From an uncultured Eubacteriales bacterium (GTDB lineage Bacteria > Bacillota > Clostridia > Lachnospirales > Lachnospiraceae): a stretch of 49,412 nucleotides of DNA. Position numbers and translations under genes: made by a program. The notes below the pieces were generated by a model, which did no database searches, was not told the DNA's origin, and saw nothing but the letters and a program-made list of their open reading frames with translations. Where the stretch lies: NCBI GenBank assembly GCA_900316115.1, contig ONBN01000035.1, forward strand, positions 1 to 49,412, given 5' to 3'. Below, piece by piece: positions 1-49,412 of the stretch; positions within the stretch are counted from its first letter, which is position 1; every line of letters starts with the position of its first letter.

Positions 1-155
1 GTGGCCAAAGCCGGGAACTGATACTCCGAAGCCTTTACAGGATGGCTTCAGAAAATTTAATAAAAAGTTTGTGGTGACCTGATTTACCTCTTGACAACGT
101 TCATTACATATCAGTTTAATTATATGTTAAGCATGCTTTTCACCAGGTCAGCCCC

Positions 156-725
156 TCAGGCACTGGCACCGGCTACAGTCAGCTGCACAACACTTCGTCC
201 ATTCTGCCACAGATTCCTGTAAATATTTCTGCACTTGCGGTATTTATGAAACAGCTTCAATGTTTCACATTCATTACAGTATACTTTCCAGCATCCTGCA
301 CACTTATAATTCTGTCCGCTGTTTTTAATAAAACCGATCACATCCCCAAGAGGATAATCCAGGAAAATCCCGATCTCATGAGGAAATTCTTCCTGCTGTG
401 AAAAACGCTCCACCAGCCGGTTCAGTGCATATCCGGCATCTGTAGATGTATATCCGTACTTTTTCAGGAAGCCTGCCACTCCCGGACCGTTCAGCTTTTC
501 CTGCAGCTTTTTCTCACGGTATACATACACAAGTGCTCTTCTTCCATGGTTACGCAGAACCAGAAGCTTTACTCCCTTTGGATTCATCAGACGATTCCAC
601 TGCTCTACCTGCTTTGTCAGATCTGTACCGTCTTCCGTCACTGCATTAAACAGATTGGCCGCCTTTACAGACGCAAGTGTAGGAGAACAATGTTCAATCA
701 GATACCTTTCCATATTGTCTGCCAA
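156..725 (-). CDS. DUF3793 family protein
   Basis: Cytosolic protein of 189 residues recognised as DUF3793 from its opening MERYLIEHCSPTLASVKAAN and its cysteine-bearing C-terminal third (KCAGCWKVYCNEC, a CxxC-x4-CxxC pattern near residues 140-155). The function of the family is unknown; from memory it is common in anaerobic Firmicutes and often lies near iron-uptake or flavodoxin genes, which suits the neighbouring metal genes. The two CxxC pairs could bind metal (inference). It is transcribed alone. A TTGACA-N17-TAATCT promoter and a GTTAG-N6-CTAAC palindrome lie about 140-190 bases upstream, so metal control is likely. Length looks complete. Confidence 0.8.
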   Translation of the reverse strand: MADNMERYLIEHCSPTLASVKAANLFNAVTEDGTDLTKQVEQWNRLMNPKGVKLLVLRNHGRRALVYVYREKKLQEKLNGPGVAGFLKKYGYTSTDAGYALNRLVERFSQQEEFPHEIGIFLDYPLGDVIGFIKNSGQNYKCAGCWKVYCNECETLKLFHKYRKCRNIYRNLWQNGRSVVQLTVAGASA

Positions 726-862
726 AATGAATCCTCCTTTTCTGTCTGCGATACTTTTTCAATGGTATGATTAGTTATTTTTAATTGTTATAAGTTATTC
801 TTAATCTTTATAAGTTATAACTAACTACTATGCAAAAAAATAAGGGCCACAACCCATTGACA

Positions 863-878
863 GTTAGTACCTGCTAAC
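863..878 (-). promoter_or_regulatory. Promoter and palindromic operator upstream of the DUF3793 gene
   Basis: The palindrome GTTAGTACCTGCTAAC fits GTTAG-N6-CTAAC exactly. On the minus strand it follows a -35 TTGACA (911-916) and -10 TAATCT (888-893) with a 17-base spacer, so it would cover the transcription start. Between it and the gene lie two direct copies of TTATAAGTTAT (788-798 and 808-818). Confidence 0.6.
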
Positions 879-937
879 CACATAAATAGATTACTTTATT
901 TATGCTTTTTTGTCAATAGATGATGTGTCTCTTATTG

Positions 938-957
938 TATAATAATTCTCATTATGC
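938..957. promoter_or_regulatory. Possible Fur box
   Basis: ATAATAATTCTCATTAT is a near-palindrome resembling the classical Fur box (ATAATnATTATC-like halves). It lies between the end of the P-type ATPase gene and the promoter of the DUF3793 gene. This is a motif match by eye only. Confidence 0.35.
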
Positions 958-1009
958 AGCTGGCCAGCCTTCACAGCAGCCAGGCTGAAACTCCGCCAGA
1001 ATATGACTT

Positions 1010-3091
1010 TTATTCTGGAAGAAGGTTCTTCATGCTCTTCATACCGATGAACAATGTGGAGGTATTATGAAGAAGGGCAGAAGTAGTAGGCTGCAGGATA
1101 CCTGCCACACCCAGGATGATCAGTCCTGTATTAAAGCCTACGATAGTCCTGTAGTTACCCCTGATCCTTTTCATCAGTCCATCACTGATGTTCTTCAGTG
1201 CCAGAAGGCTGTACAGATCGTCAATGCCAATGGTAATATCCGCTACTTCTCTGGCGATCTCAGCGCCTTCGCTGACAGCAATTCCTGCATCTGCAGCTGA
1301 AAGTGCAGGTGAATCATTGATGCCGTCGCCCAGCATCACTACCTTACGTCCTTCAGCTTTCTCTTTTTCTACGAATTTGGCCTTGTCTTCAGGCAGAACT
1401 TCAGAATAATATTCATCTACTCCTACCCTTTTGGCAACAGCTGCAGCTGTACGCTCACTGTCCCCGGTCATCATCACTACTTTGGTAAATCCGGCTTCTT
1501 TCAGTTTGCGGATCACCTCCTGTGCTTCCTCACGCAGCGGATCCTCAATGCAGATCACTGCAGCCAGTTCACCGTCAATGGCAAGATACAGATGTGAATA
1601 TTCCTCCGGAATCTGTTCAAACTTCTCTTCCATGCCCTGTGGGATCGTGCATTTCTCATCCTCAAATACAAAATGAGAGCTTCCGATCACTGTTTTGTGT
1701 CCGTTTACAAATGTAGAAATACCATGAGCTACGATATATTCTACCTTGGAATGCATCTCCTCATGATCAAGGCCTTTCTGCTTTGCAGCATTTACTACCG
1801 CTTTTGCCATAGAATGAGGGAAATGCTCTTCCATACAGGCAGCCAGACGAAGCATCTCATCTTCACTATATTTGCAGAAGGAGATCACCTTTGCTACTGT
1901 TGGTTTTGCCTTGGTAAGAGTGCCTGTCTTGTCAAATACAATGGTATCAGCCTCTGCTACAGCCTCCAGGAATTTGCCTCCCTTGACTATGATCTTGTAC
2001 CGGTTAGCCTCACGGATAGCAGACAATACAGAAATCGGCATTGCCAGCTTCAGGGCGCAGGAGAAGTCAACCATCAGTACAGCCAGAGCCTTGGTAGCAT
2101 TTCTTGTAAGAAGATATACCAGGCCTGTGCCGCCAAGCGTATATGGAACCAGACGGTCTGCCAGATGCTCTGCCTTGCTTTCAAGACCGGATTTCAGCTT
2201 CTCTGTATCCTCGATCATGGCAGCAATTTTCTCATAACGGCTGCTGCCTCCTACTGTGGAAACCGTAAATACACCCTCGCCTTCTTCCACAACTGTACCT
2301 GCATATACAGTATTGCCGGATACACGGCGCACGGCAACAGACTCACCTGTAAGGGATGCCTGGTTCACCATAGCTTCACCTTCAAGAACTGTACCGTCAA
2401 ATGGGATCACATTACCCATGTGTACCACTACACAATCCCCCGGCTTGATCATATCTGCATCTGTAAGAACTTCCTGTCCATCCTCTGTGCGCAGCCATAC
2501 TTTGCCTACATTCAGGGACATGGTACGTGCCAGGTCTCCTACGGATTTCTTGTGGGTCCACTCTTCCAGAAGTTCACCGATTCCAAGAAGGAACATGACA
2601 GAACCTGCTGTTGTGAAATCTCCCCGGATCATGGAAACACTGATGGCTGTTGCATCCAGCACCGGCACCTCGATCTTACGCTGCCATAAAGTCTTCAGAC
2701 CTTTCCAGATATATTTTACGGATACTGCACCTGTATAGATAGCAGAAAAAGGCATTGGAAGCAAAAACTTCCTTGCGTAATGGAAGATCACTTTATTAAC
2801 AAGCTTCTCTTTATACTGTTCATTTAATTCCCTGCCGGAGCTGTCAAGCACTGCTGCAGGAACCTTCACATTTTCATAACGGAAACTCTGAAGCTTACCA
2901 AGAAGCTCCTTCCTGTCTCCCTTGTAGCTGATGGTCGCATCGCAAGTCTTATCATAAACATTTACAGCTGTCACTCCGTCAATATTTTCCAGATAATACT
3001 GCAAGGTGTCTGCCTGCTGATAAGTCATCCGTTTCTGGAAAATATGGATCCTGATTCTTCCCCGGATCTCATGTTTGATATTAAAACGCAT
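1010..3091 (-). CDS. P1B-type heavy-metal translocating ATPase, probable Fe/Mn-type exporter
   Basis: Membrane ATPase of 693 residues. The N-terminus (about 1-80) is a degenerate HMA-like fold without the CxxC metal site. The actuator-domain SLTGES, the phosphorylation motif DKTGTLTKAKPTV, the HP pair (HFPHS) and the hinge GDGINDSPAL are all present, so it should be catalytically competent. The membrane metal-site motif reads SCALKLAMP instead of the usual CPC, so Cu/Zn/Cd specificity is not supported. The setting between iron regulators and feo genes points to Fe(II) or Mn(II) efflux (inference). An ATG at 3091 is preferred over an upstream one because AAAGGAG lies just before it. It follows the small DUF6110-like gene in the same direction. 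Confidence 0.85.
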   Translation of the reverse strand: MRFNIKHEIRGRIRIHIFQKRMTYQQADTLQYYLENIDGVTAVNVYDKTCDATISYKGDRKELLGKLQSFRYENVKVPAAVLDSSGRELNEQYKEKLVNKVIFHYARKFLLPMPFSAIYTGAVSVKYIWKGLKTLWQRKIEVPVLDATAISVSMIRGDFTTAGSVMFLLGIGELLEEWTHKKSVGDLARTMSLNVGKVWLRTEDGQEVLTDADMIKPGDCVVVHMGNVIPFDGTVLEGEAMVNQASLTGESVAVRRVSGNTVYAGTVVEEGEGVFTVSTVGGSSRYEKIAAMIEDTEKLKSGLESKAEHLADRLVPYTLGGTGLVYLLTRNATKALAVLMVDFSCALKLAMPISVLSAIREANRYKIIVKGGKFLEAVAEADTIVFDKTGTLTKAKPTVAKVISFCKYSEDEMLRLAACMEEHFPHSMAKAVVNAAKQKGLDHEEMHSKVEYIVAHGISTFVNGHKTVIGSSHFVFEDEKCTIPQGMEEKFEQIPEEYSHLYLAIDGELAAVICIEDPLREEAQEVIRKLKEAGFTKVVMMTGDSERTAAAVAKRVGVDEYYSEVLPEDKAKFVEKEKAEGRKVVMLGDGINDSPALSAADAGIAVSEGAEIAREVADITIGIDDLYSLLALKNISDGLMKRIRGNYRTIVGFNTGLIILGVAGILQPTTSALLHNTSTLFIGMKSMKNLLPE

Positions 3092-3249
3092 GTCTGTCTC
3101 CTTTACCGCTTCCCAAAGAAGCGGTTTCAAGTTTTAAAAGGGACTGTCACTTATGCCCTGTGGGCAGAAGCGGCAATCCCATATTCTGTACTGTATATCC
3201 TTATCTTGTTCGGGTATTATATGAAATGCCGTACCCTGACTGCCGCAGA

Positions 3250-3558
3250 TTATTCTGCCTCTTTAAATGTATCCTCTGCAGTCTCCTCTGCCTCTGCTTC
3301 TTCTGCTGTATCCTCAAAAGCCTCCTCAGCAGCTGCACGGTCATCATTAATCTGCTTTGCACCTTCGTAGATGTCACCGCAGTTCTCCTGAACTGTAGTA
3401 ACAGTCTTCATAACACAATCTTTTGCACGAAGAACAGCTGCTGTGCAGTTGGTGTATAATTTCTTCGCATCTTTGCTGGACAGCGCTTTGATTCCTGCTG
3501 TGCCAAATAAAACTCCTGCTGCAAAAAGTCCTGATTTCTTCCAATTGAATTCTGCCAT
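3250..3558 (-). CDS. Small DUF6110-like protein, partner of the P-type ATPase
   Basis: Protein of 102 residues: a short hydrophobic N-terminal stretch (SGLFAAGVLFGTAGIKAL, about 9-26), a conserved-looking middle with two Cys (YTNCTAAVLRAKDCVMKT) and a very acidic Glu/Ala tail. The middle resembles what I remember as DUF6110, a family found beside P1B ATPases in Firmicutes. The function is unknown; a metal-handling accessory for the ATPase downstream is a reasonable inference. TTAATTCCTCC just after 3558 gives a clear ribosome binding site on the minus strand. A 25-base palindrome (3667-3691) lies upstream. Confidence 0.6.
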   Translation of the reverse strand: MAEFNWKKSGLFAAGVLFGTAGIKALSSKDAKKLYTNCTAAVLRAKDCVMKTVTTVQENCGDIYEGAKQINDDRAAAEEAFEDTAEEAEAEETAEDTFKEAE

Positions 3559-3666
3559 AATTAATTCCTCCTTATATTTTACAGTCAGAATGTCTCTGCT
3601 GTTGATCTTTCCTTAAAGTTTGAGAATCAGTATAGCATCCGTTTTTTTCTTGTCCAGAACTTTTTT

Positions 3667-3691
3667 CTAATTGAGAAAAATTTTCAATTAG
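3667..3691. promoter_or_regulatory. 25-base palindrome, candidate Fur-type operator
   Basis: The element begins CTAATTGAGAAAAA and ends TTTTCAATTAG, a near-perfect inverted repeat containing TGAGAAA-A-ATTTTCA, which resembles the 7-1-7 Fur box. It lies between the dtxR-like gene and the DUF6110/ATPase pair. A second 25-base copy, matching at 21 positions, is at 13520-13544. Confidence 0.45.
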
Positions 3692-3699
3692 ATTTTTGT

Positions 3700-4095
3700 T
3701 TATTTATTTTCTTCTTTTTCTGTATTTCTGGATAAATATTCCTTTAATCCCCGGAATGTTTCATCACTGATCACATGTTCCACCTTGCAGGCATCCAGCT
3801 CTGCGGTTTTCTCAGGAACACTGGCACATTTCTGAAACAGTTCTGTAATTACACAATGTTTCTCATACACATTTTCTGCGATCCGCTTCCCTGATTCTGT
3901 AAGAAGGATCCGTCCTTTGGCATTTCTCACTACGTGTCCTTCTTTTTCAAGTTCCCCCATCGCTCTGGTAACGCTGGGCTTTGTCAGTTCCAGATAATTG
4001 GCTACATCCACAGGCCTTACATCTTCCGGCCTTTTTCTGTTCAGTATGAGAATCGCTTCAAGATAATCTTCCCGTGATTCTTTCATGCTTCGCAT
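3700..4095 (-). CDS. DtxR/MntR-family metal-dependent transcriptional regulator
   Basis: 131 residues. The N-terminal winged helix begins SREDYLEAILIL and continues VANYLELTKPSVTRAMGELEKEGHV, typical of DtxR-family Fe/Mn regulators. The dimerisation segment follows with the metal-ligand-like positions EKH and CKVEHVISDE. There is no C-terminal SH3-like domain, as in MntR and IdeR short forms. Its start overlaps the end of the fur-like gene by 13 bases, so the two are translationally coupled. GAGGG seven bases before the ATG at 4095 supports that start. It is the most economical candidate to bind the GTTAG-N6-CTAAC palindromes across the window (inference). Confidence 0.88.
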   Translation of the reverse strand: MRSMKESREDYLEAILILNRKRPEDVRPVDVANYLELTKPSVTRAMGELEKEGHVVRNAKGRILLTESGKRIAENVYEKHCVITELFQKCASVPEKTAELDACKVEHVISDETFRGLKEYLSRNTEKEENK

Positions 4096-4553
4096 TTACA
4101 AGCCCTCATTTCAATACTGGCGATCTCCTGCTCCTTTATGTATCCGCATTCCTTCAGGCCTGCTTTCATCACTTCCCGCCACATTCCCGGGGAAAGCCTG
4201 CATACTGTGTCATCACTTAATTTCACAAAGCAGGATTCTTCTTCACAACAGGTACTGCAGTCTGCGATCTTATACATATTTTTACGGCTAATGGCTCCGA
4301 TATTTTCAAGCACATTCACCATACGGTAAATCGTTGCCGGGCCGATATTTTTATCTTTTTTCTGAACCTTAAAATAAATCTCCTTACAGCAGGAGCACTC
4401 CTCCTCCAGAATAATATCCAGGATCGTCCTTCGCTGTCTGGTAATCCTGCAGCCCTGTTCCCGAAGCTTCTGGATCACCATGTCTTTCTGCATTTTTGTC
4501 CGCTCATATGGCTGGGACTCCTTTACGGTTTCTTCCTTTCGTTCTCCCACCAT
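4083..4553 (-). CDS. Fur-family transcriptional regulator
   Basis: 156 residues. It has the Fur winged helix (KLREQGCRITRQRRTILDIIL ... GPATIYRMVNVLENIGAI) followed by a cysteine-rich dimerisation half: CSCC near residue 55, CSTCCEEESC and CKC at the end. The double CxxC-like pairs suggest a structural zinc. The usual His-rich sensing motif is reduced, so the sensed metal or signal is uncertain (Fe, Zn or peroxide are possible). AGGAGGTGAG directly before the ATG sets the start. The gene overlaps the dtxR-like gene downstream. Confidence 0.85.
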   Translation of the reverse strand: MVGERKEETVKESQPYERTKMQKDMVIQKLREQGCRITRQRRTILDIILEEECSCCKEIYFKVQKKDKNIGPATIYRMVNVLENIGAISRKNMYKIADCSTCCEEESCFVKLSDDTVCRLSPGMWREVMKAGLKECGYIKEQEIASIEMRACKCEA

Positions 4554-4586
4554 AACTCACCTCCTGTTACTCTGGCTGATGCAGCA

Positions 4587-4616
4587 ACAGCCTGCACCCT
4601 GTTGGATGCAGGCTGT
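4587..4616. terminator. Hairpin between feoB and fur
   Basis: ACAGCCTGCA pairs perfectly with TGCAGGCTGT across a ten-base loop. No T-run follows on either strand, so it may be a weak or Rho-assisted terminator, or an mRNA end-stabilising hairpin after feoB. Confidence 0.5.
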
Positions 4617-4681
4617 CATTGATCATACCTGTAAAATATTCTGCTTCAGTAAAACACTGTCTGTAAAAGTTTTTATCCTAA

Positions 4682-6835
4682 TTAGGCTTTTACCTTTACA
4701 TTTAATGTATTGCTCTCTTTGTATGGTCTGAACAGCATGTAAATGAAGAATGCAACCAGTACGAAAGCAACAACTGTACCAATACCGAATGTTCCGGCTG
4801 TGATCAGTGTACCGATCTGATAGATGCAAAGTGCAACTACATAAGCAAGACCACACTGATATCCGATTGCGAACCAGAACCATTTTCTGTTATTCATCTC
4901 TCTCTTGATAGCTCCCATTGCAGCGAAGCAAGGTGCACACAGAAGGTTGAATACCAGGAATCCGTATGCTGCAACTGGTGTCATAACCTGTGCCAGGTTG
5001 CCCCAGATCTCAGCACCGTCTTCTGCAACTTCAGCAAATCCGAACAGCATACCGAAGGTAGCTACTACGTTCTCTTTTGCGATCAGACCAGACACAGCAG
5101 CAACTGCCATCTTCCAGCCTTCTCCGGCTTTTGTCCAGCCCAGAGGTCCAAAGATCCATGCGATTGCAGAACCGATCTTTGCAAGAATACTGTTGTTCAG
5201 TTCCTCTACCATTCCGAAGGAACCGCCTTCCCATCCGAAGCCCATTAAGAACCACAGAACGATGGTGGAAAGAAGGATGATAGTACCAGCCTTTTTGATG
5301 AAGGACCAGCCTCTCTCCCACATACTTCTTAAAATGTTACCAGCTGTTGGCCAGTGGTATGCCGGAAGCTCCATAACGAATGGTGCCGGATCACCAGCGA
5401 ACATTTTTGTTTTCTTTAAGATAATACCAGAGCAGATGATTGCAGCAATACCTACGAAGTAAGAACTTGTAGCAACCCATCCGCTGTTACCGAAGAATGC
5501 ACCTGCGATCATAGCGATGATCGGAAGTTTTGCTCCACAAGGAACGAAAGTAGTTGTCATAATGGTCATCTTACGGTCTCTGTCGTTCTCGATAGTACGG
5601 GAAGCCATAACGCCAGGAACACCACATCCGGAACCGATCAGCATAGGAATGAAAGATTTACCGGAAAGACCGAATTTACGGAAGATTCTGTCCATGATGA
5701 ATGCAACACGAGCCATGTATCCACAGGACTCAAGGAATGCAAGGAAGAAGAACAGAACCAGCATCTGCGGTACGAAACCAAGTACAGCACCAACACCGGC
5801 AACAATACCATCCAGGATCAGACCCTGCAGCCATGCAGCACAGTGAACTGCTTCCAGTGCAGACTCGATTGCCGGAGGAATGATCTCACCAAAGAGAACA
5901 TCGTTTGTCCAGTCAGTTACAATAGTACCAACAGTTGTTACAGATACATAATATACGATGAACATTACAACTGCGAAGATCGGAAGTGCAAGCCAGCGGT
6001 TTGTCACAATACGGTCGATCTTATCAGATGTTGTAAGCTTCTTGCCTTTTGCGGACTTTGTATAGCACTGTCCGATAATGGAAGAAATATATACATAACG
6101 CTCATTTGTGATAATACTCTCTGTATCATCATCAAATTTATCCTCCAGAGCCTTAACCTCAGCAGATACATCCGGAACACTCTTCATCTGCTCTGTGATC
6201 TTGTTATCTTTCTCGATGAGCTTGATAGCGAAGAAACGCTTCTGATCATCAGCAACAACGCCTGTAAGCTTTGACTCAACAGTCTTGATCACATCTTCAA
6301 CATCCTGTGCAAATTCATGAACAGGTGTTACGCTGCCTTTCTTCTGTGCAGCTGCGATTGCTTTCTCAGCTGCCTTTGTGATACCGGTTCCTTTCAGAGC
6401 GGAGATCTCAACAACTTCACAGCCAAGCTTTTTGCTTAATTTGTCAATATGTATTTTATTTCCTGTCTTCTGAACCAGGTCCATCATGTTGACAGCCATA
6501 ACAACCGGAATGCCAAGCTCCATGATCTGAGTGGACAGATACAGGTTTCTTTCAAGGTTAGTACCATCAACGATATTGATGATAGCATCTGGTCTTTCAT
6601 TGATCAGATAATTTCTGGCTACTACTTCCTCCAGTGTGTATGGGGAAAGAGAATAAATACCAGGAAGGTCCATGATGATTACATCTTTGTGTCCTTTTAA
6701 ACGACCTTCTTTTTTCTCAACGGTTACGCCCGGCCAGTTACCAACAAACTGGTTGGATCCTGTCAGCGCATTGAACAATGTTGTTTTGCCGCAGTTCGGG
6801 TTACCTGCAAGAGCAATCTTAATCGACATTTTCAT
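4682..6835 (-). CDS. feoB: Ferrous iron transport protein B
   Basis: 717 residues. It is the GTP-driven Fe(II) importer of the cytoplasmic membrane. The N-terminal G domain shows G1 GNPNCGKTT, the switch region NWPGVTVEKKEG, G3 DLPGIYSL and G4 NMMD. The membrane half carries two Gate motifs with their cysteines (SGCGVPGVMA and TFVPCGAKLPI) and many hydrophobic segments ending near FVLVAFFIYMLF. Length is normal for the family. Two feoA genes lie upstream in the same direction, forming an iron uptake operon. A palindrome of the GTTAG-N6-CTAAC type sits in the 100-base gap between feoA and feoB. The operon promoter overlaps another copy of the same palindrome. Confidence 0.97.
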   Translation of the reverse strand: MKMSIKIALAGNPNCGKTTLFNALTGSNQFVGNWPGVTVEKKEGRLKGHKDVIIMDLPGIYSLSPYTLEEVVARNYLINERPDAIINIVDGTNLERNLYLSTQIMELGIPVVMAVNMMDLVQKTGNKIHIDKLSKKLGCEVVEISALKGTGITKAAEKAIAAAQKKGSVTPVHEFAQDVEDVIKTVESKLTGVVADDQKRFFAIKLIEKDNKITEQMKSVPDVSAEVKALEDKFDDDTESIITNERYVYISSIIGQCYTKSAKGKKLTTSDKIDRIVTNRWLALPIFAVVMFIVYYVSVTTVGTIVTDWTNDVLFGEIIPPAIESALEAVHCAAWLQGLILDGIVAGVGAVLGFVPQMLVLFFFLAFLESCGYMARVAFIMDRIFRKFGLSGKSFIPMLIGSGCGVPGVMASRTIENDRDRKMTIMTTTFVPCGAKLPIIAMIAGAFFGNSGWVATSSYFVGIAAIICSGIILKKTKMFAGDPAPFVMELPAYHWPTAGNILRSMWERGWSFIKKAGTIILLSTIVLWFLMGFGWEGGSFGMVEELNNSILAKIGSAIAWIFGPLGWTKAGEGWKMAVAAVSGLIAKENVVATFGMLFGFAEVAEDGAEIWGNLAQVMTPVAAYGFLVFNLLCAPCFAAMGAIKREMNNRKWFWFAIGYQCGLAYVVALCIYQIGTLITAGTFGIGTVVAFVLVAFFIYMLFRPYKESNTLNVKVKA

Positions 6836-6904
6836 GCCTCCTCTTTCTTTCCTGATTTAGTTTCGTTTCAAGCTTTTTCCCTTTGTTAGGGTCGGCAGTT
6901 ATAA

Positions 6905-6920
6905 ATTAGCGTTCGCTAAC
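6905..6920. promoter_or_regulatory. Operator-like palindrome in the feoA-feoB gap
   Basis: ATTAGCGTTCGCTAAC fits (G/A)TTAG-N6-CTAA(C/T) and contains the hairpin-forming TTAGCG/CGCTAA. It lies between the stop of feoA and the start of feoB, so it could give an internal regulated promoter or a processing hairpin. Confidence 0.45.
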
Positions 6921-6935
6921 AGCCATGTAAAAAAA

Positions 6936-7157
6936 TTACTCTACTTCAATCATCTCAGCGTCCGCTTTTCTTAAGGACAGCTCATAATCTCTGACTGTTA
7001 CTTCCACCGGATCTCCAAGGGGAGCAACTTTTCTTACATAGATCTGTACGCCCTTTGTGATTCCCATGTCCATAATACGCCTTTTTACAGGCCCTTCGCC
7101 GTGGAGCCTTTTAACAGTAACTGTCTGGCCTACGGCAACTTGACGTAATGTTTTCAT
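6936..7157 (-). CDS. feoA: FeoA family protein (second copy)
   Basis: 73 residues, an SH3-like fold protein of the FeoA type: starts MKTLRQVAVGQTVTVKRLHG, with RRIMDMGITKGVQIYVRKVAPLGDPVEV typical of FeoA. It acts in the cytosol on FeoB. AAAGGAGTTTGCT before the ATG is a clear ribosome binding site. It is the middle gene of feoA-feoA-feoB; the two feoA copies are different in sequence and may be non-redundant partners. Confidence 0.93.
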   Translation of the reverse strand: MKTLRQVAVGQTVTVKRLHGEGPVKRRIMDMGITKGVQIYVRKVAPLGDPVEVTVRDYELSLRKADAEMIEVE

Positions 7158-7258
7158 AGCAAACTCCTTTTCATTAATATGTAACTTTTTATAAATTCAC
7201 AATCCCCGGCAGGATCCTGTACCTGTCGGAGGCTGAAAATTCCTGATGGTGTATGGCA

Positions 7259-7471
7259 TTAAACCATGATCCTGTTGGCCATATCCTTTCCAATCGCTAC
7301 ACGTGAATCTTTCACATTTACGATCAGATTTCCGTCATTCTCGGAAACAACCGTTACTGTACCTCCGACTACAAAGCCAAGGTTCTCCAGGAATTTGCGT
7401 GTCTCTTCTTTTCCACCGACCTTCTTGATCACATTCGGCTCCCCTTCATTTACCATAGATAAAGGCATCAT
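7259..7471 (-). CDS. feoA: FeoA family protein (first copy)
   Basis: About 70 residues. FeoA-like SH3 fold with EETRKFLENLGFVVGGTVTVVSENDGNLIVNVKDSRVAIGKDMANRIMV, diverged from the neighbouring copy. An in-frame ATG further upstream (7489) lacks a ribosome binding site, while AAGGGAG lies six bases before the ATG at 7471, so the shorter form is preferred. It is the first gene of the feo operon, behind a TTGACT-N17-TATACT promoter. Confidence 0.9.
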   Translation of the reverse strand: MMPLSMVNEGEPNVIKKVGGKEETRKFLENLGFVVGGTVTVVSENDGNLIVNVKDSRVAIGKDMANRIMV

Positions 7472-7532
7472 TTCACTCTCCCTTCCCATTGTTATAGTAG
7501 TCTCTATTAAATATTATTTCTTACTTACGTCG

Positions 7533-7564
7533 ATTAGTATATTCTAATATTCTTTAGTAGTCAA
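7533..7564 (-). promoter_or_regulatory. feo operon promoter with operator over the -10 box
   Basis: On the minus strand, -35 TTGACT (7559-7564) and -10 TATACT (7536-7541) are separated by 17 bases. The palindrome ATTAGTATATTCTAAT (7533-7548, plus-strand reading) covers the -10 box, a layout expected for metal-dependent repression. Confidence 0.7.
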
Positions 7565-7675
7565 CAACTTTTTTAATTTTTTTCTCACAAAAATTAGCTT
7601 TCTATATTAATAGGAAGTTTCTCCTCACATTGTAAACCTTCAGCGCAAGTTTTCCGTGTATGTTTCAGGCGCAAA

Positions 7676-7706
7676 AAGGCTGCCGCATAAGCCTGCGACA
7701 GCCCCT
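7676..7706 (-). terminator. Terminator of the malic enzyme gene
   Basis: The stem GGCTGTCGCA/TGCGGCAGCC (one wobble pair) is followed on the minus strand by TTTTT, a standard intrinsic terminator just after the stop at 7736. Confidence 0.8.
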
Positions 7707-7735
7707 TAAAATATCATTTTATTGTTTCTGGAATC

Positions 7736-8920
7736 TTATTTGATCCTTGCAACACCGCTTTTAATAGCAGCCTCTGCAGTTGCTTTTGCAACCGCATCCT
7801 TTACACGTGGATCAAAAGCTGCCGGAAGGATGTAGTCCGGATTCAGTTCTTCATCGCTTACCAGCCCTGCGATAGCATAAGCTGCGGCGATCTTCATCTC
7901 ATCATTGATATCAGATGCACGTACATCCAGTGCTCCACGGAAGATACCAGGGAAGCAAAGTACGTTATTTACCTGGTTCGGGTAATCGGAACGCCCTGTG
8001 GAAACAACAGCTGCACCTGCTGTCTTCGCCTCATCCGGGAAGATCTCAGGTGTTGGGTTGGCACATGCAAAAATGATCGGATCCTTTGCCATGGTACGCA
8101 CCATATCCGGAGTAAGTGTTCCCGGAGCAGACACACCGATAAATACATCTGCGCCCTTGATCACCTCTGCAAGAGTTCCTTTCTCATGGGCTGCATTTGT
8201 GATCTTCGCCATCTCTTCTTTGATCGGGTTCAGGCCTTCTCTGCCTTCATAGATAGCGCCTTTACGGTCTGTCATGATAACATTCTTAAGGCCCATGGAA
8301 ATCAGCAGTTTGATGATAGCAATACCTGCTGCACCAGCGCCTGATGTAACGATCTTAATATCTTCGATCTTTTTGCCAACTACCTTCAGTGCATTGATCA
8401 CACCAGCCAGAGTGATCACTGCTGTACCATGCTGGTCGTCATGGAAAATCGGAATATCGCAGCACTCTTTCAGCTTCTTCTCGATCTCGAAGCATCTTGG
8501 TGCGGAAATATCCTCAAGGTTTACACCGCCAAAGCTGCCTGCCAGAAGGCGTACAGTCTCAACAATATCATCCACATTCTTGCTGCGTACACATAATGGA
8601 ATGGCATCTACATCTCCAAATGCTTTAAACAGTACGCATTTACCCTCCATAACCGGCATACCAGCCTCTGGTCCGATATCCCCAAGGCCTAAAACTGCAG
8701 TACCATCTGTCACAACAGCAACTGTATTCCAGCGTCTGGTAAGCTCATAGCTCTTATCAATGTCCTTCTGGATCTCCAGACAAGGCTGTGCAACACCTGG
8801 TGTATAAGCAAGACTTAACGCATCCTTGGAGTCTACTGCAGCACGGCATTTGATCTCGATCTTTCCTTTAAGGTCATAGTGCATCTTTAATGATTCTTTT
8901 GCATAATCCATTTCATTCAT
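7736..8920 (-). CDS. NAD(P)-dependent malic enzyme
   Basis: 394 residues. It catalyses oxidative decarboxylation of malate to pyruvate with NAD(P)+. Recognised by AYTPGVAQPCLEI near the N-terminus, the metal and substrate segments GLGDIGPEAGMPVMEGK and HDDQHGTAVI, and the Rossmann motif TSGAGAAGIAII. It is the short single-domain form without a phosphotransacetylase tail, the usual form in Firmicutes. It is monocistronic with its own terminator; purC lies upstream on the same strand after an 82-base gap. Length is complete. Confidence 0.93.
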   Translation of the reverse strand: MNEMDYAKESLKMHYDLKGKIEIKCRAAVDSKDALSLAYTPGVAQPCLEIQKDIDKSYELTRRWNTVAVVTDGTAVLGLGDIGPEAGMPVMEGKCVLFKAFGDVDAIPLCVRSKNVDDIVETVRLLAGSFGGVNLEDISAPRCFEIEKKLKECCDIPIFHDDQHGTAVITLAGVINALKVVGKKIEDIKIVTSGAGAAGIAIIKLLISMGLKNVIMTDRKGAIYEGREGLNPIKEEMAKITNAAHEKGTLAEVIKGADVFIGVSAPGTLTPDMVRTMAKDPIIFACANPTPEIFPDEAKTAGAAVVSTGRSDYPNQVNNVLCFPGIFRGALDVRASDINDEMKIAAAYAIAGLVSDEELNPDYILPAAFDPRVKDAVAKATAEAAIKSGVARIK

Positions 8921-9002
8921 CCCTCTCTTTTTTATATTTTATTTGATTAAATGACAGTGAATGATCCACCGGCCATCCCCACATCAGCCAGTGTTCCGCA
9001 GA

Positions 9003-9834
9003 TCAGTCCAGTTCTTTGCCTGTAAGCATCTTGTAGCTCTGCAGGTATTTCTTGATGGTCTTATCCACGATCTCCTGTGGCAGAGTCCAGTTATTGTCAG
9101 GATTAGCCTTCAGCCAGTCTCTGGCAAACTGTTTGTCAAAGGACGGCTGTCCGTGGCCGGCCTCGTAGCCCATCACCAAGAGTGATGTTGCCATTCTCAT
9201 CAAGTCCAAACTCAAACTTGGTATCAGCAATGATGATACCTTTTTCCAGGGCATACTCTGCACATTTCTTATAAAGTGCAATGGTCAGGTCGCGGAGTTT
9301 CTCTGCATACTCCTTACCTTTGCCAGGATAATATTTCTCCAGATGATCAATACTCTGCTCAAAAGAAATATTCTCATCATGATCACCGATCTCAGCTTTT
9401 GTAGACGGTGTATAAATAGGCTCTGGCAGTTTGTCAGACTCTTTCAGTCCTTCCGGCAGGCTGATCCCGCAAACCTTGCCGTTCTCCTTATAGCTTGCCC
9501 AGCCGCTTCCTGTAATATAACCCCGGACAATGCACTCCAACGGAAGCATTTCCAGCTTCTTGCACATCATGCTCTTACCGTCATATTTCTCCTGTCTGAA
9601 AAATTCAGGCATATCATTCACATCTGTAGAGATCATGTGATTTGGAAGAATATCCTTGGTAAGGTCAAACCAGAATTTGGACATCTGAGTAAGCACCTTG
9701 CCCTTATTGGTAACTTCATTATTAAGGATCACATCAAAGCAACTGATACGGTCTGTGGCAACCATGATCAGGCTGTCCCCATTGTCATAAATTTCCCGTA
9801 CCTTACCTTCTTTAATTGGCTTCATTTCCTGCAT
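9003..9834 (-). pseudogene. purC: purC (SAICAR synthase) with internal deletion and frameshift
   Basis: The protein begins MQEMKPIKEGKVREIYDNGD and reads normally through IADTKFEFGLDENGNITLGD, then leaves frame and stops (first frame ends at 9136). The correct C-terminus, GYEAGHGQPSFDKQFARDWL to MLTGKELD, continues in another frame to 9003. Joining the two shows that about 14 residues are missing, exactly the conserved TPDSSRFW segment of the SAICAR synthase signature. A deletion of about 41 or 44 bases explains both loss and shift. The enzyme should ligate aspartate to CAIR in purine synthesis; as written it would be inactive. Either a true mutation or an assembly fault. Confidence 0.85.
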
Positions 9835-9945
9835 TCTTTTACACCTCGTCAGCTTCCGTATTTAATTAATTCAACGGGATAAAGGTAACACTATTCCCCC
9901 TTTCCTGTCAAGATAAACAGAGGCTTATTTCTTTCACTCTCATTT

Positions 9946-10206
9946 TTATTTCTTCCACAATCCGGAAAAGAACCCTTTCTTCTCATACGGTGCCTTTTCC
10001 ATTCCCTTAAACTCGTAGCCTGTTTCTTTGATCACAGCCTTCAGTTTATCCTCTGGAATATCCTCTTCTGTAACGATCACAGTTTCTCCTTTTGTGTGGG
10101 AGGATGTAACCTTTTTTACAGGGAAAGCCCTGCGGATAGAATCATTGATATGGGACTCACACATCCCGCACTGCATACCATCGATTTTCATAGTGATCTG
10201 TATCAT
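9946..10206 (-). CDS. HMA-domain metal-binding protein (CopZ-like)
   Basis: 86 residues with the heavy-metal-associated fold: the binding loop is GMQCGMCESH (CxxC) and the C-terminal end of the domain reads AVIKETGYEFKG. A basic, aromatic tail (KKGFFSGLWKK) follows. It probably carries Cu(I) or a similar soft metal in the cytosol. The ATG at 10206 is favoured by AGAGGAAAGA before it. No copper ATPase is nearby, so its partner is not visible here. Confidence 0.85.
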   Translation of the reverse strand: MIQITMKIDGMQCGMCESHINDSIRRAFPVKKVTSSHTKGETVIVTEEDIPEDKLKAVIKETGYEFKGMEKAPYEKKGFFSGLWKK

Positions 10207-10233
10207 ATTCTTTCCTCTTTTCTGCAATTATCT

Positions 10234-10315
10234 GCTGTTTTTATTGTCTTATTTTATTGCTTTTTATCAGCTGTTTGACAGCTGCTTTTATTGTCTTATT
10301 TTATTGTTTTTATCA
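10234..10315. repeat. Two direct copies of a 35-base T-rich sequence
   Basis: A segment reading GCTGTTTTTATTGTCTTATT onward (10234-10269) recurs nearly unchanged at 10281-10315, 47 bases later, and a degraded third copy starts near 10326. It fills the gap between the FtsX-type gene and the HMA gene. The role is unknown. Confidence 0.6.
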
Positions 10316-10353
10316 ACTTGAAAGCAGCTGTTTTTACAGCTCTATTTTACAGT

Positions 10354-12711
10354 TTATTCCACATTTTTCAAGGCCTGATCCATAGGGATCTTCTTTATTT
10401 TTCTGTACTGCATTGCTGCCACAACGCCATAAACTGCCAGTCCCATTACAGCCATTTCCGGATAGATTATTGGCTCTATATACAGGGTCAGCCAGCCACT
10501 GAAATCCATCATCATCACCTTATAGATCAGAGTCATGATCCACGTAGCTGCTGCCAGACTGAGGGCAATGGAGAAAATCACTACCCAGGTGGTTGAGGTA
10601 AGATACAGGCTTATGATCTCTTTATTCTCATAGCCCAGGATCTTTACCATGGATATGGATGCCGTGTTCTTTTCTATGATCAGTCTTGTAAGCAGATAGA
10701 TCAGGATTGCAAAGAGTGCAATAGAAAATACATTGATCAGATAAAACAGACTTCCCATAGATACCGTCAGCTGTCTGGATACCTTGGTCAGGTCATCCTC
10801 TGTGATCGTTGTGGCAATATACCTCTCATCAATGTCTTTGATCTCCTCATTTGAGAAATATCCGTTGAAATAATCTTCTGATCTATCAAAGGTTTCCCTG
10901 TACTCCTGAATAGGCATGAACACTGCCAGTGCAGCCGGATAATCATAGGTTCCTGCTACCGTAAAGGTATAGGTGTCGTCTTCATAAGGCTCTTTTAATG
11001 TTAATTCATCCCCTGTGTGAATATTATATTTTTCAGCAAATCCGTCAGACAGATATACGCCCTCATCCTTAAAATCAAGATCTACATACTGGCTGTCATC
11101 CTGGATACCGTATACGGTAATACTCTCCCCATCACGGTTTTTTGGCATATTTTTCAGGGAATAAGCACAGAATTTCTCTGCTCCTTCTGTCTTTGTATCC
11201 AGGGAAGGGGTAAGCATTTTCTGCAAAACTGCCATCAATGTAGACTTGTTTTCTTCTGAATCTGCCGCCTCTTCTTCATCCTCTTCATCCTCAGGCACAT
11301 TCAGCATATACTGATACTTTGCAACCATATTATCTACGATCTTCTTCTGGTAATTGGAAAGAAGAGGACTCATCATCATACCAAACAAAAGCATGATATT
11401 TGCAAACAAAATTCCAATAAACAGGGTAATATAACCGGATTTATTCTGCAGGATAATGCGGATACGGAACCGGTTCATAAAGCTGAATGCAGGCAGGCGC
11501 ACTGCCTTTTTCTTTTTGGATCTGCTTAAATCCCTGCGAAGGAATTTAAGTGGAGAAAGGGTCAGTTTCCTGTAGATCAGCACAATATTGATCACCAACA
11601 TCAACACGATGGGTACTACTGTGGTAAGTACAAATGCCTGTCCGTTCCATCTTGTCACATAAGTAGGAAGGCTGTAGCTTCCGTAATACATATCTGCACA
11701 GATATCCTTAAAATAGGTATAACCAAGAATGTTACCGATCACTGCAGCCGCCAGTGTTACAAGGATTGGCAGTGCAATATAGTGTTTCAGAAGCTCTCCC
11801 CTGGTATAACCGGAAGCACGTAACGTACCGATCACATTCGCTTCTTTTGTAATGGTATTATTAGTGGTAACGGCAAACACAAAGGCCATGATCACGATCA
11901 GGATATACAGCAGTACCTCCACCATGGTCTGGTCGCCACCAATATCATCCCCTGCAAAATGGATGGCCTGGTTGGCATACTGCGGAATATAATCGGTAAG
12001 AGAAACAGTTCTGGCAAGGGTCTTCATAAAGTCCTCAGACATATTTTTTTCTTCTGTTTCGTTTTCAGGTGTCTTATCATACTGCCAGGAATACCGGTAG
12101 CTGAGATGGGTAGTTCCCAGACTGTCAAACCCGGAATCTGTCATAATGGCAACGCCGAACTTTACAGCATCAAACATCATATCGCTGTTATCAGAGAAAA
12201 GACAGCTGTAATCAGACAGGGCTACCAGTCCTGTGATCTTCATGTCTTTGCCGGCGATCTTCATGGAGTCCCCGACAGACAGATTATTATTATCTGCATA
12301 CATACGGTCAATGGCGATCTCATCATCTGCCTTTGGAAGCTCTCCTTTCATCAGGCAGATCAGATCCATGTCTGTCCGGTTCTTGTAGATCCTCATGGTT
12401 GCATCTGTTTTTCCATCAGAATCTGAGTCTGCATTCTCTTCTACATAGAAGCTTTCTTCGATCTTGACCCCCTCTTTTTCCAGCCTTTCCAGCTGAACCT
12501 TTGAAGCCTTCGAGGACAGGGTAAAGTTCCCGTCTTCTATATTATATTTTTCAAAGCTTTCATCATAAGCAGCTGACATACTGGATCCAGCCACCAGAAA
12601 TCCTGATACAAAACCGATGGTCAGTGTCATAAAAAGAAAGATCACCAGGTATTTTCCCAGATCTGCCTTTAACTCTTTGGGAAGACGTTTAAATAATGGA
12701 TTTTTCATCAT
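10354..12711 (-). CDS. FtsX-like ABC transporter permease
   Basis: 785 residues with two FtsX permease halves. A signal-anchor helix (YLVIFLFMTLTIGFVSGFLVAG, about 25-45) is followed by a large extracytoplasmic domain, then membrane segments (VLLYILIVIMAFVFAVT, HYIALPILVTLAAAVIG, VPIVLMLVINIVLIY). A second set starts with SGYITLFIGILFANIMLLFG, has another external domain containing an acidic run (EDEEDEEEAADSEE), and ends in four-helix FtsX topology. Such MacB/LolCE-type systems move lipids, peptides or antibiotics, or sense envelope stress, rather than importing metal. The ATPase gene precedes it by nine bases. A metal-type operator upstream of the pair is unexpected for this class. Confidence 0.88.
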   Translation of the reverse strand: MMKNPLFKRLPKELKADLGKYLVIFLFMTLTIGFVSGFLVAGSSMSAAYDESFEKYNIEDGNFTLSSKASKVQLERLEKEGVKIEESFYVEENADSDSDGKTDATMRIYKNRTDMDLICLMKGELPKADDEIAIDRMYADNNNLSVGDSMKIAGKDMKITGLVALSDYSCLFSDNSDMMFDAVKFGVAIMTDSGFDSLGTTHLSYRYSWQYDKTPENETEEKNMSEDFMKTLARTVSLTDYIPQYANQAIHFAGDDIGGDQTMVEVLLYILIVIMAFVFAVTTNNTITKEANVIGTLRASGYTRGELLKHYIALPILVTLAAAVIGNILGYTYFKDICADMYYGSYSLPTYVTRWNGQAFVLTTVVPIVLMLVINIVLIYRKLTLSPLKFLRRDLSRSKKKKAVRLPAFSFMNRFRIRIILQNKSGYITLFIGILFANIMLLFGMMMSPLLSNYQKKIVDNMVAKYQYMLNVPEDEEDEEEAADSEENKSTLMAVLQKMLTPSLDTKTEGAEKFCAYSLKNMPKNRDGESITVYGIQDDSQYVDLDFKDEGVYLSDGFAEKYNIHTGDELTLKEPYEDDTYTFTVAGTYDYPAALAVFMPIQEYRETFDRSEDYFNGYFSNEEIKDIDERYIATTITEDDLTKVSRQLTVSMGSLFYLINVFSIALFAILIYLLTRLIIEKNTASISMVKILGYENKEIISLYLTSTTWVVIFSIALSLAAATWIMTLIYKVMMMDFSGWLTLYIEPIIYPEMAVMGLAVYGVVAAMQYRKIKKIPMDQALKNVE

Positions 12712-12720
12712 TTCACCGCC

Positions 12721-13419
12721 TTACCAGTCAAGATCTTCTGCAGAGATCTTGGTTTCATTCACATAGTTTTTCCGGATCTGACCATCCCTTAACTTGATCA
12801 CACGGTCAGCCATATTCTTGATGGCATCATTATGTGTTACCATGATCACGGTATTTCCGTATTTCTGGTTCACCTCCTGGATCAGCTTCAGGATCTCCTT
12901 TGAGGTATTGTAATCCAGGGCACCGGTAGGCTCGTCGCAAAGCAGGATATCCGGATTCTTTACAATGGCTCTTCCAATAGCAGTCCTCTGCTGCTGTCCG
13001 CCGGAAAGCTGGTTAGGCAGCTTATGTCTGTGTTCATAAAGTCCCAGTGTCTTCAAAAGGTCATCAATATCCAGGGCCTTATCACTTAAGTACGCTCCAA
13101 CCTCCACATTTTCTTTTACATTCAGGTTGGGGATCAGATTATACATCTGAAATACATATCCCAGATGCTTCCTTCTGTATTTTGTAAGAGTCTTTTCATT
13201 CATGTCTGCAGTCTTTTCGCCTTCGATGGAAATATATCCTTCATCCGCGTCATCAATTCCCCCAATGATGTTCAACAATGTAGATTTCCCGGAACCGGAG
13301 GGTCCCAACAGTACACAGATTTCCCCTTTTTCAACGGCGAAATCAATTCCACGCAGAACCTCCGTCCTGCTTTCTCCATCTCCAAAACTTTTCTTCAAAC
13401 CATGTATTTCCAAAAACAT
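12721..13419 (-). CDS. ABC transporter ATP-binding protein (MacB/LolD type)
   Basis: 232 residues. Walker [11 protein letters not shown]-loop [11 protein letters not shown], signature [15 protein letters not shown], Walker [13 protein letters not shown] and the H-loop MVTHN are all intact, and the LolD/MacB spacing is clear. It energises the FtsX-like permease encoded nine bases downstream. Upstream lie a GTTAG-N6-CTAAC palindrome (13463-13478) and a 25-base palindrome (13520-13544) in the region shared with the divergent ZIP gene. Confidence 0.93.
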
Positions 13420-13462
13420 AAACTCTTTTTCTTCCCCTGGGGAATCTCCTTCCTTCTTTTTT

Positions 13463-13478
13463 GTTAGAAATATCTAAC
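13463..13478. promoter_or_regulatory. Operator-like palindrome upstream of the ABC/FtsX operon
   Basis: GTTAGAAATATCTAAC is a perfect match to GTTAG-N6-CTAAC, about 45 bases upstream of the ATPase start codon. No convincing -35/-10 pair was found with it. Confidence 0.6.
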
Positions 13479-13519
13479 TTTAATTATTCTACTGCTTTTC
13501 TCCCAAAAAGAAAATGGCA

Positions 13520-13544
13520 CCAATTGATTTTTTTTCTCAATTAG
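13520..13544. promoter_or_regulatory. Second copy of the 25-base palindrome
   Basis: On the minus strand it begins CTAATTGAGAAAAA and ends TCAATTGG, agreeing with the 3667-3691 element at 21 of 25 positions. Flanking bases extend it to ATGACACTAATTGA/TCAATTGGTGCCAT, so as RNA it would also form a strong hairpin followed by T-rich sequence on the minus strand: an operator, or a terminator/attenuator in the leader. Confidence 0.4.
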
Positions 13545-13626
13545 TGTCATTTTCCATATCTGATACAACTTTTTTACGATATCCTGGTTTTAAACAAAAA
13601 TGTATTCATAAACAAACATATATTTA

Positions 13627-13678
13627 TTGACAGTACAAACTGTATTACATATAATAAAAATAGTTAGAATATACTAAC
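13627..13678 (+). promoter_or_regulatory. Consensus promoter and operator of the ZIP gene
   Basis: TTGACA (13627-13632), a 17-base spacer and TATAAT (13650-13655) make a perfect sigma-A promoter. The palindrome GTTAGAATATACTAAC (13663-13678) follows where transcription would start, so a bound regulator would block initiation. Confidence 0.8.
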
Positions 13679-13716
13679 TTACTGACAAGTATAAATTTGA
13701 GAAAGGGGAATAAATT

Positions 13717-14499
13717 ATGAATATGGAGGTGTTTGCAGGAATCCTGATCCCTTTTGCAGGTACTGTGCTGGGAGCAGCCTGCGTGTTTTTCATGCGAGGA
13801 GAAATGAATCCATTGGTACAGAAGATCTTAGGAGGTTTTGCAGCAGGAGTAATGATGGCCGCTTCTGTGTGGAGCCTTTTGATCCCGGCAATCGAACAGT
13901 CTGAGCATATGGGGAAACTTGCTTTCATTCCGGCAGCCGCAGGTTTTGCAGTGGGAATGTTGTTTCTTTTGTTGCTGGATCATGTAATCCCCCATCTGCA
14001 CATGGGAACAGACCAGGCGGAAGGCCCCAGGCTGAAGTTGAAGCGTACTACCATGCTTGTACTTGCAGTTACCCTGCATAATATTCCTGAAGGAATGGCC
14101 GTGGGGATTGTCTATGCAGGCTGGCTTACCGGAAATGAAAAGATTACCGCAACTGCCGCACTGGCTCTTGCCCTTGGAATTGCCATACAGAATTTCCCGG
14201 AGGGAGCCATTATTTCCATGCCGCTGCGCTCAGAAGGAGAAACGAAAGGAAAAGCCTTCTGGCACGGGCTATTATCCGGTGTAGTAGAGCCTATAGGCGC
14301 ATTTCTTACCATTTTGTGTACCAGATTTATCACACCATTTCTTCCCTATTTACTTAGTTTTGCAGCAGGCGCTATGATGTATGTGGTAGTGGAAGAACTG
14401 ATCCCGGAGATGTCAGAAGGTGAGCATACCAATACAGGAACTGTGGCATTTGCCTGCGGATTCATCCTGATGATGATCCTGGATGTAAGCCTTGGATAA
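13717..14499 (+). CDS. ZIP family divalent metal transporter
   Basis: 260 residues, about eight membrane helices. The hallmark helices IV and V carry TLHNIPEGMAVGIVYAG and GIAIQNFPEGAIISMPL, matching the HNxPEG metal site of ZupT-like ZIP proteins. A His-containing loop (DHVIPHLHMG) lies between helices III and IV. It imports Zn, Fe or Mn across the cytoplasmic membrane; which metal cannot be read from sequence. GAGAAAGGGGAATAAATT before the ATG sets the start. The gene stands alone between a consensus metal-type promoter and a strong terminator. Confidence 0.93.
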   Translation: MNMEVFAGILIPFAGTVLGAACVFFMRGEMNPLVQKILGGFAAGVMMAASVWSLLIPAIEQSEHMGKLAFIPAAAGFAVGMLFLLLLDHVIPHLHMGTDQAEGPRLKLKRTTMLVLAVTLHNIPEGMAVGIVYAGWLTGNEKITATAALALALGIAIQNFPEGAIISMPLRSEGETKGKAFWHGLLSGVVEPIGAFLTILCTRFITPFLPYLLSFAAGAMMYVVVEELIPEMSEGEHTNTGTVAFACGFILMMILDVSLG

Positions 14500-14510
14500 A
14501 TGCAGCAAAA

Positions 14511-14542
14511 AAGGTGTGACCTCATCTTCAAGATCACACCTT
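14511..14542. terminator. Bidirectional terminator after the ZIP gene
   Basis: AAGGTGTGA and TCACACCTT pair across a short loop, with A-runs before and TTTT after, so it can end transcription from both sides (ZIP gene on plus, transglutaminase-like gene on minus). Confidence 0.85.
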
Positions 14543-14580
14543 TTCTTATACTTTCTTATACTTTCTTATATTTTCTTATC
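14541..14580. repeat. Ten-base tandem repeat
   Basis: CTTTCTTATA is repeated about four times in a row directly after the ZIP terminator; a simple-sequence expansion with no clear role. Confidence 0.6.
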
Positions 14581-14612
14581 ATTTTATGGCAAGACGCCAC
14601 GGCCATTTTTCT

Positions 14613-15362
14613 TTAGAATTTGTAAATCTGATTGGAATTATACCGGTTGGGTGAATTAGGTACACCCATCTTATTCCCCATATTATCCCAGTATCCTCCG
14701 TTGATCAGAACCCAGCAATGAGTCATGGGAAGCTCGATCACATAGGGCTTATATCCCAGTTCCTTTGCAAGGGCTGCAAAGGCATTGGCGAAGCCATAGC
14801 AATTGCCGCACATAGTATCCAGAAGATCGTAGGCACAGTATTTAGGCCAGTTCTTCTGGGTTGTGTCCGGAAATTTATTTGACTGGAAACGGATGGTGTT
14901 CAGATAATACCAGCACTGTCTCAGCTTTGTATTGATGGAAGCAGATGGCGTGGTCACTTTGCCTATCACTTCCATACACTTCATCTTAAGCCTGGTGTTA
15001 ATATCGTCTCTGGCATATCCGTTCTTAGTGAAGCTGACCCTTTTCATTGAAAATGTAATAGGTGCCTTTGATCTGTACAGAGCCGGTTACTGCATTTCCA
15101 TTATTTCCGAAGTAGTATTTCCTTCCCCGGATCTTTTTCCACGCTCTGCGTACCTTCTGGCCTTTTACGTAATAGCAGTAATTCCTGCCTTCCCGTACCA
15201 GTCCCTGTTTCTTTTGGACTGCTGCCGATGTTACAGAAGCATCTGCCTCTGTCTGAACAGTTTCTTCCTGGGCTTTTACCTGCATTGGCAGACAGACGCC
15301 CAAACAGACGCTGCAGCCAGAAGCCACAGCGCTGTCTTCTTCATCTTTGCAGTGATTCTCAT
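14613..15362 (-). pseudogene. Secreted transglutaminase-like protein with two frameshifts
   Basis: Reading from an ATG at 15362 (good GGAAAGGGAG site) gives the signal peptide start MRITAKMKKTALWLLAAASV, then the frame breaks. The next frame continues CLGVCLPMQVKAQEE, through a YYVKGQKVRRAWKKIRGRKYYF repeat-like segment (choline-binding or wall-binding style) to YYIFNEKGQL. It then breaks back into the original frame, TKNGYARDDINTR to the end at 14613. The C-terminal part has a transglutaminase core: MCGNCYGFANAFAALAKELG (Cys), THCWVLING (His), YWDNMGN (Asp). The two shifts cancel. It is the last gene of the apbE operon and should act outside the cell. Confidence 0.75.
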
Positions 15363-15452
15363 TTTGATATCTCCCTTTCCCCAAAAGTATATCTGGATTT
15401 ATTGTAAATTCTTTTTCCAGAATATTCAAGATGGAAAAGCAGATAATGAAAT

Positions 15453-16940
15453 TCATTTTGCCTGGGCAAGGGCCGCCTTAACTGCATCCAAGATACCTTC
15501 TGATGAAAAAGTAGCCCCACTGACTGTGTCAATTCCTTCTGCCTCCTGCTTAGAAAGAATCTGTGGGTAAATGCTTTCCCATGCATCGCTGAAATATTCC
15601 CTGGAATCACTGTTGGTCTGGCTTATGGCTGTGATCCTGCCTCCTGAAACCGTTACCGTTACTGTTACAATGCCGCTGTATCCATAGGACTGGCCTGTAT
15701 AGTTACCATCCTTATAAAGAATGGCCGGAGTCGGCGTTACTTCCGCTCCTGGTGTAACCTCCGGATTTTCTGGTGCCGGAGTAGGTGTTGGTATTGCCGT
15801 CGGCTCTGGTGTGGCTGTTGGCTTCGGATTATCCTGCTCAGGCTGGGTAAGCGGAACATCCTCCGGCACTGTCACCGTCTGTGAAGGAACTTCCACTTTT
15901 TTTCTTGCTTTGCTAAGAGCTTCATTTACTGCTCCAATGATCCCTGCGGAAGAATAGGTGGCTCCACTGACTGCGTCCACACCCTGCAAAGATTGGTTTT
16001 CCAGGATCTTCGGCTGGATACCCTCCCATGCCTTCTGGAAGAATCTTGGTGTATCCTTGTGACTGGAAATGATTTGGGTAATCTTACCATCTGTAATACG
16101 AACAGTCACCGTTACGATCCCGTTAAAGCCCTGGGAGCTTCCCTGATAAGTACCGTCTTCATAGCCGTCTGCTGCTCCCTGATCGATTCCTTCCAGAACC
16201 TGTGACAGGTTCCTTTTCATTTCTTTTTCGCTGAGATTTTCTTCTTCCTCTGTAGTACTTTCTGGACCGGAACTGCTTTTCCCTGCCTTGGAAAGAGCGT
16301 TCTGGACAGCAGAAATGATCCCGTTAGAAGAATAAGTGGCTCCGCTTACTGCATCCACATTTGGATTCTGGGCAGAAAGGATCTTGCTGACTACACCCTG
16401 TGCTTTGGAAAGATAACTTCCTGTCTCCCCAGATGCACTGACGATATTCACAGCTGTGATCTTTCCTCCTGCAACTGTAACCTGTACGGAAATCTGCCCA
16501 CCGAAACCGGTGCCGTTTCCTGTATAAGTGCCGTCCTGATAACCGTCTGCCGGAACAGCTGTGGTAGGCGTCTGGGTAGTTCCCATCCCGCCTCCGGCTG
16601 ATGCCCCAGACGAGGAAGAGGCCGGTCTTGTATGACTGGCCTTCTTAATACTATTCCTCTTTTTATTTGCTGTGCCGGACTTGCTTTTGGTGCCTGTCTG
16701 GCTCTTTTTGGTTTCGGTTTCAGAAACGGCCTTTGTTTCCTGGACCGCTGTCTGGGAACCTTTTTCCGTAGAAATCGTATTCACAGACAGAAGCTTTCCA
16801 AGCTGGGAAGCTTCAACGATCTGCGTCTGTGCAGCTTCCTGACCGGAAAGGGCTTCATCACCCTTTCCGGCTGCAAGCATGGCTGCCAGTACAACTGCCG
16901 CTGGTGCAAGCTTCCCCCAATGGCTGTATTTATTACTCAT
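15453..16940 (-). CDS. Secreted or anchored protein with three FMN-binding domains
   Basis: 495 residues. An N-terminal signal-anchor (LAPAAVVLAAMLAAG, about 11-25) is followed by a Ser/Thr/Lys-rich spacer. Three FMN_bind domains follow at about 133-220, 258-345 and 408-493. Each ends in the ApbE flavinylation motif SGAT, with target threonines near T202, T328 and T477, so three covalent FMN groups are predicted. The second and third domains are joined by a Pro/Thr linker (TPEPTAIPTPTPAPENP). The protein would pass electrons outside the membrane. Its start lies one base after the stop of the Tp47-like gene, so the two are coupled; apbE is the first gene of the same operon. Confidence 0.92.
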   Translation of the reverse strand: MSNKYSHWGKLAPAAVVLAAMLAAGKGDEALSGQEAAQTQIVEASQLGKLLSVNTISTEKGSQTAVQETKAVSETETKKSQTGTKSKSGTANKKRNSIKKASHTRPASSSSGASAGGGMGTTQTPTTAVPADGYQDGTYTGNGTGFGGQISVQVTVAGGKITAVNIVSASGETGSYLSKAQGVVSKILSAQNPNVDAVSGATYSSNGIISAVQNALSKAGKSSSGPESTTEEEENLSEKEMKRNLSQVLEGIDQGAADGYEDGTYQGSSQGFNGIVTVTVRITDGKITQIISSHKDTPRFFQKAWEGIQPKILENQSLQGVDAVSGATYSSAGIIGAVNEALSKARKKVEVPSQTVTVPEDVPLTQPEQDNPKPTATPEPTAIPTPTPAPENPEVTPGAEVTPTPAILYKDGNYTGQSYGYSGIVTVTVTVSGGRITAISQTNSDSREYFSDAWESIYPQILSKQEAEGIDTVSGATFSSEGILDAVKAALAQAK

Positions 16941-16941
16941 A

Positions 16942-19900
16942 TTATTTTACTGTCACCTTAAATTTCTTAGATACACCATTGCATTTTACTGTAATGGTTG
17001 CTTTTCCTTTTTTGATGCCTTTTACAACACCCTTGGATGTAACGGTTGCAATCTTCTTATTGCTGGAAGTATATGTGATCTTGCCGGAAATGTTTGTGGT
17101 TGCCTTAATAGAAGTTTTTCCTTTTATTTTGATCACTGCAGAAGACTTCTTCAGCTTCAGAGTTTCATTTACATAAACAGTTACTTTTGTCTTATAGTTA
17201 CCACACTTAACAGTGATCACTGCTTTACCTGTTTTCTTAGCTGTAACTTTACCCTTGGAATTTACAGTGGCAACTTTCTTGTTGCTTGTTGTATAGCTTA
17301 CTTTTCCGCTGATACCTGTAAGTACCGGTACAATAGTTGCAGACTTTTTCGCTTTCAGGTTAAGAGTCGCTTTCTTAACAGTAAGAGAAGGTTTCACTGC
17401 TTCTGTAGGTGTTGGTGCCTCTGTTGGTGCTACAGTAGGTGCAGGTGTTACAGTTGGCTGTGCCGGTGTTTCTGTAGGTGCCGGAGCCTTTACAAGTGCT
17501 GCAATTGCTGCATTTAAATGTTCAATACCTTCATTTAATACCGGAGCCTTTGGTTTTGCTTTTTTAAGTGCATCTTTCAATTCACCAAGTTCTGTCTGCA
17601 TAGCAGCCCAGGACTCTGCTGTATAATCACTTTCTTTAAGAGCCTCTGCTGCATTTACTGCTGCTGTTGCTGCTGTGATTTCCTCTGCAGTTGCATCAGC
17701 CATAACTTTAACGATATTGGCATCTGTCACATTTACAGTAGCCTGTGTATCTGCATATCCAAGTGCATAAATTGTGATCACCCATTTACCGGTTCCATCT
17801 GTTTCTTCCGGAAGCTGGCAGCGAAGTGATCTTGTCAGACCAAGCTGGATTCCATTTGTTTTATGCATCCAATTATCCGCTGCAAATTTTGTTCCATAAG
17901 ATGCAAGAACTGTATCACCTGATCCATAGTAATCCCAGCGTACTGCCTGCATATATGACCCCAGACCACCATAGTTTCCTGTAAAGTCAACTCGTAAAAA
18001 CTCTCCATAGGATCCATCAGCTGTCTTTACAGTTGTAATCAGTCCTTCAGCTGTCTTTAACGCCTGATCCTGAAGACCGGATTCTGTACCTGCATTGTTT
18101 CTTGCGCCAAATACAAAACTTCCATTCTCCTGTAATACAGCTGTCTTTAATCCGTTTGTATTCTCTGTAACATTAGCAGTTGCTGTATAAGCACTCAGCT
18201 TTTGTTCTCCGAATCCACCACTCATTGCTCCACCGTTTTCTACGATCTTGCTTCCATAAACTGCTTTGAATGTTTCCAGATCATCATTATTTACTTTTAC
18301 AGGCACATACTTCAGACCATATACATCATACTCTTTCAGAATATGTGAACCTTCAGTGTCTGTGATAACACCTCTTTTGTAACCGACAGAGCTTCCGTCT
18401 GTAAGGATCAGTGTACCGCCATCTGCACTCCAGCTCTGAATCGGGAATACTTTTCCGTCTTCTGTGTAGATCACTGCAGTACACTGGAAGCTTCCCCTGT
18501 GAAGTCCGTGATTTACAGTTGCTCTTGTAACGGTATCAAAGGCACCTCTGTCATGCTCATCCTTGTCATCTGTCTCTGGATATGTCTCAGTGCTTCCTGC
18601 CATGTAGACCCCTTCGTTTGCCCAGTATTCAGACCAGGTAAGACCTACATACATATAACTCCATTCATCAGATTCAGATCTTATAGCTGTAGTTGTAAGG
18701 TCAGCATAATCATCACTGGTCACTTTTACGGTGTACTCTTTGCCAGCCTGTGCGATCTTCTCATCTGCAAAGGTTACTGTTGCAGATCCATCCTCGCCAG
18801 CTGTAACTGCTGTTTCCTCTGCCATGTAAGTAGTCTTTGAATTTCTTCCGGAACCAGTTACATAGTAAACAGAAACCTTTGGATTTTTGAATTTGTCCAG
18901 ACCTGTTACCTTTACAGTGTTCTTATTTTCAAAAGATGCTGTAACAGCCTCTTTCATAGCATCTGTAGCCTGTTTCTTTATATATACGCCACCATTAGCT
19001 AACGTATATACATATCTTCCTTCCGGAACAATATATGTGATCTCTGTAACAGTTTCTCCCTGAAGGCCTGCATCTTTGGAAAATGCCAGTTCATAAGGCT
19101 GTACCCAGATTTCATACAAATGACGAAGGCCTACACTCTGGCCGCTCTTTGTTTTTAGGATCACACCCTGTACATTGGCAGCTACTGCAAAATCTCCCTG
19201 TCTGGAGTTACGGAGATACTTGGTACTTGTCTCATTCACTTTAATCACATAATCTCCCCAGCGTGAAGATGTTTCCAGGGTTGCTGTTGCATCTGTTACC
19301 TTTGTTGTAACTGCATCTGCAACTGTCCATCTTCCATATGTACCGCTGTTGCTTAAGGATTTATACTGAGTTGTTTCCGCTTTAGGATCCTCATTTAATA
19401 CAATCCCTGCAGCCTTTGGATATACGCCATCAGCTGGAAGCTCACCTGCTGCTTCAAGAATCTTTGCTTCTACATAATCATCATCAGCAACTTTAACACT
19501 TACATTTTTCACACCCTGGATCTTATATCCACTTTCATCCGGTGTGGTTGTATCTGCATTATCAAAAATATTGTTTTTACTTGTTGTGGCAGATGTTATA
19601 GCGTCATACGTTGTAGAATCAAAAGATCCTGTTTTGTAAAAATCTGTATAGCTTAAAGTTGTTTTACCATAATAGCTGTGATATCCGAAGTATGTGTTTG
19701 CAGAATCTACTTTGTAGTAAACAGATGAGCCATCAATTTTACTGTATCCGGATGGAGCAGTTGCTCCTGCTGCAACCTTTACCCATGGATAAGTATATCC
19801 TGCAACCTGAACCTCCCCTTCATCAGCTACGTCTTCTGCCTCTAAAGTATCTGTCTCTGCTGTCTCTTCTTCAGATGTAAATAAGGAATCCTCCTCAGAA

Positions 19901-20124
19901 GCCACATCCTCTGTTACCTCTTCAGGTACATCCACAGCTTCCTCCGGCACCTCTTCTGCGTCTTCATCTACTGGTGCTTCCTCTGCAGAAACGTCCTCTG
20001 CTTCTACAACTGTACCATCACCAAATGCATCTGCTGCCAGGATTGTGGTTGGCATGCTGGTTGCTGCCACTGCCAGGCTTAAGAAAACCGGCGCTGTTTT
20101 TTTCAATACATTCCACTTATGCAT
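16942..20124 (-). CDS. Large secreted protein with two Tp47-like modules and C-terminal Ig-like repeats
   Basis: 1060 residues. A signal peptide (to about ILAADA, residue 31) is followed by an acidic Glu/Asp stretch (40-115). Residues about 490-835 closely resemble Treponema pallidum 47-kDa lipoprotein Tp47: YVGLTWSEYWANEGVY, GAFDTVTRATVNHG, YGLKYVPVKV, VTENTNGLKT, VRWDYYG and ASYGTKFAADNW. Residues about 115-390 (TTLSYTDFYKTG, TYDAITSATT) look like a diverged copy of the same fold. A FIVAR-like helical segment (about 845-915), a Pro/Thr linker and two Big2-like repeats (VSYTTSNKKVATVNSKGKVT; ITYTSSNKKIATVTSKGVVK) follow. There is no LPXTG motif; attachment is unclear. It sits between apbE and the triple FMN protein. 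The function is unknown. Confidence 0.85.
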   Translation of the reverse strand: MHKWNVLKKTAPVFLSLAVAATSMPTTILAADAFGDGTVVEAEDVSAEEAPVDEDAEEVPEEAVDVPEEVTEDVASEEDSLFTSEEETAETDTLEAEDVADEGEVQVAGYTYPWVKVAAGATAPSGYSKIDGSSVYYKVDSANTYFGYHSYYGKTTLSYTDFYKTGSFDSTTYDAITSATTSKNNIFDNADTTTPDESGYKIQGVKNVSVKVADDDYVEAKILEAAGELPADGVYPKAAGIVLNEDPKAETTQYKSLSNSGTYGRWTVADAVTTKVTDATATLETSSRWGDYVIKVNETSTKYLRNSRQGDFAVAANVQGVILKTKSGQSVGLRHLYEIWVQPYELAFSKDAGLQGETVTEITYIVPEGRYVYTLANGGVYIKKQATDAMKEAVTASFENKNTVKVTGLDKFKNPKVSVYYVTGSGRNSKTTYMAEETAVTAGEDGSATVTFADEKIAQAGKEYTVKVTSDDYADLTTTAIRSESDEWSYMYVGLTWSEYWANEGVYMAGSTETYPETDDKDEHDRGAFDTVTRATVNHGLHRGSFQCTAVIYTEDGKVFPIQSWSADGGTLILTDGSSVGYKRGVITDTEGSHILKEYDVYGLKYVPVKVNNDDLETFKAVYGSKIVENGGAMSGGFGEQKLSAYTATANVTENTNGLKTAVLQENGSFVFGARNNAGTESGLQDQALKTAEGLITTVKTADGSYGEFLRVDFTGNYGGLGSYMQAVRWDYYGSGDTVLASYGTKFAADNWMHKTNGIQLGLTRSLRCQLPEETDGTGKWVITIYALGYADTQATVNVTDANIVKVMADATAEEITAATAAVNAAEALKESDYTAESWAAMQTELGELKDALKKAKPKAPVLNEGIEHLNAAIAALVKAPAPTETPAQPTVTPAPTVAPTEAPTPTEAVKPSLTVKKATLNLKAKKSATIVPVLTGISGKVSYTTSNKKVATVNSKGKVTAKKTGKAVITVKCGNYKTKVTVYVNETLKLKKSSAVIKIKGKTSIKATTNISGKITYTSSNKKIATVTSKGVVKGIKKGKATITVKCNGVSKKFKVTVK

Positions 20125-20209
20125 AACCTCTCTCCTCTCTGAGTTTTTAATATTTTTCTCTATATAGACATCCCTGTATGCGGGAAGTATCTATCGTTTT
20201 TCAGGCGGT

Positions 20210-21328
20210 TCACTGCTCTTCTACTGTGTAGCTGTCCTTTAAAAGACGGAACCGATCTTTCATCCCATCTGTCATAGTCACATGATGGTCTTCATCTACA
20301 AAAAGTGCTTCTGCATTGTATTTTTCCAGAAGGGCCTGTGACTTCTCCTGTCCCAGTATAAAACAGGCTGTAGAAAGGCCGTCTGCTGCCACTGCATCAT
20401 CACACACAACAGTCACAGAACATACACCACTTTTTGCCGGATATCCTGTTTCAGGATCCAGAATGTGATGATATCTGACTCCGTCTTCCATAAAATACTT
20501 TTCATAGTCACCGGATGTGGAAAGAAATTTTCCACCATCCAGGGCAACCGCTCCCAGATAATCCCCTTCTGTATCTCTTGGATCTGTAATGGCAATCTGC
20601 CACTGGCTGCCATCCGGCTTTGTACCGTAGGTAAGCACGCTGCTGCCACCAAGATTGATGATACCGGCTATAATGTCCGACTGTTCCTGCAGGTAATCTG
20701 TAAGCTCTGCACAGCCGATTCCTTTTCCAACCGCCCCAAGATCCAGGGTACAGCCTTCATCCAGAGTGATCTTGTTTCCCTCCAGATGGACTTTCTCATA
20801 ACCGGTCTGTGCCAGAAGCTGGTTCAGTTCATCTTCATCCGGAATATGGGGATTCTCACCGCCAATATCCCACAGACGGATCACTTTTCCAAGGGTCGGA
20901 TCCAGTGCGCCGTTACTGTTCTCACTTAACTGCATCACTTTCTCCAGATAAGAAGCCAGCTGATCCGGTACTTCTGTGGTCTGCCCTTCACTTGCATTGA
21001 TCCTGGCGATCATGGAATCTTCCTGAGTCCAGGAAAGCCAGCTGCTTTCAATCTCCCGAAGCAGGGAGCCGATCTCCCCGGTCACATCTTCCCCGGTAGT
21101 ATAAATACTTTCTGTAACTACCGTATCCATGGCCAGATCGGTTGCTGTATATAATTCAGGCTCTGCGGCATATGCAGTCTGACAGAGGGCAATCGTCCCG
21201 GCTGCACATACTGCCGCAAGCAAGAATTTCCTGTGTTTTCCGTAAAGATTTTCTTTTCGGGTTATTTCTTTCTTATTTATTTCTTCTCGATTTATCTCTT
21301 TTGTATTTATTTCTTTTACATGTACCAT
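20210..21328 (-). CDS. apbE: FAD:protein FMN transferase (ApbE), exported
   Basis: 372 residues. It transfers FMN from FAD onto Thr/Ser of SGAT motifs in partner proteins outside the membrane. The signal sequence (KFLLAAVCAAGTIALCQTAYAA, about 34-55) is preceded by an odd lysine/glutamate repeat (KEINTKEINREEINKKEITRKE). ApbE motifs seen: GALDPTLGKV, LDLGAVGKGIG, INLGGSSVLTYG, HHILDPETGYPA and VAADGLSTACFILG. It is the first gene of the operon with the Tp47-like and triple FMN proteins, its obvious substrate. Three operator-like palindromes and a TTGACA promoter lie upstream. Confidence 0.94.
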   Translation of the reverse strand: MVHVKEINTKEINREEINKKEITRKENLYGKHRKFLLAAVCAAGTIALCQTAYAAEPELYTATDLAMDTVVTESIYTTGEDVTGEIGSLLREIESSWLSWTQEDSMIARINASEGQTTEVPDQLASYLEKVMQLSENSNGALDPTLGKVIRLWDIGGENPHIPDEDELNQLLAQTGYEKVHLEGNKITLDEGCTLDLGAVGKGIGCAELTDYLQEQSDIIAGIINLGGSSVLTYGTKPDGSQWQIAITDPRDTEGDYLGAVALDGGKFLSTSGDYEKYFMEDGVRYHHILDPETGYPAKSGVCSVTVVCDDAVAADGLSTACFILGQEKSQALLEKYNAEALFVDEDHHVTMTDGMKDRFRLLKDSYTVEEQ

Positions 21329-21344
21329 GATTTTTCCTACTTTT

Positions 21345-21464
21345 GTTAGTCTTTTCTAATCATGCTTAGTTAGTATAATATTACATAGAAAAAAATGTCA
21401 ATTTTTTTAATCAGTCTTATCTAACATTTTTTATCAATTAGAACACATATCAGTTGTTTCTAAC
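21345..21464 (-). promoter_or_regulatory. apbE promoter with three operator-like palindromes
   Basis: On the minus strand, -35 TTGACA (21396-21401) and -10 TATACT (21372-21377) have an 18-base spacer. Palindromes of the GTTAG-N6-CTAAC type lie at 21345-21360 (GTTAGTCTTTTCTAAT, between promoter and start codon), 21410-21425 (ATCAGTCTTATCTAAC) and 21449-21464 (ATCAGTTGTTTCTAAC), the last two upstream of the -35 box. A half-match overlaps the -10. Confidence 0.65.
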
Positions 21465-21540
21465 CATCGTTTATAAAAATTCGTCAACCATGTCCTGCCA
21501 CAGGGGTTCCATAACATTTTATAATGTATACAAGCAGCTG

Positions 21541-22305
21541 TTATGCCTCTCCTGTATGGATATTCTGCTTTGGACAAATGGCCTGGCAGGCATGACAGCA
21601 GATACATTCCCCGGATCTGGATGTATCACCGTCAATGTCCAGATGTGCAGGGCATCTTTTTTTGCAGGCTCCACATTTCTGCGGACAGTTCTCCCTGTCT
21701 CTTTTCAGAAGTGCTCCAGGTACAATAGGAAGAATGGCAAAAACAGCCCCCATTGGGCAAAGGAATTGGCAGAAAAACCGTTCCTGGGTGCACATTCCCA
21801 CCATGATCAGGATAAGAAGGATGATTCCAGTCTTATAGGATGCTCCAGGCAGTCTTCCGGCACGGAGCATGGAAAATACATCCCATGGGCTGCTGCCCTG
21901 AAGCTTTCCGTACACTCCTGTAGCACAGGCCAGCAAGATAGCTGCCAGGATCACATATTTGATCTTCTGCATAAAATGTACTGCCTTTTCCGGATAAGCA
22001 GGTTTCTTTTTCCTGTGAAGGGCCTTTGTCCAGAACCAGGAAAAAGCTTCATATAAGGCATCTCCAAGACTTCCGAAGGCACATGCGTAGCCACAGAAAT
22101 GACGTCCGAATAAAATGGTTACAAGCACCAGGATCCCGGTGATATCAAGAAAGGAATTCCACTCTACCGGTGTTCCCTGTGAAATGGAATTGAATATGGA
22201 TTTAACTCCTGCAAATGCTGTAGAAAAAAGAGATGGTGCCAGGATAAAAAACAGAAGCTGTATCCCGGCCCGGATCAGCCGTGTTTTTCTCATTCGCTTT
22301 TTCAT
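21541..22305 (-). CDS. Membrane 4Fe-4S protein (NapH/NosR-like)
   Basis: 254 residues with about five membrane helices. Two membrane-edge Cys motifs, HFCGYACAFGSLGD and RFFCQFLCPMGAVF, are the CxxxC(P) signatures of the NapH/NosR/RdxA group. Two 4Fe-4S ferredoxin motifs follow near the C-terminus: CPQKCGACKKRCP and CICCHACQAICP. The protein should pass electrons across the membrane to an outside flavin protein. Its start overlaps the stop of the FMN-binding gene by four bases, so they form one unit. No heme or copper site is seen. Confidence 0.9.
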   Translation of the reverse strand: MKKRMRKTRLIRAGIQLLFFILAPSLFSTAFAGVKSIFNSISQGTPVEWNSFLDITGILVLVTILFGRHFCGYACAFGSLGDALYEAFSWFWTKALHRKKKPAYPEKAVHFMQKIKYVILAAILLACATGVYGKLQGSSPWDVFSMLRAGRLPGASYKTGIILLILIMVGMCTQERFFCQFLCPMGAVFAILPIVPGALLKRDRENCPQKCGACKKRCPAHLDIDGDTSRSGECICCHACQAICPKQNIHTGEA

Positions 22306-22937
22306 TTATTTTCCGCCTTTCCAAGGGCATCCTCCACTGCCATTAAAATACCGGTTGAGCTGAAAGTCGCACCGGATACAGTGTCTACATCTGTACTCTG
22401 TGCCTCCAGGATACGGTCGATCACTGCTTTCCCCTGAGACAAATATGCGCTGTCTTCTTTCTCTGCACTGACTACCTGGATATCGGTTAATGTATCATCC
22501 GAAATAGTGATCTGCACCTGGATATTACCGCCAAATCCCTGGCCGTCTCCTGTATAGGTTCCGTCTTTATATACATTATCTGCGCTGTCTGCTTCTGCAG
22601 AATCTGCATCTTCTGTGCCATCTGCATTCTTTGTATCATCTGTATCTTTTGTATCATCTGTATTATCTGTGCCTTCAGCGTCTGTGCTTTCTTCATTTTT
22701 TACTGCTTCAGCTTCCTGCTTTTTGCTTTCTGCCTTTGCTTTTTCCTGTGCATCATAGTTTTCCTGAAGCGCTGTAAGGATTTCCTGCTGCTGCTTTTCC
22801 AGTGCATCCACCCGCTTGGTCAGTTCCTCATTCTGCTTCTGGTATTCTTTTTCCTGGGTCTTTGAATTATAGAAAAATACTGCACCAATGATCACCACCA
22901 GGCAAAGAACCCGCATATAAAAATTCTGATTTTTCAT
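22302..22937 (-). CDS. Membrane-anchored FMN-binding protein
   Basis: 211 residues. An N-terminal anchor helix (VLCLVVIIGAVFFY, about 10-23) is followed by a predicted coiled coil (about 28-75, KEYQKQNEELTKRVDALEKQ) and a low-complexity Asp/Thr/Ala segment (DDTKDTDDTKNADGTEDAD). An FMN_bind domain (about 123-208) ends in DTVSGATFSSTG with the flavinylation threonine near T191. It is the likely electron acceptor of the membrane 4Fe-4S protein encoded immediately downstream. The divergent Gx-type gene shares its upstream region, where two operator-like palindromes lie. Confidence 0.92.
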   Translation of the reverse strand: MKNQNFYMRVLCLVVIIGAVFFYNSKTQEKEYQKQNEELTKRVDALEKQQQEILTALQENYDAQEKAKAESKKQEAEAVKNEESTDAEGTDNTDDTKDTDDTKNADGTEDADSAEADSADNVYKDGTYTGDGQGFGGNIQVQITISDDTLTDIQVVSAEKEDSAYLSQGKAVIDRILEAQSTDVDTVSGATFSSTGILMAVEDALGKAENK

Positions 22938-23024
22938 AAATCTGTACGCTCCTTTTGCTTTTTACCTGTTATATTTCCAACCTGGGAATTGTATCATCTT
23001 TCTTTTTCCATGTCCATAACTTTT

Positions 23025-23095
23025 GTTAATCTTTTCTAATGCATGTTTGTATATGCTAACTTTTCGTTGCATTTTCTTTTTTCCCATGTTATGAT
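23025..23095 (+). promoter_or_regulatory. Divergent control region with two operator-like palindromes
   Basis: GTTAATCTTTTCTAAT (23025-23040) and GTTTGTATATGCTAAC (23045-23060) are GTTAG-N6-CTAAC-type sites just upstream of a plus-strand promoter, TTGCAT (23067-23072), 17 bases, TATGAT (23090-23095). They lie between the FMN-binding gene (minus) and the Gx-type gene (plus) and could serve both. A minus-strand promoter could not be placed with confidence. Confidence 0.55.
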
Positions 23096-23121
23096 TCTCT
23101 TTATATGAAAGGAAGCAAGCT

Positions 23122-23613
23122 ATGAAACAAAAAACAGCCTATCTGGGGCTTTTTACAGCTGTAGCCATTATCTTTGGCTACGTGGAAACACTGATCCCTG
23201 TTTTTGCCGGGATCCCGGGCATTAAGCTTGGCCTGGCCAACTTAAGTGTTCTGTTTATTCTGGAACGGTACTCATTAAAAGAAGCTGCCCTGGTGTCTGC
23301 AGTGCGGATTCTGGTGATCGGTTTTCTTTTTGGAAATATGTTCAGCATTCTTTACAGTCTGGCCGGTGCAGCTCTCAGTCTTACAGTAATGACACTTATG
23401 AAAAAATTCACGGACTTTTCCATTCCTGCCATCAGTATAGCCGGAGGCGTTACCCACAATGTAGGACAGCTGCTTGTGGCCATGGCTATTGTGGAAAATA
23501 CCAGTCTTTTGTACTATGCACCTGCTCTTCTGGTGTCCGGTGTGATCACCGGTCTGCTGATCGGATGGCTTACCGGAGAGGTCCTGAAAAGGGTTCCGGT
23601 TTCTTATAAATAA
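23122..23613 (+). CDS. Gx transporter family protein (EetB-like / Hpre_diP_synt_I)
   Basis: 163 residues, five or six membrane helices. Typical family segments are PGIKLGLANLSVLFILERY and GGVTHNVGQLLVAMAIV. The family is annotated as heptaprenyl diphosphate synthase component I or Gx transporter; from memory it includes EetB of the Listeria and lactobacilli flavin-based extracellular electron transfer loci. Its place beside ApbE and FMN-binding genes supports an electron-transfer or quinone-related role over a prenyl synthase subunit. AAAGGAAGCAAGCT before the ATG sets the start. No EetA-like gene is seen. Confidence 0.85.
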   Translation: MKQKTAYLGLFTAVAIIFGYVETLIPVFAGIPGIKLGLANLSVLFILERYSLKEAALVSAVRILVIGFLFGNMFSILYSLAGAALSLTVMTLMKKFTDFSIPAISIAGGVTHNVGQLLVAMAIVENTSLLYYAPALLVSGVITGLLIGWLTGEVLKRVPVSYK

Positions 23614-23779
23614 TGACTTATAAATAACAGGTAAGTCTTATAAATAATCGCTTGATAATAAATAATCCGTCTTTGTAATGCCTGCCGGTATTTACAAATT
23701 CCTGTAAAAATAGTATCCTGTAAAGAGGGGAAAATCAAAAACAGGCGGAAGTTCCGCTTCACGTTGTAAGGAGACTTTC

Positions 23780-24490
23780 ATGGATAAATTATTTATAGTG
23801 ATCCCGGCTTATAATGAAGAAGCCAATATCCGGCGTACCATTGATGAATGGTATCCTGTTGTGGAAAAATATAATGGCAATGGAGAATCCAGGCTGTTGA
23901 TCATCAATGACGGCAGCAAGGACAATACCTATCAGATCCTGTGCGACTGTGCCAAAACACGCCCTCTTCTCACCCCTCTTACCAAGCCTAATGGAGGACA
24001 TGGTCCTACTTTGCTGTATGGATATGATTATGCCATCAAAAACGGGGCAGATTTCATTTTCCAGACAGATTCTGACGGGCAGACTAGTCCGGAGGAATTT
24101 CACCAGTTCTGGGCAGTTCGTAACAGCTATGATGCAGTGATCGGTCAGCGCAGTGTGCGGGGCGATGGCAGATCCAGGAAATTTGTAGAAAATACTGTAT
24201 GTTTTCTTCTTCGGATGATCTTTGGCATCCGTGTTTCTGATGCCAATGCTCCTTTTCGTCTGATGAAGGCAGACCAGACAGCAGATTTCATCAAAAAGAT
24301 GCCTGCGGATTTCAATCTTCCCAATATCATGCTTACCACTTATTTTGTATACTACAAAAAGCATGTGAAGTTTATTGAAATTTCTTTTAAACCAAGGCAG
24401 GGCGGCACCAATTCCATCAACATTAAAAAGATCGTAAAAATCGGCTGGAAGGCCCTTGGGGATTTCCGGCAATTAAAAAAAGAGCTGTGA
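23780..24490 (+). CDS. Family 2 glycosyltransferase
   Basis: 236 residues with a GT-A fold. It starts with FIVIPAYNEEANI-type sequence (here LFIVIPAYNEEANIRRTIDE) and has LLIINDGSKDNTYQI, the DXD-like TDSDGQ and a C-terminal amphipathic stretch, like dolichol/undecaprenyl phosphate mannosyl- or glucosyltransferases (DPM1-type) but without membrane helices. Donor and acceptor cannot be told. GTAAGGAGACTTTC gives the ribosome site. It stands alone; the stop overlaps the stem of a terminator shared with the convergent yqeY-like gene. Confidence 0.88.
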   Translation: MDKLFIVIPAYNEEANIRRTIDEWYPVVEKYNGNGESRLLIINDGSKDNTYQILCDCAKTRPLLTPLTKPNGGHGPTLLYGYDYAIKNGADFIFQTDSDGQTSPEEFHQFWAVRNSYDAVIGQRSVRGDGRSRKFVENTVCFLLRMIFGIRVSDANAPFRLMKADQTADFIKKMPADFNLPNIMLTTYFVYYKKHVKFIEISFKPRQGGTNSINIKKIVKIGWKALGDFRQLKKEL

Positions 24491-24505
24491 TGTCAGCTCT
24501 TTTTT
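24475..24505. terminator. Bidirectional terminator between GT2 and YqeY genes
   Basis: AAAAAAGAGCTG and CAGCTCTTTTTT form a perfect stem around a six-base loop. The stop codon of the GT2 gene lies inside it, giving T-runs on both strands. Confidence 0.85.
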
Positions 24506-24516
24506 GTTATCCTGAT

Positions 24517-24954
24517 TTATTTGCAGATATCAGCAACCACCTGATTGATCAGCTTGCCGTCTGCTTTGCCTTTCAGATCACCCATTACAGTTTTCATGAT
24601 CTGGCCTTTATTCTTTGTCGCAAGAAGATCTGCAAATTTCTCTTCCAGATATGCACGGATCTCTTCTGCGCCCATCTGCTGTGGTGCGTATTTGGCAATC
24701 ACATCATATCTTGCCTGATATTCTGCACGCAGGTCTTCTCTGCTCTCCGGGCAGGTATCCAGCTGTTCTTTTACTGTTTTTAATTCTTTCAGGATCACCT
24801 GGTCTACCATACTTTCAGGAACATCGTCCCTGCATCCTGCATCAATGGCTGCTTTCTTCACAGCGGAAACAAGGGAAGATACTGCATCCTTTGTTGTTTT
24901 ATCTTTTGCTTTCATGGCTGCGACCATGTCTTTTCTTAAGCCTTCGAGAGTCAT
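24517..24954 (-). CDS. yqeY: GatB/YqeY domain protein
   Basis: 145 residues, the free-standing YqeY form: starts MTLEGLRKDMVAAMKAKDKTTKDAVSSLVSAVKK and ends NKGQIMKTVMGDLKGKADGKLINQVVADICK, the tail fold shared with GatB and some glutaminyl-tRNA synthetases. It is thought to bind tRNA or an amidotransferase; the role is not settled. AAAAGGAGG before the ATG at 24954 fixes the start; the frame is open far upstream but without sense as a protein. Confidence 0.92.
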   Translation of the reverse strand: MTLEGLRKDMVAAMKAKDKTTKDAVSSLVSAVKKAAIDAGCRDDVPESMVDQVILKELKTVKEQLDTCPESREDLRAEYQARYDVIAKYAPQQMGAEEIRAYLEEKFADLLATKNKGQIMKTVMGDLKGKADGKLINQVVADICK

Positions 24955-25034
24955 CTTAAAAAACCTCCTTTTATTATTCACTGGGGATATCATAGCACTT
25001 TCTGGATTTCTTGTAAAATAAAAATGAGCCGAGC

Positions 25035-26120
25035 CTATATCACTCTTAGGATCACCTCTAACAGCAGCAACAGTAAAAACACAAGGCAGGTATCCAACAA
25101 GAAAATCCCAAGATAATGAACGGGGCGCTTTTTGCTGCCGCATAAAGGCATCAGTTTCTGGATTCCAAGATAATCTCCACCAACAAAAACCAGGGACAAG
25201 GCACAAAGCCAAAAACAAAAACGGTTCAGCCAAAGCGGCAGCCCATAGGTTCTCTCCACAGTAAGACTCATGGCTATACTGAATAGCACAAAATAACCTG
25301 CAAATGACAGGAATTTTTTCCACAAAACAGGTGTCCGAAACCCAGGCGGGCAATATTTTCTCCAGCCATCAGTTCTCTGATTCTGATTTTTACGATCTCT
25401 TTCGATATAATCGTGCGTCTCTCCCAGAGCATTTGCCAGTTCCTGTACAGATTGATAACGATCCTTTGGATTCATCTGGGTGCACCGCCGGATCACCTTT
25501 TCATATACATCCGGAATCTTTTCATATACACGGATCTTTGCTGTCAGTTCCCGGATCAGTACTCCCATCCCATAAATATCCGTAAGTGGAGAGGAGCTTC
25601 CAAAGCCATACTGCTCCGGAGCCGCAAATCCCTTTGTCCCGATCAACATGGTATCCTCAGCTTTCCCAGGAGTATAACTTTTCGCTGCATTAAAATCGAT
25701 CAGCACTACCCGTTCTTCCGGTGTTATAATAATGTTAGAAGGCTTGATATCCCTATGTATCACCGGTGGTTCCTGCTGATGCAGGCTGTTCAGGATCCTG
25801 CACAGTTCTTTTATATACCTGCGGATATCCTTTTCCGTTAATCTGCAGGCATCCATTTTTTCCTGAAGGGTATCACCGGAAATATATTCCTCAATAAGGA
25901 CAGCCTGTCCTTCCCCTTCCACAAACTCCCGGATCTTTGGAATCCCTTCCAGATCAAGCTTCTGCAGACGACGATAGATCTCACCATTGTAAACCGTCAG
26001 GATCTTTTTTACATATATCTTCTTTGTCTCACGATGCTGGACAACAGAAATATGATGCTCTTTATTCAAAACTGCAATTTCATGATAATAAGAAAGGGAT
26101 AACCGATCTTCCAGATTCAT
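25035..26120 (-). CDS. Membrane-bound Ser/Thr protein kinase with DFN motif
   Basis: About 361 residues. The kinase domain (about 10-255) has the catalytic lysine in YVKKIL, the loop HRDIKPSNIII, DFN in place of DFG (VLIDFNAAKSY), and the activation segment GTKGFAAPEQYG. The glycine-rich loop is not recognisable. The C-terminal third has three or four membrane helices (FAGYFVLFSIAMSLTV, RFCFWLCALSLVFVGG, LGIFLLDTCLVFLLLLLLEVIL). The ATG at 26120 (behind AAAAGGA) is preferred to a GTG at 26141. It is divergent from the small helix-turn-helix-like gene at 26180 with 59 bases between them, suggesting a regulatory pair. No PASTA domains; substrates are unknown. Confidence 0.85.
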   Translation of the reverse strand: MNLEDRLSLSYYHEIAVLNKEHHISVVQHRETKKIYVKKILTVYNGEIYRRLQKLDLEGIPKIREFVEGEGQAVLIEEYISGDTLQEKMDACRLTEKDIRRYIKELCRILNSLHQQEPPVIHRDIKPSNIIITPEERVVLIDFNAAKSYTPGKAEDTMLIGTKGFAAPEQYGFGSSSPLTDIYGMGVLIRELTAKIRVYEKIPDVYEKVIRRCTQMNPKDRYQSVQELANALGETHDYIERDRKNQNQRTDGWRKYCPPGFRTPVLWKKFLSFAGYFVLFSIAMSLTVERTYGLPLWLNRFCFWLCALSLVFVGGDYLGIQKLMPLCGSKKRPVHYLGIFLLDTCLVFLLLLLLEVILRVI

Positions 26121-26179
26121 ACACTTACCATTCCTTTTCACCTGCTATCATACTACGATTTTATCACAAGGAGGTTTTT

Positions 26180-26650
26180 ATGTGTCAAAAAAATACCAGA
26201 GAATTAGAGGAGATTTTAGAAAACACCCATACAGGAACCTATGGACAATACTGTCGTACCTATGAAGACAGCCTGCTTCCTTCCCTCAATCCTTTTGGTG
26301 TTTATCTAAAAGAATGTCTGAAAACCAATCATCTCACCCAGCAGCAGGTATTTCTTCAGGCACAGATCCCTGAAGGATACGGCTACAAACTGCTCTCCGG
26401 TGAGAAAAAGACCCGGCAGAGAGATGTGATCCTGCGGATCTGCTACGCAGGTAAATTGACTCTTGCCCAGACACAGCAGGCTCTGAAAAAGTATGAAATG
26501 CCCCAGCTTTACGCCAAAATTCCAAGAGATGCCCTGCTGATGATCTGTTTTAATGACCGCCCCGGCAGTATTACACAGGTCAACGAGCAGCTTTGCCATT
26601 ATCACTTTGAGCCCCTTAGATCCAGCGGCATGCAGAACGAACCGGAATAA
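26180..26650 (+). CDS. Small helix-turn-helix-like protein divergent from the kinase
   Basis: 156 residues, cytosolic, mostly helical. The centre (GVYLKECLKTNHLTQQQVFLQAQIPEGYGYKLLSGEKKTRQRDVILRI) has the shape of an XRE-type helix-turn-helix, followed by ALKKYEMPQLYAKIPRDALLMICF. AAGGAGGTTTTT before the ATG sets the start. From memory, similar proteins with NPFGVYLKECL are often found beside membrane kinases in Lachnospiraceae, so it may be a kinase substrate or adaptor (inference). I do not recognise a named family. Confidence 0.65.
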   Translation: MCQKNTRELEEILENTHTGTYGQYCRTYEDSLLPSLNPFGVYLKECLKTNHLTQQQVFLQAQIPEGYGYKLLSGEKKTRQRDVILRICYAGKLTLAQTQQALKKYEMPQLYAKIPRDALLMICFNDRPGSITQVNEQLCHYHFEPLRSSGMQNEPE

Positions 26651-26756
26651 ATCTACCTCGTTTTTCACAAATTTCTCCTGATTTCCCACCCCAGTGGGGA
26701 GAAGCATCCCTCAAATAGTGTGCTATACTTTTATGCAAAACGAGGGGGAAATACAT

Positions 26757-27311
26757 ATGAACAGTGAGAAAACAAAGAAATGTAAATATTGCAAATCAGA
26801 AATCCCTGCAGATGCCAGAATCTGTCCGCAATGCCGTAAAAAATTAAAAGGCGGAAAGCTGAAATGGATCTTTTTGCTGCTTGTGATCTTTGTCATCATC
26901 GGTGCTGCCTCCGGTGGCAAGAAGAATCCCTCTTCTTCCAAAACTCCCAAATCAGAAGCCTCTTCTTCTGAAAAAACGGAGGTTACACCTATTACTTACC
27001 TTTCCGTATCCGTAGACGATATGGTAAAAGAACTGGAAGACAATGCCCTGAATGCATCCGATCGTTACAAGGACGCTTATCTGGAAATCACAGGAAAGCT
27101 TTCCAATATTGATTCTTCCGGTAAGTACATTAATCTGGATCCTGTAAATTCTGACTTTTCCATTTATGGTGTACAATGTTACCTGTCAGACGATGCACAG
27201 CGTAACGCCATTTCCAATATGAAAAAAGGCGATACTGTCACCCTGAAAGGCCAGTGCACCCGTGTAGGAGAAGTTCTCGGGTACTCCCTGGACATTGACG
27301 AAATTGAATAG
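26757..27311 (+). CDS. Zinc-ribbon membrane protein with OB-fold (tRNA_anti-like) domain
   Basis: 184 residues. A zinc ribbon (CKYCKSEIPADARICPQC, about 7-24) is followed by one membrane helix (WIFLLLVIFVIIGAASGG, about 33-50), a Ser/Lys-rich linker, and an external OB-fold like tRNA_anti-like/PF12869 (DAYLEITGKLSNIDSSGKYI ... GDTVTLKGQCTRVGEVLGYSLDI). CGAGGGGGAAATACAT precedes the ATG. The fold suggests ligand binding rather than catalysis; the ligand is unknown. It is a single gene ending in a strong bidirectional terminator. Confidence 0.75.
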   Translation: MNSEKTKKCKYCKSEIPADARICPQCRKKLKGGKLKWIFLLLVIFVIIGAASGGKKNPSSSKTPKSEASSSEKTEVTPITYLSVSVDDMVKELEDNALNASDRYKDAYLEITGKLSNIDSSGKYINLDPVNSDFSIYGVQCYLSDDAQRNAISNMKKGDTVTLKGQCTRVGEVLGYSLDIDEIE

Positions 27312-27321
27312 TCTGACCCGC

Positions 27322-27370
27322 AAAAAGGCCGGAACCTGCCGCCTCTCTCTGGCAGATTCCAGCCTTTTTT
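27322..27370. terminator. Bidirectional terminator
   Basis: AAAAAGGC-GGAA-CTGCC pairs with GGCAG-TCC-GCCTTTTTT (small bulges) between the convergent zinc-ribbon gene and rsmJ. Confidence 0.8.
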
Positions 27371-27416
27371 GTAATCAGAAGTACCAAAAAAATATATCCG
27401 ATGTGGATCAACTTCC

Positions 27417-28148
27417 TCATCTGGTATAGCAGTCATACCGGATCGCTTTTCCGTTTAATGTATACGATGGTTTTCTTCCTGCTAAATATTCACTTTTCAG
27501 AGGTCTTTTCACAATGATCTTTTCCGGGTCTGCCTGGATCGCTGCATCAAAAAGATCTGTTTCTGCAGAGCATGGTGGTTCCAGTTTCTGGATCAGCTGC
27601 AGCTTTTTATTGATCAGGCTTGATTTCTGTCTGGCCGGAAACATTGGGTCCAGGTAGATCACATCCACAGGATCCAGCAATTTTCCCATGCACTCTACGC
27701 TGTTTCCCTCTACCAGCTTCATCCGGGAGGCAATCTCCTTCAGTACCGGATGCTTTCTGGCACGACGGAGTGCATCTTTCAGAAGTATGGCGATCACCGG
27801 ATTCTGCTCATACAAAGTCACTTCATAACCCTGTGCAGCCAGAAGAAATGCGTCCTCCCCCATGCCGGCAGTAGCATCAATGGCTTTGCGGCCCTCTTTT
27901 TCTGACTTTGCCGCCCGCACCAACATTTCATGCTGCAGTCTTCCGTTGGTTACACGATGGAGCATGTTCTCAAAGTCCCCCTGATATACCAGTCCATATC
28001 CTGTCAGGGAAACTCCTTTTGCATGAAACAAAACTGTCAGTCCGTCTCCGGGCTTACTGACAATACTGCCTCCGGTTCTCCTGGCAAAAGCCTCCGCCTG
28101 GTCACGCTGACCGCCTTTCTCAATACATATCACAAACTTGTCATTCAT
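27417..28148 (-). CDS. rsmJ: 16S rRNA (guanine-1516-N2)-methyltransferase RsmJ
   Basis: 243 residues, class I SAM-dependent methyltransferase. The family-specific segments are KAIDATAGMGEDAFLLAAQGYEVTLYEQNP (SAM motif I) and VIYLDPMFPARQKSS (catalytic DPMFP), with KRPLKSEYL near the end. It should modify 16S rRNA in the small subunit. The first ten codons lie within the first copy of a 44-base triplicated sequence, so its start region has been duplicated upstream. Length fits the family. Confidence 0.9.
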   Translation of the reverse strand: MNDKFVICIEKGGQRDQAEAFARRTGGSIVSKPGDGLTVLFHAKGVSLTGYGLVYQGDFENMLHRVTNGRLQHEMLVRAAKSEKEGRKAIDATAGMGEDAFLLAAQGYEVTLYEQNPVIAILLKDALRRARKHPVLKEIASRMKLVEGNSVECMGKLLDPVDVIYLDPMFPARQKSSLINKKLQLIQKLEPPCSAETDLFDAAIQADPEKIIVKRPLKSEYLAGRKPSYTLNGKAIRYDCYTR

Positions 28149-28252
28149 ATGTTCTTTTCACTTTCAATACACATCACAAATTTTCCATTCATATGATCTT
28201 TTTGTTTTCAATACACATCACAAATTTCCATTCATGTGGTCATTTTATTTTC
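28121..28252. repeat. 44-base tandem repeat, three copies, over the rsmJ start
   Basis: CAATACACATCACAAATTTT-type units begin at 28121, 28165 and 28209, a fixed 44-base period. The first unit contains the rsmJ start codon and its first codons; read on the minus strand, each unit has an ATG followed by MN(D/G)KFV-like codons. The outer copies stop after 5 and 15 codons, giving short decoy reading frames. Confidence 0.85.
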
Positions 28253-28274
28253 CCCAAACACCAAATGTTTCTGT

Positions 28275-28832
28275 TCAGTCTTTTTCCAGAATACTGCCTG
28301 CTGAATATTGATAAAACAGCTGCTTATACTCCTGTTCAACCTCTTGAAACGGCCGCATGGTATAATCCAGCTTAATATGGATTTCCGGAGGCTCTCCTGC
28401 CTGCTTTTCCTTTAAAAGCTTTTCCAGATCGTACCAAAGCATATCATTATCAATTTCCTTCACTTTTTCCTGCTCTTCCTCTGTCAGATCCGATCCCAGA
28501 AATTTTTCAAATATAATACTTAAAAGCTTTTCTTCCTGCTCCTGATATGCTCCTAATTCCTTCTTAAATGGCCGTGGCACATCAGACATATAGCATTCAC
28601 TTGCATCATGCAAAAGACATGCCAGTATGATCCTCCCTGAAAGCCCTCTGGCTCCTGCTTCCTTTGCACAGCAGATGCAATGCTCTCCAACTGACCAGAA
28701 CGTATGGACATGGCCATTTCCTCGGCAGATCATAGGCAGCGCATGGGCAATATCCGCTATGCATATCGCCGCTGGATCCGGATCGGTGGGATAAAAATGC
28801 TTCCCTGTAAAAGTTGTAATATAATCTCCCAT
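28275..28832 (-). CDS. HD-domain phosphohydrolase (YfbR-like)
   Basis: 185 residues. The metal-binding HD pattern is visible as SVGEHCICCAKE and LLHDASECYMSDVPRPFK, with a later EIDNDMLWYDLE. This arrangement matches small HD hydrolases acting on nucleoside monophosphates or related phosphates; the substrate is not determined. TGAGGA eight bases upstream favours the ATG at 28832 over an ATG at 28847 that overlaps the ribosome site. The gene is between the rsmJ repeats and the ABC importer operon. Confidence 0.82.
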   Translation of the reverse strand: MGDYITTFTGKHFYPTDPDPAAICIADIAHALPMICRGNGHVHTFWSVGEHCICCAKEAGARGLSGRIILACLLHDASECYMSDVPRPFKKELGAYQEQEEKLLSIIFEKFLGSDLTEEEQEKVKEIDNDMLWYDLEKLLKEKQAGEPPEIHIKLDYTMRPFQEVEQEYKQLFYQYSAGSILEKD

Positions 28833-28916
28833 AATATCATTCCTCATATAGCATCTTATCCAACCATTATACTCTATCTTGCTCTGCTAATATATACTTT
28901 TGGAATTTTTTATATA

Positions 28917-29681
28917 CTATATATTAATATACGATTTCAACAAGTATTTTGTAAAATCAGATTGGGGATTTCCAAAAACCTTTTCTGTTTTTCCCTGTTC
29001 GAGGATTTTTCCATTTTTCATAACCATTACCTTGTCACAAATTGCCCGAATCACTTCCAGGTCATGTGAAACAAACAGCATTCCAAGATTCCGTTTTTTT
29101 TGTTCTCTTACCAAAATGTTCAAAATCTGTGCCTGCACAGATACATCCAGCATAGAAGTAACTTCATCTGCGATCAGTAATTGAGGGTTCATAACAAGTG
29201 ATCTTGCAATTGCAAGACGCTGAGCCTGTCCACCACTTATTTCATGCGGATATCGTTCCAGCTGATCCCAGGTAACCCCAACACTGTCAATCATTTCACT
29301 AATCAATGTCTTTTCCTCCATTTCACTGGATGCCAGCTGAAAATTACGAATAGGTTCTCTGACAGCATGTATCAATTTTTCTTTCGGATTGAAAGCCTGC
29401 TGCGGATATTGAAAGACCATCTGCATCTGTCTGCGTAATTCTTTCTTCTTCGTCTTTTTTCCCAGCTTTTCCCCCTGGAACAAGATATTTCCTGAATCAC
29501 ATGGAATCAATCCGCAAATCATTCGCCCAAGCGTTGATTTTCCACAACCACTCTCTCCTATAACTCCCAGGCATTCTCCTGCTTCCAGTTCAAAACTTAC
29601 TTGATCCACTGCTGTAATTTTTCGATTTTCCCAGAAATTTAATACGAACTTTTTCGTTATTCCATGTACTTCTAATAACAT
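28917..29681 (-). CDS. Nickel/peptide-type ABC importer ATPase (NikE/OppF-like)
   Basis: 254 residues. Walker A GESGCGKSTLGR, signature ISGGQAQRLAIARSL, Walker B LLIADEVTSMLD and H-loop FVSHDLEVI are intact. It lacks the C-terminal oligopeptide HPY extension, fitting the NikE-like second ATPase. It is the last gene of the methyltransferase-ABC operon and ends near 28917 in AT-rich sequence. Confidence 0.92.
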   Translation of the reverse strand: MLLEVHGITKKFVLNFWENRKITAVDQVSFELEAGECLGVIGESGCGKSTLGRMICGLIPCDSGNILFQGEKLGKKTKKKELRRQMQMVFQYPQQAFNPKEKLIHAVREPIRNFQLASSEMEEKTLISEMIDSVGVTWDQLERYPHEISGGQAQRLAIARSLVMNPQLLIADEVTSMLDVSVQAQILNILVREQKKRNLGMLFVSHDLEVIRAICDKVMVMKNGKILEQGKTEKVFGNPQSDFTKYLLKSYINI

Positions 29682-29693
29682 TGCTTGACCCTT

Positions 29694-30686
29694 TCAAATC
29701 ATTTCCATAGCAGATTTATCTTGTGCATAATAGCATCTTACATAATGTGTTTTGGTATAGGCAGTCATTTCCGGTTGTTTTTGCAGACAGTTTTCACATT
29801 GTCTTGGACATCTCGGATGAAATTTGCACCCTTCTGGCAGTTCCGTTAATGCCGGTGCAAACCCTTTCATTCCATGCATTCCCCTGGATGGCATGGAATC
29901 CAGCAGTCCCTGAGTATATGGATGCAGGGGATTTTTCAAAATATCTTTACTTGTACCAATCTCAACCAACTCTCCGCAATACATAACAGCAATTCTGTCT
30001 GCCACTTTATAAGCAACTGCAATATCATGGGTGATCATAAGCATTGCACATTGCATATTATTCTTTAATTCCAGAAAAATATCAATCACAGCACTCCGTA
30101 AAGCCCAATCCAGTCCTTTTGTCGGCTCATCCACAATCAGCAATTCCGGATGTGTAATTGTACCAAGTGCAATCAGAACGCGCTGACACATACCCCCGCT
30201 TAATTCACCTGCGTACTTTGGTAAATACTCCTTTCCATTTCCAAGATGAAGCCGTTTAAGTATTTCTGTCACTCTTGATCGTACTGTCACCTTATCCACT
30301 TTTTCATGAACCAAAACAGACTCCGCAACCTGATCTCCGATTTTCATCATTGGGTCAAGGGAACTTACCGGATTCTGAGGTATTGCAGCGATTTTTGTGC
30401 CTCGCATCTTACGATATTTTTTTTCAGAATATTGTAAGATGTTTTCTCCATTAAATAAGGCCTTCCCTGTTACAATTGCATTTGAGGGAAGAAGTCTAAG
30501 GATTGAATTCCCCAAAACAGATTTCCCACACCCAGTTTCCCCTATAATTGCCACAACTTCGTCCTGATGTATATCTAAATTTATATTTCTCACAGGATGA
30601 ATAAGATTCTTTCCTATCTCGAAGGAAACATTCAGTTTTTTCACTTCTAATAAGACATCCTTCTCTTTAACCTCTGTGTTACTCAT
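29694..30686 (-). CDS. Nickel/peptide-type ABC importer ATPase (NikD/OppD-like)
   Basis: 330 residues. Walker A GETGCGKSVLGN, signature LSGGMCQRVLIAL, Walker B LLIVDEPTKGLD and H-loop MITHDIAV are present. The C-terminal oligo_HPY region (CKFHPRCPRQCENCLQKQPEM) has four cysteines that in this family can hold an iron-sulfur cluster. Its start overlaps the permease gene by eight bases. Confidence 0.93.
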   Translation of the reverse strand: MSNTEVKEKDVLLEVKKLNVSFEIGKNLIHPVRNINLDIHQDEVVAIIGETGCGKSVLGNSILRLLPSNAIVTGKALFNGENILQYSEKKYRKMRGTKIAAIPQNPVSSLDPMMKIGDQVAESVLVHEKVDKVTVRSRVTEILKRLHLGNGKEYLPKYAGELSGGMCQRVLIALGTITHPELLIVDEPTKGLDWALRSAVIDIFLELKNNMQCAMLMITHDIAVAYKVADRIAVMYCGELVEIGTSKDILKNPLHPYTQGLLDSMPSRGMHGMKGFAPALTELPEGCKFHPRCPRQCENCLQKQPEMTAYTKTHYVRCYYAQDKSAMEMI

Positions 30687-31521
30687 AAGTGTTTGCCTCT
30701 TTCATTCGCTGATCTAAAATGTCACGAATACCATCACCCAGGAAATTGAATGAAATTGATGTAAAAAAAACTGCCATTCCCGGGAAAAATGGAAGCCACC
30801 AAGCCGCACGAATATACTCTTTCCCTTCACTGATCATATACCCCCAGTCTGGAGTAGGTGGTTTAACACCCAATCCCAGAAAACTCATTGCTGAAGACTG
30901 GAGAACCACAGAACTGACAGATTGTGTTGCAACTACCAGGATTTTAGATAACACAGCTGGTAAAAAGTAGTGCAGCATAATGGTTTTTCTGCTGTCGCCA
31001 ATTACCGTTGCGGCTTCAATATACTGATTTTTTCGCATCATCAAGACTTCTCCACGGGCAATACGGGCATAACGTGGCCAGGACACAATAGAAAGTGCGA
31101 GAATAACATTCTGCTGTCCAGCCCCAAATACCGCAAGAATTGCTATTGTGAAGATGGTGCCTGGAAAAGCCATGAAAATCTCAACAATTCTCATAAGTAT
31201 AGAATCTACGAGTCCACCGGCAAACCCACTGATCATACCGATCACTGTTCCGATCATACAGGTAATCACAATTACTGAAACCGTTGTTCCAAGCGTAATT
31301 TTTGCGCCCTCAACAATACGGCAAAAAATACATCGGCCAAAATTGTCTGTTCCAAGTGGATATTCCATGCAGGGCGAAATTAATTTCAGTCCTGCATCCA
31401 TCAGCTTTGTTTCATGATGTATAAAAAACGGTCCAATCAAGGTAACTGCCAGCAAAATCGTTATCATCACAAGCCCCAGAAACAACATTCTGTTTTTTCT
31501 ATTTACCGAAAAATGTTTCAC
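30679..31521 (-). CDS. ABC importer permease (NikC/OppC/DppC-like)
   Basis: 280 residues, six membrane helices. The first helix (MLFLGLVMITILLAVTLIGPFF) is followed by PLGTDNFGRCIFCRIVEGAKITLG, typical of the DppC class. The EAA loop contacting the ATPases reads EAATVIGDSRKTIMLHYFLP. Its start overlaps the stop of the upstream permease by one base. Confidence 0.93.
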   Translation of the reverse strand: MKHFSVNRKNRMLFLGLVMITILLAVTLIGPFFIHHETKLMDAGLKLISPCMEYPLGTDNFGRCIFCRIVEGAKITLGTTVSVIVITCMIGTVIGMISGFAGGLVDSILMRIVEIFMAFPGTIFTIAILAVFGAGQQNVILALSIVSWPRYARIARGEVLMMRKNQYIEAATVIGDSRKTIMLHYFLPAVLSKILVVATQSVSSVVLQSSAMSFLGLGVKPPTPDWGYMISEGKEYIRAAWWLPFFPGMAVFFTSISFNFLGDGIRDILDQRMKEANTYE

Positions 31522-32468
31522 TATGCTAATCCTCCCTTACATCTGACTTCGGGATTTATTAATGCATAGATAATATCAACAGCCAAATTAACAATCGCAT
31601 ACCCACATGCAGTTAATAAAACGCAGCCCTCAATAATAGGAAGATCTTTTGCCATAACAGAATTTGTAAGAAGACTTCCTATCCCAGGCCACGCAAACAC
31701 CGTTTCTACAATAACTGATCCACCGATTACGTGACCAATCTGGATCCCAATTACAGTAATGACAGATGGCATGGCATTTCTAATCCCATGCTTTCCGACA
31801 AGCTGCATTTTGGTAAGGCCTTTCGCTCTGGCTGTATTGATAAAATCTTCATTCATAATATCCAGAAGGCTGGATCGCATCATACGTGTGGTAAAGGCAG
31901 TCATCCCCATAGATAGTGTAATCACAGGAAGCACAGCACTCATCCACCCACTTTTTCCGGCTACAGGAAAGATCCGAAATATTACCGAAAACAACACCAC
32001 CAGCATAATCCCAACCCAATAGCTCGGAAAAGATGCAAATGCCATTGTCAGAATTCTCCCGATATTATCTATAACCTTATTATGATTTAAGGCACATAAT
32101 ACTCCAAAGGGAATTGACACAATAATAGACAAAAGTACCGCACTGCATCCTAATATAAGAGTGTTTGGTAATTTTGTCATAATAACTTCCATTACGCTTT
32201 TTTCGTAGACATATGATGTTCCAAGATCGCCCTGCAAAGCATTTAACAGCCAATGACCATACTGAACCACAAGAGGATCATTGAAGCCATACTCTTCTCG
32301 TATGGCTTCTTTTGTTTCCTCTGTAATCAATTCTCCTCCATGTTTTGAATACACAACCTGCAATGCCATGTCACGTGTAGTCATATGTATTCCGCAAAAT
32401 GTCATAAATGAGATTGCCAGTAAAACAATTATGATAGTACTTATTCGTTTTATAATATATTTGCCCAT
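31521..32468 (-). CDS. ABC importer permease (NikB/OppB/DppB-like)
   Basis: 315 residues, six membrane helices. Starts MGKYIIKRISTIIIVLLAIS and has FGVLCALNHNKVIDNIGR, FAWPGIGSLLTNSVMAKDLP and the ATPase-contact loop NTARAKGLTKMQLVGKHGIRNA. It forms the translocation pore with the following permease. It starts six bases after the binding-protein gene ends. Confidence 0.93.
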   Translation of the reverse strand: MGKYIIKRISTIIIVLLAISFMTFCGIHMTTRDMALQVVYSKHGGELITEETKEAIREEYGFNDPLVVQYGHWLLNALQGDLGTSYVYEKSVMEVIMTKLPNTLILGCSAVLLSIIVSIPFGVLCALNHNKVIDNIGRILTMAFASFPSYWVGIMLVVLFSVIFRIFPVAGKSGWMSAVLPVITLSMGMTAFTTRMMRSSLLDIMNEDFINTARAKGLTKMQLVGKHGIRNAMPSVITVIGIQIGHVIGGSVIVETVFAWPGIGSLLTNSVMAKDLPIIEGCVLLTACGYAIVNLAVDIIYALINPEVRCKGGLA

Positions 32469-32473
32469 ATGTT

Positions 32474-34048
32474 TTAATTTTCTATTGCGATATTACTCGG
32501 AATAATATAATCGTGAGATGCCGGATTAAATACAAAATTCTTCACTGACTGATCATATACAAATACTGTGCTGTAAAATGCTACAGTAAAAACAGGAAGA
32601 TCATCATTTACCATCTGCTGCATCTGCTTGCTGTATTCATATTTCTCTTCTGTTATATTTGTTGCTTTACAGTCTGCAATCAGTTTATCAAATTCCGGAT
32701 TATTATAGCCACATGTATTAGCACCTGATGTAGATGCAAAGTACTGTTCGAAATAGAAGGATACCGATGGAATATATGCTGTCGTGTTACTTTCCAAAGC
32801 AATATCAAACGCTCTCTCTGCTCTTCTATCAGCGTACTGAGACCAGTCTAATACCTCAATATTTGCCTGAATTCCAATTTTACTGAAATCACTTTGCATG
32901 GACTGTGCTATTAATGGAAGACCCGGTCTTGATGTATAAGTCAGAATATTAATGGTCAGAACTTCTCCATCTTTATCCAGCAAACCATCTCCATCACTAT
33001 CTGTATAACCAGCTTCTGCCAACAATGCCAACGCTTTATCTGTATCATAAGCATATCCTTCCAAGGAAGTATCACACCATGCCATTGATTCAGGAAGAGG
33101 ACCATTTGCCACAAGCCCGACACCTTCCAACGCAGAATCTACGATTGTTTCCTGGTCAGTGGCATACGCAAGTGCCTTCCTTACATTCACATCAGCAGCA
33201 GGTCCCTCTAAGGTATTATAAGTTGCCTGATAAGCTCTTGCGCCTGGTTCGATATCCACTACAAGGTTATCTATAGAAGAAAGATTATCAATCTCAGCAA
33301 ATGGAACATCTGCCGCAAAATTAATCTCACCTGTTTCAAGTGCTAATGCTCTTGTATTCGCATCTGTATAGGTTTTCATAACAAGTTTTTCTACAGATGG
33401 TTTCGCTCCCCAATAACCGTCAAATGGTACAGCTGTCAGTTCGCCAGTGGAAGCATCAAAGCTTTCAAAAGCAAACGGACCGGTTCCAATCAAGGTATCA
33501 AATTCACCGTTTTCGTCCACACTGGATGGTGCGTAAATACAAAAATCCGGATTAAAAAAGCATGCCATCAATTCTGTATTTTTGTTATTTGTAACAAACT
33601 CAACCGTAAATTCGTCAACAATATTTACTTCTTTAATATCAGCCACATCTTTCACAGAACTTTCTGTGGAAAGAAGTCTGTCAACACACCATTTTAAAGC
33701 TTCTGCATTGAACGGAGTACCATCATGAAACATAACATCTTCACGAAGCTTTACTGTCCAAGTCAAATCATCTTTCATTTCCCATGATTCAGCCAGCCAG
33801 GGCTGGATCTCAAAATTATCATCACAAGTCACCAGGCCTTCTGTAATACTGGTACGCTCTTTCTGTAAGGTGGCTGCACCTGCAATTGGATCAAGACTTG
33901 TAATCTCACTACTCTGTCCAATCATAAGTATATTTCCTTCCGTATTTGCGGCAACCATATGTACACTAGATATTGACAAAATTCCAATAAGTACAAGCCC
34001 TGCAATTCTGTTTCTTTTATTCTTTCTTTTATTCTTTCTTTTGTTCAT
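32474..34048 (-). CDS. Family 5 extracellular solute-binding protein (NikA/DppA-like)
   Basis: 524 residues. A very basic N-terminus with a repeat (NKRKNKRKNKRNR) is followed by a signal helix (IAGLVLIGILSISSVHMVAA) and then ITSLDPIAGAATLQKERTSITEGLVTCDD, typical of the SBP family 5. WTVKLREDVMFHDGTPFNAEALKW is the family core. There is no lipobox cysteine, which is unusual for a Gram-positive binding protein, so it may be released or retained by the signal helix. Ligand: nickel, metal chelate or peptide cannot be separated from sequence. It lies second in the operon after the methyltransferase gene. Confidence 0.9.
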   Translation of the reverse strand: MNKRKNKRKNKRNRIAGLVLIGILSISSVHMVAANTEGNILMIGQSSEITSLDPIAGAATLQKERTSITEGLVTCDDNFEIQPWLAESWEMKDDLTWTVKLREDVMFHDGTPFNAEALKWCVDRLLSTESSVKDVADIKEVNIVDEFTVEFVTNNKNTELMACFFNPDFCIYAPSSVDENGEFDTLIGTGPFAFESFDASTGELTAVPFDGYWGAKPSVEKLVMKTYTDANTRALALETGEINFAADVPFAEIDNLSSIDNLVVDIEPGARAYQATYNTLEGPAADVNVRKALAYATDQETIVDSALEGVGLVANGPLPESMAWCDTSLEGYAYDTDKALALLAEAGYTDSDGDGLLDKDGEVLTINILTYTSRPGLPLIAQSMQSDFSKIGIQANIEVLDWSQYADRRAERAFDIALESNTTAYIPSVSFYFEQYFASTSGANTCGYNNPEFDKLIADCKATNITEEKYEYSKQMQQMVNDDLPVFTVAFYSTVFVYDQSVKNFVFNPASHDYIIPSNIAIEN

Positions 34049-34052
34049 TCTC

Positions 34053-35381
34053 TTACTTCTCCTTTTTCCCGATCAGTGCATACCAATTATAATGTCCGGA
34101 CGATAATGTATCACAGCCACTCATATGCATAAGTTTCACATCTGTCAGCCTGCTATCTTCAAACAACTTCACATATTCTTGTTTTGAAGCTTTGTTCAAT
34201 GTTATGTAAGGATCTGCATTTTTTCCATAAAGATAATTTCTCCAGGAAGCTTCTTTATCCTGTAGCTCGTCTTCCATTTCATGTAACGCAATCACAAGTC
34301 CACCTGGTTTAACAACACGAATCCATTCCTGTAAAGCCTTTTGAGGATTCAAAAGTGTCCACAAGAGCCGACAATTCATCAAAACATCAACTGAAGATGT
34401 TTCAAGCGGCAGCTCAAGTGCATTTCCATAGACAAAATGAACGCCTGTATTTCGCTCTTTCGCATGTTTCCTTGCGATCTCCATCATTCCTTCTGAAATA
34501 TCCATTCCAGTAACATCCATATAACCCATTTCGCCAAGCATATTGGCAATCATACCGGTTCCTGTAGCAAGATCAATTATTTTCTGATGACGTTCTTTTC
34601 CGACAATTTGTTCGAGATTTTCTCTCCATGAATCTACAGATGTAAGTTCATGTTGCTTCTCATATGTTTCACTCCGATGGTTCCAGAAGCCAGTAACTGC
34701 GTCAATTGCCTGCTGCTCCATATATTTCTCTTTCAAAGAACGCATCACATACCATTCTCCAAAGCCATCCTGATTAGCCGTAATTCCCGGCAACGCAACA
34801 ATATCCACAGACGTAAAGCCACATTCTTTACAGACAGAAATTAATTCCTGCGAAGAACTATTTTTTAGTTTTAATTCACTGAAAATTTCATCATTGTAAA
34901 ATCCCTCTGATGTTTTTATGTGCATTTTTTCTGTCAGTCTTACAAAGCTCAGTACTTCGCCGCCTGGTTTTAATACACGAAACCACTCTTTTAAAGCGGT
35001 TTTTGGATCGGTCAGTGTCCACAGAACCCTGCTGTTTACAATATAATCAAAACTTTCATTTTCAAAAGGCAGTTCATTTAAATCTGCATTCTTATAAGTA
35101 ACAGTTACTCCAGCCTTAGCAGTTTTTTTTCTTGCAATATCCAGCATCTGATCTGCCATATCAATCCCTGTTGTTTGAAATCCCAGCTTTGCAGCCATCA
35201 GTGCAAGAAAACCTGTTCCCGTTCCTACATCCAGGACACTCTGACCATTTGCTGCGCCTAACAATTTGCGGAAATGCTCAAACCACACGTTTTTGTCTTC
35301 CTCCGCATGACGCTCATCAAAGGTATCTGCTGTACTGTTCCAGAAATCAGCAATTTGATGTTTTACATTTCCCCTATTCAT
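34053..35381 (-). CDS. Tandem-duplicated class I SAM methyltransferase
   Basis: 442 residues, two complete methyltransferase domains. The first (about 1-215) has VLDVGTGTGFLALMAAKLG and LWTLTDPKTALKEWFRVLKPGG; the second (about 225-440) has IIDLATGTGMIANMLGEMG and LWTLLNPQKALQEWIRVVKPGG. The shared LWTL.(P).KAL.EW.RV.KPGG shows an internal gene duplication and fusion. The substrate is unknown; small-molecule methylation is likely from the Ubie/ArsM-like style. The ATG at 35381 is favoured by GGGGAGGGAA before it. It leads an operon with a five-gene nickel/peptide-type importer, four bases before the binding protein, so the product or substrate may be linked to the transported ligand (inference). 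Confidence 0.88.
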   Translation of the reverse strand: MNRGNVKHQIADFWNSTADTFDERHAEEDKNVWFEHFRKLLGAANGQSVLDVGTGTGFLALMAAKLGFQTTGIDMADQMLDIARKKTAKAGVTVTYKNADLNELPFENESFDYIVNSRVLWTLTDPKTALKEWFRVLKPGGEVLSFVRLTEKMHIKTSEGFYNDEIFSELKLKNSSSQELISVCKECGFTSVDIVALPGITANQDGFGEWYVMRSLKEKYMEQQAIDAVTGFWNHRSETYEKQHELTSVDSWRENLEQIVGKERHQKIIDLATGTGMIANMLGEMGYMDVTGMDISEGMMEIARKHAKERNTGVHFVYGNALELPLETSSVDVLMNCRLLWTLLNPQKALQEWIRVVKPGGLVIALHEMEDELQDKEASWRNYLYGKNADPYITLNKASKQEYVKLFEDSRLTDVKLMHMSGCDTLSSGHYNWYALIGKKEK

Positions 35382-35648
35382 TTTCCCTCCCCACACATAT
35401 TATTAGTACCTGCTTCTCAACAACTTCTGTATAATTATAACAATGAAGTTTTGTGTTTACCAATTCATATTTGTACTGCTTCTATTCTATAATGTCATAT
35501 GAATAGAATTTAGTAAAACACCCAGTATTTTCGCAGATATTGTAAAATACATATCCGACTTATATTTGATAAAAATTCAAGAGGGATGTTAATAAAGAAT
35601 TCAAGAATATACAGAAAATCATCCACAGATCATTATAAGAATTAAAAA

Positions 35649-35680
35649 GAACCGGAAATTCTTAAAAGAATTTCCGGTTC
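35649..35680 (-). terminator. Terminator of tRNA-Arg
   Basis: GAACCGGAAATTC and GAATTTCCGGTTC form a 13-base perfect stem, followed on the minus strand by TTTTT. It lies eleven bases past the tRNA 3' end. Confidence 0.88.
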
Positions 35681-35690
35681 AAATTGTTAG

Positions 35691-35764
35691 CGTGCGTTAG
35701 AGGATTCGAACCCCCGGCCTTTTGGTCCGTAGCCAAACGCTCTATCCAGCTGAGCTAAACGCAC
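35691..35764 (-). tRNA. tRNA-Arg (anticodon ACG)
   Basis: The 74-base cloverleaf has acceptor arms GTGCGTT/AACGCAC, D arm with AGCTCAGCTGGATAGAGC, anticodon stem TTTGG/CCAAA around CTACGGA, and T arm GGGTTCGAATCC. CCA is not encoded. It stands alone with its own terminator. Confidence 0.97.
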
Positions 35765-35858
35765 ATCTTTTGCGAACTTGTTTCGCAACACTGAATATAT
35801 TAGCGTATACGGACCTGTTTGTCAAGCTTTTTTTGTATTTTTACAAACTTTTTTTAAA

Positions 35859-36317
35859 CTATTTTTTCACCGCATTTTTATTCCTCAGTACACCCACTAA
35901 ATACAATGCCGGAAGGATCAACATATTCACCACTCCCATAGGCTGGAACTGTCCTACATAATAATTGAAGCAGGTCTCACCCAGCACCTCTGCAACCATG
36001 ATCACCACCATCACCAGGCACTGGTCAGCCTTATAAATATTGCCGCCATTTAAAACGCCAAGGGCACCGGAAATAATATACACGATCCCGGACACGCAGG
36101 AGATCACCGTACCTCCGATCATCTGTCCATAGGTCATATGGTTCTCCTGCAGATAAGCTGCTACAGAAGAATCACCACTGCCCTTTGTCACCAGGGAAAT
36201 GGCTCCGATACCACCGAAAGCCATCATCACTCCCAAAAGCAGAAGCACCATTCCAATGATCTTAAGTATCAGTTCGCCAGGCGCAGTCTTCCTGCCGGAC
36301 ACAAATAAATTTCTCAT
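35859..36317 (-). CDS. Small four-helix membrane protein of unknown function
   Basis: 152 residues, not recognised. Four membrane helices are clear: LILKIIGMVLLLLGVMMAFGG, MIGGTVISCVSGIVYIISGAL, CLVMVVIMVAEVLGETCFNYYV and VNMLILPALYLVGVL. The pattern resembles DUF-type integral membrane proteins of Firmicutes. It follows the M18 aminopeptidase gene by 18 bases on the same strand and is probably co-transcribed. Confidence 0.7.
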   Translation of the reverse strand: MRNLFVSGRKTAPGELILKIIGMVLLLLGVMMAFGGIGAISLVTKGSGDSSVAAYLQENHMTYGQMIGGTVISCVSGIVYIISGALGVLNGGNIYKADQCLVMVVIMVAEVLGETCFNYYVGQFQPMGVVNMLILPALYLVGVLRNKNAVKK

Positions 36318-36335
36318 AGCCTGCTCTCCTTAACT

Positions 36336-37730
36336 TCAGGCATCAAGCAGAAAGGCTTTATATGCTTTCTTAGCCTCATATACATCTGCTTTGCTTGTAA
36401 CTTCCCATGGCGCATGCATGCTAAGTACAGCCACTCCGCTGTCGATAACCTCCATCTCATAAAGAGCAGCAATATAAGCGATGGTTCCGCCGCCGCCAAA
36501 ATCCACCTTGCCAAGCTCTGCTGTCTGGAATGCAATATTATGGTCGTCAAAAATCCTGCGGACCCTTGCCACATATTCTGCATTTGCATCATTGGAACCG
36601 GATTTTCCTCTTGCTCCTGTAAACTTATTCAACACAATACCTCTTCCAAGATATGCGGAATTCTTTCTCTCAAAAGCCTCTGCATATGCCGGATCATACC
36701 CTGCACTTACATCAGAAGAAAGCATGCTGGATCTGGAAAGCGCCCGTCTTACCTTCAGTTCACTGTACTGACCCAGAGCCTCCATAAGCTCTGCCACACT
36801 GTTCTCAAAGAATCTGGACTGCATACCCGTAGCGCCCACACTTCCGATCTCTTCCTTGTCTACCAGCAGGCAGCAATGAGTACGTACCGGTGTATCCTCA
36901 AGCTCCAACTGTGCCAGCAGGGAAGTATATGCACAAACCCTGTCATCCTGTCCATAAGCAATGATCATGCTTCGGTCAAGACCGCCTTCTCTTGCCTTTC
37001 CTGCTGGAACGATCTCCAGCTCTGCTGAAAGGAAATCTTCCTCTTCAATCCCGTATTTCTCATTCAGAAGCTTCAGTACATTGGCTTTTACAGCCTCTTT
37101 CTTCTTGTCATCCGGCAGATCCTTTAACGGCTTGCTGCCGATCAGGATGTCAAGATCCTCTCCCTCGATCACTTCAGCAGCTTTCTTCTGAAGCTGCTTG
37201 GAGGAAAGATGGATCAGCAGATCTGTAATATAAAGTACAGGATCTGACTCATCCTCACCGATCTTTACGTCAACTACTGTACCGTCTTTTTTGGCAACTA
37301 CGCCATGCATTGCCAGAGGCAGTGCTACCCACTGGTATTTCTTTACACCGCCATAATAATGTGTGTCAAGATAAGCCAGATCTGTATCCTCATATAAAGG
37401 ATTCTGTTTAATATCCAGCCTTGGGGAATCAATGTGTGCACAAAGGATGTTCATACCTTTTTCCAAAGGCTCCTGTCCGATATGATAAAGGGCAATGATC
37501 TTCTTCATGCCTACTGTGTATACTTTATCCCCGGCTTTTACAGATCCGCTCTCTGCCAGTTTCTTCTCCAGAGACTGGTATCCTGCTGCCTCAGCCTCAC
37601 GGATGATCTGTGTGATACATTCTCTCTCAGTCTTACCCTGATCCAGGAAATAACGATATTTTGCCGCTGTTTCTTCAAGCTCTTTTTCTTCTGCTTCTGT
37701 ATAAGCAAGCCATGCATTTCTGCGTTCCAT
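36336..37730 (-). CDS. M18 family aminopeptidase
   Basis: 464 residues, cytosolic zinc aminopeptidase that removes N-terminal residues, often acidic ones. Zinc-site segments of the family are present: NILCAHIDSPRLDIK (His), the catalytic VDKEEIGSVGATGMQS (Glu-Glu), SSDVSAGYDPAY (Asp) and the final VAVLSMHAPWEVTSKADVYEA (His). It is the long bacterial form with the HYYGGVKKYQW segment. A membrane-protein gene follows. Its upstream gap holds the palindromic MITE-like element. Confidence 0.92.
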   Translation of the reverse strand: MERRNAWLAYTEAEEKELEETAAKYRYFLDQGKTERECITQIIREAEAAGYQSLEKKLAESGSVKAGDKVYTVGMKKIIALYHIGQEPLEKGMNILCAHIDSPRLDIKQNPLYEDTDLAYLDTHYYGGVKKYQWVALPLAMHGVVAKKDGTVVDVKIGEDESDPVLYITDLLIHLSSKQLQKKAAEVIEGEDLDILIGSKPLKDLPDDKKKEAVKANVLKLLNEKYGIEEEDFLSAELEIVPAGKAREGGLDRSMIIAYGQDDRVCAYTSLLAQLELEDTPVRTHCCLLVDKEEIGSVGATGMQSRFFENSVAELMEALGQYSELKVRRALSRSSMLSSDVSAGYDPAYAEAFERKNSAYLGRGIVLNKFTGARGKSGSNDANAEYVARVRRIFDDHNIAFQTAELGKVDFGGGGTIAYIAALYEMEVIDSGVAVLSMHAPWEVTSKADVYEAKKAYKAFLLDA

Positions 37731-37825
37731 ATTCTAATTCCGCCTTTCTTTTTGTACTGCCGCACATGTCTTCACTTATTATAAACCAGTACATCCTTTT
37801 TTTCCACCGAAATATAGCAAAACAC

Positions 37826-38122
37826 TTTATTCGGATACAGTAAAAGAATCATTGGCAAATTTGCAATCATTTCTGTTGCATTGTAGTAGAAAAGATCTTG
37901 GTTATATATCATGCGAGGCTTTCGTAGATTTCGACTGCGCTAGCTTCTCCAAGATTTGCATTGTCTGAGCAAAGCGAGTTTTGCAAATCTTGGAGATAAT
38001 AAGCGTGCGGGAGAAATCCGAAAACGAAGCCCTGATATATAAACATATCTTTTCTAATTAATGCAACATAAACAAAATAATTATAAAATTTGCCAAATGA
38101 TATTTTACTGTATCCTTTATTC
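37826..38122. mobile_element. 283-bp palindromic MITE-like element with 7-bp target duplication
   Basis: The element (37833-38115) begins GGATACAGTAAAA and ends with its exact inverse, TTTTACTGTATCC. The two arms of about 130 bases match along nearly their whole length (roughly 80 percent), meeting at the perfect pair CTCCAAGATTTGCA/TGCAAATCTTGGAG around a loop of about 20 bases. It is flanked on both sides by TTTATTC (37826-37832 and 38116-38122), a target-site duplication. It carries no gene. The right copy of the duplication contains the stop codon of the ABC exporter gene. RNA from either strand would fold into one very long hairpin. Confidence 0.85.
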
Positions 38123-39681
38123 CGCCTGGATCCTCCAGCCTTCTGCCTTTTCACGAATCTGGGTAAACCGCTTATAAAGCCCATCCTTCTCCACCAGTTC
38201 TTCATGAGTACCACGCTCTGCAATGCGTCCATCCTCCACAACCAGGATCTGATCTGCATTCTGGATGGTAGCAAGCCTGTGTGCAATGGTAATAATGGTC
38301 TTTCCTCTGGTCAACTCTGAAATAGCAGACTGGATCAGATGCTCATTTTCAGGGTCAATGCTGGCAGTAGCCTCATCATGAATGATCACCGGTGCATTTT
38401 TCAGAATCGCACGGGCAATGGCAATCCTCTGCTTCTCACCACCAGAAAGCCTTTTTCCCGCCTCTCCTGCCGGAGTATCATAGCCCATAGGCAGCTTCTG
38501 GATAAATTCCTCACACTGTGCTGCTTTTGCGGCCGCATAAACCTGTTCATCTGTAGCATTTGGATTGCCCAGACGGATATTTTCTTTCAGGGAACACCGA
38601 AACAGGAAATTGTCCTGTGTTACGAAGCTTACGTATTCAGAAAGCTGCGTCAGCGGCATATCCTTTATATTTACACCGCCAATGCAGATGGATTCTTCCG
38701 TAACATCCCAGAATCTGGCAATCAGCTTGGCAACTGTGGATTTTCCACTGTGAATTTCACCTGACGCATATTTTCAGAGAAAACCTCAAGCTTTGCCAGA
38801 GAACCTACCATGGAAATAGATAACATCACCGCCAGTGCTGCCTGAGGTGCTGTGATCGCTCCGCTGTTTTCCAGGGCCAGTGCCACAGGCAGTGTTCCGA
38901 TCAAGGTAGATGGAAACAGGGCAAAGCTCAGCTTCATGGTTACAAATGTAGAAGCAAGCCATTTCACAACAAAGGTGCAGAAATCATTGATAGCCCCTGC
39001 ATATTTCTCATAAGAAACTCCGGCACGGCCAAATGCCTTGATCACTTCGATTCCTTCTATGTATTCCACAATGGTACTGTTCATGTAATTGCTGGACTGA
39101 TCATACTTGTTAAAATTTTCCCCGCTGATCTTAAAGGTAAATCCCATGCAGATAAAAGAAAGCAGAAATGTAACAAGAGATGCCAGTGCCAGCCTCCAGT
39201 CAATGCACAGCAGAGCGATAATACTTACAATGGGAAGCACAATATGTCCGGCTCCTTCCGGAATCATATGTGCAAGAGGCGGTTCCAGATTTTCGATCTT
39301 GTCCACCATCATATTCTTGATCTCACCAATGGTATGGTTTTCCACATTTCCCAAAGGCGCATGTAAGAAGCGGTCTGCAAGCCGCAGGCGCAGCCCTTCC
39401 AGGATCGTATATGACATGCTGTGGGAAGTGCCTGTGGAAAGACAAAACAGCAGGATCTTGGCAGCGTACACCACCAGTGCGATCACACACCATTTCACGA
39501 TCCCGGCAGCTGTGACCGTTCCTGCAACAAACAGGCAGATCATTTCATACATACAGTAAAATGGCACTAAGCCAAGCATTACGCTTAGTACTGACAAAAT
39601 AACCGGCAGGATCATTCGTTTCTTTTCGCCTTCGGCATATGCAAAAAGTAATTGTATCCAGCTTTTCTTTTTCGGCTCCAT
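38117..39681 (-). pseudogene. ABC exporter (fused permease-ATPase) with internal deletion
   Basis: The permease half reads MEPKKKSWIQLLFAYAEGEK to SENMRQVKFTVEN (six membrane helices) and stops at 38722 out of frame. A second frame starts inside Walker A (GKSTVAKLIARFWDV) and continues with VSFVTQDNFLF, LSGGEKQRIAIARAIL and DEATASIDPENEHL to 38117. About 60 residues between, including the first half of the nucleotide-binding domain, are missing. The joint is a shared GTGGAAAAT, which fits both the permease end (TVEN) and the P-loop (GGKST). A deletion between two such short repeats would give exactly this. The intact protein would be a ~585-residue drug- or lipid-type exporter. Confidence 0.85.
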
Positions 39682-39732
39682 AATGTATCCCCTTTATATT
39701 TTTATAAATTTTGCCACTCATATTGCGGTGCA

Positions 39733-40388
39733 TTACTGCCCCATGATCTTATTCCATCCTGCTGTGTAAAAATCATTCAGTTCACACAGATACCTGTCAC
39801 TGTCTTCTTCAGACATATTGTGCCGTATGATCTCAAAATAGACATTCACCATACCAGTTACCAGTATATGCTCCAGCCTTTGGTCAATGGCAGGAACTGT
39901 CTTTTCCTGCTCTCTGAGCATCTGACCATAATGCTCGGTTGACTGTATCTCCTGCTCTACCAGATCATCGATCAGAGAAGCATAAGGTGTACCCTCCGCA
40001 CAAAACAACAGCAATCTGGCAGCCTCCGGATGTGTCCTCATATACACCAGCATTTTCTGCATACATTCCCGGCCTACAGATCCCATACGCTCCATCTGCT
40101 CCTTAGGTGAAAGCTGCTCAAAACCTTCCGCAGCCGCCTTATAGTTCCCCAGTAAATACTGATAGGCCTCATCTACCAATGCGGCAAAAAGTTCTTCTTT
40201 GCTACGGTAATACCCATAAAAGGCTCCTGTAGTCACGCCTGCATTCTTCACAATATTCCGCAGAGAAAGCAGCAAGAAAACCTTTTTCAAGAAATTCCTT
40301 TTGGGCAGCTTCATGTATCCGTTCCAAAGTCCGGTTGCTTTTCCAACTGGACAAATCCTTTTTTCTTTTATATAGTTGTGATACAGTA
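39733..40388 (-). pseudogene. TetR/AcrR-family regulator with one-base frameshift
   Basis: The helix-turn-helix half begins SSWKSNRTLERIHEAAQKEFLEKGFLAA in one frame; the rest, SLRNIVKNAGVTTGAFYGYYRSKEELFAALVDEAY to the end at 39733, is in another. Removing one T from GCTGCTTTCTCTG restores a normal TetR protein of about 200 residues. No ATG fits the start; a TTG just after AAAAAAGGA is the only candidate seen and the spacing is short. It lies upstream of the ABC exporter it probably controlled. Confidence 0.78.
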
Positions 40389-40421
40389 ATATGCAAATTT
40401 CTGCCCAAAGGAGGTACCTTC

Positions 40422-42143
40422 ATGCAATCAGCATCTCAGCTTCAGGAGCTTCTTCGTTCCATCAACCGAAAAAGCTATCCTGCATATAAATCAACAAAAG
40501 GAATTTACCAATTTAAAAACTATATCCTGTCCATCGACCATGTGCAGGGAGACCCGTTTGCTTCTCCTTCCCATGTAAGCGTCCGGATCCGGCACTCAGA
40601 CAGTCAGATCCCGGCGGAATATTATCAGGACACCATTACCAGAACCACCCTTGCAGATTTCCTGACCAGACAGTTTGAACACCAGGTCAGCCAATATACC
40701 TTCCGTGCAAAAGGCTCTGGAAAAAGCGGTCTGATCTCTGTTACACATTGTGGCCAGGAGGTGCTTTCCCGCACTGCCTGCCAGATCACAGATCAGGAAA
40801 TCATTGCACGTTTTTTCATTGGCTTCCCGGCAAATGGCCGTACCATCAATTCTGCAGAGTTGGAAAAAATCCTTTTTGAATTTCTGCCTGTATGCATCCA
40901 GAAATCCTTTTTTTACAAAAACCTTAACAGCAAAGCGCTGGAAAAACATATCCATGCAGCCCAGGATCAGGAATATATCCGTCAGCAGTTGTCCCCCCGC
41001 CACTTATGTGCTTTTGTTGCAGACGGCGCTGTTCTTCCTCGTGAAAGCGGAATTTCCTCAAAGCCAATGAAAAGTTGTGTGCCTTTTACTTCTCCGGAAA
41101 GCCTTCGCATTACCATGGAGCTTCCTCATCACGGAACCATCACAGGTATGGGCATTCCACAGGGCATCACCCTGATCGTAGGCGGCGGCTACCATGGCAA
41201 ATCCACGCTTTTGAATGCTCTGGAACTTGGTATTTATAACCATATCCCGGGAGATGGCCGCGAATATGTGATCACAGATATTTCCGCACAAAAACTTCGT
41301 TCTGAAGACGGACGTTTTATCAAAGATGTGGATATTTCCATGTTTATCAATGATCTTCCCAATAAAAAAGACACCCACAGTTTTTGTACTGAGGATGCCA
41401 GCGGCAGCACTTCCCAGGCTGCAGCCATTATTGAGGGAATCCAGTCCGGCAGTCACTTATTCCTTCTGGATGAGGATACCTCTGCTACCAATTTTATGGT
41501 CCGGGATGCTTTTATGCAGAAAGTGATCCGCAGGGAAAAAGAGCCAATCACCCCGTTTCTGGAGCGTGCTGTGGATCTTTATACAAAAGCCGGGATTTCC
41601 ACCATTCTTGTTGCAGGAAGTTCCGGAGCATTTTTCCACATTGCAGACACAGTTATCCAGATGGACAACTACGTTCCGGTGGATATCACCTCCAAAGTCA
41701 AAAAGCTTTGCCAGGATTTTCCACTTATGGCTTCAGACACACCGGCCTTTGTACTGCCCCAGAATCACCGGGTTATGACAAAAGCTCCCACTGCAAAAAC
41801 ACACAAGGATTATTACGGAAACACCAGGAATCAGCCTGAACGGCTGAAGATCAAGAATCATGGCTGTGACGGATTCTCTCTTGGAAAACAAGAAATTGAC
41901 CTGCGCTATATTGAACAGCTGATCGACAGTGAACAGACCGCCTCTCTTGGGCTGCTCCTGAAATATGCAGCAGAACATTTGATAGATGGTAAACGGACAA
42001 TGGATGAGATCATTGCATTCCTTGCTTCTCATCTTGAAAAAGAAGGGCTTGCTTTCTTCTTTGACGGATACACCTCCTGCGGCTATGCCGTCCCCAGGAT
42101 CCAGGAAATCTACTCCTGCTTTAACCGCTACCGCAGATCCTGA
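40422..42143 (+). CDS. Predicted ATPase of the ABC class (ABC_ATPase, PF09818-like)
   Basis: 573 residues, cytosolic. P-loop LIVGGGYHGKSTLLNALELG, Walker B-like LFLLDEDTSATNFMVRD, and an N-terminal LLRSINRKSYPAYKSTKGIYQF match the predicted ABC-class ATPases found widely in Firmicutes; the function of the family is not known. AAAGGAGGTACCTTC before the ATG fixes the start. It is divergent from the broken TetR gene and ends before a terminator. Confidence 0.88.
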   Translation: MQSASQLQELLRSINRKSYPAYKSTKGIYQFKNYILSIDHVQGDPFASPSHVSVRIRHSDSQIPAEYYQDTITRTTLADFLTRQFEHQVSQYTFRAKGSGKSGLISVTHCGQEVLSRTACQITDQEIIARFFIGFPANGRTINSAELEKILFEFLPVCIQKSFFYKNLNSKALEKHIHAAQDQEYIRQQLSPRHLCAFVADGAVLPRESGISSKPMKSCVPFTSPESLRITMELPHHGTITGMGIPQGITLIVGGGYHGKSTLLNALELGIYNHIPGDGREYVITDISAQKLRSEDGRFIKDVDISMFINDLPNKKDTHSFCTEDASGSTSQAAAIIEGIQSGSHLFLLDEDTSATNFMVRDAFMQKVIRREKEPITPFLERAVDLYTKAGISTILVAGSSGAFFHIADTVIQMDNYVPVDITSKVKKLCQDFPLMASDTPAFVLPQNHRVMTKAPTAKTHKDYYGNTRNQPERLKIKNHGCDGFSLGKQEIDLRYIEQLIDSEQTASLGLLLKYAAEHLIDGKRTMDEIIAFLASHLEKEGLAFFFDGYTSCGYAVPRIQEIYSCFNRYRRS

Positions 42144-42186
42144 TCTTCACCCAAACTGATAAGGCTACTATATTTTGCACTACACA

Positions 42187-42230
42187 AAACCACCACCCTA
42201 CAACTGTTCTTGTATATAAGGTGGTGGTTT
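42187..42230. terminator. Terminator after the ABC-class ATPase
   Basis: AAACCACCACC and GGTGGTGGTTT form an 11-base perfect stem followed by a T-rich stretch. Confidence 0.85.
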
Positions 42231-42446
42231 ATGTTTTTGTTTTACATTTTTCTAGGGAAAGGAAAGAGTTTGTCTTAAGAGTTCTTTCTCTTAAGATGTA
42301 TATATCATACAATACAAATGTGAGAAAACTTTGTCCTATTTCTAATAAATTTATAAAAAAGATAAAATCCTTATAATCTTTTTACATCGAGTGGGGGCAC
42401 AGGTCAGTGCCATGTATTATCTCCAAAAGTTTCGGACATTGTGGTT
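42231..42446. other. Gap with hairpin and a remnant phosphatase 3' end
   Basis: Besides the inverted repeat CTTAAGAG/CTCTTAAG (42274-42295), positions 42403-42433 copy the last codons of the histidine phosphatase gene at 44058-44088 (27 of 31 bases; the remnant would read ETFGDNTWH then stop, versus EIFEDDTRH). No gene is seen. Confidence 0.65.
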
Positions 42447-43940
42447 TTACTCTTTCTTAATATACATTTCCATATATTTATTTTCATCAACTAAAGTATA
42501 ATTTTGCTTTAAGTAAGTTTTTACCTGTGTATCATACTTGGACATTTGAAAAATCTTCTTTTTCTTATAGTCCCTGTACTTGATCACTACGATGTCGTTC
42601 CTGCCGCTTAATATGGATTCCACCTGACTGTCAGTCGGTTCTGGAAATTTACTATAACTGATGGATGGAATGTAAAAATATTTTTCCTGGGGAATAACAC
42701 CAAAACTATTATAAATAGCTGCATTATTATTCACAGCCAGTACGGTTTTCCTGTTACTGTACTTCTGTTTGTACAGCGTGGAAAATTCATTCACAGATTG
42801 TGCATATCGCTGCATTTGCGCATAAGAATAAGAATGCAGCTTAGATGGATAACTGACCATTAATGTCACCAGCAATATTGACGGAATCACTGCACATTGC
42901 AGTTTTCTGGAAAACACTTTTGAAAATATCCTGGAAACTGCAAATATTATCGGCAGAAGAAAAGGAACCAGATATTCATAATAATGTCCGTAATTTCTTC
43001 CGGAAAGAGCAACGGAATACAGTGAAATCAATAAACAGGCTGTATATAATACCTTGAAATTCAATATACATCTGGAAAAAATAACCAAACCTAAAGAAAT
43101 CATTGCCAGATAAACCACCCAGGCTGTCTTTAAGGATGTAAACAGTGAAAGGAACCGGTGTTTTCCACCATCGGCATATGCCAGATTAAACAAAATGGAC
43201 TGTTGAAACATATCTTTTAAGCTATGGGTGCACGCTCCATAAAGAAGCATTGGGATAAATCCCAGAATCAGACCGAGCATCCCGAGTAGAATATTGGCCC
43301 CTGCATTCTTAAACTTACGGTTCGCAAACAGTTTCCATAGTATTAGGACAGCAATGGGACCCCACATAGCTGCAAGATTCGCACGTAACCCCAGCATAAC
43401 AGCCACACAGGCTCCGTGAATCAACATATATACTGGAGGGTGTTCCGTTTCATGGCTGAAATAATACTTTACAACAAAATAGACAGAAATGAGCTGAAAA
43501 GTTACACCATATGTTTCCACCAGGTTTCCATGCTGATATGTTATGAAATTGAAAAAGAAAAACAGCGTAAAACTAATCGTCATATTGATCCTCAACAGAT
43601 CATCATTGATCAGCATGACAATTAAGTAAATCAGATACACGTTTACCAACATAAACAAACATTCTATTACAAAGAGCCCAATTGTATTATTCGGACTGAT
43701 GAGCGCTCCAAGGCAGTTAAAAAAATAAACGTACCAGCCCTTATGGTCAAATAAATCTCTATAAGGAACTTTTCCATCAGCCATGGCACGCCCCATTGTA
43801 TAAAAGACGGAGCTATCTACGTCCATATATTTCAAAAACGGAGAGGAACCAGTTAAAAAAAGCATGATACCAATCATTACCGGTATCCAAAAAAACAGCC
43901 TTTTGCAGCCAGTATTTAAACGTGATCTTACCTTATCCAA
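42447..43940 (-). CDS. GT-C type membrane glycosyltransferase-like protein
   Basis: 497 residues with about eleven membrane helices. The first external loop holds MDVDSSVFYTMGRAMADGKVPYRDLFDHKG, where the Asp residues correspond to the catalytic acidic motif of GT39/ArnT-like enzymes, and SGRNYGHYYEYLVPFLLP lies in a later helix pair. It ends in a soluble domain of about 110 residues. It should transfer a lipid-linked sugar outside the membrane; acceptor unknown. The gene sits between the histidine phosphatase gene and a degraded copy of that gene's 3' end. Confidence 0.82.
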   Translation of the reverse strand: MDKVRSRLNTGCKRLFFWIPVMIGIMLFLTGSSPFLKYMDVDSSVFYTMGRAMADGKVPYRDLFDHKGWYVYFFNCLGALISPNNTIGLFVIECLFMLVNVYLIYLIVMLINDDLLRINMTISFTLFFFFNFITYQHGNLVETYGVTFQLISVYFVVKYYFSHETEHPPVYMLIHGACVAVMLGLRANLAAMWGPIAVLILWKLFANRKFKNAGANILLGMLGLILGFIPMLLYGACTHSLKDMFQQSILFNLAYADGGKHRFLSLFTSLKTAWVVYLAMISLGLVIFSRCILNFKVLYTACLLISLYSVALSGRNYGHYYEYLVPFLLPIIFAVSRIFSKVFSRKLQCAVIPSILLVTLMVSYPSKLHSYSYAQMQRYAQSVNEFSTLYKQKYSNRKTVLAVNNNAAIYNSFGVIPQEKYFYIPSISYSKFPEPTDSQVESILSGRNDIVVIKYRDYKKKKIFQMSKYDTQVKTYLKQNYTLVDENKYMEMYIKKE

Positions 43941-44058
43941 ATTGTCTGCCTCCTTTGGTAAAATATTAATTTCATATCATTCTGAACCCTGAGATGCGCC
44001 CACTTTTTCTGTATTCTCCCGGTACATAATGTCTCGGTAAAAAAGCAAATCCTGCTTG

Positions 44059-44784
44059 TCAGTGCCGTGTATCATCTTCAAAAATTTCACAAAAACGGAC
44101 AGCAAAAGATGGCTCTTCATTGCCAGCATACAGGTGAGAAATATCTCCCATATAATTCATACGGAAGGCACCAATCCCCTTTTTACGCTCCTCGGAAATC
44201 AACAGGGTTACAGCAGATGGCAGTACACAACTGTTATGCCATAAGATCATCGGCGATACTTCCATCAAATGGCTTAAAAGCACACACTCCAATCCAAAAT
44301 GACAGAAGAATACTACCAGGTCATGATTTGCCTTTACCACCCGATAAAAATGACCTTCCCTTTTATATCCATGCTCTTCCATGAACTGGTCAAATTCCCG
44401 GATAACCTGGTCATACTTCTCTTTTACCCCATATTTCTGCATATACTCATTTTCAAACCACCGGTCATAATGGAAAAACCGTTCATCTGCCATCCAGTCC
44501 TGAGGCAGCCAGTCCCAGGTCACTGTATCCTTCTCCGGATAATTTGGTTTACGCATAGGCGCATCAAACTCATGCAACCAAGGCAGTACCTTTGCCTGCC
44601 GCCCCATTTTCTTTAATGTGAATGATGCCGTATCCTGCGCCCTTCCCAATGGTGAAACGTAAAATTCCTTTACATCCAGCTTGCACAGCCTCTCAGCAAG
44701 AAGCTCTGCCTCATGCCACCCTTTCGGTGTCAGTGAATCTATGGAGTAATCCGGCTCTCCATGCCGCACGATCATTAATTTCAT
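44059..44784 (-). CDS. Histidine phosphatase family protein
   Basis: 241 residues. Catalytic RHG motif at the N-terminus (MKLMIVRHGEPDYS), then SPLGRAQDTA, and the second catalytic His in VFFCHFGLECVL. It belongs to the phosphoglycerate-mutase-like branch; the substrate is unknown. It is longer than CobC/GpmB types because of an inserted Trp- and Tyr-rich segment (WDWLPQDWMADERFFHYDRWFENEY). Its last 31 bases have a diverged copy at 42403-42433. Confidence 0.88.
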   Translation of the reverse strand: MKLMIVRHGEPDYSIDSLTPKGWHEAELLAERLCKLDVKEFYVSPLGRAQDTASFTLKKMGRQAKVLPWLHEFDAPMRKPNYPEKDTVTWDWLPQDWMADERFFHYDRWFENEYMQKYGVKEKYDQVIREFDQFMEEHGYKREGHFYRVVKANHDLVVFFCHFGLECVLLSHLMEVSPMILWHNSCVLPSAVTLLISEERKKGIGAFRMNYMGDISHLYAGNEEPSFAVRFCEIFEDDTRH

Positions 44785-44882
44785 TTTCAGATTCCTTTCT
44801 GCATTCTATTCATTCTATTTCTCATTCTGTAGAATAAAATACCAAAAATCCTCTGAAAACACAAGTGAGGAATCAGGCTATG

Positions 44883-45176
44883 TTATTTGAATGGCCTCAT
44901 ATGAGTTGCAAGATAATATATACTGAGTCTGTATTCTGGTCCTGTGTCAAGATTTATGTTATCCATCATACCGGTACCCCTAGTAATATCATATGGAACT
45001 GTTCTATATAAAAATTCTATCCATTTCCCATTTCCGTGTTTTTTACTTTTTTTATTCTTATACTCATTATTCGCCCTTTTTTGAGACTCTTTTATGGATT
45101 TATCATTATGTGTTAACCTTTCTTCTGGATCAAAAGATTCTCCATATCCCGTCTTTCCAGCAATGATTGGATACAA
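44883..45176 (-). pseudogene. Unrecognised C-terminal gene fragment
   Basis: 97 codons (MYPIIAGKTGYGESFDPEERL to YLATHMRPFK) that I do not recognise. In-frame codons continue upstream (TIAIALEVAKGLL) to a stop near 45215, so it is likely the tail of a longer protein whose front was lost. It abuts the truncated ArsR gene, and the joint may mark a deletion. Confidence 0.4.
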
Positions 45177-45192
45177 TAAACCTTTTGCTACC

Positions 45193-45390
45193 TCAAGAGC
45201 AATTGCAATTGTTAAAAATTATATGTGTTTTCTCCGCAATCTCATTTACACGAACGCCGGAACATTTTCCAATTTTCATCATCTCAAGCATCATATGCTG
45301 TCTGTTTTCATCGCCTAATGCAATCAGAATTTTCCGACACCGTTCAAAATCACCTGCCAATTGAGCAATATCCTCTTTCGTGTACATCAT
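45193..45390 (-). pseudogene. Truncated ArsR-family regulator
   Basis: 65 codons. The first half of an ArsR winged helix is clear (FERCRKILIALGDENRQHMMLEMMKIG ... VRVNEIAEKT), then the sequence changes to HIIFNNCNCS and stops. The recognition helix and wing are gone, so it cannot bind DNA normally. Its ATG overlaps the nitroreductase stop (ATGA), showing they were one operon. Confidence 0.72.
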
Positions 45391-45883
45391 ACTACCTCGT
45401 GTCCTGTAACTGCTTCAAAATGATATTTTACTATTCCCAAATCAATCTTTGAATAAAAACCCCCAAGATTTTTGACAATTACTTTTCCGTCTTTTAACTC
45501 AAACAGAAATTTCTGCTGATTCATGGCAGTTGGTGCAAAACTTACTGCTTCCATGCCTGTTTTAAACCATTCTGTATCCTGATCTGCATGCCCCAGTTCC
45601 TGACATTTTAGCATAGTTTTCTCACCATAATATCCGGCTTTTTCCTGATCATTCTTGTTTCCAACAATCGCAATATAATTCTTTACATTTACAAATTTTC
45701 CATAGTGAGCCATAAAAGAATCGAAGCATTTTGGTTCATCATAAAAAGCCTGCATACTCAATCCACTTTCTTTATTTACTTCCTCAATACAGGCATTGAT
45801 AATCTCACGCTTAGATATTTCAATCGGTTGTTCCTTATACTGACGTACACTGTGTCTTTTTTCATAATTTCTAAAATATCCAT
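45387..45883 (-). pseudogene. Nitroreductase-family gene with frameshift and internal loss
   Basis: An ATG at 45883 behind GAGG starts MDILEIMKK, then the frame is lost at a run of six A; with seven A it would continue RHSVRQYKEQPIE, the usual opening. The rest reads YIAIVGNKNDQEKAGYYGEKTMLKCQELG and then jumps to DTEWFKTGMEAVSFAPTAMNQQKF, skipping about 50 residues that normally form the flavin-binding middle of the family. It ends KYHFEAVTGHEVV. The intact protein would be an FMN-dependent nitroreductase. Confidence 0.75.
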
Positions 45884-45908
45884 ATAATATCCTCTTTCGT
45901 TTAAACAT

Positions 45909-46206
45909 TTAAACCAAGTATATCACATGACAGTTGAAAATTTTCAATGGTAAAGAAAATCGAGACCATTACTTTATCCTTAATTTTAACTTCCAGAATT
46001 CAAATGTTAAATATGCAATTCACACTCTGAAAACAGCGCTGCCTTTCCTGCCAGTAACACTTTATTTCCAGACAATCTAATTACTTTGTAATGCAATATA
46101 CTGCAGAACGCCACACTCTTTTTGAATTATTACTAAATACTATTTTCAATTTTATCAATTTGCTTTTTCGCAATCATTAATTTTTTAGTCGTCGAATAAA
46201 AATATA
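45909..46206. other. AT-rich intergenic gap
   Basis: No gene or RNA is seen. The sequence is notably AT-rich between the decayed nitroreductase locus and the DUF3786 operon promoter. Confidence 0.5.
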
Positions 46207-46235
46207 TTGACTTTATAGACCGATTAGTCTATTCT
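46207..46235 (+). promoter_or_regulatory. Promoter with TetR-type operator for the DUF3786 operon
   Basis: TTGACT (46207-46212), 17 bases, TATTCT (46230-46235). The spacer holds the palindrome ATAGAC-CGATTA-GTCTAT (46215-46232), a typical TetR-family operator shape, so the operon's own TetR protein probably represses it. Confidence 0.65.
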
Positions 46236-46279
46236 GTAAATATATTATAGTATATCTGATACTTAGAGGGATTAGTTAT

Positions 46280-46918
46280 ATGATAAATACGATTACTAAT
46301 TATGAAAAAACAAAAATTTCTATGGCACGCATTTTCCTGCAATACGATCAGTCAGCAATGATACGTAAATATTCATTAGAACATGATTCTGACTGGTTAT
46401 ATATCACTTTTGTCAACCGTAGCTATCGCATTAGCAGAAAAACGGGAAATATTCAGTGGTCAGCTAATAAATTTGAAACAGTCTGTGAAGCCGGTCATGA
46501 TGAAACAATGACCATTTATGATGTGTTATGTTATGCAGACGATGCATGCCATCTGTCACATGAATTTGTAAATATAAGCAGTCTTTCCTCTGTCCGAACA
46601 GGAAATCTTTCCCAGAACAGCGGATTTTTTCAGAATACTGCTGAATTTTTTAACGGAAAAACCGCTGAATTACGTAATGCCTGTATAGCTCTTTCCGGAA
46701 AGGAACTGGGAAAAGGAGATGTTGCTTTCGAATTGAAACTTTTTCCTTTTTTGCCAATTATAATTCGTTTCTGGGAAGCGGATGATGAGTTCCCGGCAAG
46801 CCTTCAAATTCTTGCAGACAAGAATATTTTAGATTACATGCATTATGAAACGCTTATGTTTGCACTTACACATCTGTTTTCCAGACTGAAGGAGGAAATG
46901 CGAAATGAAGAAAGGTGA
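46280..46918 (+). CDS. DUF3786 domain protein
   Basis: 212 residues, cytosolic. Recognised as DUF3786 by the C-terminal LPIIIRFWEADDEFPASLQILADKNILDYMHYETLMFALTHLFSRL. The function of the family is not known; I recall it from anaerobes and methanogens, sometimes near corrinoid or methyl-transfer genes. It is the first gene of the operon; its end overlaps the TetR gene by 14 bases, so the two are coupled. AT-rich leader with AGAGGGATTAG before the ATG. Confidence 0.78.
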   Translation: MINTITNYEKTKISMARIFLQYDQSAMIRKYSLEHDSDWLYITFVNRSYRISRKTGNIQWSANKFETVCEAGHDETMTIYDVLCYADDACHLSHEFVNISSLSSVRTGNLSQNSGFFQNTAEFFNGKTAELRNACIALSGKELGKGDVAFELKLFPFLPIIIRFWEADDEFPASLQILADKNILDYMHYETLMFALTHLFSRLKEEMRNEER

Positions 46919-47486
46919 GGAATCCAGACAACGCCTGATCGAATGTTCTGCTGAATTATTTTGGAAAAATGGGTATTCTGCCACTGGAATCAGCGAAATT
47001 CTCAAACAAACAGGACTTCCAAAAGGATCTTTTTATTTTTATTTCAAAAGCAAGGATGATCTGGCAGCAGCAGTGACGGAATACTATCAAAAAATCTTAC
47101 TGGAACAATTTCAAAGCAGTTCTCATGGAAATGACTGGGAAAGTTTTATAGAAGAAATCTTCGATTATTTATTCGGAAGGGCAACTGGACAGACATTTGC
47201 AGGCTGCCCGTATGCAGTGATGGGCATGGAAACAGCCCTTAGCAAGCCCACACTTGCATCTGTATTTATGGAGGGGATAAAAAAATTCGAGCAGATTTTC
47301 CAGAAAGTACTGCTATATTCCGGATTGCCACAAGATCATGCAGCGATTTTTTCACGGCGTATGCTTTCCAACTATCAGGGATATCTTCTTCTTGAGCGAA
47401 TCAGCGGTGATATCTCATATTTGAAAAATGCCAAAAAAAATATGATTGAAATGTACCGGGAATACCGGTCATATCATGGAATCTGA
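46905..47486 (+). CDS. TetR/AcrR-family transcriptional regulator
   Basis: 193 residues. The N-terminal helix-turn-helix is intact (RQRLIECSAELFWKNGYSATGISEILKQTGLPKGSFYFYFKSKDDLAAAV). The C-terminal ligand domain has AGCPYAVMGMETA, like the YxaF/LmrA group. It probably represses its own operon through the ATAGAC-N6-GTCTAT palindrome. GGAGGAAATGCG before the ATG. The inducer is unknown. Confidence 0.9.
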   Translation: MKKGEESRQRLIECSAELFWKNGYSATGISEILKQTGLPKGSFYFYFKSKDDLAAAVTEYYQKILLEQFQSSSHGNDWESFIEEIFDYLFGRATGQTFAGCPYAVMGMETALSKPTLASVFMEGIKKFEQIFQKVLLYSGLPQDHAAIFSRRMLSNYQGYLLLERISGDISYLKNAKKNMIEMYREYRSYHGI

Positions 47487-47497
47487 GAGGAACTTAT

Positions 47498-48160
47498 ATG
47501 AGTACAGTAATTCTTTCCTGCACTACTCTTCTGGAATATGTACAGCAGGCTCAGAAGATCTACAATACGGACTTTCCCATCATTGAATTAAATCGTCAAT
47601 ACCACATAGAACCCTCAAAAATGAAAGAACACATTCTTCAGACACTTTCCAGTTTGCCGTCAGATGTGGATACAGTTCTTGTAGCTATGGGATTCTGTGG
47701 CGGATCATGGCAGGATGTGTCCTGCTCTAAAACCCTGGTGATCCCCAGAGTTGCTGACTGTGTTGCGCTTACACTAACCACACCGGAACAATATGCCCCG
47801 GATCTGAAAGAACCAGGGCATATGTATCTGTTCGGAAATGGAGAAAATGGATTTTCTGTTCAGACCATTTATAAAAGTCTTCTGAAAGAATATGATAAAG
47901 AAATGGCTGATATTGTTTTCAACATGTACTTTGATCATTATTACCATCTGGATATTATTGACAATGGTCTGTACGACTGTTATGACCTGGATTATGTGGA
48001 ACGTGCACAGGCAGATGCTGACAGAATTCATACAGAACTGGATTTTGTGCCAGGAAGTAATATTCTCCTTGAAAAGCTGGTATCTGGACGCTGGGATAAT
48101 CGGTTTTTGATCGTTCAGCCGAATATGACAATCACTCAGGGAACATTTTTTGATTGCTGA
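47498..48160 (+). CDS. DUF1638 domain protein
   Basis: 220 residues. Recognised as DUF1638 by VLVAMGFCGGSWQDV, LVIPRVADCVALTL and MYLFGNGENGFSVQTI. Cysteines sit in the CGGSW and RVADC motifs, so metal or cofactor binding is possible. I recall the family mostly from methanogens and acetogens near corrinoid methyltransferase genes; its activity is unknown. It begins eleven bases after the TetR gene, with GAGAGGAACTTAT as ribosome site. Confidence 0.78.
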   Translation: MSTVILSCTTLLEYVQQAQKIYNTDFPIIELNRQYHIEPSKMKEHILQTLSSLPSDVDTVLVAMGFCGGSWQDVSCSKTLVIPRVADCVALTLTTPEQYAPDLKEPGHMYLFGNGENGFSVQTIYKSLLKEYDKEMADIVFNMYFDHYYHLDIIDNGLYDCYDLDYVERAQADADRIHTELDFVPGSNILLEKLVSGRWDNRFLIVQPNMTITQGTFFDC

Positions 48161-48174
48161 AAAAGGAAAATTTC

Positions 48175-48591
48175 ATGAAAAACAACAGACTATTACGAAC
48201 ATTGCAAAAAACAGTTTCTGAAGATGAAATTTTTAAACTGTCTAATCATACTCTTCCGCATATCAGTGAATTTAACAGGTCTGTAATTCTGGAAATGCTG
48301 CAGGACGAATTGCTGACACAGGAGGAAATTTCGGAAGAAAAGATAACTGCTCTCAAAAATACACTGGAAAATTATCTTCAAATTTATCTTCACGACCAGA
48401 AAGCGGCTTGGAAATGGATTATATTGTCCTGTGTCTATCTCTGTTTTATATGCCACAAACCGCTACATCCGCAGGAAGTGGTTCATTATATTATTGCACA
48501 GGACAACAATCAGACAATATATTACTGCCCTATGAAATCTGTGAAAGGTGATACAGCATGTGTTTTTTGTGTTTGCCGGAAAATTATATAA
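48175..48591 (+). CDS. DUF2115-like (UPF0305) cysteine-rich protein
   Basis: 138 residues, helical. The C-terminal part (YLCFICHKPLHP and then YYCPMKSVKGDTACVFCVC) matches my memory of DUF2115/UPF0305, a family known mainly from methanogenic archaea, whose hallmark is KPLHP and a C-P-x-K...CxFC cluster. The four Cys may hold zinc or an iron-sulfur cluster. AAAAAGGAAAATTTC favours the ATG at 48175. It is the last gene of the operon and ends beside the terminator of the rRNA/tRNA transcript from the other strand. Confidence 0.6.
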   Translation: MKNNRLLRTLQKTVSEDEIFKLSNHTLPHISEFNRSVILEMLQDELLTQEEISEEKITALKNTLENYLQIYLHDQKAAWKWIILSCVYLCFICHKPLHPQEVVHYIIAQDNNQTIYYCPMKSVKGDTACVFCVCRKII

Positions 48592-48592
48592 C

Positions 48593-48616
48593 AAAAAACC
48601 CTTGAAAAATCAAGGG
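48593..48616 (-). terminator. Terminator of the rRNA-tRNA transcript
   Basis: CCCTTGA-TTTT-TCAAGGG on the minus strand followed by TTTTTT, ten bases after tRNA-Leu. Confidence 0.88.
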
Positions 48617-48626
48617 CTTTAATTAA

Positions 48627-48712
48627 TGCCGCAGACCGGAATCGAACCGGTACGGGTATCACTACCCACGGGATTTTAAGTCCCGGGCGTCTGCCAGTTC
48701 CGCCACTGCGGC
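48627..48712 (-). tRNA. tRNA-Leu (anticodon TAA)
   Basis: 86 bases with a long variable arm, anticodon stem CGGGA/TCCCG around CTTAAAA, acceptor GCCGCAG/CTGCGGC. CCA is not encoded. Last tRNA of the array. Confidence 0.97.
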
Positions 48713-48737
48713 ATGCATATGATTTAGTAAAATAGGA

Positions 48738-48810
48738 TGGGGCCTATAGGGCTCGAACCTATGACCCTCTGCTTGTAAGGCAGATGCTCTCCCAGCTGAG
48801 CTAAGACCCC
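48738..48810 (-). tRNA. tRNA-Val (anticodon TAC)
   Basis: 73 bases, acceptor GGGGTCT/AGGCCCC, anticodon stem TCTGC/GCAGA around CTTACAA. Confidence 0.97.
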
Positions 48811-48833
48811 ATAAAATTTGCTAAATAAAGCAA

Positions 48834-48907
48834 CGACCCGGAAGAGACTCGAACTCTCGACCTCCGCCGTGACAGGGCGGCGCTCCAACCAACTGAGCCA
48901 CCGGGCC
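48834..48907 (-). tRNA. tRNA-Asp (anticodon GTC)
   Basis: 74 bases, acceptor GGCCCGG/CCGGGTC, anticodon stem CCGCC/GGCGG around CTGTCAC. Confidence 0.97.
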
Positions 48908-48931
48908 AGAAAAATATTTATATAACAAAAA

Positions 48932-49005
48932 TGGACCTTCGGGGACTCGAACCCAGGACCGACCGGTTATGAGCCGGTTGCTCTAACCAACTGAGCTAAA
49001 GGTCC
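48932..49005 (-). tRNA. tRNA with CAT anticodon (Met or lysidine-modified Ile2)
   Basis: 74 bases, acceptor GGACCTT/AAGGTCC, anticodon stem ACCGG/CCGGT around CTCATAA. It is not the initiator type (no GGG/CCC anticodon stem pattern). Its body resembles bacterial Ile2 tRNA as well as elongator Met; tilS-dependent modification would decide. Confidence 0.9.
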
Positions 49006-49006
49006 A

Positions 49007-49079
49007 AGCCGATGATCGGACTCGAACCGATAACCTGCTGATTACAAATCAGCTGCTCTGCCAATTGAGCCACATCGGC
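49007..49079 (-). tRNA. tRNA-Thr (anticodon TGT)
   Basis: 73 bases, acceptor GCCGATG/CATCGGC, anticodon stem GCTGA/TCAGC around TTTGTAA. It lies one base from the CAT tRNA. Confidence 0.96.
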
Positions 49080-49136
49080 ACATAGAAAACATACCAAATG
49101 TCAGAGTTAAGCCTCTCAAAAATCTCATTTTGTAAG

Positions 49137-49208
49137 TGACTCCAAGGGGATTTGAACCCCTGTTACCGCCGTGAAAGGGCGGTGTCTTAACCGCTTGACC
49201 ATGGAGCC
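49137..49208 (-). tRNA. tRNA-Glu (anticodon TTC)
   Basis: 72 bases, acceptor GGCTCCA/TGGAGTC, anticodon stem CCGCC/GGCGG around CTTTCAC. Confidence 0.96.
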
Positions 49209-49224
49209 ATATTTTATTTTAAAA

Positions 49225-49297
49225 CTCCCCCTGTTGGACTCGAACCAACGACACTGCGGTTAACAGCCGCATGCTCTACCGACTGAGCTAAGGAGGA
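49225..49297 (-). tRNA. tRNA-Asn (anticodon GTT)
   Basis: 73 bases, acceptor TCCTCCT/AGGGGGA, anticodon stem TGCGG/CCGCA around CTGTTAA. It is the first tRNA after 23S rRNA. Confidence 0.96.
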
Positions 49298-49371
49298 ATA
49301 ACCTGAAAGTATCTTGTACCTTCAAAACCACATACATGCTGACATCCTTTTGGAATCTTTAACCTGCTTTT

Positions 49372-49412
49372 GGTCAAGCCCTCGACCGATTAGTACTGGT
49401 CAACTCCATACA
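49372..49412 (-). rRNA. 23S rRNA, 3' end (partial)
   Basis: The minus strand reads GGAGTTGACCAGTACTAATC followed by GGTCGAGGGCTTGACC, the conserved 3' end of bacterial 23S rRNA. The gene continues beyond the window. About 75 bases separate it from tRNA-Asn and contain no 5S gene. Confidence 0.93.

Follow-up and report, generated by a model that had tools for sequence, protein, structure and literature searches.

The operon described here, four plus-strand genes in an uncultured Lachnospiraceae draft genome, probably helps keep B12-type cofactors working, since relatives of three of its proteins accompany corrinoid-reactivation machinery. Corrinoid proteins are inactivated by one-electron oxidation and then need rescue, a task for which RACo/RamA is well known in anaerobes. 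On balance, we read the operon as an accessory module, switched by a TetR-family repressor, that maintains or reactivates a corrinoid protein. The host is one that we take to be a Blautia, a gut acetogen.

Operon layout and recurrence

The operon lies at 46280-48591 of the window (the whole stretch analyzed; 49,412 nucleotides of contig ONBN01000035.1) and encodes, in order, a DUF3786 protein (46280..46918; 212 amino acids [aa]; PF12654), a TetR-family repressor with an LmrA/YxaF-like C-terminal domain (46905..47486; 193 aa; PF00440 and PF21993), a DUF1638 protein (47498..48160; 220 aa; PF07796), and a diverged DUF2115 protein (48175..48591; 138 aa counted from the ATG; PF09888). Genes 1 and 2 share 14 bases, and the following gaps are 11 and 14 bases, so the open reading frame calls bear out the packed four-gene operon of the original prediction. 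Its domain assignments also held in the HMM check that it had proposed, with all four proteins exceeding their Pfam cut-offs; the same search detected no corrinoid protein, methyltransferase, or RACo among the four, and the first two had already been described as missing from the operon.

A sigma-70-type promoter (TTGACT-17-TATTCT; plus strand, 46207..46235) was located by consensus scan with 9/12 matches, a scan that is weak alone (22 sites in the stretch versus 10.4 in shuffles). Related operons have TTGACA, TTGACT, or TTGATT ahead of the operator and a TATT-type sequence at the operator end. The candidate operator, an inverted repeat (ATAGAC-N6-GTCTAT; 46215..46232, no strand assigned), occupies most of the promoter spacer and extends three bases into the −10 hexamer. 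The pattern TAGAC-N6-GTCTA occurs at one place in the 2.77-Mb draft genome, versus 35 for a reversed control pattern. Related operons keep the repeat at the equivalent position; TAGAC-N6-GTCTA is exact in L093, L150, L100, and L152, and the repeat is a CAGAC variant in L120 and imperfect in L114. This uniqueness and recurrence agree with the single promoter and TetR-type operator proposed originally, and because the regulon has a single site and the operator is clear, the inducer is directly testable by reporter. A terminator-like hairpin (plus strand, 48599..48616) stands 3' of the last gene, ahead of a tRNA cluster (tRNA-Leu, minus strand, 48626-48713); such hairpins number 3 in the stretch versus 2.7 in shuffles, not above expectation by number.

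TetR and DUF1638 genes were found together at six other loci, with DUF3786 at five of these and DUF2115 at one (Blautia sp. An81); the four unbroken genes together were seen only in the window's copy. The An81 operon, in which DUF3786 is broken, follows genes for cobalt uptake/chelatase functions: it begins 145 bases past one that encodes a CbiO-CbiK fusion, beyond which is cbiM, and it has its own operator-bearing promoter. In Blautia Marseille-P3087 (G028), DUF1638 is broken, DUF3786 is shortened, and DUF2115 was not found. DUF1638 exceeded the cut-off in 6 of 37 genomes of the genus, and of these 37 only G028 and the window's genome yielded the TetR. The module is therefore not confined to one strain, the case in which the original prediction was to be abandoned, because it recurs in other species; its distribution is nonetheless patchy, and it is partly broken in the two nearest relatives.

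Partners were counted with home-made HMMs at 72 loci of the DUF1638 subfamily: DUF3786 lay within about 1.3 kb at 11 and flavodoxin/EFR1-type genes at 11, while in the stretches retrieved a redox, corrinoid, or module partner was present at 24 and none at 48, some on cut contigs. Flavodoxin-like genes were present in 3/7 TetR operons. Weak matches were left uncounted (TetR, 23-35 bits; EFR1, 28-30 bits; UroD, 23-42 bits), as were CbiO matches to ordinary ABC transporters and Rrf2 matches of 64-75 bits in L128, L130, and L136, which overlap DUF1638. Genes called cbiN, cbiQ, cbiB, cobD, cbiD, EFR1, MttB, UroD-type, MetH-like, MarR, Rrf2, AcsC, AcsE, or sbcC were named by eye, with no family search.

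The DUF proteins

The DUF1638 protein matched PF07796 over profile positions 2-161 of 161 (109.5 bits; cut-off, 27; E, 2e-31), placing it in the family. Cys8, His36, and Cys88 are invariant in 52/52 alignment rows, and Cys67 is kept in 51/52. Its AlphaFold model (pLDDT, 92.7) gave no credible fold with Foldseek, either against the PDB (best E, 0.01; TMq ≤0.29 among the matches listed) or against viral models (best E, 0.0046; TMq up to 0.34). PDB sequence searches with DUF1638, DUF3786, and DUF2115 returned nothing better than an E value of 0.03 for each, and no solved relatives of the three were found in PDB searches. The available excerpts of a study of Phaeobacter inhibens (PMC5764234) report that DUF1638 mutants are rescued by methionine, that DUF1638 covaries in fitness with the gene for a RamA-like B12 reactivator as well as with those for methionine synthase, and that DUF1638 behaves unlike essential B12 synthesis genes; in those excerpts the authors proposed no specific role for it. 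In Ruegeria pomeroyi on N-osmolytes, DUF1638 was more abundant, together with RamA (PMC12478193, excerpted text). A literature search for DUF1638 otherwise yielded just a table entry. The published genetics support a role for DUF1638 in corrinoid maintenance or reactivation.

The DUF3786 protein belongs to PF12654 (142.2 bits; cut-off, 27; E, 1.7e-41), and its AlphaFold model (pLDDT, 89.1) had no credible PDB fold match with Foldseek (best E, 0.26). In a tree that leaves out two wrong-frame ORFs (from L069 and L077), it falls in a separate 13-row clade (support, 100/100), of which 11 rows adjoin DUF1638; all DUF1638-adjacent DUF3786 proteins bar one share this clade with the DUF2115-fused DUF3786. 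The nearest rows beyond it have contexts without a visible corrinoid link, such as the genome's own C55, beside an sbcC-like gene. A paralogous DUF3786 gene follows the acsV-type RACo (the genome's best RACo match when above about 320 bits) in 26/27 genomes of the genus, including the window's own, which makes DUF3786 a near-constant acsV neighbor in this genus. The operon protein lies outside this acsV-linked clade, so the acsV link runs via the paralogue. A literature search for DUF3786 had as its sole match a Helicobacter methylation table, and DUF3786 was not found in the titles or abstract starts of literature on RACo/corrinoid iron-sulfur protein operons.

The DUF2115 protein passed PF09888 (39.6 bits; cut-off, 25) and fell well below the archaeal-type equivalogs (NCBIfam PRK01022 models; best, 42.5 bits; cut-off, 202). 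A C-terminal Cys cluster (C118, C129, C132, and C134) has a similar pattern in the L150 copy. DUF2115 is fused with DUF3786 in one genome and with DUF2284 in another, and elsewhere in the phylum two other families have a remnant or stop-bearing copy adjoining DUF1638; in the phylum sample, the surroundings of five copies (G503, G551, G326, G367, and one of the two from G464) showed no DUF1638 in the stretch read by eye. A literature search for DUF2115/UPF0305 found no match.

Association with RACo

In the co-occurrence analysis that the original prediction had proposed, covering 200 genera of the family with a single genome each, RACo was present in 119 genomes, and these included every genome with DUF1638 over the cut-off (21/21), DUF3786 (23/23), or DUF2115 (4/4). 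Fisher P values against RACo were 8e-6 for DUF1638 and 2.5e-6 for DUF3786, and both stayed below 2e-5 once the genome of the window was left out. The relation is not reciprocal, RACo without these families being common, and DUF1638 against DUF3786 inside RACo genomes reached only a P value of 0.005. One further DUF1638 match, in G068 (without RACo), was rejected at 21 bits, below the cut-off, in an ORF that reads as a polysaccharide deacetylase; the count is thus 21/200 and not 22/200.

Within the genus sample (n = 37), RACo was found in 31 genomes and PF02965, whose matches in relatives are short partial stretches, in exactly the remaining 6; DUF3786 was present in 29/31 of the former and 0/6 of the latter. 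Among 61 relatives, all seven DUF1638 genomes had RACo. The pattern loosens beyond the genus: of 24 order-level genomes, 9 had RACo but none had DUF3786, and 2 had both RACo and PF02965. The window's genome has two RACo genes, both outside the operon, and no PF02965; a B12-binding family search gave one match over the cut-off, a radical SAM-like protein, and no MetH-like match. With the draft at about 91% completeness, absences from it are uncertain. The tie of the DUF families to corrinoid chemistry, part of the original prediction, is supported by RACo co-occurrence, the acsV neighbors, and, for DUF1638, the excerpted genetics (PMC5764234).

Proposed role, alternatives, and known systems

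We propose that the module keeps a corrinoid reduced, or restores its reduced form, alongside the RACo-type reactivators of the cell. TetR would bind 46215-46232, shut its own promoter, and leave on an inducer, possibly a thiol-reactive or oxidizing compound acting at Cys101. The DUF1638 site formed by Cys8, Cys67, Cys88, and His36 may hold a metal, an Fe-S cluster, or a corrinoid and join in reductive reactivation; DUF3786, like perhaps its acsV-adjacent paralogue, may dock on the corrinoid protein/RACo system; and DUF2115, with its Cys cluster, could be another subunit that handles metal or Fe-S clusters. By exclusion, the client in this genome is most likely the corrinoid iron-sulfur protein of the Wood-Ljungdahl pathway. 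A bolder version is offered tentatively: a thiol-sensing TetR frees a three-protein, Cys-ligated complex for electron delivery or cobalt protection, and DUF3786 would be a general, as yet unrecognized RACo partner in acetogens. Stress-inducible repair of this kind would rescue the corrinoid iron-sulfur protein after exposure to an oxidant or electrophile, and the second DUF3786 clade would have been recruited into the module.

The repressor (TetR_N, 51.3 bits, cut-off, 24; TetR_C_13_2, 32.7 bits, cut-off, 27) is LmrA/YxaF-like by Pfam; the 22 NCBIfam models among the matches listed were all under their cut-offs. A rival reading, doubtful in our judgment, is detoxification of electrophiles or oxidants: the TetR would be a NemR/YxaF-like sensor of a plant phenolic or reactive compound, which the DUF proteins would reduce or bind together with flavodoxin-type partners, and the corrinoid links would be incidental. 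The nearest PDB chain is YxaF (1sgm), NemR (4yze) is among the matches listed, and Cys101, in the sensor domain, is kept in 7/7 operon TetRs; available excerpts describe a key Cys and inverted-repeat operator in NemR and AltR (PMC13178969) and release of YxaF/QdoR by quercetin (PMC8481877), and the flavodoxin-like genes in the TetR operons fit as well. YxaF, however, has no Cys at the aligned position, the operon holds no recognizable detoxifying enzyme, and the excerpted genetic evidence places DUF1638 in B12 reactivation (PMC5764234); this reading also leaves unexplained the co-occurrence with RACo and the cobalt genes next to the An81 operon. A literature search for the NemR operator sequence gave nothing usable, nor did excerpts of another NemR-related paper (PMC9600549) bear on the question.

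Somewhat less probable still is a role in corrinoid or cobalt supply and not in redox reactivation: the proteins would help to handle cobalt, to salvage corrinoids, or to insert them into apo-proteins. The position of the An81 operon directly behind the CbiO-CbiK fusion gene and cbiM suggests it, as do cbiB/cobD-like genes after DUF1638 in L123 and, in L186, a cbiD-like gene separated by about 3.5 kb from the DUF2115-DUF1638 pair (both by eye), and the Cys/His sites appear, from sequence, suited to metal binding. Yet the An81 operon carries its own promoter and operator, flavodoxin/EFR1 partners better match redox, and P. inhibens DUF1638, in the excerpts, does not behave like B12 synthesis genes (PMC5764234). 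Demethylation of methylated amines, methoxylated aromatics, or glycine betaine, the methyl-metabolism half of the original prediction, is very unlikely: DUF1638 relatives do share loci with MttB- or UroD-type genes (L101, L103, and L136), but the operon has no methyltransferase or corrinoid protein and so does not classify as a corrinoid demethylase, the one B12-binding match in the approximately 91% complete draft is radical SAM-like, and no second TAGAC-N6-GTCTA place could recruit a distant methyltransferase. The other half, cofactor maturation, comes near the corrinoid maintenance that we favor.

The operon connects three unnamed families to corrinoid rescue, and DUF1638 gains a regulated setting in gut bacteria. 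It resembles the P. inhibens B12-reactivation set (a RamA-like DUF4445 protein plus DUF1638) in that one genome carries both DUF1638 and a RACo/RamA-type protein; there, according to the excerpts, DUF1638 is the last gene of an operon that also encodes the B12-binding part of methionine synthase (PMC5764234), whereas here the TetR operon that contains it also encodes DUF3786 and DUF2115, in a draft with no MetH-like B12-binding match. Like NemR, AltR, and YxaF (QdoR), the repressor has an LmrA/YxaF-like C-terminal domain over the Pfam cut-off and an inverted repeat at its own promoter, and a sensor-domain Cys is conserved among the operon TetRs, a possible counterpart of the NemR/AltR Cys; the genes that it regulates are others. 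Carbonyl-branch clusters of the Wood-Ljungdahl pathway that bear acsV include hypothetical proteins in Acetobacterium woodii (PMC3315566) and Eubacterium limosum (PMC5651825), in the excerpts available, and in the window's genome a DUF3786 gene comes after acsC-acsE-acsV (L082); the window's operon differs in being separate, with a DUF3786 of another clade and its own repressor.

Structure of the operon and its proteins

The operon lies on the plus strand at 46280-48591, with a 14-base overlap followed by gaps of 11 and 14 bases between its four genes, in a draft genome of 2.77 Mb (107 contigs, about 91% complete) of which the window is contig 9. The four domains named in the original prediction (DUF3786, TetR, DUF1638, and DUF2115) were all confirmed above Pfam cut-offs, the DUF2115 protein being a diverged member of its family. 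ATAGAC-N6-GTCTAT overlaps the promoter (46207-46235, plus strand), and a hairpin resembling a terminator separates the operon from a cluster of seven tRNA genes, all on the minus strand (48626-49412); the contig end, read by eye, seems to be a 23S rRNA gene. About 370 bases from the operon, a minus-strand TM1586-type nitroreductase open reading frame (ORF; 45387-45908) encodes only 173 amino acids, matched its profile in two stretches, and is possibly a shortened gene. An ABC-exporter-like protein, recognized by eye, extends across two minus-strand ORFs (38722-39681 and 38117-38659, together 38117-39681) and may represent a frameshifted gene.

Among 52 rows of the DUF1638 subfamily, Cys8, His36, and Cys88 were kept in all 52 and Cys67 in 51; of 15 more remote rows, 14 matched a motif expression for C[GSA] and 14 matched that for DC. 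Confident AlphaFold models of DUF1638 (pLDDT 92.7) and DUF3786 (89.1) had no credible match among solved folds. DUF2115 carries Cys118, 129, 132, and 134 close to its C terminus, with a similar pattern in Blautia sp. An81.

Operator and repressor

TAGAC-N6-GTCTA was found in one place in the draft genome, versus 35 for the reversed control pattern, and in 11 of 193 fetched loci (L001, L006, L012, L036, L045, L078, L086, L093, L100, L150, and L152), all of them TetR operons of the window's type; these 11 represent five or six genomes, some being one contig fetched twice. In seven TetR operons that were read (the window, L093, L150, L114, L120, L100, and L152), the operator ends at the −10 region and is exact in five, with a CAGAC variant in L120 and an imperfect copy in L114. 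The repressor seems to regulate its own expression and to have a single target in the draft genome.

Its C-terminal domain is LmrA/YxaF-like; YxaF is the closest chain of known structure, and NemR is among the matches as well. YxaF/QdoR is described as responding to quercetin (PMC8481877), and AltR and NemR are described as needing a key Cys (PMC13178969). Cys101 is invariant in all seven operon TetRs; a thiol switch as the trigger would be a guess backed by this one conserved residue.

Recurrence of the module

A species-genome collection (window's genome not included) was scanned with a nine-row DUF1638 alignment, yielding 72 loci in which partners were counted using home-made HMMs. Within about 1.3 kb and on the DUF1638 strand, 11 of these loci had DUF3786, six had a TetR of the operon's type, and 11 had flavodoxin- or EFR1-type genes. 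Any gene for DUF3786, TetR, flavodoxin/EFR1, an Rrf2-type regulator, the corrinoid reactivator RACo, or a corrinoid enzyme was present in the fetched stretch of 24 loci; the fetched stretches of the other 48, some being short contigs, contained no such partner. In 4 of the 72 (L101, L104, L109, and L112), genes for DUF1638 and an Rrf2-type regulator are arranged head-to-head, which hints at another mode of control.

Counting the window, TetR and DUF1638 occurred together in seven loci, which included DUF3786 in six (absent from L100), DUF2115 in two (the window and L150), and flavodoxin in three (L100, L120, and L152). Out of 37 genus genomes, six had DUF1638 above the cut-off, and this TetR adjoins it only in the window's genome and G028. 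Blautia Marseille-P3087 (L093) has a broken DUF1638 and a shortened DUF3786, G028 looks alike, and DUF3786 is broken in An81 (L150); the window is therefore the only copy seen with four unbroken genes. The module recurs patchily across genera and is apparently dispensable.

DUF2115 was detected in 7 of 398 phylum-sample genomes (one below the cut-off). In two of the six besides the window's (G464 and G270), a stop-bearing or degraded copy lies immediately next to DUF1638, and MarR-like genes are found nearby; the other copies in this sample had no DUF1638 in view. DUF2115 is fused to DUF3786 in genome G255 and to DUF2284 (predicted metal-binding) in G214, the latter in two ORFs, one confirmed by Pfam (L081, 8617-9624) and one read by eye (L080); in L080, a UroD-type-methyltransferase-like sequence follows the fusion ORF.

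A 40-row DUF3786 tree had on one side 20 rows (100/100), mostly acsV-linked, 17 of which adjoin RACo by coordinates. The operon's DUF3786 falls on the other side, in a 13-row clade (100/100). Of its members, 11 adjoin DUF1638, another is fused to DUF2115, and the last (G214) has a DUF2115-DUF2284 fusion ORF about 6 kb away on the same contig; many rows of this clade were fetched on account of DUF1638. The other seven rows on that side come from genome-wide samples; all fall outside the clade, and no corrinoid link was visible in their gene contexts. The module thus has its own DUF3786, linked to acsV by paralogy. One exception, L145, lies near DUF1638 yet carries an acsV-type DUF3786.

Corrinoid link and proposed role

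A family-wide search of 200 genomes, each from a different genus, gave DUF1638 in 22 (21 above the cut-off), DUF3786 in 23, DUF2115 in 4, and RACo_C_ter in 119. RACo was present in all genomes with DUF1638 above the cut-off (Fisher P = 8e-6), all with DUF3786 (P = 2.5e-6), and all four with DUF2115; these four also had both DUF1638 and DUF3786 (P = 9e-5 and 1.4e-4; 9e-4 and 1.2e-3 with the window's genome excluded), all P values being guides because sampled genomes share ancestry. DUF3786 occurred in 22 of 23 genomes with acsV-type RACo (best match above about 320 bits), and acsV-type RACo in 22 of 23 with DUF3786. Within the genus, DUF3786 was found in 29 of 31 RACo genomes and none of six with the Met_synt_B12-like domain PF02965. 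RACo (31) and stand-alone PF02965 (6) were mutually exclusive in these 37 genomes, a pattern that was looser in 24 order-level genomes (RACo, 9; PF02965, 7; both, 2), none of which had DUF3786.

A nearly constant arrangement of the genus, shared by 26 of the 27 genomes that have an acsV-type RACo, places the start of the DUF3786 match 124 to 484 bases past the RACo match in the same orientation. The window's genome has the order acsC-acsE-acsV-DUF3786 (locus L082; acsC and acsE by eye, RACo by HMM), with DUF3786 directly downstream at 4361-5023. In An81, the operon begins 145 bases after a CbiO-CbiK fusion gene, the last of a same-strand series from cbiM. A MetH-like gene follows DUF1638 in L106 (by eye), and AcsE-like matches were obtained in L106 and L117 (home-made HMMs). 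A connection of the operon to corrinoids is fairly well supported; support for a role in reactivation, as opposed to supply, is moderate.

A B12-binding-domain search of the about 91% complete draft genome gave one protein above the cut-off (radical SAM-like) and one weak match that reads as IMP dehydrogenase. This search turned up no corrinoid protein of the MetH or methyltransferase type, so the corrinoid iron-sulfur protein is, by exclusion, the likely client. Most likely, an inducer would free TetR from the operator, DUF3786, DUF1638, and DUF2115 would be produced together, and the three would help bring inactivated corrinoid protein back into service, with electrons supplied by RACo or by a flavodoxin/ferredoxin encoded elsewhere.

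The open-licence literature yielded no paper on the operon or on DUF3786 beside acsV, nothing on DUF2115/UPF0305, a single unrelated paper for DUF3786, and three papers for DUF1638. Hypothetical proteins are mentioned for the acsV clusters of A. woodii (PMC3315566) and E. limosum (PMC5651825). Phaeobacter inhibens DUF1638 mutants are reported to be rescued by methionine, and the gene to track a RamA-like reactivator, with no specific role for DUF1638 proposed by the authors (PMC5764234); both DUF1638 and RamA are reported at higher abundance on N-osmolytes (2025; PMC12478193).
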